The position numbers and the translations under genes were made by a program. Below, in pieces: positions 1 through 40,826 of a DNA stretch of 40,826 nt; position 1 is the stretch's first letter, and every line of letters begins with the position of its first letter. The stretch comes from Deltaproteobacteria bacterium (GTDB lineage Bacteria; Desulfobacterota; Desulfomonilia; UBA1062). The DNA lies in assembly GCA_011046135.1 (NCBI GenBank), contig DSBG01000155.1, positions 1 to 40,826 of the forward strand. Direction: 5' to 3'. The notes beneath the pieces are model-generated. The model ran no database searches. It saw nothing but the letters and a program-made list of their open reading frames with translations, and had not been told where the DNA came from.

Positions 1-1637
1 ACGAACCATTCACCGGCTGCGGGCAGGCCGATCGTATAGCGCTCAGAAGGGTGAGCGGAGAAATTCGCCACGACCACCACGCTGTCACCCGGCCCGCCCG
101 ACTCCCACCGATGATAGGCAATAACATTCTTCTCACGATCCACATGATACACGTCAACATCCTGTCCGGAAAGTCCCTTTGTCAGATTATCCCGATTCCG
201 GCGAAGGGCGATCAGATCCTTGTAGAGCTGCAGAATTCCCGCGTAGCGGTCCTTTTTCGTCCAGTCGAGAGGGTCCTGATCGTGGAACCAGTCGTCCTCG
301 AGAAATTCCTGACCCTGGAAGAGCATCGGGACGCCCGGCGCGGTGAACACGAGCACGGCACCCAGTGCTGACTTCTTTTTTGCAGCCCAGGACGAAGCCT
401 TCCCAGGGTCGACTTCCTCGGGCACGCGCGCCTTGCCGTTGGCCACTTCATCGTGGGATTCCGTGTAGACCACCCGCTCAAAGGCGTCGAGATCGTAGCG
501 ATGCAGGATTGCGTCACGGAGGGCGTCCATGTCACGAGCCGAGTCTTCTGCCGCGGTGAGCGCCAATCGAACCGTGTGGACAAAAGGCGCGGCCCACTGG
601 GCATCGAACCCGGCCCCGCCGTCCTCCTGCTTCTTCGTCAGATGGGGGTTGTTCTGAAGGTCCTCGGCAATGGTGACGGCTCCGGGCTTGACCCTTCTGA
701 TCTCCGAGTTAACCCACTGCATGAGGTTCCATCCGTCGGGCAGGTCGCCCTCCGGATCGTTGTCCCGTCCGTGCACAGTGCGGATGAAGGCGGTCATGTC
801 CCAGCGGAGCCCGTCCACGTCGAACTCCTCGATCCACATCAGGGCGTTGTCCCTGATGTATTCACGGACCTCCCTTCGGCCGTAATCAGGCCGGGTCTCT
901 CCCCAGGGCGTCTGCGCACGCCAGTCGTTATAGAAGTAGATGCCCCCCTTGTCGTTCTCGCTCCAGCCGTCGAACTGCCACAGGTCAAGGTCGCTCGGCC
1001 CGAAGTGGTTGTAGACGACGTCCACGATCACGGCAATCCCGTGCCTGTGCGCCTCATTCACGAACTCCCTGAAGGCACGCGGTCTTCCATAGTCGCTCTC
1101 CACGGCAAAGATGTGGGACGGATTGTACCCCCAGGAATACCCTCCGGCGAACTCAGCGAGCGGCATGATCTCCACGGCAGTGATCCCCAGGTCACGGAGA
1201 TAGGCAAGGTGACCCGTGGCTCCTTCCAGGGTCCCGGGGCCGGACTCCCCCAGTTCCTTGCCGAACGTCCCGATGTGAAGCTCGTATATGATCAGTTCGT
1301 TGCGGTGGACAGACGTGAACTGCTGAGTCGTGTCCTTCTCACGCGGGACCCTGATGATGGCGTTCCCAACGGAGCTGGTCACCCGGCGGGCATACGGGTC
1401 GATGCGGAGATACTCCATACCTGAGGTCACGATCCTGTAGCGGTACTCGTCACCGGTCTGTACACCCGGGATCTCGACCTTCCACACTCCTTCTCCACCC
1501 CTTGTCATCGGGTGCGCAGCTGCATCCCAATCGTTGAAGGTCCCGACGACAGACACCTCGTCGGCATGGGGAGCCCACACGGCAAAGCGGAATCCACCCT
1601 TGTAGGGAAAAGCGCCTTTGGGAATCCCCTGGCTCAT
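1..1637 (-). CDS. GH13 alpha-glucan enzyme, GlgB-like (3' end outside window)
   Basis: Glycoside hydrolase family 13 protein acting on alpha-glucans, closest in motifs to glycogen-branching or alpha-amylase type enzymes. The first 545 codons are present and the C-terminus lies beyond the left edge. Residues 10-100 form a CBM48-type N-terminal domain (FAVWAPHADEVSVVGTFNDW). The barrel has GH13 region I at 206-211 (DVVYNH), region II GLRWDMTA with nucleophile D280, region III IAEDL with acid/base E325, and region IV YTESHDEV with D396. All three catalytic acids are present; the SHDE form of region IV is typical of branching enzymes. The ATG is preceded by a strong AGGAGGT. It lies 211 bp downstream of the redox operon in the same direction and is probably a separate unit. 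A trehalohydrolase or plain amylase role is possible; the GH13 family is secure. Confidence 0.88.
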   Translation of the reverse strand, partial: MSQGIPKGAFPYKGGFRFAVWAPHADEVSVVGTFNDWDAAAHPMTRGGEGVWKVEIPGVQTGDEYRYRIVTSGMEYLRIDPYARRVTSSVGNAIIRVPREKDTTQQFTSVHRNELIIYELHIGTFGKELGESGPGTLEGATGHLAYLRDLGITAVEIMPLAEFAGGYSWGYNPSHIFAVESDYGRPRAFREFVNEAHRHGIAVIVDVVYNHFGPSDLDLWQFDGWSENDKGGIYFYNDWRAQTPWGETRPDYGRREVREYIRDNALMWIEEFDVDGLRWDMTAFIRTVHGRDNDPEGDLPDGWNLMQWVNSEIRRVKPGAVTIAEDLQNNPHLTKKQEDGGAGFDAQWAAPFVHTVRLALTAAEDSARDMDALRDAILHRYDLDAFERVVYTESHDEVANGKARVPEEVDPGKASSWAAKKKSALGAVLVFTAPGVPMLFQGQEFLEDDWFHDQDPLDWTKKDRYAGILQLYKDLIALRRNRDNLTKGLSGQDVDVYHVDREKNVIAYHRWESGGPGDSVVVVANFSAHPSERYTIGLPAAGEWF

Positions 1638-1848
1638 GGTTTACCTCCTGTCCAGTCACGGTCACTTACCATTCATGGTGTAGCGACATTTTGATTGAGA
1701 GCACCGGGAGGGAATCGTTCGGGGCTGGTGTCGGAGAATCATCTCCCACGGGACGTGTTCCCTCTCGCTGCCCCGGCAACAGTTATCCCTGCATTTCTTT
1801 TTAAGTAATGACTTCCAAAGAAAAAGCCACTGCAGAACACAACTACTC

Positions 1849-3156
1849 TTATGGTGCTATGGAGTTAAGGGCTGATCGTATCCTCTGGTGAAGGTCGTCC
1901 CTGAAGCCTGCATCGGGGGAGATGAAGGAGAGCAGGTGATCCGGGGAGAGGTCCGGATAGGTAAGGAGCAGAATCGGGCAGATACCGAGAATCATGGCGA
2001 GGCCGACCCGCGACTGCCAGGATGCATCCGGAGCCTGGGGCCGTATGCGGGGGATGCCTGTCCCGAACGCCATAAAAACCTCGTCGGGCACGACGTCGCT
2101 GCCCGGAGCAGGACCTGTTCCCGTGGATCGGGACCCGGGGAGACCCTCCCTGATCGTTTTCAGAGCATCTTCAGTGGGCGCCTCGGCCCCGATCAGGGAC
2201 GCCGCCCGCAAGGGATCCAGCCCCTGTTCGATGCAGGCGTGCATGAGTGTGCAGGCATCGAGCGGGCGCAGGGCTGCGAGGGCGGCAAACCCCTCGTGAT
2301 CCATGAGAAACACGCCGCCCGTTCTCTTCTTCCCCCCGTTTCTGGAGGTGAACTCGAGGTAGCTGATGCATGCCAGGGGGCAGTGGAAGCAGGCATGCGA
2401 CTTCCTGAAGTGCTTTCTGATGAGTTTCCTGTGCGCCTGGCCGCCTGCCATGAAGTCCTGCACCACGTACTGCCGTTTCTTGTACCGCGCCCGGAGTTCC
2501 TTCATGAGGATGGAACCCTGCTCGAGGTTCTCTCCGGGAAAGGCGATGCCCCCTGAAGCGAGCAGGGTGATGGCCCTGATGTTCTTTTTCTCGGCGTACG
2601 AGCCCAGCCCCTCTTTATCCAGGCTTCCCCATTGGCCCAGGGACAGCACAGCAGAACCGACGCCGTTCCGGGCAGCCTCGCCGGTCAGGAGGATCGCCTC
2701 GGGGCAGAACCTCCCCCGTGACATGAGCGTCCGTTCCCTCCGGGAGATCTCTCCCTCGAGCATCCCGGCCCCGGAGATCTTGACTGCGTCATTCATGACT
2801 TCGAGCATGACCGGTTCTGGAGACTGCCCGGTGATGACGAGGAAGTCGAAACCAGAGAACTTCAGCTGGGGACCGGAATTGACCAGGAAGGGGACGTGGA
2901 TGAGAGTCTTCGTGTCCGGCGAGAAGGTGGCGACCATGAGACACGAGGCAGGCGCGAAGCTTCCCGTGAGCGGGCCGCATCCCAGCACGATCGGGTCCTG
3001 GCCTGCAAAGTGCTCGTGCAGCAGTCTCGTGACCCCTGCCCCACCGATTGCCTCGGAGAGCATGCCGGGTGGCACAGGCATGAACTCCACCCGCGAGGTG
3101 TTCAGGTCAACGTGGGCGACCCTGTTGTTATAGAAGGATTTCAGGAATACGTCCAT
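1849..3156 (-). CDS. Shortened AOR-family protein (tungsten aldehyde:ferredoxin oxidoreductase-like)
   Basis: A 435-residue member of the aldehyde:ferredoxin oxidoreductase family, whose usual length is about 600. The N-terminal AOR domain is recognisable (residues 8-110, with IGGAGVTR and LGCGPLTG). The AOR iron-sulfur motif C-x2-C-x3-C is kept at C256/C259/C263, with a plausible fourth ligand at C393 (LGICP). The second half is much shorter: the HDPRG stretch found in the full-length paralogue at 12035-13849 is absent, and a low-complexity Gly/Pro/Ser stretch (about 338-355) sits in its place. The ATG at 3156 follows GAGGTGA and overlaps the upstream NapH-like gene by 16 nt, so the two are probably translationally coupled. 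It is the last gene of the redox operon. Cofactor binding without catalysis, i.e. a structural or electron-transfer subunit, is my inference; a catalytic role on an unusual substrate is not excluded. Confidence 0.8.
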   Translation of the reverse strand: MDVFLKSFYNNRVAHVDLNTSRVEFMPVPPGMLSEAIGGAGVTRLLHEHFAGQDPIVLGCGPLTGSFAPASCLMVATFSPDTKTLIHVPFLVNSGPQLKFSGFDFLVITGQSPEPVMLEVMNDAVKISGAGMLEGEISRRERTLMSRGRFCPEAILLTGEAARNGVGSAVLSLGQWGSLDKEGLGSYAEKKNIRAITLLASGGIAFPGENLEQGSILMKELRARYKKRQYVVQDFMAGGQAHRKLIRKHFRKSHACFHCPLACISYLEFTSRNGGKKRTGGVFLMDHEGFAALAALRPLDACTLMHACIEQGLDPLRAASLIGAEAPTEDALKTIREGLPGSRSTGTGPAPGSDVVPDEVFMAFGTGIPRIRPQAPDASWQSRVGLAMILGICPILLLTYPDLSPDHLLSFISPDAGFRDDLHQRIRSALNSIAP

Positions 3157-4439
3157 GCCTTCACCTCGCCCGGGATGGTCTTCTGCCAGCGGAAGCGGAT
3201 CTTCGCGGACTGGTAGGGGCACGTGTCCACGCAGCGCAGACACATGATGCACTCATCCATGGGGATTTTTGGTGCGATCCCCTCCCGCAGGGCCTCCCGG
3301 TCGATGATGCCCATGGGGCAGGTATCGGCGCACTGCATGCACGAAAACTTCTTGCACTGGTGCGCTCCGATGACGATCTTGATGATTCCGATCTTTGCCG
3401 CAAGGGCAAGCACCGCACCCACCGGGCAGAAGGAGCGGCACCACGACCGCCTCACCCCGAGTTCGAGCCCTGCGATGACGGGAACGATGGCGAGTTCGGC
3501 CCCCTTGATCACGCCGCCCGGACCGTAGGACCTGCAGATACTGCCGATGGGGCACACTGTGCAGAAGGGCTGGAACCCGAGCCCTGCGGCACCGCCCACC
3601 GCTCCTGCCAGGATCCCGTACTTGATCATCCTGCTCTTGAGGAACTTGGGGAGCCCGAACTTGGGCACCACGCTGCCCACCAGGTCGAGGAAGAAGCCGA
3701 AGGGGCACACCCAGCCGCAGAACACCCTGCCGAAGAGGATGGTGATGCCGATGAGCACGAGGGCGGAGGCAAGAGTCACCAGGACCAGCGTCTGGGTGGA
3801 GGCGATGTTCTGGAGCGTACCCGTGGGACAGGGCAGGCTCACGATGCCGGCCGTGAACGAGCAGAAGGTGCCCACCAGAACCACCACGAGCAGGAGAAAG
3901 CTCACCAGCTGGACAGGCCAGCGCAGGAGCCTGATCCAGCCGAGCGCCTTTCCCCGGTAGAAGTGCAGGGCGTCTTCAGGACAGTGCTTGGCGCACAGGG
4001 GGTCCCCGTCACACAGGTCGCACTTCCTCATCCTTCCGGTGAAGGGCTCCTGCAGCGGGGCGGCCTCGGGGCACGCCAGGGTGCAGATGCCGCACTCCAC
4101 GCAGAACACACGCCTGATACGCACAATCCCGGCCTCGTCCTTGTCGATGGCACGAACCGGACAGGCCTCCATGCACAGGGGCTCCCTGCAGTGCAGGCAC
4201 AGGATTGCAAAATTCTTTCCCTGTTCCTCCGAGTGTACCACCTTTACGCTCGAGGACACAGGAGCCACCTTATCCACATTGCGCTGTGAGCAGACCATCT
4301 CGCAGGTGGAGCACCCCGTACACCTGGCCGGATCGAACACGATCACGGGAGGCCGCCTGGGGAGCCTGGGTTTTTCCGGTAGGGGCCGCAACTCCTCGAT
4401 ACCGATGAACTTCCTCGCTTGGGTGGTTTGTTCCTGCAT
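3141..4439 (-). CDS. NapH-like membrane polyferredoxin with N-terminal four-cluster ferredoxin domain
   Basis: A 432-residue membrane iron-sulfur protein combining two modules. Residues 40-153 are an HycB/DmsB-type ferredoxin domain with four Cys groups (starting at C40, C81, C113 and C140). Residues about 170-350 hold several membrane segments with the NapH/NosR-type signatures CGWVCPFG (241-248), CTVCPIG (293-299) and CRSFCPVG (334-341). The C-terminus adds two [4Fe-4S] motifs (362-374 and 397-407). NapH-family proteins pass electrons between the quinone pool and partner ferredoxins, and a NapG-like partner is encoded at 11223-11909 in the same operon. I chose the ATG at 4439 because a purine-rich GAGAG lies about 8 nt upstream; an ATG at 4463 would overlap the preceding gene but has no ribosome-binding site. 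The fusion of a DmsB-type domain onto NapH is unusual. Confidence 0.83.
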   Translation of the reverse strand: MQEQTTQARKFIGIEELRPLPEKPRLPRRPPVIVFDPARCTGCSTCEMVCSQRNVDKVAPVSSSVKVVHSEEQGKNFAILCLHCREPLCMEACPVRAIDKDEAGIVRIRRVFCVECGICTLACPEAAPLQEPFTGRMRKCDLCDGDPLCAKHCPEDALHFYRGKALGWIRLLRWPVQLVSFLLLVVVLVGTFCSFTAGIVSLPCPTGTLQNIASTQTLVLVTLASALVLIGITILFGRVFCGWVCPFGFFLDLVGSVVPKFGLPKFLKSRMIKYGILAGAVGGAAGLGFQPFCTVCPIGSICRSYGPGGVIKGAELAIVPVIAGLELGVRRSWCRSFCPVGAVLALAAKIGIIKIVIGAHQCKKFSCMQCADTCPMGIIDREALREGIAPKIPMDECIMCLRCVDTCPYQSAKIRFRWQKTIPGEVKAWTYS

Positions 4440-4455
4440 CCTTGCGCTCTCTTGT

Positions 4456-4905
4456 CTAGGCATTACGCATGAGGTAGACTTTTCTCCTGCATGCGGGGCA
4501 CATGTTCAGGAACTCCGTCGGCTCCTCTTTGAGTCTTTCGGAGATGAACTCCATCACATGAACCGGAACATACTGTTCGCCACACCCCTGACAGGTGCGG
4601 ACCTCCTGTACCTTCCCGCTTACAATGGCCAGGTGCCTGAGCCCCCTGATCAGATCCCGATCGCTGACACCGGCGGGACACACATCCGTACCTGCATTGC
4701 ACTCCGTGCAGTACCAGAGATGTTCATCAGAGAGGATATCAGCGTCCATGAGTACCTTCTTGATCACCCCGCGGGGCGACATTTCGATGGAGAAATTCGG
4801 GTACATCTCGGCCATGGGGCAGACCGCCACGCAGCGCCCGCACTCCACGCAGGCAAACGCCCGTGATGCGACCATGACTGATCGGATATCGTCTCTCCTG
4901 CTCAT
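4456..4905 (-). CDS. Small HdrC-like iron-sulfur protein with CxxC/CxxC tail
   Basis: A 149-residue protein resembling HdrC, the small [4Fe-4S] subunit that relays electrons in heterodisulfide-reductase-type complexes. The first cluster motif is complete (C19, C22, C25, C29). The second is CTECNAGTDVC: Cys at 66, 69 and 76, but Gly at 72 where a fourth Cys is expected, so this site may hold a three-Cys cluster. The C-terminus has two CxxC pairs (C105/C108 and C136/C139), like a zinc ribbon or rubredoxin-type knuckle, which standard HdrC lacks. The ATG follows GAAAGG and starts one base after the stop of the formate-dehydrogenase-like gene, so the two are co-translated. Its likely job is electron relay between that enzyme or the HdrA core and the membrane protein encoded next. 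Confidence 0.8.
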   Translation of the reverse strand: MSRRDDIRSVMVASRAFACVECGRCVAVCPMAEMYPNFSIEMSPRGVIKKVLMDADILSDEHLWYCTECNAGTDVCPAGVSDRDLIRGLRHLAIVSGKVQEVRTCQGCGEQYVPVHVMEFISERLKEEPTEFLNMCPACRRKVYLMRNA

Positions 4906-4906
4906 G

Positions 4907-6937
4907 TCAACCTTTCTCCAGCCTGGCGGCGCAGACCTTGAGTTCGGGCATCTTGGAGTCCGGATCGAGCTCTTCAATGGTCAGGGCATTGGCCGGGGCC
5001 TCGCTGAAGTGGAACGGGGCAAAGAGCGACCCTTCCATCACCCTGGTGGTTATCCGGGCAAAGGTCTCGATGCTCCCCCTGCGGGTGGTCACCGTTACAC
5101 CACCACCCTCCACAATACCGAGCCGTGCGGCATCGGCAGGGTGTATCTCCACAAAGGGCTTGTCCACTTCGCGGTCGAGGAAGGGTGAACGCCTGGTCAT
5201 GGTGCCCGTGTGGTAGTGGGAAAACATCCGGCCGGTATTGAGCACGAACGGGTAGTTCTCGTCAGGCATCTCCTTGGGAGGGGTGTATTTCGGCACCACG
5301 AAGAGCCCTTTGCCCCGGGTGAAGGTGTCCTTGTGGAGGTAGCGGGTGCCTGGGTGGTCGTCGCTGGGCACAGGCCACTGGAGCCCGTGGGTACCGAGCC
5401 TGTCAAAATGGACCCCTGCCATGATGGGGGTCAGCGCCGCGATCTCGTCCATGACCTCGGAGGGGTCTGCGTAGTCGCCCTTCAGCCCGAAGGCCTTCAA
5501 GAGCAGACACAGGATGGAAAAATCGTCCTTTGCCTCTCCCGGGGGGTCCACGGCCTTGCGCAGGAGCTGGATCCGCCGCTCGGTGTTGGTGAAGGTGCCT
5601 GTCTTCTCTGCATAGCATGCAGCGGGCAGCACCAGGTCTGCATAGCGGGCGGTCTCGGTCATGAAGAGGTCCTGCGCGATGAAGAAATCGAGCTTCGGGA
5701 TCATCTCCATGAGGTGGCCCTGGTTGGGATCGCTCAGCAGGGGGTTTTCACCCATGGTGTACAGCGTACGGACCGTGGTGCCGGCGGCGGCAAAGATCTC
5801 GGTGACGGTGAGCCCTGGTTTTCTCGAGAGGTCCCTGCCCCAGGCCTGTGCAAACTTCGCATGGTTTTTCTCGTCCGCAACTGCCTGGTAGCCGGGGTAG
5901 ACATTGGGCAGGGCGCCCACGTCGCATGCCCCCTGGACATTGTTCTGTCCTCTCAGCGGGCAGATGCCGGAGTGGGGCTTGCCCACGTGGCCGCAGAGCA
6001 GGGCGAGGTTGCAGATGGCGTAGACGTTCGAGGTGCCGCAGGCGTGCTGGGTGATGCCCATGCAAAAGACGATGGAGGCCTCCCGGGCCCGCGCATAGAG
6101 TTCAGCCACCTTTCTGATGTCCTCCAGCGGGATGCCGCACTCGCGGGAGAGCTCTTCCAGGGTACGCTGGGAGAGGTACTCCTTCATCTCGGTGAACCCG
6201 TCGGTTCTGCTCGCAATGAACTCCCTGTTCTCAAGGGAAGCGTCCAGGATCAGCTTCATCATGGCATCGATCAGCGGGATGTCGGTTCCGGAATTGATCT
6301 GGAGGTGCATATCGGCGTTGTTGGCGACTTCCGTCCTCCTGGGATCGACCACGACCAGGACTGCTCCGTTGTCGCGAGCCTTGTAGATCTCGCCCATGAT
6401 GATGGGATGTGTCTCGGCTGCGTTCGATCCGATGATGAGGATGCACTCCGCCCCGGAAAAGTCCGCGATGGAGTTCGTCATGGCGCCGCTGCCCAGTGCA
6501 TAGGCCATGGCAGCGGCAGTGGGTCCGTGGCAGAGCCTGGCGCAGTGATCCACGTTGTTGGTTCCAAGTCCGGCCCTGATGAGCTTCTGGAAGAGGTAGT
6601 TCTCCTCATTGGTGCACCGTGCGGAACTGAGACTTGCAACGGCATCGGGTCCGTGGGCCTTCACGGTCTCTTTGAGTCTGTCGGCGGCAAGACCGATGGC
6701 CTCGTCCCATGATAGTTCCTTGAACTTCCCGTTTTTCTTCAGAAGGGGCTTGGTAAGCCGATCGGGGTGATGGATAAACTCGTGGGCTGTCCACCCCTTG
6801 ATACACAGCCCTCCCCTTGACACGGGATGGGAACGATCAGCCAGGGTAGTGACGGCCCTGCCGCCTTTCACCTGGAGGATGATCCCGCAGCCGGTCCCGC
6901 AGTAAGGGCAGATGGTCTTGATAAAGTTCAGGTTCAT
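4907..6937 (-). CDS. Formate-dehydrogenase-like molybdopterin oxidoreductase, Cys form
   Basis: A 676-residue catalytic subunit of the molybdopterin (DMSO reductase superfamily) type, most like the cytoplasmic formate dehydrogenase alpha chain. The N-terminus carries one [4Fe-4S] site (C10, C13, C17, C45). The metal-ligand region reads HCARLCHGPT: C136 stands where many formate dehydrogenases have selenocysteine, followed by the conserved His137. The usual pterin-binding segments follow (GSNAAETHP, VVDPRRTEVA, GQNNVQGACDVG), with a C-terminal molydopterin-dinucleotide-binding domain (LNTGRMFSHYH onward). There is no N-terminal extra ferredoxin region and no signal peptide, so it should be cytoplasmic. 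The ATG has GGGGAGG upstream and shares ATGA with the stop of the FrhB/HdrC-like gene. With MvhD and HdrA encoded next to it, the likely role is formate oxidation or CO2 reduction coupled to the HdrA flavoproteins; the substrate is inferred. Confidence 0.88.
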   Translation of the reverse strand: MNLNFIKTICPYCGTGCGIILQVKGGRAVTTLADRSHPVSRGGLCIKGWTAHEFIHHPDRLTKPLLKKNGKFKELSWDEAIGLAADRLKETVKAHGPDAVASLSSARCTNEENYLFQKLIRAGLGTNNVDHCARLCHGPTAAAMAYALGSGAMTNSIADFSGAECILIIGSNAAETHPIIMGEIYKARDNGAVLVVVDPRRTEVANNADMHLQINSGTDIPLIDAMMKLILDASLENREFIASRTDGFTEMKEYLSQRTLEELSRECGIPLEDIRKVAELYARAREASIVFCMGITQHACGTSNVYAICNLALLCGHVGKPHSGICPLRGQNNVQGACDVGALPNVYPGYQAVADEKNHAKFAQAWGRDLSRKPGLTVTEIFAAAGTTVRTLYTMGENPLLSDPNQGHLMEMIPKLDFFIAQDLFMTETARYADLVLPAACYAEKTGTFTNTERRIQLLRKAVDPPGEAKDDFSILCLLLKAFGLKGDYADPSEVMDEIAALTPIMAGVHFDRLGTHGLQWPVPSDDHPGTRYLHKDTFTRGKGLFVVPKYTPPKEMPDENYPFVLNTGRMFSHYHTGTMTRRSPFLDREVDKPFVEIHPADAARLGIVEGGGVTVTTRRGSIETFARITTRVMEGSLFAPFHFSEAPANALTIEELDPDSKMPELKVCAARLEKG

Positions 6938-7782
6938 GATCCTCCCCTGAGTGAATCAATCCATGCCGGCTCCTGAAACAGGGTGCCCTCACCCTTTTCC
7001 TGTTCTGTCAGAACAGGGGAGACCCTCTCCGGATCGAGACCGGGCTCGTAGGCGTACTGTGACTTGAGCGTCTCGCGCATGGAGACCTGAAGGAGCATGA
7101 GGGGAATATTCACCGGACAGGTGTCCGTACAGCCGGCGCAGGATACGCACGTGTCCGAGAGGTGGAACGCCCTGATGAGGTGGTAGGAGACCATGTCGGC
7201 AGGGATGTGACCGCGCTTCACCCACAGATCATCCTCCAGCTTGCAGGGGATGCACACGCAGATGGGACACACGTTCCTGCAGCCGTAGCACTTGATGCAC
7301 CTGTTGAGTTCACGGGCCCAGCGTTTCATCCTTTCTTCCATGCTGCCGGTAAGAAACAGCTGTGCCTGTTCGTCGTTCATGGGATACATCCCTTCGACCC
7401 GCTCTCCCGCAACGATCTCCCTGGGGTACGGAGTGCTGCACAGACATTTCCTGGCCTGCTCCGCGGTGCAGGGAATTCCCAGAAGGGTCAGACGGTTACG
7501 ATCGAGCTGGTTCCGCTTCGCCAGTTCCGTGACCGCCCGATCGTCACACCCCCGGCAGACGAGGCCCAGCCGGTATTCCTGAGGTGCTGTCTTCAGGATA
7601 TTCATGGCGAGTTTTGCGAGAAGCCACTTGGGCTCGATGACCAGGGCATCAACGTCAAAGGGATCCTCGAAAAGACAGGGAACGGGCTCTTTTTCGAAGA
7701 GGCTCAGGCCTAGAACCCCGTCGACCCGACGGTCCTTGAGCAGCGCCTTCACCCGGGTGAGGACCTCTTCTCGAAGGCTCAT
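6934..7782 (-). CDS. FrhB/HdrC-like dicluster iron-sulfur protein
   Basis: A 282-residue protein with a short N-terminal part resembling the FrhB/FdhB family (Cys-rich stretches LVCRGCDD near 75-80 and GIPCTAEQARKCLC near 102-115). Its C-terminal half is HdrC-like, with two complete [4Fe-4S] motifs at C162/165/168/172 and C212/215/218/222. An extra Cys run (CPICVCIPC, 172-180) sits after the first motif. Such proteins connect a formate dehydrogenase or hydrogenase module to MvhD and HdrA. The ATG at 7782 has GAGGAGA upstream and overlaps the MvhD gene stop by four bases, and the gene's own stop overlaps the next start in the same way: a tight translationally coupled trio. Flavin binding by the N-terminal part cannot be judged from the sequence alone. 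Confidence 0.8.
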   Translation of the reverse strand: MSLREEVLTRVKALLKDRRVDGVLGLSLFEKEPVPCLFEDPFDVDALVIEPKWLLAKLAMNILKTAPQEYRLGLVCRGCDDRAVTELAKRNQLDRNRLTLLGIPCTAEQARKCLCSTPYPREIVAGERVEGMYPMNDEQAQLFLTGSMEERMKRWARELNRCIKCYGCRNVCPICVCIPCKLEDDLWVKRGHIPADMVSYHLIRAFHLSDTCVSCAGCTDTCPVNIPLMLLQVSMRETLKSQYAYEPGLDPERVSPVLTEQEKGEGTLFQEPAWIDSLRGGS

Positions 7783-8273
7783 TCGTTCTCTCCTCGCGCA
7801 CTCATCGCTCTGACAAACGATCTTGACCAGGCGGAGACCGGCGGCATCTCCCCGATCTGAGAGCAGAACGATTCGATGGCCTGGGCAAACTGGTGATACT
7901 CGTGTGCGGTCCCGTAACTGGTGAAGAGTCTCCTGGAGTCTATGCCCACGGTGTCGAGCAGTGGCTTGAGCAGCTCGAGTTTCCGTGCAGACCGGAGATT
8001 CGCCCCGTTGTGCCGGCAGCCTCCCAGGTGGCATCCCATGACGGCAACACCATCGATTCCCGAAGTAAAGGCACGGATGACGGCATCTGCTTCAACGCGG
8101 GAGATGCACTCCACCGGGATGACCCTGAAGGTAGCGGGCAGCGATATCCTCTTCTTTCCCGCACCATCGGCACCGATCAGCGCACACCAGGTGCACGCGA
8201 AGACCACGATCTTCCGCCCTGCCCCTTCCAGAACGACTTGGATATTCCCGCTGTCTTCAGTCCTGTCGGTCAT
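7779..8273 (-). CDS. MvhD-like [2Fe-2S] electron-transfer subunit
   Basis: A 164-residue MvhD-family protein ('hydrogenase iron-sulfur subunit'). MvhD carries a [2Fe-2S] cluster and passes electrons from a hydrogenase or formate dehydrogenase to HdrA. The family signature is clear: FACTWCALIGAD with C27 and C30, VECISRV with C56, and VMGCHLGGCR with C81 and C86. About 20 residues precede the domain and about 40 follow it. It lies directly between the HdrA-like gene at 8277-9995 and the FrhB/HdrC-like gene, which is where MvhD genes sit in Hdr-Fdh and Hdr-Mvh operons. The ATG is three bases downstream of the HdrA-like stop, with AAGGAA as the probable ribosome-binding site inside that gene's end. 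Confidence 0.9.
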   Translation of the reverse strand: MTDRTEDSGNIQVVLEGAGRKIVVFACTWCALIGADGAGKKRISLPATFRVIPVECISRVEADAVIRAFTSGIDGVAVMGCHLGGCRHNGANLRSARKLELLKPLLDTVGIDSRRLFTSYGTAHEYHQFAQAIESFCSQIGEMPPVSAWSRSFVRAMSARGENE

Positions 8274-8276
8274 GTC

Positions 8277-9995
8277 TCAGCTTCCTTGCTCACATACTGC
8301 CTTGAGCATCTCTCCTATTGCCATGGCACTGTGCCCCGGGAGCTGAATAGATCCGTTGGGGCAGACGGAAACACAACTCCCGCACCCGCTGCAGCGGATG
8401 AGGTTCACCGTGGACTTCAATGCACCTTCTTTCTTTTCAAGGGAGCAGGCATCGTAGGGGCAGACGGCCACACAGTTTCCGCAACCCGTGCATGCTTCAT
8501 GGTCTACACGGGCAAGGGAGAATTTCCGCTCCCGGTAGGTGCTCAGGCGTGAAGCCGCAAGGGTGCCCCTGCTGATAAGCTCATAGGCCTTCATGGCAGC
8601 AGCCTCACCCTGGAGGACGGCACTGCGTCCAAGGACCGGCCACCTGGCCGACCCGCACACGAAGACCCCCTCCCGTTTCGTCTCCAGGGGGTGCATGAGG
8701 GTCCTGACCTCGTAGAATCCGTGCTCGTCCCTGTTCAGCCCGAAGAGCTCCGCGATCCTGCCGGCATCGTCGTGCGGTGCCAGGGGGGTGGAGAGCACGA
8801 CGAGATCTGCCTTGATCCTGCGCATCTCGGAGGTGAGGGCATCGTAGACCTCAACCGAGTCCACGTTCTCGTCTCCGAGGACGACCGGCGGTCTGTCCTG
8901 CTCATAGCGGAGGAACCGCACTCCCCTGGCCATGGCATCGCGATAGTACTTCTCGAGAACACTTCCCGGACACATGATATCCCGGTGGAGGACGAAGACC
9001 TCTGCCTGGGGATCTACGTCAAGCACCTGGCATGCCTGTTTGAGACTCACGATGCAGCAGATGGCTGAACAGTAGGGTCGCTTCCTGTCACGCACCCCGA
9101 CGCACTGGATGAACACGACCCTGTTCCCCTCGAGCTGCCCGGCCTTGAAGCGTCTCTCCAGCTCGATGCCGGTGAGCACCCCCTCAAGGTTGCCATGCCG
9201 ATAGAGACCGTCTGGCATGAGGATCTTTGCCCCGGTGGCCACGATAACCGCCCCCACCCTGATTGCATGCTCTGTTTTCCCAGACGAGAACGAGATCGTG
9301 AAATCCCCTGCAGAGCCGTGGGCCGAGATCAGTTTCGCTCCAGGGTAATGGGAAACACCACCGTTAGAAGCAAAGATCGTCTGCTGTTTCTGCGAAAGGT
9401 ACTCATCTGAGGTCACATCCTCGGGAGCGATGCGCTTGACGAGGTTCAACAGGCCCCCCGGTGACTTCGCCCGGTCGAGGAGGTGAACCCGAACCCCCAG
9501 GCGGACCAGGGATGCTGCAGCAGAGATGCCGGCAGGACCCGCCCCGAGAACGAAAACCTCGCGGACCGGGTCCACCATCACCTCGTCGGGGTTCTCCCTG
9601 TGCCGCTGCAGTGCCACCCCCATGCGGAGGAGGTCGATGGCCTTGGTGGTGGCCTCTCGGGGCTGACCGTGGTGAATCCACGAACACCCTTCCCTGATGT
9701 CAACCACCTCGACGGTGTCCGGTGAGATCCCTTTCTCCTCGAGAGCGGTGCGGATTCGATCACCGCGGGCATACAGGGAACATGCCCCCAGGACAAGCCC
9801 CGTTGCATCGGGATCTTCGACACGGGAGGCGAGCACATCCATATCTTCTTCCAGGCACAGGGAATTCCGCACATCCAGGGATCTGACTCCGGGATGGCTC
9901 TTGAGGGCCCTGGCCACCTCGTCGAGGTCAATGACACGACTGATCTCTCCGTGGCACCTGCAGAGGAAACACCGTATGGACCGGTCATTTCCCAT
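8277..9995 (-). CDS. HdrA-like FAD/iron-sulfur protein (second HdrA of the operon)
   Basis: A 572-residue HdrA-family flavoprotein. HdrA carries the FAD at which flavin-based electron bifurcation occurs in heterodisulfide-reductase complexes. Seen here: a short N-terminal Cys group (C9, C12, C14), an FAD-binding GAGPAG at 151-156, the HdrA hallmark YCSAICC at 308-314 inside FIQCVGVRDRKRPYCS, and two C-terminal ferredoxin-type [4Fe-4S] sites (C502/505/508/512 and C535/538/541/545). The ATG at 9995 follows GGGGGG and overlaps the upstream HdrA-like gene by 11 nt. MvhD follows immediately, the normal partner. Unlike true Hdr operons, no HdrB gene with CCG domains is present in this cluster, so heterodisulfide is unlikely to be the acceptor. 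Confidence 0.9.
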   Translation of the reverse strand: MGNDRSIRCFLCRCHGEISRVIDLDEVARALKSHPGVRSLDVRNSLCLEEDMDVLASRVEDPDATGLVLGACSLYARGDRIRTALEEKGISPDTVEVVDIREGCSWIHHGQPREATTKAIDLLRMGVALQRHRENPDEVMVDPVREVFVLGAGPAGISAAASLVRLGVRVHLLDRAKSPGGLLNLVKRIAPEDVTSDEYLSQKQQTIFASNGGVSHYPGAKLISAHGSAGDFTISFSSGKTEHAIRVGAVIVATGAKILMPDGLYRHGNLEGVLTGIELERRFKAGQLEGNRVVFIQCVGVRDRKRPYCSAICCIVSLKQACQVLDVDPQAEVFVLHRDIMCPGSVLEKYYRDAMARGVRFLRYEQDRPPVVLGDENVDSVEVYDALTSEMRRIKADLVVLSTPLAPHDDAGRIAELFGLNRDEHGFYEVRTLMHPLETKREGVFVCGSARWPVLGRSAVLQGEAAAMKAYELISRGTLAASRLSTYRERKFSLARVDHEACTGCGNCVAVCPYDACSLEKKEGALKSTVNLIRCSGCGSCVSVCPNGSIQLPGHSAMAIGEMLKAVCEQGS

Positions 9996-11211
9996 GGGAA
10001 GACCCCCCGAGGAAGACTTCCAGGGAAGCAGCAGAAGCCTGCACCACGGAAGCCTCCACGTCCATGGGCTCCCTGCAGAAACCACAGGGGTACATCCTGG
10101 AATAGGACCCCTTCATCAGTCCTTCCTCATCGGTCAGCCCTGCAAGATCGGGTTGACCGGAGGTGAGCGACGGTTTCAGGGCACCGTTGAGCACCACCAT
10201 GTCATAGACCCTGATGAGCCTTTTCTGGGTGGAGGTGTCTTCGTACGTGACCGCGATGCCGCTGCCGTCGGGGAGGGTATAGATGAGGCCGGGCCTCGAC
10301 CTGAGGAGTTCGATGGCGCCCGAGCCGATCTCCCTGAGATAGTACGTGTAGTAGTGCCTGCCCTCGGCTCGCAGATCGGTGTAGAAGATGGTGCACTCGA
10401 TCTCGGGGCTCCTGCGCTTGACCCACTGGGCCTGCTTGAGGGCATGCATGCAGCACACCGCCGAGCAGTAGGGAAAGAGCCTCAAATCCCGTGCACCGGC
10501 ACACTGGATGAACGCGATGCGTTTTGGCTTTGCCCCGTTCCGGGTGAGAATCGCCCCCTTGTTCACACCGGACTCTGCCGTAAGCTCTTCGAACTCGAGG
10601 GAGGTGAGAATGTTCGGGTGGGTTCCGTATCCATAGTCTTCCAGGGGGGAGATGTCGACATCCTGGAACCCGGTCGCCCAGATGATCTCTCCTGCCAGAA
10701 TCGTGCTCTGACTCAGTTCTCCCGTTATATCGATGGCCGCGGTGGGGCAGATATCGACACAGTCCCCGCAGCGGGTACAGGCTTGAGGGTCGATCACATA
10801 GGTCTGCGGATAGGCATGCTCGGGTCCGGAGGAGATCGCGCTGACCGGACACTTCGGGACGCAGCGCCCGCAGAGGATACAGCGCGAGGCATCGATGTAT
10901 CGGGGGCTCTGAGCGAGCCTCACTTCAAGGGAACCATCGATTTCTTCAACAGTGCGTATCTCTGTCAGGGTGTGGAGCACGATGTTTTTGTGCAGCACGC
11001 AGCTGCGGATTTCCGTCCACAGGGGACAGAAGGCACAGTGGTCCGTGGGGTAGAGCTTGTCCAGGGATGCGACCTGACCCCCGAGGCTGGCCTTTCGTTC
11101 GATGAGGTGAACGGTCTTTCCGGCCCTGGCGAGATCGAGGGCGGCCGAGATGCCGGCAACACCCCCCCCTGCTACAAGAACCGGCAATTGAACCTTGCTG
11201 TCCTTTGTCAT
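9985..11211 (-). CDS. HdrA/QmoA-like FAD protein with internal ferredoxin insertion
   Basis: A 408-residue HdrA-family flavoprotein, shorter than canonical HdrA and near the size of QmoA. The FAD-binding VAGGGVAGISAA is at 13-24. DHCAFCPLW (58-65) matches the N-terminal Cys region of HdrA. An inserted ferredoxin segment supplies two complete [4Fe-4S] motifs (C111/114/117/121 and C145/148/151/155), and the hallmark YCSAVCCMHALKQA lies at 248-261. It ends with a CGFC pair (376-379). The start follows GAGG and lies 11 nt after the NapG-like gene. Together with the next gene it gives two different HdrA-type subunits in one operon, suggesting a heterodimeric flavin core, as QmoA/QmoB or HdrA1/HdrA2 pairs do. 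Which one bifurcates cannot be told from motifs. Confidence 0.88.
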   Translation of the reverse strand: MTKDSKVQLPVLVAGGGVAGISAALDLARAGKTVHLIERKASLGGQVASLDKLYPTDHCAFCPLWTEIRSCVLHKNIVLHTLTEIRTVEEIDGSLEVRLAQSPRYIDASRCILCGRCVPKCPVSAISSGPEHAYPQTYVIDPQACTRCGDCVDICPTAAIDITGELSQSTILAGEIIWATGFQDVDISPLEDYGYGTHPNILTSLEFEELTAESGVNKGAILTRNGAKPKRIAFIQCAGARDLRLFPYCSAVCCMHALKQAQWVKRRSPEIECTIFYTDLRAEGRHYYTYYLREIGSGAIELLRSRPGLIYTLPDGSGIAVTYEDTSTQKRLIRVYDMVVLNGALKPSLTSGQPDLAGLTDEEGLMKGSYSRMYPCGFCREPMDVEASVVQASAASLEVFLGGSSHGK

Positions 11212-11222
11212 ACCGGCCTCAC

Positions 11223-11909
11223 TCAGTCACCGATGATCCGGTATCTCCTGGCAAGCTGTGAGATACGTTTCTGGAACCAGGTGGAAAACGGGTCAGGCGG
11301 GAAGCGGGGTGGACCAAGCCTGTCCTCGAGCCGCACGGTAAACCCTCTCGGCGTAGGTTCGTACCGTCTCACCTTCTCGTAGTGCACCACAATGGATTTC
11401 GGGTCTGTGGGACAGCGCCGGTAACAGGCTCCGCACCCCGTGCACGGATCTTCGATCACCACGGGATTCTTGCCGTCGATCAGTTCTATGGCGTCATACT
11501 TGCAAGCCCTGAAACACAGCGTGCAGTTGTCCTGGTTTGTCCAGGAAAGACACGTCTCTCGGTTGATCACGGCATTGCCGATATCCACCTCGTCTTCGGG
11601 AACTTTCTGGATCGCCCCGGTGGGACAGGTCCTGACGCATTCCATGCACAGGATGCACTTCCTCCAGTCAAGTACCGGGGTTCCCAGGTTCATGATCCCA
11701 TCGAAGATCGAGGCGGGGGAGAGGGCCTGGACAGGACAGATATCGATGCACCGGTAGCACCTGGTGCAGTATTTCAGGAACGCTTCTTCAACCAGGGAGG
11801 CCGGGGGCCGGGGCAGCGCCGTTGCTCCGCTCACCTTGAACGCGGTGAACACTGCCCCCGAGGCGACACCACTGACCAGGATCTTGAGAAAGTTTCTGCG
11901 CGACTGCAT
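11223..11909 (-). CDS. NapG/MauM-like ferredoxin with Tat signal
   Basis: A 228-residue iron-sulfur protein of the NapG type. The N-terminus MQSRRNFLKILVSG is a twin-arginine (Tat) signal with a hydrophobic stretch to about residue 30, so the protein is predicted to be exported folded or anchored on the periplasmic side. Four [4Fe-4S] sites follow: C48/51/54/58, C85/88/91/95, the NapG-typical spaced group C120/129/132/136 (CLSW...CTLC), and C156/159/162/166. NapG works with NapH to move electrons from quinol; a NapH-like gene lies six genes downstream in the same operon. It is separated from the AOR gene by 125 bp containing a strong hairpin. A periplasmic location beside cytoplasmic HdrA-type partners is an open topological question. 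Confidence 0.87.
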   Translation of the reverse strand: MQSRRNFLKILVSGVASGAVFTAFKVSGATALPRPPASLVEEAFLKYCTRCYRCIDICPVQALSPASIFDGIMNLGTPVLDWRKCILCMECVRTCPTGAIQKVPEDEVDIGNAVINRETCLSWTNQDNCTLCFRACKYDAIELIDGKNPVVIEDPCTGCGACYRRCPTDPKSIVVHYEKVRRYEPTPRGFTVRLEDRLGPPRFPPDPFSTWFQKRISQLARRYRIIGD

Positions 11910-11995
11910 TGTTCACGTGCCTCGCCCGGGATCTGTTTCAGCTCAATACCCTCTATCACAGGGACGTGATGAGGGCATACACTTGTCGTAGATCA

Positions 11996-12017
11996 GAGGG
12001 GGGCTGGCGCCCCCCTC
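11996..12017 (-). other. Intercistronic GC-rich hairpin downstream of AOR gene
   Basis: Perfect 9-bp inverted repeat with a 4-base loop; on the minus strand it reads GAGGGGGGC GCCA GCCCCCCTC. It begins 18 nt after the AOR stop codon and lies about 86 nt before the NapG-like start. No T-run follows, so it is not a classical intrinsic terminator. A partial terminator or an RNA stabiliser of the upstream transcript is more likely. A very similar hairpin lies after etfA at 19858-19881. Confidence 0.65.
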
Positions 12018-12034
12018 CGGGTGAATCGGGTGCA

Positions 12035-13849
12035 TCAGGCCTTCCTGGCCTCCTGCATGTCCTTGATGGCAAAATCGAGCCCGAGGGCCTTCAGGGTGGC
12101 ATCCGTGGGGATGCCGTTGCTGTCCCAACCGAAGTAGCCATACGTAGACTCGTGCATCTTCTTGGTGTCTTCCTCGGTCCAGATGGCCCCGGCCTTGGGT
12201 CCTTCGGGGAGTTTCTCCGTTGTCAGCCGCACGGGCAGCACATCGTCCTTGCTCCTGATACCTTCGCGCACCTGGAAGCAGCGCTCCAGCGTCATGATCC
12301 GCTTGGCCGTGGCCCAGAACTCGTCATCGGTCATGTTCCACCCGCACAACGGGTTGAGCATGTCGGTATAAACCTTCGGGATTTCCTTGCCCCAGGGATA
12401 GCCGCCGACAAAGGAACACATGGTCAGCGAATTGATCATGGCCCACGTTGCAAGTCCCTGAGGGGTGTTGCCTTCGTGGTGGTCACCGCCACAGGTACCC
12501 ATGGCATAGCTGTAGCCCCTCGGCTTGTCACCCCGGGGATCGTGGGCGGCAATCTCCTTGCCTTTCGTGTGAACGGCCCAGGCCTCAGACCCCTTACCGA
12601 TCTCTTTCGACATCTTAGCGACACCCTGGGCGAGCAGTTTGCCGGCCTTGCCTTCCTTGTGGCCGATCTTCTTGAGCATGACCACCGCAGCGTCGGCATT
12701 GCCGAACTGGAGATCCACGCCGTCGAGATCCTGGGCGGTCAGGACGCCTCGCTGCATACACTCCATGGTGAAGGCGAGCGCCCCGCCGGCACTGATGGCG
12801 TCCAGTCCCATGGCGTCCGCCATCTCGATGGCGGCCATCATGCCGTCGAACTCCTTGAGCCCAAGGTTTGAGCCGAGGAGACCGCCGGTTTCATATTCAG
12901 GGCCTTCTGCAATGAGTCCGTCGTACTTGCCGCCGCGGATCACACCCAGCTTCATGCAGTGCACCGGGCAGTGATGGCAGGCGGTGTGCCGCTTCCAGAA
13001 GGTGCGGTTCGCCTCCTCGCCCCCGAGGTTGTCAATCCAGGGCCACCAGGTGGTCTGGAAGTTCAGCGTGATGAGCGAGCCGTGGGCATAGTGCTTGAGC
13101 TCCAGCAGCCCGGCAGTACCGTAGCGCTTGATCCCCTGCCACGCCTCTCTCTCAACAGCGAGGGTCTTGGCCGCCACCATGGCCTCGTAGGCCTTCTTGT
13201 TGTCAACCGCAGGCACTGCCTTGGTGCCGCGCACCGCGATGGCCTTGAGCTTCTTGTTGCCCATGAGCGCGCCCGTTCCTGTTCTCGCGGCTGCCCGGGA
13301 ACGTTCGACCATCAAGGCGGCATACCCGACCTCATTTTCTCCGCCCGGGCCGATGCATGCGATCTTTGCATAGGGTTCCTTGATGGCTGCATAGACCATG
13401 TCTTCGGTCTCCAGGGTGTCCTTGCCCCAGATCTTGGCTGCATCGATGAACCGCACCTTGTCGTCGTTGATGTAGAGCACCACGGGATTCTTGGACTTTC
13501 CCGTGATGTAGATGCCGTCCCAGCCGGCCCACTTGATCTCGTTGGGGAAGTGGCCACCCACCTCGGCATGACTCAAGAGCCCGGTGTAGGGGTTCTTGTT
13601 CACGACGCTGAGCCTGGTGGAAACGCAGTAGGTGCCGTTGAGAGGGCCGGTGCCCAGATAGATGGGGCTGTCGGCCGCCATGGGGTCATGGCCCTTCTTG
13701 AGGGCGTTGTACAGGAGATAGGCCCCCATGCCACAGCCACCGATGTACTTCCGGTATTCTTCATCCGAGACCTTGCGTTCCTTGAATTTCTGGTTCGTCA
13801 AGTCTATTTCCAGGATCCTGCCAAAATATCCACCTTTGGGAGCTGCCAT
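12035..13849 (-). CDS. Aldehyde:ferredoxin oxidoreductase family enzyme (tungsten), full length
   Basis: A 604-residue AOR-family protein, the family's normal length. Known members hold a tungsten bis-pterin cofactor and one [4Fe-4S] cluster and oxidise aldehydes or, as in BamB, carry out other low-potential reactions. Seen here: an N-terminal domain with IGGCGMGAYLL and LGTGPLNGT; C291-x2-C294-x3-C298 (ACHHCPVHC) with a distal fourth ligand C478; an acidic segment EGPEYE (315-320) and the HDPRG motif (436-440), both characteristic of the active-site half. There is no signal peptide of its own. The ATG has AGGAGGT upstream and begins three bases after the Tat-ferredoxin gene, so the two form a subunit pair. 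In layout this resembles the Escherichia coli YdhV with its ferredoxin partners; the physiological substrate is not deducible. Confidence 0.92.
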   Translation of the reverse strand: MAAPKGGYFGRILEIDLTNQKFKERKVSDEEYRKYIGGCGMGAYLLYNALKKGHDPMAADSPIYLGTGPLNGTYCVSTRLSVVNKNPYTGLLSHAEVGGHFPNEIKWAGWDGIYITGKSKNPVVLYINDDKVRFIDAAKIWGKDTLETEDMVYAAIKEPYAKIACIGPGGENEVGYAALMVERSRAAARTGTGALMGNKKLKAIAVRGTKAVPAVDNKKAYEAMVAAKTLAVEREAWQGIKRYGTAGLLELKHYAHGSLITLNFQTTWWPWIDNLGGEEANRTFWKRHTACHHCPVHCMKLGVIRGGKYDGLIAEGPEYETGGLLGSNLGLKEFDGMMAAIEMADAMGLDAISAGGALAFTMECMQRGVLTAQDLDGVDLQFGNADAAVVMLKKIGHKEGKAGKLLAQGVAKMSKEIGKGSEAWAVHTKGKEIAAHDPRGDKPRGYSYAMGTCGGDHHEGNTPQGLATWAMINSLTMCSFVGGYPWGKEIPKVYTDMLNPLCGWNMTDDEFWATAKRIMTLERCFQVREGIRSKDDVLPVRLTTEKLPEGPKAGAIWTEEDTKKMHESTYGYFGWDSNGIPTDATLKALGLDFAIKDMQEARKA

Positions 13850-13852
13850 GGC

Positions 13853-14554
13853 CTACCTCCTTCCCCCGTCTGCGTTCGGGTAGTAGAACAACCTGGTGAG
13901 GTCCTTCGCCGCCTGTTCCGGGGTGACCTTGCGGTATGCCATGTTGACGCCGAATCCGCTGACTCCCGCAACCAGGCAGGGTGCCAGCGGCATGGTCGCC
14001 TGTGCCTCGCAGGCCTTGACGCACTCGGGATCTCCGTCGCACATGTCGCACATGAGCGGCTGACCGGTGTCCGGATTCTGCCTGACGAACTCGGCCGGGC
14101 AGGCCTCCTGGCACTTCATGCATTTCGCACCCAGGCAGGTCTTCTCGTTGAGCTTGATGCCGTTGGATTTCGGGTCCTTCTGGATGGACGGCGGATCCGT
14201 TGGGCATGCCGCGATGCAGGGGGCGTCATCACAGTGGTGACAGATCACCGGGACATCCACGATCCCCTTGTATTTCCACACATGGATGCGGGACATCGAA
14301 GGCCGCACCTGTCCCGTGTGGAACATGGAACATGCATACTCGCAGGCCCTGCATCCGGTGCAATTCTGCCGCTCGGCAAAGAGGAATTTCATGACGGGCT
14401 TGGGCTGCTGGGCATGCGCAACCGAGGGCCTGCCACCGCTGATCGCCGAAGCCGTCACTGCCAGCCCTGCTGCAGTTCCGGCACCTTTGAGGAAACTGCG
14501 CCGCGATGTTTCCTTGTCCAATAACTTCGTTAGGTTCTTTTCATCCTTTTCCAT
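13853..14554 (-). CDS. Four-cluster DmsB/HycB-like ferredoxin subunit with Tat signal
   Basis: A 233-residue iron-sulfur protein, the probable electron-transfer partner of the AOR encoded next. Residues 17-23 (SRRSFLK) and the following hydrophobic run to AHAQQ (46-50) form a clear Tat signal with a likely cleavage site. Four [4Fe-4S] groups follow in the DmsB/HycB pattern: C65/68/71/75, C105/108/113/117, C140/145/148/152 and C169/172/178/182. I chose the ATG at 14554 because AAGGAGGA precedes it; a longer frame back to 14731 has no such site and would bury the Tat signal. It is the first gene of the operon, with a promoter at 14694-14721. If the AOR has no signal of its own, it could be co-exported with this subunit through Tat; that is inference. 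Confidence 0.88.
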   Translation of the reverse strand: MEKDEKNLTKLLDKETSRRSFLKGAGTAAGLAVTASAISGGRPSVAHAQQPKPVMKFLFAERQNCTGCRACEYACSMFHTGQVRPSMSRIHVWKYKGIVDVPVICHHCDDAPCIAACPTDPPSIQKDPKSNGIKLNEKTCLGAKCMKCQEACPAEFVRQNPDTGQPLMCDMCDGDPECVKACEAQATMPLAPCLVAGVSGFGVNMAYRKVTPEQAAKDLTRLFYYPNADGGRR

Positions 14555-14693
14555 TCGGGTTCCTCCTTCCCGGATTACCATTGATGGATGGGGTGATTCA
14601 TGATGACCGACACCTGCTGATTGCTCGTCTCCTGATGCATCTTCCCTGAGGCTGATTCTCGCTTTTAAAAGGCCACATCTTTCTCGTTGATAA

Positions 14694-14721
14694 ATAATAC
14701 CATCAAGCCAGGGTTTGTCAA
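14694..14721 (-). promoter_or_regulatory. Sigma70-type promoter of the redox operon
   Basis: On the minus strand a consensus TTGACA (14721-14716) is followed by a 16-bp spacer and TATTAT (14699-14694). The predicted transcription start is near 14687, giving a leader of about 130 nt before the first gene at 14554. It is the only strong -35/-10 pair I see in this 519-bp region and faces the operon. Confidence 0.6.
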
Positions 14722-14746
14722 GGGCCTGCATGACTCTAACCCCCTG

Positions 14747-14762
14747 ATAACAATACTGTTAT
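14747..14762. promoter_or_regulatory. Palindromic operator candidate ATAACA-N4-TGTTAT
   Basis: Perfect 6-bp inverted repeat with a 4-bp spacer (ATAACAATACTGTTAT). Its centre lies about 67 bp upstream of the predicted transcription start of the redox operon, a spacing usual for an activator such as a CRP/FNR-family protein. The spacing and symmetry fit that family, but the half-site is not one I can assign to a named regulator. It could alternatively serve the divergent gene at 15074. Confidence 0.4.
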
Positions 14763-15073
14763 ATATGTTATTATCTGCATAATGGCTGTCGTGCCCTGTC
14801 TATCAGAATGAATTTTCGAATGTTTTTTTCATTTTGCCATGCTCTTCCCGTTCTTGTAGGACAACCGCTGATTTATTTGTAGGAGACAAGAGACAGCTCT
14901 TCCTCGCGGTTTCTCATCAAAGGGATCTACAACACGCACGATGTGTTCCGCTTTTTGGCCGAGATCTGTTATCTCATGAACAAACACGATTCACGAACGA
15001 GATTCCAGGGAATCGGGAAACCCTTCAGAAAAGGGTATTGATCACACCGTAATTTCCCGATACAACCCATCAT
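14763..15073. other. AT-rich divergent intergenic region
   Basis: About 310 bp between the redox operon's control region and the divergent DUF4388 gene. It is visibly more AT-rich than the flanking genes. Short open frames exist on both strands but lack ribosome-binding sites and recognisable motifs, so I call none of them. No tRNA or repeat was recognised. Confidence 0.5.
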
Positions 15074-16411
15074 ATGGAAGAGACATTCTCCCTTGAACAC
15101 ATGCCGTTTCCGCTCCTGATCAAGGATATCCTCGATGCCCGATTCAGCGGCATACTCTTTCTCTCCCACGACGAAGTGAAAAAGGGGCTCATTTTCAAAG
15201 AGGGTCTGCTCTGCGCCATCCAGTCAAATCGAACAGAAGAACTCCTGGGGAATATCCTGGTGGCCCTGGAGATCATCGGAAAGGAGGAGAACGAACAGTC
15301 CCTCGCACAGGCTCGCCGCGAAAGAAGCAAGCAGGGAATAATCCTCCTGGAGATGGGGCTGGTCCAACCGAAACAGATAACCCAGGCCCTCAGGCGACAA
15401 ATGGAAACACGGTTTCTGGACCTCTTCACCTGGGAAAGCGGAACCATCCAGCAGGTAGAGAAACCCTCCATAACAAAAGAGCCTGAGCTCAGCAGGCATG
15501 ACTACTTTCAGCTCATCAGGAAGGGCATCATGGATCTGGTCCCCTTTTCCCTGGTGATTGACTCCCTGTCTTCTTTCGCTGAATCCAGACCGAACATTCT
15601 GGCAGAGCAGATCCCTGCCGACCTGGGAATCGATACAGAGAGCCTGTATGAGTACACGGTGTCCGAACTGCTCCTCCTGGGTCAGGACCCTGCCCGAGCC
15701 CTTCTTGCCCTGTACTGCACCGGAGTGGCAAGTTTCCAGGAGAGCAAGCACAAAAACCTCATCGATGGCCTGCGCAGCAAGCTCAAACAACTCAAAGGCC
15801 AGGATCCCTTCGATACCCTCGGCGTCGATCGAAAAATCTCCGAAGGGGGCTTGAAGCGGGCCTACATACGAATCGTCAAGGAGCATCACCCAGATACCTA
15901 CGCCTATGCTGACGATCCGGAGGTCAAACGACTGGCCAACGATATCTTCATGGAAATCCAGCGAGCCTACAACACCGTGGTGAAAACGATCGAAGGCAAA
16001 CAAGCCGACGAACCATCTGGAATAGACGAGACACTGCAGGCAGAGCTGCTCTACGGGAAAGCGATGGAACACCTGAAGACAAAGGAATACCAGAAGGCCC
16101 TGGACATGCTCAGGCTCTGCGTAAAGATGAGACCGGAGGAGCGTCTCTTCATGGAATCCTATGCGCGGGCCATGTTCCTGAGGTTTCAGAATGCTGGTAT
16201 CGGAAGCCCCCTTGAGATCAAATCCTCGATCCGAGACGGCCTCCAGCGATTTCCTCAATCCGACACATTGTATGTGATCTGGGGGTGGGTGCTCAAGAAA
16301 GAAGGGTCGAAAAAGGCCCCAGAGGTGTTCCAGAAGGCCTACGAGATCAACAAGAACAACGTCGATGCCCAGCGGGAACTCAGGCTCTACCAGATACGGG
16401 AAAACCGGTAG
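15074..16411 (+). CDS. DUF4388-type N-terminal domain, J-domain and TPR protein
   Basis: A 445-residue cytoplasmic protein with three parts. Residues about 1-115 resemble the DUF4388/PATAN domain (SGILFLSHDEVKKGLIFKEG) common in delta-type bacteria and associated with signalling. Residues about 240-305 are a J-domain-like segment: DPFDTLGVDRKIS, then a helix ending in EHHPDTY with the HPD tripeptide that stimulates DnaK. Residues about 320-440 are TPR-like helices (LYGKAMEHLKTKEYQKALDML; VFQKAYEINKNN). No good ribosome-binding site precedes the ATG, so the start is less certain. It is transcribed away from the redox operon and stands alone. A regulatory or DnaK-targeting adaptor role is inferred from the domains. 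Confidence 0.8.
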   Translation: MEETFSLEHMPFPLLIKDILDARFSGILFLSHDEVKKGLIFKEGLLCAIQSNRTEELLGNILVALEIIGKEENEQSLAQARRERSKQGIILLEMGLVQPKQITQALRRQMETRFLDLFTWESGTIQQVEKPSITKEPELSRHDYFQLIRKGIMDLVPFSLVIDSLSSFAESRPNILAEQIPADLGIDTESLYEYTVSELLLLGQDPARALLALYCTGVASFQESKHKNLIDGLRSKLKQLKGQDPFDTLGVDRKISEGGLKRAYIRIVKEHHPDTYAYADDPEVKRLANDIFMEIQRAYNTVVKTIEGKQADEPSGIDETLQAELLYGKAMEHLKTKEYQKALDMLRLCVKMRPEERLFMESYARAMFLRFQNAGIGSPLEIKSSIRDGLQRFPQSDTLYVIWGWVLKKEGSKKAPEVFQKAYEINKNNVDAQRELRLYQIRENR

Positions 16412-16471
16412 GAAGCGAATTCACAGCTTCTCCATTGTATAGCGTGCTGGATTTAGAATTCCCGAGCTTCC

Positions 16472-16768
16472 TCATCCACTTTTTATGAGAGAGAGCCCTC
16501 TCTGATCCTCGATGATCTGCCGTATCTTCGGGGGAAGGTATACGGAATCGGGATTGATCAGGGACAGCGCTTTCACGATAAGCCTGTTCCGCTCCTGATA
16601 GCTTGAATTTGCATCGTATACCACCAGCAGACGACCATCAAGCCGGCAGATACCTCCCCTGCGATTGATGGTGTCCTCGATGATCTCGATCCCCATGCTG
16701 GCCGCACATTCAACCAGCAGGGAAAACAGTTCTCTCTGTTTTCTGAGCGCGTGCTTCTCCGTGATCAT
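16472..16768 (-). CDS. Small hypothetical protein
   Basis: A 98-residue protein of no family I can name. It has a basic, helical N-terminus (MITEKHALRKQRELF), two Cys-containing stretches (VECAAS; GGICRLDG), and a C-terminal half with predicted strand/helix alternation (DGRLLVVYDANSSYQ, PDSVYLPPKIRQII). Its ATG overlaps the stop of the upstream cupin-fusion gene in an ATGA arrangement, good evidence that it is translated and linked to that gene. It contains no signal peptide or membrane segment. The region just beyond its stop (16412-16471) separates it from the convergent DUF4388 gene. Confidence 0.65.
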   Translation of the reverse strand: MITEKHALRKQRELFSLLVECAASMGIEIIEDTINRRGGICRLDGRLLVVYDANSSYQERNRLIVKALSLINPDSVYLPPKIRQIIEDQRGLSLIKSG

Positions 16769-17532
16769 TGTCTTCCGAAATCGTCCTCGATGCGCACGAT
16801 GTCGTCCTCTCCGAAGTATTCACCGAGCTGCACCTCGATGATGACGACAAGATCTTTCCCGATGTTCTCGATCCTGTGGTGTGCCCCCCTGGCGATATCA
16901 ATGGACTCTGCGGCAATCAGATCAAAGATCTCCTGATTCAAGGTCACACGAGCTTTTCCTGAGACTACGGTCCAGTGTTCCTGTCTCCTGGTGTGGTATT
17001 GAAGGCTGAGCCTTTTCCCGGGCCACAGGGTTATGCGTTTCACTTTGTGGCCCGAAGAATCATCAGCGAGCACCTCAAAAAACCCCCACGGCCTCCTCTC
17101 TTTTTTCGCGCAGGCCTTGATCACCTGTTCATAGACGGCTTCGTAGAACCCTGCCGAGGCGTGCCTGAGCTGCTCGGTCGTCTCGATACCATTGAGCCCG
17201 GGGGACAGAAGAGCCCCGGCGGCATCGAGAAAAAACCAGTTCGATTGTGCTTGGGCACAGATCTCGCGCTCATCTTTACCCGGCGGGGAGAAGAGCGTTG
17301 TTACGACGGGTGTGGGCGTCAGTCCAGCATACAGGAGTGCAGCGACACCCGTGAGGTTGTGAATCACGTCGTAGCTGCAGGCATCCCTGAACAGCAGGGA
17401 AAGAGCTCCGCGCTCCCTGAGGGTGGGGGATGTCCCAATCTTCAGAACCCTCACCTCGTGACCGAGATGCTCGAGGTCCGCGGGGAGATCGTCCCAGGGA
17501 AAGGCGTCATCCAGAATCAGAACAATCCTCAC
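16765..17532 (-). CDS. Glycosyltransferase-like N-terminus fused to mannose-6-phosphate isomerase-type cupin
   Basis: A 255-residue two-part protein. Residues 1 to about 130 begin like a GT4/GT-B glycosyltransferase Rossmann half (MRIVLILDDAFPWDDLPADLEHLGHEVRVL) with YDVIHNLTG and ALLYAGLTPTPVVTTL, as in the acceptor domain. Residues about 145-255 match the C-terminal cupin of type II mannose-6-phosphate isomerase/GDP-mannose pyrophosphorylase: RPWGFFEVL, LSLQYHTRRQEHWTVVSGKA with metal-type His residues, and IDIARGAHHRIEN. Neither a full glycosyltransferase donor domain nor a nucleotidyltransferase domain is present. The start is GTG, chosen for the GAGGAGG five bases upstream. A sugar-isomerase or sugar-sensing role is possible; the combination itself is unusual and the function unknown. 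Confidence 0.75.
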   Translation of the reverse strand: MRIVLILDDAFPWDDLPADLEHLGHEVRVLKIGTSPTLRERGALSLLFRDACSYDVIHNLTGVAALLYAGLTPTPVVTTLFSPPGKDEREICAQAQSNWFFLDAAGALLSPGLNGIETTEQLRHASAGFYEAVYEQVIKACAKKERRPWGFFEVLADDSSGHKVKRITLWPGKRLSLQYHTRRQEHWTVVSGKARVTLNQEIFDLIAAESIDIARGAHHRIENIGKDLVVIIEVQLGEYFGEDDIVRIEDDFGRQ

Positions 17533-17582
17533 AGAATCCTCCTCATACGTCCATGGTATGGTGGTTGCGCTTTTCGATCAAG

Positions 17583-17614
17583 AAAAAAAGAGGAGACGTG
17601 ATCCGCCTCCTCTT
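17583..17614 (-). terminator. Intrinsic terminator of the Etf/fatty-acid operon
   Basis: On the minus strand an 8-bp perfect stem (AAGAGGAG / CTCCTCTT) with an 11-nt loop is followed directly by a run of Ts (complement of the A run at 17583-17589). It sits about 35 nt after the stop of the membrane Etf:quinone oxidoreductase gene and marks the end of that operon. Confidence 0.8.
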
Positions 17615-17649
17615 CGATAGGTTCATGGGTTTTGAGAACAACACAAATG

Positions 17650-19824
17650 CTATTCGGTTGCCTCCTCTTGTTTTGGTTCCCCGGACTCAGCGGCCTTGGG
17701 AATTTTATCATCGAGACCCGCAGCGCGAACAACGAGCTGTGCGATGTCAATGGCCTGGAGCTTGTCTTCCAGTTCGAGTTCCTTGATACCATCCGAGATC
17801 ATGGTGTAGCAGAACGGACAGGCGGTGCATACCGTCTTTGCTCCTGCATCCAGAGCCTCTTGCGTCCTCTTCTGATTGATCCTGGTTCCGAGCGTCTCCT
17901 CCATCCACATTCTGCCTCCGCCGGCACCACAGCAGAAGCTCTTTGCATGGTGATCCTCCATCTCGACGAGGGAGCCTGATTTCAGTGCCTTCAGAAGGGT
18001 TCTCGGCTGATCGTAGATCTTGTTGTACCTACCGAGGTAACAGGAATCATGCAGGGTAATGGTTCCCAGATTCTCGATGGGGTGCTTGAGCTGAATCTTG
18101 CCTTTCTTGATGAGCGTATCGAGAATCTCTGTGTAGTGGAAGACCTGGAAATTACCCCCGAGCTCCTTGTAATCGTGCTTCAGGGTATTGTACCCGTGGG
18201 GACACAGGGTAATGATCTTTTTCACGTTGTATGACTTGAAGACCTCGATATTTGCCGTGGCGAGAGCCTGGTAGAGATACTCGTTGCCGATCTTCTTCGC
18301 GGAATCTCCACAGCATCCCTCTTCGGTTCCCAGGATGGCAAAGTCAAGTCCCGCCAGCTTGAAGAGTTTTACAAGGGAGATCGCAACCTTCTTGTTGAGA
18401 TCATCGAAGGCTCCGGCACAACCGACGTAGAAGAGGTACTCAGCTTCACCCTTCTCTGCCATGATGGGAACATCGAGCCCCTTGGCCCAGTCAGCCCTGG
18501 TATGTGCGCCGATGCCCCATGGGTTGGAATTGTTCTCCATCCCCTTGAAGACATCCAGGACCTCCGCCGGGAAGTCGGACTCCATCATGACGAGGTAGCG
18601 CCTGAGATCGATGAGTTTGGGGAACTGGAGGATGTATGCCGGGCATGCATCCACGCACCCCATGCAGGTCGTGCAGGCCCAGATGGTATCTTTCGAAATG
18701 CCATCGCCGATCAGAGCGGGTCCGGTATACTGATCATCAGCCAAGACCTGGTAGGTTCCATTTGGATCCAGGGCTATCTGCGCCTTCTGGTTAACATAGC
18801 TGCGGATGTCCTGGATCACGTCCCTGGGCAGCAGGGGTTTGTCCGTGTTGAATGCCGGACAGACCTCAACGCACCTGCCGCACCGCATGCATGCCTCATT
18901 GTCGAGGAAATCCTTCCAGGAGAACTCTTCCACGTTGTGAATCCCAAAGCTTTCAGCGGTTTCGAACATCTCGGGAGGCATGGTCCTGATGGGGGGCTGG
19001 TCGGTATCAGGCCTCAGGAAGATGTTCACGGGAGTCATGAGAATATGGATCAACTTGGAGTATGCAATGTAGATGATGAATCCCAGGGCCCCGAGTACAT
19101 GAACCCACCACAGAACTTTATGGGTGTCTCTCAGGGCTACCTCGCTCATGCCAGCAAAAATGAACGCGACGGTGCGGCCGACCGGGGAAAACCAGATGTA
19201 TGGGTTCATTGGGCTCGCGGGATTGACCTCGGTGGCCTGGATTCTCAGCGCCTCGATGATGAAGCCGGTCACGAGGATGGCCAGGATGTACCACAGGATC
19301 ACATTGTCTTCTCCCTTTTCATCGAGCCACTTGGGTTTGAAGAAGTATCTCCTGGCCAAGGCCATGAGAACGCCGATAATGGCTAGGAGCCCGAATATGT
19401 CTGCAAAGAGGGAAAGGCCCAGATAGAAGCCGTCCTTCATGAACCAGACACGCCAGATGGGCCAGATGACGTCGGCCTGGAGAAAGACGATGATGGTGGT
19501 GATCAGCAGTGCAAGAAACCCATAAAAGATAAAGAAATGGAAGGCTCCCTGGTACGGCTCCTTCAGGATCTTGCGGTGGGCAAAGATGTCAACGAGTGTG
19601 TACCACAATCGTGACCATGGATCATTGACCCGCTCCACATCGCTGCCCGTTGCCTCAAAGGCAACCTTGAGTCGAGTGACGAATCCGCTCTTGACCAGGC
19701 CCCGAACGAAAAGCAGGATTGCTCCGACTACGAGAATGTAGAGAAGCACCTGTTCCACCGGGAACCCAGGTCCGACTATGTTCCAAAAAATTTCTCTCGA
19801 AATTTCAGCTTGTGGTCCGTGCAT
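17650..19824 (-). CDS. Membrane EtfAB:quinone oxidoreductase, HdrD-like iron-sulfur protein
   Basis: A 724-residue membrane protein of the DUF224/HdrDE-like type that takes electrons from EtfAB and reduces (mena)quinone (the EMO family). Residues about 20-270 contain six or so membrane segments in a NarI-like cytochrome b arrangement. Then come two [4Fe-4S] sites (C312/315/318/322 and C384/387/390/394) and a C-terminal HdrB/HdrD-type catalytic part with CCG-type motifs: EEGCCGD (502-507), CPHGYNT (541-547), HDSCYLGRY (592-600), SFCCGAGGGRMW (629-640) and CTACPFC (666-672). The ATG at 19824 is preceded by a G-rich AGGGGGGG. It follows etfB and etfA in one transcription unit, which strongly supports the role. 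In a syntroph such proteins link acyl-CoA oxidation to the quinone pool. Confidence 0.92.
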   Translation of the reverse strand: MHGPQAEISREIFWNIVGPGFPVEQVLLYILVVGAILLFVRGLVKSGFVTRLKVAFEATGSDVERVNDPWSRLWYTLVDIFAHRKILKEPYQGAFHFFIFYGFLALLITTIIVFLQADVIWPIWRVWFMKDGFYLGLSLFADIFGLLAIIGVLMALARRYFFKPKWLDEKGEDNVILWYILAILVTGFIIEALRIQATEVNPASPMNPYIWFSPVGRTVAFIFAGMSEVALRDTHKVLWWVHVLGALGFIIYIAYSKLIHILMTPVNIFLRPDTDQPPIRTMPPEMFETAESFGIHNVEEFSWKDFLDNEACMRCGRCVEVCPAFNTDKPLLPRDVIQDIRSYVNQKAQIALDPNGTYQVLADDQYTGPALIGDGISKDTIWACTTCMGCVDACPAYILQFPKLIDLRRYLVMMESDFPAEVLDVFKGMENNSNPWGIGAHTRADWAKGLDVPIMAEKGEAEYLFYVGCAGAFDDLNKKVAISLVKLFKLAGLDFAILGTEEGCCGDSAKKIGNEYLYQALATANIEVFKSYNVKKIITLCPHGYNTLKHDYKELGGNFQVFHYTEILDTLIKKGKIQLKHPIENLGTITLHDSCYLGRYNKIYDQPRTLLKALKSGSLVEMEDHHAKSFCCGAGGGRMWMEETLGTRINQKRTQEALDAGAKTVCTACPFCYTMISDGIKELELEDKLQAIDIAQLVVRAAGLDDKIPKAAESGEPKQEEATE

Positions 19825-19857
19825 AGCCCCCCCTAAATCGTTTCTCGCCTCTTGCGC

Positions 19858-19881
19858 GGGATGGGGCTGACGCCCCATCCC
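19858..19881 (-). other. Intercistronic GC-rich hairpin between etfA and the membrane oxidoreductase gene
   Basis: Perfect 10-bp inverted repeat with a 4-base loop; the minus strand reads GGGATGGGGC GTCA GCCCCATCCC. It starts 10 nt after the etfA stop and ends about 33 nt before the next start. There is no T-run. Its core GGGGC-GYCA-GCCCC is shared with the hairpin at 11996-12017. It probably modulates mRNA stability or lowers read-through within the operon. Confidence 0.65.
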
Positions 19882-19890
19882 ATGTCTCTC

Positions 19891-20859
19891 TTATCCTTTG
19901 ATCTTCTGAATCTCTTCAATCAGCGCCGGGACCACAGAGAACAGGTCATCCACGACACCATAATCCGCCTTCTGGAAGATGGGTGCTTCGGGATCCTTGT
20001 TGATGGCCACGATCACCTTTGAGGTGCCCATACCGGCCATGTGCTGAATAGCACCTGAAATACCCGCGGCAATGTAGAGGTTCGGGCTGACGGTCTTTCC
20101 CGTCTGGCCGACCTGGAATGCATGCTCTCTCCAGCCTGCATCAACCGCTGCCCTGGATGCCCCGGTCGTTGCCGTAGGTCCTAGCAGCTTCGCGAGATCT
20201 TCGAGCATCTTGAAGTTCTCGGGCCCTTTCATGCCCCTTCCACCGGACACGATGATCTCGGCCTCGGTCTGGTCGGGTTCGTCGCTCTGTGCGATCTCGA
20301 TGGATTTCACCACGGTCTTGATCTTCGATGCATCGAGATTCACGGCGACCTTCTCAACTGCACCAGCGCCGGCCTGTTCGGATGCCGCGAAAGAATTGGG
20401 TCGAACGGAAATCACCTGTGGCTCTGCCACGGCCTCAACCATCGCATATGCCTTGCCTGCATAGATGGGGCGCTTTGCGATGATCTTGTCGCCTTCCTTC
20501 TTGAGGTCCACGCAATCGGAGATGGCACCGACCTTCAACCGGGCGGCAACAGCCGGCATGAGGTCCTTACCCTGCGCTGTCGCACTCGCAAAGATCACTG
20601 AGGGTTTTACCTGCTCAGCTACCTGTGCAAATGCCTGAACAAAGGCTTCGGGCACATAGTTTTCGAACTCTGGTCCGTCAACCACATAGATCTTGTCCGC
20701 ACCATATTTAGCAAGCTCTGGGGCAAGCGCTTCAGCGCCGCTGCCGATAATGCAGGCGCTCACGTCACCACCAAACTCCTTTGCCTTGCTCAACACTTCG
20801 AGAGATCCTTTCTTGATCTCTCCTTTCTGTACTTCTGCATAAATGAGAGTTCCTGGCAT
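19891..20859 (-). CDS. etfA: Electron transfer flavoprotein alpha subunit
   Basis: A 322-residue EtfA, the FAD-carrying large subunit of the heterodimeric electron transfer flavoprotein, at the normal family length. The N-terminal domain (1-190) is typical. The C-terminal FAD domain shows VSGGRGMKGPENF (residues about 208-220), GASRAAVDAGW (238-248) and QVGQTGKTVSPNLYIAAGIS (252-271). EtfAB accepts electrons from acyl-CoA dehydrogenases. The ATG has GGAGGAGG upstream and lies 15 nt after etfB; the membrane oxidoreductase that receives its electrons is encoded next. Nothing suggests the bifurcating Etf class (no adjacent bifurcating dehydrogenase), but motifs alone do not settle that. Confidence 0.95.
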   Translation of the reverse strand: MPGTLIYAEVQKGEIKKGSLEVLSKAKEFGGDVSACIIGSGAEALAPELAKYGADKIYVVDGPEFENYVPEAFVQAFAQVAEQVKPSVIFASATAQGKDLMPAVAARLKVGAISDCVDLKKEGDKIIAKRPIYAGKAYAMVEAVAEPQVISVRPNSFAASEQAGAGAVEKVAVNLDASKIKTVVKSIEIAQSDEPDQTEAEIIVSGGRGMKGPENFKMLEDLAKLLGPTATTGASRAAVDAGWREHAFQVGQTGKTVSPNLYIAAGISGAIQHMAGMGTSKVIVAINKDPEAPIFQKADYGVVDDLFSVVPALIEEIQKIKG

Positions 20860-20874
20860 CGCTTTCCTCCTCCT

Positions 20875-21651
20875 TTAGATGATCTTGACCTCGTCGTGCA
20901 AGGCCTTTGCAAGTGCCGCTGCCTTTGCCTTGGCATCGTCACCCTGGATAATCCTTCCAGCCTGGCGTGCAGGGGGAAGCGACAGTTCCTTGACAACGGT
21001 CTTCGGGCCGTCCGATACACCAAGATCTGCCGCCTTCTTCACATCAACGGGCTTCTTCTTCGCCTTCATGATGCCGGGAAGGGATGCATACCTTGGCTCA
21101 TTGAGCCCCTTCTGTGCCGAGAACACTGCCGGCAGCGAAACATCCAGCAGCGCATGACCACCCTCGACCTCGCGGGTAACCGATGCTTTGCTCTTGTCAT
21201 CGGCAACCTCGATTTTGATTACCTGGGTCACCACCGGGATCCCGAGCAGTTCGCCGAGCATTGCGGGAACCTGTCCGGAATCATCGTCCATGGCCTGTTT
21301 TCCGAGAAACACGGCGTCATACTCGAGACCCTTCACCGCTGCAGCCAACGCTGCGGCCGTGGCAAAAGGATCCGCCTTCTCATAGTAGGCAGCATCGTTG
21401 ACGTGAACGGCGGTGTCGGCGCCCATGGCAAGCGCTGTTCTGATGGACTCGATAGCCCTGTCAGGCCCCAGCGATACGATGGTCACATTGCCTGCCTTCA
21501 TCTTCTCCTTCATCTTCAGTGCCTCTTCCACGGCAAACTCATCGTAAGGAGAAATAACCCACTTGATACCGTCTGTTGCTATACCTGTACCTGCGATCTT
21601 GATCAATGTCTCGGTATCAGGTACCTGCTTCAAGCACACAACTGTATTCAC
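20875..21651 (-). CDS. etfB: Electron transfer flavoprotein beta subunit
   Basis: A 258-residue EtfB, the partner of EtfA. It begins VNTVVCLKQVPDTE, with GTG as start codon (read as Met), supported by an AAGGAGGT about seven bases upstream; no in-frame ATG lies nearby. The adenine-nucleotide-fold signatures are present: SPYDEFAVEEALKMKE, VSLGPDRAIESIRTALAMGAD, and FLGKQAMDDDSGQVPAMLGE with the DxxSGQVP loop. It follows the dehydrogenase/hydratase fusion gene by 90 bp, and no terminator is visible in that gap, so it may be read from the TetR-gene promoter or from a promoter of its own. Confidence 0.95.
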   Translation of the reverse strand: MNTVVCLKQVPDTETLIKIAGTGIATDGIKWVISPYDEFAVEEALKMKEKMKAGNVTIVSLGPDRAIESIRTALAMGADTAVHVNDAAYYEKADPFATAAALAAAVKGLEYDAVFLGKQAMDDDSGQVPAMLGELLGIPVVTQVIKIEVADDKSKASVTREVEGGHALLDVSLPAVFSAQKGLNEPRYASLPGIMKAKKKPVDVKKAADLGVSDGPKTVVKELSLPPARQAGRIIQGDDAKAKAAALAKALHDEVKII

Positions 21652-21741
21652 TCTAAACCTCCTTCCTCTGTTTTTTTCTCTTTTTTATTTTACTCTCGGG
21701 CATCTCTGTATTGATCAAAAGAAACCATTGAGTCCCCTTCT

Positions 21742-23718
21742 CTACATGTCCTGAAATTTCGGCTTACGCTTGCTCAGAAATGCATCGATCCCTTCAGTGG
21801 CATCCGCGGACATGGCAACCCGGGCAAACTGCTCAGCCTCGAGGGCTATCCCATCCTCGAACGGCAGGTCAAAACCGGCACAGGTCGACTCCATCGCTGC
21901 TTTGACGGAGAGCCTGCCCTTGGAGGCTATGGATCGGGCCAGATTCTGCGCTTCTTCCATGAGTGACTCGTGGGAGACGACCCGGTTTACGAGACCCATC
22001 TCCAGGGCCTGTGCGGGGGTAATGTGCATCCCACTCAGAATGAGCTCCAGGGCCTTGGCCTTGCCCACAAGACGGGGAAGTCTCTGGGTTCCGGCAAAAC
22101 CGGGAATGATTCCCAGGGTAATTTCCGGGAGCCCCAGACGAGCTCGGTCGGAGACAATCCTCATGTGACAGGACAGGGCGATTTCCAGCCCACCGCCCAG
22201 ACAGAATCCGTTGATCACTGCAATGACGGGCTTATCGAGTTCCTCGATGGTATCGTTCATGCGGTGACCCTTGTACGCAAATTCCACGGCATCGTCGAGA
22301 GACCTCAGAGCCTGGATTTCGCTGATGTCCGCTCCTGCCACGAATGCTCGTCCCTTTCCCGTGAGAAGAATGACCCTGACCCTCGTGTCTGCAGAGGCCT
22401 TCAGCATGGCTTTCGTGATATCCTGCTGGGTCTTGATGCTCAAGGTGTTCATGGGTGGGTTATCCAGCATCATCATTGCCACCCCATATTCATCAACCTC
22501 ATAGGTGCAGTTCTCGAACACGGATTCCCCTGATGCAAGCCTGGATATCACGGCAGGCGGGGTGAAGCGCTCAGGGCCGTACTGGTACGCCAGGGAGTAC
22601 ATCATCTCTTCAACCACATCCCAGCCCAGGGTCAGTTCTGCATAGTGGAGGGGTCCCCAGGATATCTTGGTGGGGAAGTTTGTCCCATAGACCATCCCGG
22701 TATCGGTATCATGGGCAGAGGAGATACCCTCAGCCACGATACACAGCGCCTCCCTGATCTGCACTGCCAGAAGTCTCTCGGGGGAGAACGAATCCGGGTT
22801 CACCGGGTTCTTCTTCCACCATGATTTCAGAAACTTCTCCACCTCGTCAGAGGGTGCTCTTGTCCCTGAAGCATAGTCGTAGAACCCTTTGCCTGTCTTC
22901 TGACCGAGACATTTCTTCTGCTCGAGGGTCTTGAGGAGTTCCGGGATCGGTGTCCGAACGCCGTAAGCCTCCTCCAGCGTCTTTGAGGCGTGCAGTCCCA
23001 CATCGAGTCCGACCAGGTCCCACAGGGCAAAGGGCCCCATGGGCATGCCGAACTCCACCATTGCGCTGTCGATCTCCTCCAGGGATCCCTCACCGTCCAT
23101 GAGAGCGAGCACGGCTTCGTTCATGTACGGGATGAGCACCCTGTTCACGGCAAATCCCGGGCCGTTTTTCACCTTGATGGGGACCTTGTCGATCAGGAGG
23201 GAGAACTGCATCATGGCCTCGATGGTCTGCCTCGAGGTGCTGTCGTCGTAGATGACCTCAACGAGTTTCATCACGTGGGCCGGATTGAAGAAGTGCAGGC
23301 CGACAAAGCGGTCTTTCTTCTTGATCTTTTCAGCAATTCCCGTCAGAGACAGCGTTGAAGTATTCGTCGCCAGGATAGTCTTCTCACTGCAGAGCGTCTC
23401 CAGTTCTTCGAAGATCGACTGCTTGAGTTTCAAGATTTCGGGAACCGCTTCGATTACGAGGTCGGCCTCTCCGAGGAAGTCCCTGTCGTAGTCAACGGAT
23501 CCCTGAAGAAGGTTCTGGCATGCCTGTGCCTTCTTCTGGTCGATCTTACCCTTCTTGACCTGCTTGTCATAGAGTCCCTGCGACATGTCCAGGGCCTTGT
23601 CCACAAACTTCTGTTCGATATCCTTGATGAAGCACTCAATTCCCACAGAGGACAGGAGATGCGCAATGCCTCCCCCCATGGCGCCACCACCGATAACAAC
23701 TGCTTTTTTGATCATCAT
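21742..23718 (-). CDS. 3-hydroxyacyl-CoA dehydrogenase / enoyl-CoA hydratase fusion (dehydrogenase first)
   Basis: A 658-residue bifunctional beta-oxidation enzyme. Residues 1 to about 300 are the NAD-binding and C-terminal domains of 3-hydroxyacyl-CoA dehydrogenase (IGGGAMGGGIAHLL at 9-22, LATNTSTLS, LHFFNPAHVMKLVE, PGFAVNRVL). A second helical dehydrogenase-type part spans about 310-405. Residues about 410-658 are an enoyl-CoA hydratase/isomerase (crotonase) domain with the oxyanion-hole segment GKGRAFVAGADISEI and both catalytic Glu regions (GGGLEIALSC; LPEITLGIIPGFAGTQ). The order is the reverse of FadB/FadJ, where the hydratase comes first; this order is known for crotonyl-CoA hydratase/3-hydroxybutyryl-CoA dehydrogenase fusions of archaea and some anaerobes. 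The tandem ATGs follow GAGGGG. It shares the operon with the TetR gene and etfBA. Confidence 0.93.
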   Translation of the reverse strand: MMIKKAVVIGGGAMGGGIAHLLSSVGIECFIKDIEQKFVDKALDMSQGLYDKQVKKGKIDQKKAQACQNLLQGSVDYDRDFLGEADLVIEAVPEILKLKQSIFEELETLCSEKTILATNTSTLSLTGIAEKIKKKDRFVGLHFFNPAHVMKLVEVIYDDSTSRQTIEAMMQFSLLIDKVPIKVKNGPGFAVNRVLIPYMNEAVLALMDGEGSLEEIDSAMVEFGMPMGPFALWDLVGLDVGLHASKTLEEAYGVRTPIPELLKTLEQKKCLGQKTGKGFYDYASGTRAPSDEVEKFLKSWWKKNPVNPDSFSPERLLAVQIREALCIVAEGISSAHDTDTGMVYGTNFPTKISWGPLHYAELTLGWDVVEEMMYSLAYQYGPERFTPPAVISRLASGESVFENCTYEVDEYGVAMMMLDNPPMNTLSIKTQQDITKAMLKASADTRVRVILLTGKGRAFVAGADISEIQALRSLDDAVEFAYKGHRMNDTIEELDKPVIAVINGFCLGGGLEIALSCHMRIVSDRARLGLPEITLGIIPGFAGTQRLPRLVGKAKALELILSGMHITPAQALEMGLVNRVVSHESLMEEAQNLARSIASKGRLSVKAAMESTCAGFDLPFEDGIALEAEQFARVAMSADATEGIDAFLSKRKPKFQDM

Positions 23719-23753
23719 GATTTCAAACCCCTCTTGTGAAGGTCCTCCCTTTG

Positions 23754-24344
23754 TTACTTTCCATTCCGGATAAGGCCCCCAAGGAAAGAATTGCCCACCT
23801 TCATCGCCACGTCATGCACATCGAAGCGCTTCCGTTTCGCAGTGATCAGGTAGGTGGAGAGTTCATCGAGCGAACCAAAAATCACCCGCGACCAGATGTC
23901 CGGTTTTATGTCATCTCTGAATATCCCCTGCTGCTGCCCTTCGCTGATGATGTCGCCGATGATGTTGAGATAGGCCAGGAAGTGCTTGTTTTTGTATTCG
24001 CGCATAAATTTGTTCGACTGTCTGAGTTCGACCTGGATCACCTCAGCCAGCGCCCTGTCTGATTCGACGATCGTCAGGTGATTGTCGCAGAACTTGATGA
24101 GCTTCTCCCGAGGGTCTTCAATTTTCTCCAGATCCCCTTTGACAACCTTGATGATCCTGATCAGTTCCTCCTCGAAAAGCGAGATGAGGATATCGTCCTT
24201 GTTTTTGAAATAGAGATATATCGTGCCGTCAGCAACGCGGGCTTCCCGGGCGATCTCAGAAACCTTGGAATTATAGAAGCCCTCCTTCGCGAACACCTGC
24301 TTGGCGGCGTTGAGTATCATTCTGTATTTTTCTTCACCTCTCAT
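23754..24344 (-). CDS. TetR-family regulator, fatty-acid (FadR-like) type
   Basis: A 196-residue TetR-family repressor. The N-terminal helix-turn-helix domain is clear (ILNAAKQVFAKEGFYNSKVS, then IAREARVADGTIYLYFKNKD). The C-terminal ligand-binding part (from about residue 55) resembles the FadR/YsiA group that binds long-chain acyl-CoA. The ATG has AAGGAAGGA upstream. It is the first gene of a run that continues with the dehydrogenase/hydratase fusion, etfB, etfA and the membrane Etf oxidoreductase, so it probably represses beta-oxidation genes including its own operon. A palindrome of the Bacillus FadR half-site type (TGAATGA/TCATTCA) lies in front of the acetyl-CoA synthetase gene at 26534-26549. 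Confidence 0.9.
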   Translation of the reverse strand: MRGEEKYRMILNAAKQVFAKEGFYNSKVSEIAREARVADGTIYLYFKNKDDILISLFEEELIRIIKVVKGDLEKIEDPREKLIKFCDNHLTIVESDRALAEVIQVELRQSNKFMREYKNKHFLAYLNIIGDIISEGQQQGIFRDDIKPDIWSRVIFGSLDELSTYLITAKRKRFDVHDVAMKVGNSFLGGLIRNGK

Positions 24345-24427
24345 TAGGGTCCTTCCTTAGTACAGATGCTTCGCACCCATGAGTTACAATGAAATGCCCT
24401 CACCAACAGTTTCAACAAGCGCGATCA

Positions 24428-24482
24428 GAAAAAACCAATTCAACAGGAGGGGTCCCGGACATATCCGGGAACCCTCCTGTTG
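24428..24482 (-). terminator. Intrinsic terminator of the acetyl-CoA synthetase gene
   Basis: Long inverted repeat at 24441-24482: an 11-bp outer stem (CAACAGGAGGG / CCCTCCTGTTG), one G/A mismatch, a 6-bp inner stem (TCCCGG / CCGGGA) and a 6-nt loop. On the minus strand it is followed within a few bases by six Ts (24434-24429). It lies 15 nt after the stop codon and separates this gene from the TetR operon. Confidence 0.85.
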
Positions 24483-24496
24483 GAAAAAAGCATTTG

Positions 24497-26455
24497 CTAG
24501 AGTTTCTTTCTCTCTTCCACGAGATAATCGACAACGGACGGATCGGCCAGGGTGGAGGTGTCACCGAAATCAGAGAAGTCGCTGGCCGCAACCTTCTTCA
24601 GAACACGGCGCATGATCTTGCCACTCCTGGTCTTGGGGAGCGCATCGGCCCACTGGATAACGTCGGGGGATGCGATGGGCCCGATCTCCTTGCGCACATG
24701 AGCCACGAGTGTCTTCTTGAGATCGTCACTCTTGTCGACTCCGGTATTGAGGGTGACATAGGCGAAGATCCCCTGCCCCTTGATGTCATGGGGAAATCCC
24801 ACAACAGCGGCCTCGGCCACATTCGGATGGGATACGAGGGCGCTCTCCACCTCGGCGGTACCCATGCGATGGCCGGATACGTTGATGACGTCGTCAACAC
24901 GGCCCGTGATCTTGTAGTAGCCGAGTTCGTCCCGCTCTGCCCCGTCACCGGTGAGATAGTAGCCCGGGAACTGAACGAAGTAGGTCTCCTTGAAGCGCTG
25001 CTGATCTCCCCAGACGCCGCGCATGATGCCGGGCCAGGGTCTCTTGATGGCAAGGTTGCCCCTGCCGACACCCTGTATCTCTTTGCCCTCGTCATCGAGC
25101 AGAACGGGTTCGACACCGAAGAAAGGAACCGTTGCCTTTGCGGGTTTGATATCTATGGCTCCTGGCAGCGGCGTGATGAGAATGCCTCCGGTCTCGGTCT
25201 GCCACCAGGTGTCAACGATGGGGCACTCACCGCGGCCGATGAGGTCATAGTACCATCTCCATGCCTCGGGGTTGAGCGGTTCGCCCACTGATCCGAGGAT
25301 TCTCAGAGATTTGATGTCGTGCTTCTTGACCCAGTCGTCGCCCTCTTTCGCGATGGCGCGGATCGCTGTCGGGGCAGTGTAGAAGATATTTACGTTATAT
25401 TTCGCAACCACTTCCCAGAACCTGCCATAGTCCGGATAGCTGGGAACACCCTCGAACATGATGCTGGAGGCACCGTTGGCAAGGGGACCATAGACGATAT
25501 AGCTGTGCCCGGTTACCCACCCGATGTCTGCGGTGCACCAGTAGGTGTCTTCCTCGTGGTAATCGAAGATCAGCTCATGGGTAAGGGCCACGTAGACGAG
25601 ATACCCGCCGGTGGTGTGCATGACGCCCTTGGGTTTCCCGGTTGATCCCGATGTGTAGAGGATGAAGAGCGGATCTTCGGCATCCATCTGCTCGGGCTCG
25701 CAGTATGCGGGGACATCCTTCATCTCGTCGTGCCACCAGACGTCTCTCGAGTCGTCCCAGGCACACTCCGTGCCGGTCCGCTTCACCACGATCTGCTTCT
25801 TGATGGAGGGGCACTCGGTGAGGGCCTTGTCTGCATTGGCCTTCTGGGGGACTGCCTTGGCGCCGCGATAGGTCCCGTCACAGGTGACGATCAGGGTGGA
25901 ACCGCAGTCCTGGATACGGTCTCTGAGCGCATCCGAGGAGAAGCCACCGAACACGATGGAATGGACGGCACCGATTCTGGTGCAGGCGAGCATGGCGATG
26001 GCGAGCTCGGGGATCATGGGCAGGAAGAGGGAAACCCGATCGCCCTTTTTGATGCCGTTCTTTTTCAAAACGTTGGCAAACTTGTTCACCTCGCGGTACA
26101 TGTCCGCATAGGTGTAGACTTTCCAATCAGAGGGATCGTTGCCTTCGAAGATGATGGCAGCCTTGTTCTTCCTGGTCGCCATGTGACGGTCGAGGCAGTT
26201 GTAGCTGACGTTGAGCTTGCCGCCCTCGAAAAACTTCACATACACGTCATCCTTGAAAGACCAGTCGGCGACCTTGTCCCACTTCTTGTACCAGTCGATC
26301 CTCTCGGCCTGCTTGGCCCAGAATGCATCGTGGTTCTCGAGGGACTCTTTGTACATCTTCTCGTATTCTTCCCTGCTCTTAATGTAAGCCTTCTCCCTGA
26401 CCTTTTCGGGCACCGGGAATAGTTGTTCACCAAAGTCTTTTGTTTCCTCAGCCAT
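24497..26455 (-). CDS. acs: Acetyl-CoA synthetase (AMP-forming)
   Basis: A 652-residue AMP-forming acetate:CoA ligase, the usual family length. It shows the AMP-binding loop [18 protein letters not shown], the acyl-pocket segment [11 protein letters not shown] with the Trp that restricts the pocket to acetate, [18 protein letters not shown] in the hinge, and [11 protein letters not shown] with the catalytic Lys that is reversibly acetylated in this family. The ATG follows AAGGAGGC. Its promoter (26499-26527), a TetR-type palindrome just upstream of the -35 box, and a terminator directly after the stop make it a single-gene unit. In an anaerobe it may run toward acetyl-CoA for assimilation; ATP gain from acetyl-CoA would need another enzyme. 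Confidence 0.95.
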
Positions 26456-26498
26456 GTAAGCCTCCTTCTAAAGAATGTAATTTGCCTAGCAATCGCAA

Positions 26499-26527
26499 TA
26501 TATAGCCGAAGTAAAAAGTGAGGTCAA
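26499..26527 (-). promoter_or_regulatory. Promoter of the acetyl-CoA synthetase gene
   Basis: Minus-strand TTGACC (26527-26522), 17-bp spacer, TATATA (26504-26499). The predicted start is near 26492, giving a leader of about 36 nt. Confidence 0.7.
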
Positions 26528-26533
26528 GAAAAA

Positions 26534-26549
26534 ATGAATGATCATTCAT
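26534..26549. promoter_or_regulatory. 16-bp perfect palindrome, TetR/FadR-type operator candidate
   Basis: ATGAATGATCATTCAT is a perfect palindrome built from the half-sites TGAATGA/TCATTCA that also make up the Bacillus subtilis FadR box, but here the halves abut with no spacer. It lies six bases upstream of the -35 box of the acetyl-CoA synthetase promoter. The TetR-family protein encoded at 23754-24344 is the natural candidate to bind it. Confidence 0.5.
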
Positions 26550-26578
26550 ATTCATGTCGGGTGGACGTTTCCCGCCCC

Positions 26579-26606
26579 TTGTGATCATGGGAAAATCTGC
26601 TATAAT
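26579..26606 (+). promoter_or_regulatory. Promoter of the secreted-protein gene
   Basis: Plus-strand TTGTGA (26579-26584), 16-bp spacer, and a consensus TATAAT (26601-26606). The predicted start is about 45 nt before the ATG at 26660. Confidence 0.6.
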
Positions 26607-26659
26607 CAGCATTGCTTATCCACGAGGTCTCTGTTCGTAGGGATATGCCGGGAGGTCCA

Positions 26660-27895
26660 ATGAAGAGAGTTCTATGCTGTTCCCTGATGTTCATGCTTCT
26701 GGTCCCAGCCTTGAGTTCAGCCCGTGCCATGGAGATAACGGTTGAAATCTCCGGGCCCGGGGATCTGGTCGCCCTGAAACCGGGGATCGAGAATACGGTG
26801 CTTGCCCGCTGCATCTCTCGGCACATTCCCCTGGAGGAGTATTCGAAGCTTGCCATCTCCATCAGCGCACTGGGGAACGTCATCTCGTTCGACGCCATAC
26901 TCGACACCATTCCACCCAGGGCCTTTCACAAGGATCTGCAGGGCCAGGCAGAAATTTCTCCTGCCATCGATGAGATGATAGAGACGCTCTTCGCCGCAGA
27001 GAGAACACCTGCTCCTCACCCACAGAAGAGGGAGGCCTCTGCAGTTCCTCACACGAAGGAGGTTACGATCATCCGCCTTCCCTTCGAGGGAACCGCTCTC
27101 CTTTCCCACGGGGGGACACTCCTTGTAAGCGACAGAAAGGCTGTATACAGGCTGGCCGGAGAAAAGCCGGAACGAATCTGGAAGAGCCCCGGCAACAGCA
27201 CGATAGCACGCTTGTATGCCTACAAGGACAGCGTCCTGGTGCTCACCGAGCTCAGAAATACCTTCACGACATACTCCATCCTGGGGACAACACAGGAAAA
27301 ATGGACGGGAGCGGTAGTACCTTTTGAGTCCGGATTCGTCTCCATGGAGCCGAAGTTCGATTCAGACATCGCACCAGACAGGTACAGATGGTCGAGGGTA
27401 ACGGTCATGGATGGATCCCCTCCTGAGCTGCCCGAAGGACTCGATCCCCTTTCACTGGCATCAGTGGAATCCTCGGCAGCACAGTCTCTGGGAGAGCTTG
27501 CTTCCTTTACCCTTGACGGAAGCCTCGCCATCGCCAAGAAGGGGGTCATCACCTGGTCTTCTGAAACGGATCATGGCTTCACGCCTTTTTTCATCGAAGA
27601 AAAGAGGAAACAGGACACACCTGTGCGTTATTACCTCAGGCCAAGAATCCTTTCCGGAAATGGGATGATCCTCACCTTTAAAAATGACCAGGGGCTTGCC
27701 TCGTTTCTGAAACACACAATTTCCTTTACCGGAGCCGAGATACTCTCATACACGTGCGGGGCTCAGGGATGTGAAAAAAGGGTGCTCCAGAAGGAAGATT
27801 CCGGGTACTGCGCTGACATCACGCTTCATAACGGAGTTCTCTATGCACTCCTCGTGAAGAAAAAGGCAAGCACGGTGACCTCAATAGCGTACTGA
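26660..27895 (+). CDS. Secreted protein of unknown function
   Basis: A 411-residue protein I cannot place in a family. It has an N-terminal signal peptide (MKRVLCCSLMFMLLVPALSS, probable cleavage after ARA near residue 23), so it is exported. The mature part begins with a strand-rich domain (EITVEISGPGDLVALKPG), followed by a Pro/basic linker (about 112-130). The rest alternates short strands with Trp/Tyr-containing loops (LLVSDRKAVYRLAG, RIWKSPGNSTIARLYAYKDS, VLYALLVKKK), which suggests a beta-propeller or beta-sandwich. Two Cys near the end (TCGAQGCEK) could form a disulfide. The ATG has GGGAGG six bases upstream. It is divergent from acetyl-CoA synthetase and followed after eight bases by a convergent small gene. 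Confidence 0.7.
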   Translation: MKRVLCCSLMFMLLVPALSSARAMEITVEISGPGDLVALKPGIENTVLARCISRHIPLEEYSKLAISISALGNVISFDAILDTIPPRAFHKDLQGQAEISPAIDEMIETLFAAERTPAPHPQKREASAVPHTKEVTIIRLPFEGTALLSHGGTLLVSDRKAVYRLAGEKPERIWKSPGNSTIARLYAYKDSVLVLTELRNTFTTYSILGTTQEKWTGAVVPFESGFVSMEPKFDSDIAPDRYRWSRVTVMDGSPPELPEGLDPLSLASVESSAAQSLGELASFTLDGSLAIAKKGVITWSSETDHGFTPFFIEEKRKQDTPVRYYLRPRILSGNGMILTFKNDQGLASFLKHTISFTGAEILSYTCGAQGCEKRVLQKEDSGYCADITLHNGVLYALLVKKKASTVTSIAY

Positions 27896-27903
27896 GGGAA
27901 GGC

Positions 27904-28104
27904 CTACATCGGCCAGAGTCCTTTTTTCTTCTTCTCTTTACCGGGTGTGGCAGACTGCCGTGCAACTTCGTCCTCGAGTTCCTTGTCCTTGACCGTCAGA
28001 TCTCTGGTAAAATCAGGGCAATGAATTCCGGCACCTTTCTTGAATTTCTTGATGCAGTCAGCTCGCCACGCACAAATGGGACATAGGGATCTGTCCAGGG
28101 TCAT
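27904..28104 (-). CDS. Small Cys-containing hypothetical protein
   Basis: A 66-residue soluble protein. The N-terminal half has four Cys in the pattern LCPICAWRADC...GIHCPDF, which could bind a metal; the C-terminal half is highly charged and ends in a Lys-rich tail (GKEKKKKGLWPM). I recall similar short proteins from Desulfobacterota but know no function. The start is uncertain: the ATG at 28104 lacks a ribosome-binding site, and an in-frame TTG at 28140 would add 12 residues. It converges on the secreted-protein gene and is upstream of, and divergent from, the propionyl-CoA synthetase gene. Confidence 0.55.
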   Translation of the reverse strand: MTLDRSLCPICAWRADCIKKFKKGAGIHCPDFTRDLTVKDKELEDEVARQSATPGKEKKKKGLWPM

Positions 28105-28211
28105 GGTGGTACTAATAGAGTGCAACCCTTTTGTTGTCAATGGAAAAGCGGAACACCTTCTCTCCTGAATCCGAGATGATTGAAGGTTCTTTCTCCCCGG
28201 GAGTTTTTCAG

Positions 28212-28239
28212 TTGACAGAGTTTTTTCAGGTAAGATAGT
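28212..28239 (+). promoter_or_regulatory. Promoter of the propionyl-CoA synthetase gene
   Basis: A consensus TTGACA (28212-28217), 16-bp spacer and GATAGT (28234-28239, four of six matches). The predicted leader is about 32 nt. Confidence 0.5.
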
Positions 28240-28277
28240 CTGGTTGTATTACATTTTATGCTTCTGGAGGTTTCCCA

Positions 28278-30176
28278 ATGTACAAATCATACGAAGACGC
28301 CCACAGTCTTTCTATCCAAGATCCCGGAAAATTCTGGGGTGATGCTGCTCAGAAGATTCAATGGGAGAAGTTCTGGGACACGGTCCTCGATGCATCGAAA
28401 AAACCGTTCTTCTTCTGGTTCTCGGGCGGAAGACTCAACACCTGCTACAATGCTCTCGATTGCCATGTTGAAAACGGCCGGGGGAATCAGGCTGCAATCA
28501 TCTATGACAGCCCGGTCACCTCGACCATCCGCACGATCACATATGGGGAGCTGCTGGATGAGGTATCTACCTGTGCCGGCATGCTGGCATCCCTCGGCGT
28601 TAAAAAGGGTGACCGGGTCATCATCTACATGCCCATGATCCCTGAGACCGTGGTGTCCATGCTCGCCTGCGCCCGGATCGGGGCGATCCATTCCGTGGTG
28701 TTCGGAGGGTTTGCCGCAAACGAGCTCGCCGTGAGGATCGAGGATGCAAAACCCAAAATCATCCTGTCCGCCTCCTGTGGGATTGAACCCAAGGGGGCCA
28801 TTCCCTACAAACCACTCCTGGACAAGGCAATCGAACTCTCTGTGCACAAGCCGGACAAGTGTGTAATTTTTCAGAGACCACAGGTGACGGCCCCCCTCAT
28901 CGAAGGGAGGGATCTCGATTGGAATGAAGCACTCGCCGGAGCACGCCCTGCCGGGTGCGTTACGGTAGAGGCAACAGACCCCCTCTATATACTCTACACC
29001 TCGGGCACCACGGGAAAACCCAAGGGCGTCACGAGGGATAACGGCGGGCACGCCGTGGCACTGAAATGGAGCATGGAACACATCTACGGAGTCAAGCCTG
29101 GCGATGTTTACTGGGCAGCCTCCGATGTGGGCTGGGTTGTCGGCCATTCCTACATCGTGTACGCCCCGCTCCTCCACGGGTGCACTACCATCCTGTACGA
29201 GGGAAAACCCGTGGGCACCCCCGATCCAGGAGCCTTCTGGAGGGTGATCGCACAGCACAAGGTCAAGGTGCTCTTCACCGCGCCAACAGCATTTCGTGCC
29301 ATCAAAAAGGAAGACCCCCAGGGTTCCCATGTCAAGAACCATGATATTTCCTGCCTGAAGTACCTCTTTCTTGCCGGGGAACGGCTCGATCCGGACACGT
29401 ACCACTGGGCAAGCGCCATGCTCTCTATCCCGGTCATCGATCACTGGTGGCAGACAGAAACCGGATGGCCCATTGCCGCCAACTGCATGGGCATCGAGGA
29501 GTTGCCGGTCAAACCCGGTTCGCCCACCAAGGCAGTCCCTGGATACGATGTGAGGATCATCGATGAAGGGGCCCGGGAACTCCCCGACGGCAAAGAGGGC
29601 ATCATCGGAATCAGGCTGCCCCTGCCCCCGGGGTGTCTGCCCACGCTCTGGAACAACAACGAGGGCTACGTCTCTTCATACCTGACCGAGTTCCCCGGCT
29701 ACTACGCCACCGGAGACGGCGGCTACAAGGATCCGGACGGATATCTCTACATCATGGGCAGGGTGGACGACATCATCAATGTCGCCGGCCATCGTCTCTC
29801 CACCGGGGGAATGGAGGAGGTGGTGGCGAAACACCCCGATGTTGCGGAATGTGCGGTCATCGGGGTCAATGACACCCTCAAGGGCCAGGTCCCCATCGGG
29901 TTCGTGGTACTCAAGGCAGGGGTTCACAGACCGAACAACGAGATCACCGAAGAAGTGGTGAAGATGGTACGCTCGGAGATCGGCGCACTGGCCTGTCTCA
30001 AAGACGTAACGGTCGTACCCCGTCTGCCCAAGACACGCAGCGGAAAGATCCTGCGCTCAACCATGCGGAAGATCGCTGATGGCGAAGAGTTTTCAGCTCC
30101 ATCCACCATCGAGGACCCACAGTCGATCCAGGAGATCGAGAGCGCTGCAAAGACTATCGGCTACCCGAAGAAATGA
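28278..30176 (+). CDS. prpE: Propionyl-CoA synthetase (AMP-forming)
   Basis: A 632-residue AMP-forming short-chain acyl-CoA synthetase. It contains YTSGTTGKPKGVTRDNGGHA (the PrpE form of the AMP-binding loop), VIDHWWQTETGWPIA in the acyl pocket, GRVDDIINVAGHRLSTGGME, and the C-terminal catalytic Lys motif [18 protein letters not shown] after the loop and TETGWPI separate PrpE/ACSS3-type enzymes from acetyl-CoA synthetase, one of which is encoded at 24497-26455. GGAGG lies seven bases before the ATG. A propionate or other short-chain (C3-C4) substrate is expected. An MFS transporter gene follows in the same direction and may import or export the acid. Confidence 0.9.
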   Translation: MYKSYEDAHSLSIQDPGKFWGDAAQKIQWEKFWDTVLDASKKPFFFWFSGGRLNTCYNALDCHVENGRGNQAAIIYDSPVTSTIRTITYGELLDEVSTCAGMLASLGVKKGDRVIIYMPMIPETVVSMLACARIGAIHSVVFGGFAANELAVRIEDAKPKIILSASCGIEPKGAIPYKPLLDKAIELSVHKPDKCVIFQRPQVTAPLIEGRDLDWNEALAGARPAGCVTVEATDPLYILYTSGTTGKPKGVTRDNGGHAVALKWSMEHIYGVKPGDVYWAASDVGWVVGHSYIVYAPLLHGCTTILYEGKPVGTPDPGAFWRVIAQHKVKVLFTAPTAFRAIKKEDPQGSHVKNHDISCLKYLFLAGERLDPDTYHWASAMLSIPVIDHWWQTETGWPIAANCMGIEELPVKPGSPTKAVPGYDVRIIDEGARELPDGKEGIIGIRLPLPPGCLPTLWNNNEGYVSSYLTEFPGYYATGDGGYKDPDGYLYIMGRVDDIINVAGHRLSTGGMEEVVAKHPDVAECAVIGVNDTLKGQVPIGFVVLKAGVHRPNNEITEEVVKMVRSEIGALACLKDVTVVPRLPKTRSGKILRSTMRKIADGEEFSAPSTIEDPQSIQEIESAAKTIGYPKK

Positions 30177-30347
30177 CGTGGAACACGTGGTATGGTCCTG
30201 CCTGCCCCGAATCGCGGGTGCACCGGTTTTTCTGCCGGAATCTCGGTGCCCGAATACAGGAAACATGATGGTTTTTTGCGTGGAAATCAGCACAGGTCCA
30301 ACCAGCATCCACGCCGGCATGAACTGCCTATTTGAGGTAAGGAAAGG

Positions 30348-31580
30348 ATGGTTTCTATGAGCGACTCGACTTCATTTCCCCGTTGGATCCCCCTTGTCGG
30401 CGGTGTGCTGGGAAGCACCACCTGCGGTGCGCTCCTGTACGCCTGGAGTGTCTTCATCCAGCCCCTGAATGCAGAGTTCGGATGGAACCGGGCCGACATT
30501 GCCCTGGCTTTTGCCATTGCCTGCCTCATCTTCGGCCTCATGACCTATCCGGCGGGATGGTTGAGTGACAGGTTCAGCCCGAGGATCGTAGTGCTCATCG
30601 GCAGCATTATCCTGGGCTGCGGGTTCGTGCTGTCGGGATTCATCCAGACAAAGCTCCAGCTCTACATCACCTACGGGGTGATCGCGGGGTTCGGCGGTGG
30701 ACTGGTGTATCTCCCCCCGATTGCCACGGCACCCAAGTGGTGGCCGGAAAGGAGAGCCCTTGCCACCGGGTTTGCCGTGGTGGGGCTGGGGCTGGGCTCC
30801 TTTATCATGGCCCCTCTGGCCACCTACATCATCAATGCCTTCGGATGGCGATACGTCTTCATCTATGTCGGCATCGCCATGGGCGTGATGGCCTTCATCG
30901 CCGCGCTGTGCCTGAAGGTCCCGCCTAAGGGATGGAAACCCAAGGGATGGGAACCCCCTGTGTCCGTTGACGCGTCACAGCGAATCTCCCGGGACTTTAC
31001 CTATCACGAGACCATCCGCACCTCTCAGTTCTGGCTGCTCTACCTAGCATACTTCTGCGGGGCATTCGCCGGTTTGATGGTCATCGGACACATCGCGGGC
31101 CACGGGATCGACCGGGGGCTGACCTCCATGGCCGCTGCCGGTGCGGCAAGCCTTCTCGCCATGGCGAACGCTGCCACGCGCATCATCTCCGGATGGATCG
31201 CCGACAGGATCGGTATCCGCATCAGCTTCGTGGCATTCTTCGTCCTGCAGGTCGTGGCGATGCTCCTCCTGTACCCATCGGGACATCTCTACTGGGCCCT
31301 GTGGATTGTCGCCGCACTGATCGGCTGGAACTACGGGGCGATGTTCACCCTCTTCCCCGCAACCTGCCTGCAGTACTTCGGCCCATCGGCCCAGGCCACC
31401 AACTACGGGCTGCTGTTCACATCCTGGGGTCTTGCAGGGTTCCTCGGACCCTTTGTGGGGGGATGGCTCAAAGACGCTACCGGCACCTACTCCGCACCCT
31501 TCCTGGTGGGCGCCCTGGTCGTCTGTGTCTCGGTGGTCATCATCTTTCTCCTGAAACCGCCTGCAAAGAAAACGGCGTAG
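30348..31580 (+). CDS. MFS transporter, oxalate/formate antiporter (OFA)-like
   Basis: A 410-residue major facilitator protein with about twelve membrane segments. The early part ([20 protein letters not shown], then [13 protein letters not shown] as the loop 2-3 motif) and [20 protein letters not shown] are typical of the OFA group that moves oxalate, formate and other small carboxylates. The central loop (about 195-220, Lys/Pro-rich) divides the two halves; the second has [16 protein letters not shown] lies about eight bases before the first ATG; a second in-frame ATG is nine bases later. It sits 171 bp after prpE, so carriage of a short-chain acid is a reasonable but unproven guess. Confidence 0.85.
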
Positions 31581-31636
31581 GCACTGCAGACAGGGCGTTT
31601 TGAGGCATTCAGGCTGTTGAGGCGGGAAGAGGGTCC

Positions 31637-32872
31637 TTACAGGTACGGGGCAAGGGCGCTGACGTACCGGTCGGTCACCCCTCCTGCCGCACTCAACGCT
31701 TCACGGGCGCCCTGTCCGAGATCGTTGAACCGTGTTCCCTGGAGAATCTCCATGATCGCACCGGCAAGTTCATCTGCGGTCTTCACCACGACGGTGTGCC
31801 CGCTGACGACCTCGAGGGCCCAGGAAAAATTGTCCATGTAGGGACCGTGGATCGTGGGAACACCCCAGGAGATCGGCTCCAGGATATTCTGACCCCCCAG
31901 GTCCACCAGTGAGCCCCCTACGAAGGCAACGTCACTGATGCCGAAGAAGCTGAACAGTTCACCCATGGTATCGACAACGAGGAGCTCTGACGGCTGCTCC
32001 TTTGAGCTCCTCAGCACCGCATCCATCCCCTGACGCGAGGCGAGCGTCCTGGCGAGCTCGACTCGGTCCGGGTGCCGTGGGACGATGATGGTAAAGAGAT
32101 CCCTGATCTGCTCCCTGGCGCGCACAATGGCTTCGATCACGAAGTCTTCCTCTCCTTCCCTGGTGCTTCCTGCAATGAAAACAGGCCGTGATCCGATGCC
32201 GAGCTCGGCTCTGAGATCGGCAATGCCCGCCGGATCTGCTTCTGCTATGGCATCGAGCTTGAGGTTACCCATGACCTCCACGTGCTTGGCTTCGAGCTGC
32301 GAGAATCGAGCTGCATCCTCCCGGGTGATGGCCAGTACGCGAACATCTCTAAGCAGTCTTTTCATGACAACAGCGATCTTCCTGTACCGCCCGAAGGCAC
32401 TCAAGGACATGCGTGCGTTCACATAGACGAGCGGAATATCGAGATCCGCTGCGGCACAGAGCATATTTGGCCAGATCTCTGTCTCCGCAACCAGGATCAC
32501 TTTCGGGTGCAGGCGCAGCATGAGGCGCTTCATCGACCGGTAGGTATCGAAGGGAAAGGGAAAGACCCTGTCTGCAACGGCATCCTGCCGGGCGACCGTC
32601 ATCCCCGTTGATGTCATGCAGGTCAGGAAGACAAAACACCCCGGATGGTGGTGCCTGATGGATTTCATGAGCGCAGCGATCGCCTTCACCTCACCCACCG
32701 ATGCGGCGTGCACCCAGATCAGCGGCCTGCCGGAAGGAGGATCCGGAAGGTTCAGGGAGAGCCTCTGAGCAAGGGTTGATTCAAAATTCGGGTGGTTCTT
32801 GAGGGCCAGGGCAAGGGGCCACACCATGACGCCGGTGAGCAGCCTGTAGAGAAACAGGATCACTTCTGCCAC
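31637..32872 (-). CDS. waaA: 3-deoxy-D-manno-octulosonic acid (Kdo) transferase
   Basis: A 411-residue GT30 enzyme that adds Kdo to lipid A precursor at the inner face of the cytoplasmic membrane. The N-terminus has a hydrophobic anchor ([20 protein letters not shown]). Family motifs are clear: WVHAASVGEV (52-61), AETEIWPN, TREDAARFSQL, GSTREGEED and FVGGSLVDLGGQNILEPISW. The start codon is GTG, which lies inside the end of kdsB (13-nt overlap), so the two are translationally coupled. It is the last gene of a small LPS operon. Whether it adds one or more Kdo units cannot be read from sequence. Confidence 0.95.
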   Translation of the reverse strand: MAEVILFLYRLLTGVMVWPLALALKNHPNFESTLAQRLSLNLPDPPSGRPLIWVHAASVGEVKAIAALMKSIRHHHPGCFVFLTCMTSTGMTVARQDAVADRVFPFPFDTYRSMKRLMLRLHPKVILVAETEIWPNMLCAAADLDIPLVYVNARMSLSAFGRYRKIAVVMKRLLRDVRVLAITREDAARFSQLEAKHVEVMGNLKLDAIAEADPAGIADLRAELGIGSRPVFIAGSTREGEEDFVIEAIVRAREQIRDLFTIIVPRHPDRVELARTLASRQGMDAVLRSSKEQPSELLVVDTMGELFSFFGISDVAFVGGSLVDLGGQNILEPISWGVPTIHGPYMDNFSWALEVVSGHTVVVKTADELAGAIMEILQGTRFNDLGQGAREALSAAGGVTDRYVSALAPYL

Positions 32873-33573
32873 AACCTGAGGAGCCTTTCCCTGTCTGAGG
32901 GCGTGTTGATCTCGAAGAATTCCCCCTGCGCCAGGATCACCCTGATCCGTATTCCGTTTTCAAGGGCCCTGAGCTGCTCCAGGGACTCGGAATACTCCAG
33001 TGGGGTCTGTCCAAGGCTGGTGAACCGGAGAAGCGTCTCCCTCTGGAATCCGTAGATCCCGATGTGCTTGAGGCTCTGAACAGCTCCCGGATTGCGCTCA
33101 AAGGGAATGGGCGAGCGGGAGAAGTAGAGGGCATACCCTTCGGAATCGCACACCACCTTCACGGTGTTCGGGTCTTCCCGGTCCCGGGCATCTGCGTGCA
33201 CTGCGATGGTGGCCATCTCGATACCCCTGCCGAGCTCTTCCACCATGTCGGACACGGCCCGGGTGTCGAGGACCACCTGGTCACCCTGGATATTGATGAC
33301 GATCTGTGCATCCCGTTCCTGAATTGCCTGGGCCACCCTGTCGGTGCCCGAGGGACAGTCAGGGCTCGTCATGACCGCCTCCCCCCCGAAGATGTGAACC
33401 GCTTCGAAGATCCTCTCATCATCGGTGGCAACGAGGACCTCATGAATCTCCCGGCAGGCGCTCACCTGCTCGAAAATCCGCTGGATCATGGGCTTTCCGG
33501 CAATGTCCACCAGGGGTTTGCCCGGGAACCGGGTAGAACCATAGCGTGCGGGAATGACGGCAACAACCCTCAT
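32860..33573 (-). CDS. kdsB: CMP-Kdo synthetase
   Basis: A 237-residue 3-deoxy-manno-octulosonate cytidylyltransferase, which activates Kdo with CTP for lipid A glycosylation. Signatures: [16 protein letters not shown] at the nucleotide-binding N-terminus, [27 protein letters not shown], and [11 protein letters not shown]. Family length is normal (about 245-250). GDQ stands where GDE is more usual in the IQGDxP region; the change is conservative but is at a motif position. The ATG overlaps the stop of the macro-domain remnant (ATGA), and waaA overlaps its end, giving a compact three-gene unit. Confidence 0.95.
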
Positions 33574-33800
33574 GACGGTTTTTGCTCCGCCGCGCGTTCG
33601 AGGCTCTCGATGGCCCTTACGTGCGCCTGGTATGCCGCGTCGTCGTACAGGACCATCCTCACAAGATGGATTGCTCCTGCAACACCACCCCCCGGGGCGA
33701 GCTGCCTGTTTGCGGCATTGACCACCGCCTGGGTTTCCTGACGGGTGATGTCCCCCACCAGAACCTGCAGCCTCGATCTACCCACTGGAATCTCCTTCAT
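33570..33800 (-). pseudogene. Macro-domain protein with large internal deletion
   Basis: A 76-residue open frame. The first 45 residues match the start of an ADP-ribose-binding macro domain ([20 protein letters not shown], then [12 protein letters not shown]). The remainder ([21 protein letters not shown]) matches its last strand and helix. The roughly 100 residues normally between these, including the second phosphate-binding loop (GIYG/GVYG), are missing, and the join after GAIH is in frame. The ribosome-binding site AGGAGGT and the ATGA link to kdsB remain, so it may still be translated to couple kdsB. Catalytic function is very unlikely. Confidence 0.65.
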
Positions 33801-34125
33801 AACTACCTCCTGACACGACAGCATGAGCCCGACGTGTTCGCCAGGGAACCCTGCCCGTCCTGCCTCCCGTGGCATGCCGGGAGTTCATACTATCACATAC
33901 CCATCATCGCCGTACAGGCCCTTGCTCCAGTATACATCACCCTCACCTCTGTCTCACGCTCAGAGGGGGCCAGTATGAAGGGGGCCACTCTGTAAACAAC
34001 CCCCTCATCATCCCTGACACACCCGTTCTGACATGATCCATCAGCCGAGCAGCTCAAGGATGAATTGACTTTTCCTGCTCCTGTTACTATCTGTGAACTC
34101 AATAACGCTTGTCCCGGAGGACTGG
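33801..34125. other. Intergenic region without recognised gene
   Basis: About 325 bp between the divergent macro-domain remnant and MoaE-like genes. Apart from the remnant's ribosome-binding site at the left edge and a GGAGG at 34116-34120 that serves the next gene, I see no clear promoter pair, hairpin, RNA gene or supported open frame. Confidence 0.5.
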
Positions 34126-34485
34126 GTGAATATCAATGGACTGATCGAACAGATCAAATCGAGGAACGACGCTCACAGGGCTGGGATGATCCTGTGCCAC
34201 AACGGCATCGTGAGAGCGACGTCGCGTGACGGGTCACCGGTTGCCAGGGTCACGGTCAGGGCTGACCACGACGCGATCCGGACCATTGTGGAAGAGCAGA
34301 AGAAACGCCCCGGGATCGTCGACATCCTGGTGGAGGTCAACGAGGGAGAGCTCGCCGTGGGCGACGATCTCCTGGCCATCGTGGTGGCGGGCGACATCAG
34401 GGAGCACGTCATTCCCGTCATGACTGACACGCTGAACCTCATCAAGGCCACCGCCACCCACAAGACAGAGTATCCTATCCCCTGA
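34126..34485 (+). CDS. MoaE-like small protein
   Basis: A protein of about 119 residues with the pattern of MoaE, the large (catalytic) subunit of molybdopterin synthase. The fold-level match runs from INGLIEQIKSRNDAHRAG, through GIVRATSRDG (equivalent of the VR loop), VNEGELAVGDDLLAIVVAG, to IPVMTDTLNLIKATATHK. The usual LEHYPGM and HR motifs of MoaE are not kept, the spacing between the two candidate active-site Lys differs, and the protein stops soon after them. It may be a divergent paralogue rather than the housekeeping enzyme. I place the start at GTG 34126 because GGAGG lies five bases upstream; a GTG at 34093 is possible. Supply of pterin cofactor to the Mo/W enzymes of this window would fit, but is inference. 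Confidence 0.6.
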   Translation: MNINGLIEQIKSRNDAHRAGMILCHNGIVRATSRDGSPVARVTVRADHDAIRTIVEEQKKRPGIVDILVEVNEGELAVGDDLLAIVVAGDIREHVIPVMTDTLNLIKATATHKTEYPIP

Positions 34486-34538
34486 CAGGGCTGTCTTGAC
34501 TCGGAAAATATTGTGTGCTACCCAGGGAAAACTCGTGT

Positions 34539-34614
<76 letters not shown>

Positions 34615-34796
34615 CGATACCATTGAGGAACCCTTCCAAAGACCATGTCCATACGCCCAGATCATCTCCCTTATCCTTAGGCAATGACACACGCCGCTTT
34701 TCGTGAGACAATGATTCCAGATCCCATGCGTTCACTCCAAGACATCTCGGTGACGATTGTTCTTTATGCACAACCTCGGCTGGAGGCATGGACTCT

Positions 34797-35768
34797 ATGA
34801 TTGCCGCGTTTCTCGCTGTCGCCTTTGGACTCGCACTCCTGGTCTGGAGCGCTGATCGGTTTGTGGATGGGTCAGCGTCCACGGCCCGCCATTTCGGAAT
34901 GCCGCCGCTGTTGATCGGCATGGTGATCGTTGGGTTCGGCACATCCGCCCCCGAGATGATGGTGTCGGCACTCTCTGCGTCGCAGGGTAATCCGGGCATT
35001 GCCCTGGGGAACGCCTATGGATCGAACATCACCAACATTGCGCTCATCCTGGGGCTCACGACGCTGATCAGTCCCATCGCAGTGAACTCGCAGGTGCTGC
35101 GCAAGGAATTACCGATACTAACCGCTGTTACTGCACTGGCTGCTTGGCAGATCTTGGACGGAGAGATCACGCGCAGTGATGCCCTGGTTCTGCTGGTCGT
35201 GTTCGGTGCGCTCATGGGGTGGTCAATCTGGCAGGGCATGCAGAAGAAATCCGACTCCCTCGGAGGTGAGATGGAGCAGGAACTGACAGTTTATGCCATG
35301 CCGATTCGAAAGGCACTCTTTCGGCTTGTCTCCGGTCTCGTAGTTCTGATCGTAAGCTCCCGCATCCTGGTCTGGGGCGCGGTCGAACTCGCCCACAGAC
35401 TGGGGGTGGACGATCTGATCATCGGACTGACCATCGTGGCAGTGGGCACGTCGTTGCCGGAGCTGTCCTCTTCGATCATAGCCACCTGGAGAGGAGAGCA
35501 CGACATTGCGCTGGGCAACGTGCTGGGGTCAAACCTCTTCAACACACTTGCCGTGGTGGGAATTGCAGGGGCGATCCACCCGATGGCTGTTGGACCCGAG
35601 GTCTTCTCACGGGACATTCCGGTCATGGCGGCACTCACCGTTTCCCTGTTCATTCTCGGGTATGGCTTCCGCCGGCCTGGCCGCATCAACCGTTTCGAAG
35701 GGATCGCCCTGCTTGCCTGCTACTTAGGCTATACAACGTTCCTGGTGAGTACCACCTTCGGTCAGTGA
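34797..35768 (+). CDS. Na+/Ca2+ exchanger family (CaCA, YrbG-like) protein
   Basis: A 323-residue inner-membrane cation/calcium exchanger with about ten membrane segments in two inverted halves. The alpha-repeat signatures are GFGTSAPEMMVSALSA (first half) and AVGTSLPELSSSIIATWRG (second), each followed by the paired GNAYGSNITNI and GNVLGSNLFNT. These repeats form the ion-binding site. The start is chosen at the ATG at 34797, ten bases after GGAGG; an ATG at 34788 is only one base from that site. It follows tRNA-Ala by about 180 bp and stands alone. Confidence 0.92.
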   Translation: MIAAFLAVAFGLALLVWSADRFVDGSASTARHFGMPPLLIGMVIVGFGTSAPEMMVSALSASQGNPGIALGNAYGSNITNIALILGLTTLISPIAVNSQVLRKELPILTAVTALAAWQILDGEITRSDALVLLVVFGALMGWSIWQGMQKKSDSLGGEMEQELTVYAMPIRKALFRLVSGLVVLIVSSRILVWGAVELAHRLGVDDLIIGLTIVAVGTSLPELSSSIIATWRGEHDIALGNVLGSNLFNTLAVVGIAGAIHPMAVGPEVFSRDIPVMAALTVSLFILGYGFRRPGRINRFEGIALLACYLGYTTFLVSTTFGQ

Positions 35769-36003
35769 CGGCGAGCACCCCGATTCCACAGGTGGCTATC
35801 GAACCTGTGCCCGACTGTCCCACCTCCCCTCACCGCCGTGCAGCAGTGGAACATCCTTCAAGAAATCTCTGCTCTGGTTTTCCGTGCGGGTAATGCTTGT
35901 GGATGCGGTCTAAGGCGTTTATTATCTCAGTGATTCGTGGAGAGCACACAAGAGCCGAGCTGCAAGCTTCATTGGTGCTCCCCCAACAAAAGGAGGCACC
36001 GTG

Positions 36004-37068
36004 ATGGTGAAATATATCCAGAAATCCTCGGTGAAAAAGGGGCTTCCTCCGGGAACCCTCGTGCACGTCGGCGAGGAAAAGCTCGGAGAGACCAGGATTT
36101 CACTTTTCGAGTACGACACAGCCGGGTACAGAGAAGCAGCACACGCAACCCTGGAAGATGTCATCGCCTCCAGAGATTCACAACGCGTGAGCTGGATCAA
36201 TATTTCAGGGCTCTCACAGGTAGAGGTCATTCAGCAGATCGGATCCCGCTTCGATCTCCACCCCCTGGTCATGGAGGATCTTGTGAGTACCGGCCAGAGA
36301 CCAAAGGTCGAAGATCACGAGGTCTACCTCTTCATCGTCCTCAAGATGCTCTACCTCGACGATGAGGACACTGGCATCCAGTATGAGCAGGTCAGCCTGA
36401 TCCTGGGGAAGACCTTTGTGCTCTCGTTTCAGGAGGCCCAGCAGGATGTATTCGAACCCCTCAGGGATCGGATCCGCACCGGGAAAGGAAGGATCCGAAA
36501 GATGGGCGCCGACCACCTGGCCTATGCCCTCCTCGATGCCATCGTGGATCACTACTATGTGGTCCTCGAAAAGTTGAGCGATGACATCGAAGCCCTGGAA
36601 GAAACCCTGATGAGCAACCCATCGAGAGAAACCCTACAGACCATCCATGGCATGAAGAACGAGATGCTCTTCCTGAGAAAGTCCGTCTGGCCCCTGCGTG
36701 AGGTGCTTGCCAGCCTGGCACGTGCAGAGAGCAGCCTGATACAGGAAAACACTGTCATCTACCTCAGGGATGTCTACGATCACACGATCCAGGTGGTGGA
36801 CACCATCGAGATGTTCCGGGACATGATCTCCGGCATGCGCGACACCTATCTCTCCAGCATCAGCAACCGCATGAACGAGGTCATGAAGGTGCTCACCATC
36901 TTCGCTTCCATCTTCATCCCGCTAACCTTCATTGCGGGCATCTACGGCATGAACTTCGCTTACATGCCCGAGCTGGAATGGCGCTGGAGCTATCCCCTGC
37001 TCTGGGGGATCATGATCACCCTCGGGGTATCCATGGTCATCTATTTCAGGAACAGGAAGTGGTTCTGA
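36004..37068 (+). CDS. corA: CorA-family Mg2+/Co2+ channel
   Basis: A 354-residue CorA. A long soluble N-terminal region (to about 290) has the usual strand-rich cap and long stalk helices (RDMISGMRDTYLSSISNRMN). Two C-terminal membrane segments follow, with the signature YGMNF between them (IAGIYGMNFAYMPEL) and a short basic tail (YFRNRKWF). CorA forms pentamers in the inner membrane and carries Mg2+ or other divalent ions. AGGAGG lies seven bases before the ATG at 36004 and four before an in-frame GTG at 36001; I prefer the ATG. Confidence 0.94.
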   Translation: MVKYIQKSSVKKGLPPGTLVHVGEEKLGETRISLFEYDTAGYREAAHATLEDVIASRDSQRVSWINISGLSQVEVIQQIGSRFDLHPLVMEDLVSTGQRPKVEDHEVYLFIVLKMLYLDDEDTGIQYEQVSLILGKTFVLSFQEAQQDVFEPLRDRIRTGKGRIRKMGADHLAYALLDAIVDHYYVVLEKLSDDIEALEETLMSNPSRETLQTIHGMKNEMLFLRKSVWPLREVLASLARAESSLIQENTVIYLRDVYDHTIQVVDTIEMFRDMISGMRDTYLSSISNRMNEVMKVLTIFASIFIPLTFIAGIYGMNFAYMPELEWRWSYPLLWGIMITLGVSMVIYFRNRKWF

Positions 37069-37282
37069 TGCGCCCATGCCGTCTTTTGCCCTGACACGGT
37101 CTTCCTGCTGACCTCATAGATCCTGTAAGCGGGCCTGCATGCATACAACCATAAGACCCGCAGGTATATCTCCGGCGAGACATAGACAACAGATCCTATC
37201 AGCTCAGTCCTTCATCAGGAACCAGAGGTGTTTGCAGAGAGACCCGACTTCTGATAGGATGAGAGAAGACAGATCGGAGCAC

Positions 37283-38308
37283 ATGGTGGATTCCCCTGCA
37301 CAGACGCTTCTCTCGTTCGTGGGACAGAAACGGCGGATCCTCATCGTCTGCCACAACAACCCCGACCCCGACACCATCGCATCGGCACATGCGCTCAGGA
37401 GCATTTTCTACCAGAAACTCAGGAGAAAGGCGACCATCACCTACGGCGGAGTGATCGGCAGGGTTGAGAACCGGGAACTCACCAGGAAACTCAAGACTGA
37501 GATGGTTCCGGTCAAGGACATCGTTTTCAAGAAGTATTCAGTGATCTGCCTGGTCGATACCCAGCCGCGAACGGGAAATAACGGGCTCCCCAGGGAATTT
37601 CTCCCGCACGTGGTCATCGACCACCACCCCCTGAAGAACACGACCCGGAAGTGCCCGTTCCATGATGTGCGACCCCACTACGGCAGCACCTCCACCATCA
37701 TGACCGAGTATTTCCGTGAACTCGATCTCCCCATGGACCGCATGCTGGCAACCGCCCTGTTCTACGGTCTGAAGACCGACACCAACGGCCTTCTCAGGCA
37801 TGCGGTGAAGGCAGACCTCGAGGCCTTCAACTACCTGTTTCCCAAGATCGCTCCCAAGACGCTCTCCTCCATCGAAAACCCGATGATTCCCAAATCGCAC
37901 TACCTCAAGTTCGCCGATGCCATCAACAAGTCCGTCCAGTACAAGGACGTGATCATTTCCCAGATGGGCAAGGTGAACAACCCCGACATCGTTGCCGAGA
38001 TGGCGGATTTTCTGCTCATGATGGAGAACATCCGCTGGACACTGTGCACCGGGGAATTCAAGGACGAACTCGTGGTGTCGGTGCGCACCTCGCGCAGGGG
38101 CTGGTGGGCCGGAAAGGTTGCCATCAAGATCCTGCGCGGTCTCGGCACCGGTGGCGGCCACGAGAAGGCTGCCGGCGGGAGGATCAATATCGCCGGGCTT
38201 GCTGACGGCACGCTCCAGGAAAAGAAGGCCAGACTTGCAGAACGTTTCCTCAAGGCACTCGGCATGGACGATGAAAAGGGCAGACCCATGGTTACCAACT
38301 CCGCGTGA
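37283..38308 (+). CDS. DHH-family phosphoesterase
   Basis: A 341-residue soluble phosphoesterase of the DHH/DHHA1 superfamily, which includes nanoRNases and cyclic-dinucleotide phosphodiesterases. Metal-binding motifs: HNNPDPDTIAS near the N-terminus, LVDTQPRTGNN, VVIDHHPLKN (the DHH motif) and the later YGSTSTIMTE. The DHHA1 part ends with GTGGGHEKAAGGRI. It has no membrane segment or CBS domain. The start is uncertain: ATG 37283 is close to a GGAG, while an ATG at 37259 has no site; the frame stays open further upstream without family-like residues. NrnA-like oligoribonuclease activity is a reasonable but unverified guess. Confidence 0.83.
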   Translation: MVDSPAQTLLSFVGQKRRILIVCHNNPDPDTIASAHALRSIFYQKLRRKATITYGGVIGRVENRELTRKLKTEMVPVKDIVFKKYSVICLVDTQPRTGNNGLPREFLPHVVIDHHPLKNTTRKCPFHDVRPHYGSTSTIMTEYFRELDLPMDRMLATALFYGLKTDTNGLLRHAVKADLEAFNYLFPKIAPKTLSSIENPMIPKSHYLKFADAINKSVQYKDVIISQMGKVNNPDIVAEMADFLLMMENIRWTLCTGEFKDELVVSVRTSRRGWWAGKVAIKILRGLGTGGGHEKAAGGRINIAGLADGTLQEKKARLAERFLKALGMDDEKGRPMVTNSA

Positions 38309-38485
38309 CTGTCTGCTGGTGGGAAAAGGGGCTCGCCCCACTCAGAACGAAGTGCTCCCGGGGTCCTTGTCACGGAATCTCACGACCTGCTCAGTGTCAT
38401 CAGGGTCGATCATACCCCTGTCCGGTGGAGGTCTCATCAGAGCCGCAGCATGGCAGCCCCTTTGTGCACTCCGTGATACATTGCC

Positions 38486-40096
38486 TCATGCTGCCAGGAT
38501 GGACTGGATCTCCTCCTGGATGTAGCGGAGACGGTCGATCTCCTCGTCCGAGATGCGCGCCCTGTACTGCTGATTTTCGATCCTCGTCCTGAGCACTCCG
38601 AGTTCTCTTTCCACATCGGCATACGCGCTCATGAGTTCTGCCCCGAGATCAAGGGGCTTCTCCTCGATCGTGCTGACCTCGTAGGGAAACTCCTTGGGTT
38701 TGAGGAACAACGTCTCCCGCCACTGGGGCACATGGGCCTCGAAACCGAGCCTGTCACTGACCAGCTGCGCAAAAGTCTCGCTCACCGAGAGCTCCCCGTG
38801 GACAACGAAGACCCGGGGTTTCGACTCCGAGTAATGGGAAAGCCACTTCAGCAGATCGTTCTGATCTGCATGGGAGGAGAACCCGCCGATGGTGAACACC
38901 TTTGCCCGCACGGAGACATCCTCCCGGAAGATCTTCACCGACTTCTGGCCGTCCACGATCTTGCGCCCCGTGGTACCGCCGGCCTGGAACCCCACGATCA
39001 CGAGGCTCGCTCCAGGTCTCCACAGGTTGTGCTTGAGGTGGTGCTTGATCCTGCCTGCATTGCACATGCCGCTTCCGGCAATGACAATGGCTGGGCCTTT
39101 TGCCTCGTTGATGGCAATGGACTCGGCCGTGCTCTGTGAGTAGTGGAAGTTGGGCATGGCAAAGGGATCGAACCCATCGTCCACGATAGCCAGGGCCTCC
39201 TCGTCGTAGTACTTCCTGCTCTTTTTGAAGATCTCGGTGGCCTTGATGGCGAGCGGGCTGTCCAGGTAGATGGGGATGTCGGGGAGCTTCCCTGCACGAT
39301 GGAATTCACCCAGGACATAGATGATCTCCTGGGTACGCTCCACGGCAAAGGCGGGAATGAGGACCTTCTCGCCATTGGATACGGCATAGGTGATGGCATC
39401 GAGGAGTTCGGCCTCGCTCTCTTCGAAGGATTTATGCAGCCGGTTTCCATAGGTTGATTCCACGAACAGGTAGTCGGCGTTGGAGATCTCGGCCGGATCC
39501 TTGACGATGAGCTGGTTGGCCTGGCCGATGTCCCCGGAGAACACGAACTTGATCTCCTGATCGCCGTCTGTCACCCACAGTTCAACGATTGAGGATCCGA
39601 GGATGTGACCCGCGTTACGCAGGCGTGCGCGGATCCCTCCGGAGATGGGGATGATCTCGTCGCGCTCCACAGGGAACAGGTACTCCAGGCTTTTCTGTGC
39701 ATCTTCCTTGGTGTAGAGCGGTTGAATCTCTCTCCTCGCCTTGCGCCTGTTCTTGCGCGTCTGCCACTGAGCCTCCATCTCCTGCACGTGTGCGGCATCG
39801 AGCAGCATGATCTCGCAGAGCTCTGCGGTGGGCGGTGACGTGATGATCTTTCCCCTGAAGCCGTCACGCACCAGCATGGGAATCCTCCCGCTGTGATCGA
39901 TGTGGGCGTGGGTGAGAAGCAGCGTGCTGATCTGGGAGGGTGTGAAGTCCCAGTCTCTCCAGTTCCGGGCATCCATCTCCTTGCCCCCCTGGAAGAGGCC
40001 GCAGTCCACGAGCACCTTGTCTCCCTGAGGGCTCTCCACCAGATAATTCGATCCCGTCACTCCTCCAACACCACCAAGGCAGGTCACCTTTACCAT
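38486..40096 (-). CDS. Metallo-beta-lactamase RNase/CPSF-like protein (beta-CASP)
   Basis: A 536-residue zinc hydrolase of the beta-CASP group related to CPSF-73/Ysh1 and bacterial RNase-like proteins. The metal site begins with THAHIDHSGR (HxHxDH), continues with NAGHILGSS and VFSGDIGQ, and includes the beta-CASP insertion (LIPAFAVERTQEIIYVLGEF, IYLDSPLAIKATEIF, VIAGSGMCNAGRIKHHL). Near the C-terminus are GGFSSHADQNDLLKWL and VFVVHGELS, followed by a charged helical tail. It probably cuts or trims RNA. An AAGGAG precedes the start; an overlapping ATG five bases upstream is out of frame and closes after three codons. It lies between the DHH gene (convergent) and tRNA-Leu (divergent). Confidence 0.92.
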   Translation of the reverse strand: MVKVTCLGGVGGVTGSNYLVESPQGDKVLVDCGLFQGGKEMDARNWRDWDFTPSQISTLLLTHAHIDHSGRIPMLVRDGFRGKIITSPPTAELCEIMLLDAAHVQEMEAQWQTRKNRRKARREIQPLYTKEDAQKSLEYLFPVERDEIIPISGGIRARLRNAGHILGSSIVELWVTDGDQEIKFVFSGDIGQANQLIVKDPAEISNADYLFVESTYGNRLHKSFEESEAELLDAITYAVSNGEKVLIPAFAVERTQEIIYVLGEFHRAGKLPDIPIYLDSPLAIKATEIFKKSRKYYDEEALAIVDDGFDPFAMPNFHYSQSTAESIAINEAKGPAIVIAGSGMCNAGRIKHHLKHNLWRPGASLVIVGFQAGGTTGRKIVDGQKSVKIFREDVSVRAKVFTIGGFSSHADQNDLLKWLSHYSESKPRVFVVHGELSVSETFAQLVSDRLGFEAHVPQWRETLFLKPKEFPYEVSTIEEKPLDLGAELMSAYADVERELGVLRTRIENQQYRARISDEEIDRLRYIQEEIQSILAA

Positions 40097-40267
40097 GCCA
40101 TGCTCCTTTCATCCCTGGATTTCGCGTGATCACTGTTTCAGATCTGATATATTTCTGCAGCAGTTTGAAGGATATACCACACCATTTCATGTTCGAGAAG
40201 AGAAAGGGCTTGAATCCACGATCTCCTTGACAGGGGTCTCCCGATGATATTACATCCCAATGTGCCT

Positions 40268-40352
40268 GCCCGAGTGGCGGAATTGGCAGACGCAAGGGAC
40301 TTAAAATCCCTCGGAGCTCAGCTCTGTACCGGTTCGAGTCCGGTCTCGGGCA
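40268..40352 (+). tRNA. tRNA-Leu(UAA)
   Basis: Class II tRNA of 85 nt: acceptor GCCCGAG paired with CTCGGGC, D-arm GTGGCGGAATTGGCAGAC, anticodon stem AGGGA/TCCCT around CTTAAAA (anticodon TAA), a long variable arm (CGGAGCTCAGCTCTG) and T-arm ACCGGTTCGAGTCCGGT. The discriminator is A at 40352 and no CCA is encoded, unlike tRNA-Ala in the same window. Confidence 0.95.
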
Positions 40353-40356
40353 CTTC

Positions 40357-40542
40357 TCACAGAGCCATTCTACAATTCCCTGGTAATTTACCCATTAGAT
40401 TAAAATATAGAGCTTTTCCCATTTTGTCCCCCATTTGTCCCCCTTTGCATTTCTCTGTTTTGTCTATCCTGAACAAGTCGATTTTCTTAGGCCGGCAAGG
40501 AGTCAGAGTAAATGAGTCATACAGAATTTTTTGATTAGAGTA
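40357..40542 (-). pseudogene. Possible integrase C-terminal remnant next to tRNA-Leu
   Basis: A 61-codon open frame without a plausible start or ribosome-binding site, ending five bases from the tRNA 3' end. Its middle reads EKCKGGQMGDKMGKALYF, a Gly/Lys-rich repeat I associate with tails of tyrosine recombinases that sit beside tRNA genes. No catalytic Arg/His/Tyr box is present. The identification is weak; it could be chance. Confidence 0.25.
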
Positions 40543-40749
40543 CTACGAAAGTGAAGTTTGAAGGAATACTGCAGTGAAGGATGTAACCGTGAACTGTCTT
40601 GAGGTATAGTATCGTCCAGATCGATATTAACGTTGTCAGGGCACCATCATTGCAATCTCATCTGTGAGATAGCTCGATTCATCTATCTCGTATGTCCAAC
40701 TTCCAGATGAACTCCTCGGTGCATGGATGCCCTACCTTCATATGTAAAT

Positions 40750-40789
40750 ACCCCGTGGTTCACCGGGTGGTTTTGGTTTTCGTGTTTTT
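40750..40789 (+). terminator. Terminator-like hairpin with T-rich tail
   Basis: An imperfect hairpin (ACCC-C-GTG, loop GTT, CAC-C-GGGT) is followed by a T-rich stretch ending in five Ts. If functional it would end plus-strand transcription, for which no gene is visible upstream other than tRNA-Leu. Confidence 0.3.
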
Positions 40790-40826
40790 AGAGTAAGCCA
40801 GTAATGAAGAGAAGTTTCATATACGT

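Follow-up and report, generated by a model that had tools for sequence, protein, structure and literature searches.

The window (the whole stretch of 40,826 nucleotides that was analysed) carries an operon whose final gene encodes sAOR, a short protein with a predicted AOR fold (Table 1). The reading frame is intact, with 435 codons from an ATG at 3156 to a stop at 1849; a ribosome-binding stretch (GAGGTGA) precedes the start, and 16 bp are shared with the upstream gene (3141–4463). In Pfam, sAOR matches AFOR_N at 1.8e-28, as expected for an AOR fold with a beta-sandwich base, and retains AFOR_C as a remnant of 19.9 bits over residues 243–323 (cut-off 27 bits). The complete AFOR_C domains 2 and 3 of an AOR/WOR large subunit (WorL) are missing; the full-length AOR of the operon (12035–13849) scores 225.6 bits for AFOR_N and 327.9 bits for AFOR_C. 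The initial annotation, which described a shortened AOR paralogue of 435 residues, therefore holds, and its residue numbers are exact.

Table 1. Features of the sAOR operon and of the sAOR gene in the window.
Feature	Coordinates	Strand	Basis or remark
sAOR, short AOR-fold protein (predicted), 435 aa	1849..3156	minus	final gene of the operon
Codon of C393, predicted fourth [4Fe-4S] ligand (PfAOR C494)	1978..1980	minus	alignment, co-occurrence
Gly/Pro/Ser linker replacing ~135 residues of AOR domains 2/3	2068..2139	minus	pLDDT, hhalign
CxxCxxxC codons (C256, C259, C263), first three [4Fe-4S] ligands	2368..2391	minus	profile alignment, family statistics
AorA/WorS-type four-cluster ferredoxin domain (residues 40-175) with NapH-like membrane module (WorS-NapH)	3141..4463	minus	PDB matches; NapH 107 bits
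HdrC-like Fe-S protein	4456..4977	minus	
FdhA-type molybdo/tungstopterin formate dehydrogenase catalytic subunit	4907..6937	minus	TIGR01591 808 bits, above cut-off
Fe-S protein, Fer4_8 domain (HdrB/C-like; HdrBx)	6934..8034	minus	true start probably near 7782
MvhD/FlpD-like electron-transfer subunit	7779..8273	minus	PF02662 2.2e-35
HdrA-like flavoprotein HdrA2	8277..10085	minus	true start probably near 9995
HdrA-like flavoprotein HdrA1	9985..11211	minus	
Polyferredoxin, RRNFLK (Tat-like) N terminus	11223..11909	minus	
Full-length AOR (WorL), 604 aa	12035..13849	minus	catalytic residues and four Cys present
AorA/WorS-type small subunit of full-length AOR, Tat signal	13853..14731	minus	8c0z_C 3.3e-27, TIGR01409; true start probably near 14512
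Promoter-like TTGACA-16-TATTAT before the operon (11/12)	14694..14721	minus	consensus match; number found not above shuffles

The 11 genes, several of them assigned to domain level only, recur with their order unchanged in G303, a genome from a different family of the phylum. At E 1e-70, the WorS-NapH fusion was found only in the genome of the window and in G303 among 395 genomes of the phylum. Its N terminus is homologous to AOR small subunits (8c0z_C, 5.7e-30; 9mqx_E, 2.2e-19; 6x6u_B, 7.2e-19) and has the four [4Fe-4S] motifs of WorS/AorA proteins, and hydrophobic segments follow from residue 190. Since sAOR and the full-length AOR each have their own AorA-type neighbour, the operon contains two large/small AOR-type pairs, of which one is catalytic and the other, that of sAOR, is not. 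The proteins at 11223–11909 and 13853–14731 are twin-arginine Fe-S proteins, and HdrA, MvhD and FdhA have no export signal by eye, so the complex encoded by the operon may span the membrane. Two adjacent HdrA-like flavoproteins instead of one, with a stand-alone MvhD, lie at 8277–11211. Ten AFOR_N-containing genes are present in the genome (G000, 2.9 Mb). Another odd AFOR_N protein, at G000:C31:17705-18244 (L010), has an open frame of 669 aa with a partial AFOR_N (60 bits) and is too divergent for a BLAST match by the operon's AOR or sAOR.

The AlphaFold model of sAOR, built on a 15-sequence alignment (pLDDT 77, pTM 0.85), predicts an AOR fold. The superposition on Pyrococcus AOR (1aor) proposed with the initial annotation matched 415 residues (VIA-align Z 29.8, 3.0 Å), covering residues 1–536 of 605. 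A PDB structure search with the model returned nine AOR-family chains followed by a gap, with Foldseek E values of 1e-17 to 1e-19 for these chains versus 0.04 for the next fold, and VIA-align Z scores of 27–30 versus no higher than 4.4 for other PDB folds. Because the coverage of 1aor ends at 536, sAOR is without the final ~70 residues, in addition to an internal stretch of ~135 (AOR residues ~345–480, including Tyr427 and His448). The linker at this place, about residues 340–363 with the sequence GSRSTGTGPAPGSD, had been recognized from its Gly/Pro/Ser composition, and it coincides with the sole long low-confidence stretch of the model (pLDDT < 50 at 342–363). Such a protein would retain the N-terminal beta-sandwich base, the [4Fe-4S] (FS0) region and the C-terminal helices, and would have lost the portions needed to bind and support the tungsten-bis-pterin cofactor.

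Judged by its residues, the W-pterin site of sAOR cannot be complete, because cofactor anchors and second-shell residues are replaced or missing. Functional residues were mapped by profile-profile alignment of 80 sAORs against 16 full-length AORs and 1aor, except that D338 was placed via a shared GLD motif. We take R76, D338 and D489 to be pterin or phosphate contacts in PfAOR. R76 is Arg in 15 of the 16 full-length AORs and in none of the 80 sAORs, which carry Leu, Ala or Ser; D338 is Asp or Asn in 16/16 full-length AORs and mostly Ala in sAORs, and D489 is replaced mostly by Tyr or Met across the sAORs. The position of N93 is occupied by Pro in 78/80 sAORs. With L, P, I and M at R76, N93, D338 and D489, the window protein lacks the W-cofactor anchors, and the pterin pocket, whose completeness the initial annotation had proposed to check, is incomplete. 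The accessible text of PMC12096430 describes N93 as a Mg-binding residue that helps bind the Mg bridging the pterins, and T243, E313, Y427 and H448 as second-shell residues; Asp361 and Asp504 are listed as AorB contacts in the accessible text of PMC10413684. The second-shell set is not retained in sAOR either: T243 is V in the window protein and aliphatic or aromatic across the family, E313 has no counterpart in the sAOR alignment, and Y427 and H448 fall inside the missing stretch. The alignment also confirms the reported absence of the HDPRG motif, the first residue of which aligns with PfAOR Tyr427, itself a conserved second-shell residue. The remnant pocket might instead bind a substrate or an altered cofactor and make sAOR a new kind of catalyst, as residues in the region of the former pocket that are invariant and specific to the family (H87, P89, D180 and R383) and the CoA-ligase and acyl-chain genes near some sAOR loci would suggest. 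However, sAOR has neither the anchors for pterin and Mg nor any of the known second-shell catalytic residues, and we regard this explanation as very unlikely.

The iron-sulfur site is preserved in the window protein. C256, C259 and C263, correctly described as retained in the initial annotation, align exactly with PfAOR C288, C291 and C295, and C393, listed there as a possible ligand, aligns with C494, which completes a four-Cys [4Fe-4S] (FS0) site. C393 is present in 22/22 proteins with an intact CxxCxxxC versus 3/58 without it (Fisher p 8e-17, a statistic that ignores relatedness), and this co-conservation argues that it is a real ligand, by alignment the fourth of the cluster. Of the 80 homologues, 22 have Cys in all four ligand columns and 58 have lost at least two; proteins with exactly three Cys do not occur. 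The cluster-free type includes the sAORs of the culturable Desulfospira joergensenii (L117) and Desulfosarcina cetonica (L075). The cluster label changes four times on the tree, consistent with four losses (at least four places, if never regained). Within the window clade, G303 included, no complete member lacks any of the four Cys, and the archaeal and actinobacterial sAOR branches also keep all four. Since the four-Cys motif occurs in about 99% of AOR family sequences according to the accessible text of PMC10413684, ligand loss in the sAOR branch is unusual. Its extent makes a purely electron-transfer role untenable family-wide and shows that the family can do without electron relay. Thus, of the earlier proposal that an AOR fold was reused as an electron-transfer or structural subunit, the fold without a catalytic site and the complete ligand set stand for the window protein, but pure electron transfer does not extend to the family.

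The persistence of the protein and its ferredoxin neighbour after these losses could also mean that sAOR is purely a structural scaffold or assembly factor, non-redox even in the window, in which a cluster, if present, only stabilizes the fold. Against this, the window clade and the branches of archaea and actinobacteria keep the four ligands together, which implies selection for the cluster in these groups, and we consider a purely structural role rather unlikely.

sAOR is a member of a conserved, widespread and so far overlooked branch of the AOR family. A single-sequence scan of the named genomes gave no match; the alignment-based scan gave 80 loci. The search for orthologues of the same length proposed with the initial annotation yielded about 80 homologues from several bacterial phyla and archaea (distinct sequences rather than independent species, from overlapping named-genome and relatives collections), assigned by the organism names of the records to Desulfobacterota, Actinomycetota, Syntrophomonadaceae, Dehalococcoidia, Theionarchaea and Methanomassiliicoccales. 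In two trees, the sAORs form one clade (100 SH-aLRT) apart from the full-length AORs; with the root on the latter, the window type together with L061, L062 and G303 is the first sAOR branch. Forcing the window clade together with the AOR of its own operon is rejected (AU p=3e-6), and descent of sAOR from that AOR is thereby ruled out. Intact homologues and the AU test likewise exclude a frameshift or local deletion; neither normal-length orthologues showing a local deletion nor a complete active site was found. The ~170 missing residues and the high divergence might be those of a degenerating or recently deleted AOR gene, a future pseudogene. We give this idea virtually no credence, as intact homologues of the same length from archaea and several phyla belong to one deep clade, a genome of a different family has every gene of the operon, and derivation from the AOR of the operon fails the AU test; the orthologues refute it. 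Identity between the window and G303 is 33% for sAOR versus 56% for AOR and 63% for WorS-NapH, a faster divergence that would be expected if part of the protein were only weakly constrained in function and that counts against the reading as a functional subunit favoured below. No short cofactor-free AOR family is described in the papers found by a search of open-licence PMC with partial keyword coverage, and the accessible text of a 2026 classification (PMC13328260) defines the large subunit as pterin-containing.

The best-supported candidate for a partner of sAOR is the AorA/WorS-type ferredoxin domain encoded by the upstream gene with which sAOR overlaps. Among 60 named sAOR loci (up to about 20 kb each), two are cut by a contig end, and in 58/58 of the rest a ferredoxin gene precedes sAOR directly and in the same orientation, with a median gap of 12 bp. 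The stand-alone ferredoxins have eight invariant Cys, corresponding to two clusters, and their profile matches AorA, the 9mqx small subunit and BamC in the PDB, although AorA is matched only locally and HycB/HydN-type ferredoxins match equally well. Because a ferredoxin is always adjacent, sAOR is probably not an enzyme but a subunit for electron relay or docking. Of 55 testable loci, 36 have a gene for a BPL_N-domain protein after sAOR and 6 have one for a CCG (HdrD-like) protein; the BPL_N (glutamine-amidotransferase-like) protein 3' of the ferredoxin and sAOR has ~420 aa (e.g., L117:11313-12569 and L045:6582-7874). Multihaem cytochromes, a b-type cytochrome and GlcD/CCG dehydrogenases are also often encoded at the other loci.

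The initial annotation had suggested that sAOR perhaps pairs with the full-length AOR, which would make it the electron-transfer half of a hetero-oligomer. Both genes share the operon, an orthologue of the AOR is present in 4/4 further genomes with a window-type sAOR (69–71% in the L061, L062 and L106 genomes), and a heterodimer is conceivable given that archaeal AORs are homodimers in the accessible text of PMC6365974. However, 0/60 other loci of the family, each covered over up to about 20 kb, contain a full-length AOR, compared with the constant ferredoxin; its presence in the sAOR operon is confined to the small clade of the window, and the pairing is not general. Moreover, the small subunit of the AOR has a Tat signal and sAOR has none, so the membrane may separate the two, and each large-type gene already has its own AorA-type neighbour. 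Such a pairing is therefore improbable.

Known systems resemble the window operon in part. sAOR shares with AOR/WorL (1aor) the fold over the superposed residues, the four-Cys cluster site and AFOR_N, but it is about 170 residues shorter, lacks the W-bis-pterin anchors and the catalytic Glu/Tyr/His, and belongs to a separate clade. Aromatoleum AorAB/WorLS (8c0z) likewise has a large-type gene beside a multi-cluster AorA-type ferredoxin, and the docking mode is proposed by analogy with it; the differences are that the large subunit sAOR has no cofactor and that the ferredoxin is fused to a NapH-like module in the window and has two clusters instead of four elsewhere. In class II benzoyl-CoA reductase BamBC(DEF), an AOR-type subunit, a small ferredoxin subunit and HdrA/MvhD-like subunits also occur together, but BamB is a full catalytic subunit and FdhA, NapH and a second short AOR subunit are missing. 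The full-length AOR of the window scores 313.8 bits to 1aor versus 183.5 to BamB, and sAOR lies at about the same distance from all of them. Class V WORs (E. coli YdhV, CsWOR41) share the Tat-bearing small subunit and membrane association, and the Tat and/or membrane domain on the small subunit that marks this class (clade 41) is found in the window as TIGR01409 (13853–14731) and the NapH-like fusion (3141–4463); unlike the window operon, they have only a full WorL. Against NF007354 the full-length AOR reaches 212 bits (cut-off 868), a score that alone places it nowhere with respect to clade 41. FDH-Hdr bifurcating complexes (FdhA-HdrABC-MvhD) likewise have FdhA, HdrA, HdrC and MvhD-like genes in one operon, to which the window operon adds AOR, WorS-NapH and sAOR.

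We consider it likely that sAOR is a cofactor-free pseudo-large-subunit on its own AorA-type ferredoxin, which relays electrons or holds the membrane module to the Hdr/FDH part. sAOR would sit on the ferredoxin as AorB sits on AorA, and in the window the WorS-NapH membrane protein, which is co-translated with sAOR, provides this ferredoxin as its N-terminal domain. The cluster of sAOR could serve as an electron relay that links the membrane-bound ferredoxin with the soluble HdrA/MvhD/FdhA module, and sAOR could also dock the one physically to the other. The termini of NapH are probably cytoplasmic. The Tat-bearing AOR pair would work outside the membrane together with the polyferredoxin, NapH would either pass electrons across it or exchange them with quinone, and the WorS domain would face the HdrA/MvhD/FdhA module, as would sAOR. 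The physical complex, the direction of electron flow, the docking surface and the cytoplasmic WorS domain are what we infer from this arrangement. In many other lineages, a docking or assembly role alone would remain because the cluster has been lost there.

Annotation treats AOR-family proteins as tungsten enzymes, and they are counted as such; the sAOR genes are a warning against the label aldehyde oxidoreductase. By its residues, this conserved, ferredoxin-tied branch should be unable to bind the cofactor, and its cluster ligands were lost repeatedly while the protein persists. The family is thus a natural test of which parts of the large subunit serve electron wiring rather than catalysis, and it names a missing subunit of membrane-linked Hdr/FDH/AOR complexes. 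More tentatively, and as a suggestion that we rate as somewhat short of probable, this deep cofactor-free AOR-fold family of bacteria and archaea may be the usual partner on which AorA-type ferredoxins dock or through which they relay electrons, in several respiratory and catabolic modules that are unrelated to one another (GlcD/CCG, multihaem-cytochrome and HdrA/FDH). If true, docking a ferredoxin would be the primary function of the AOR large-subunit fold, with tungsten catalysis as one use among several.
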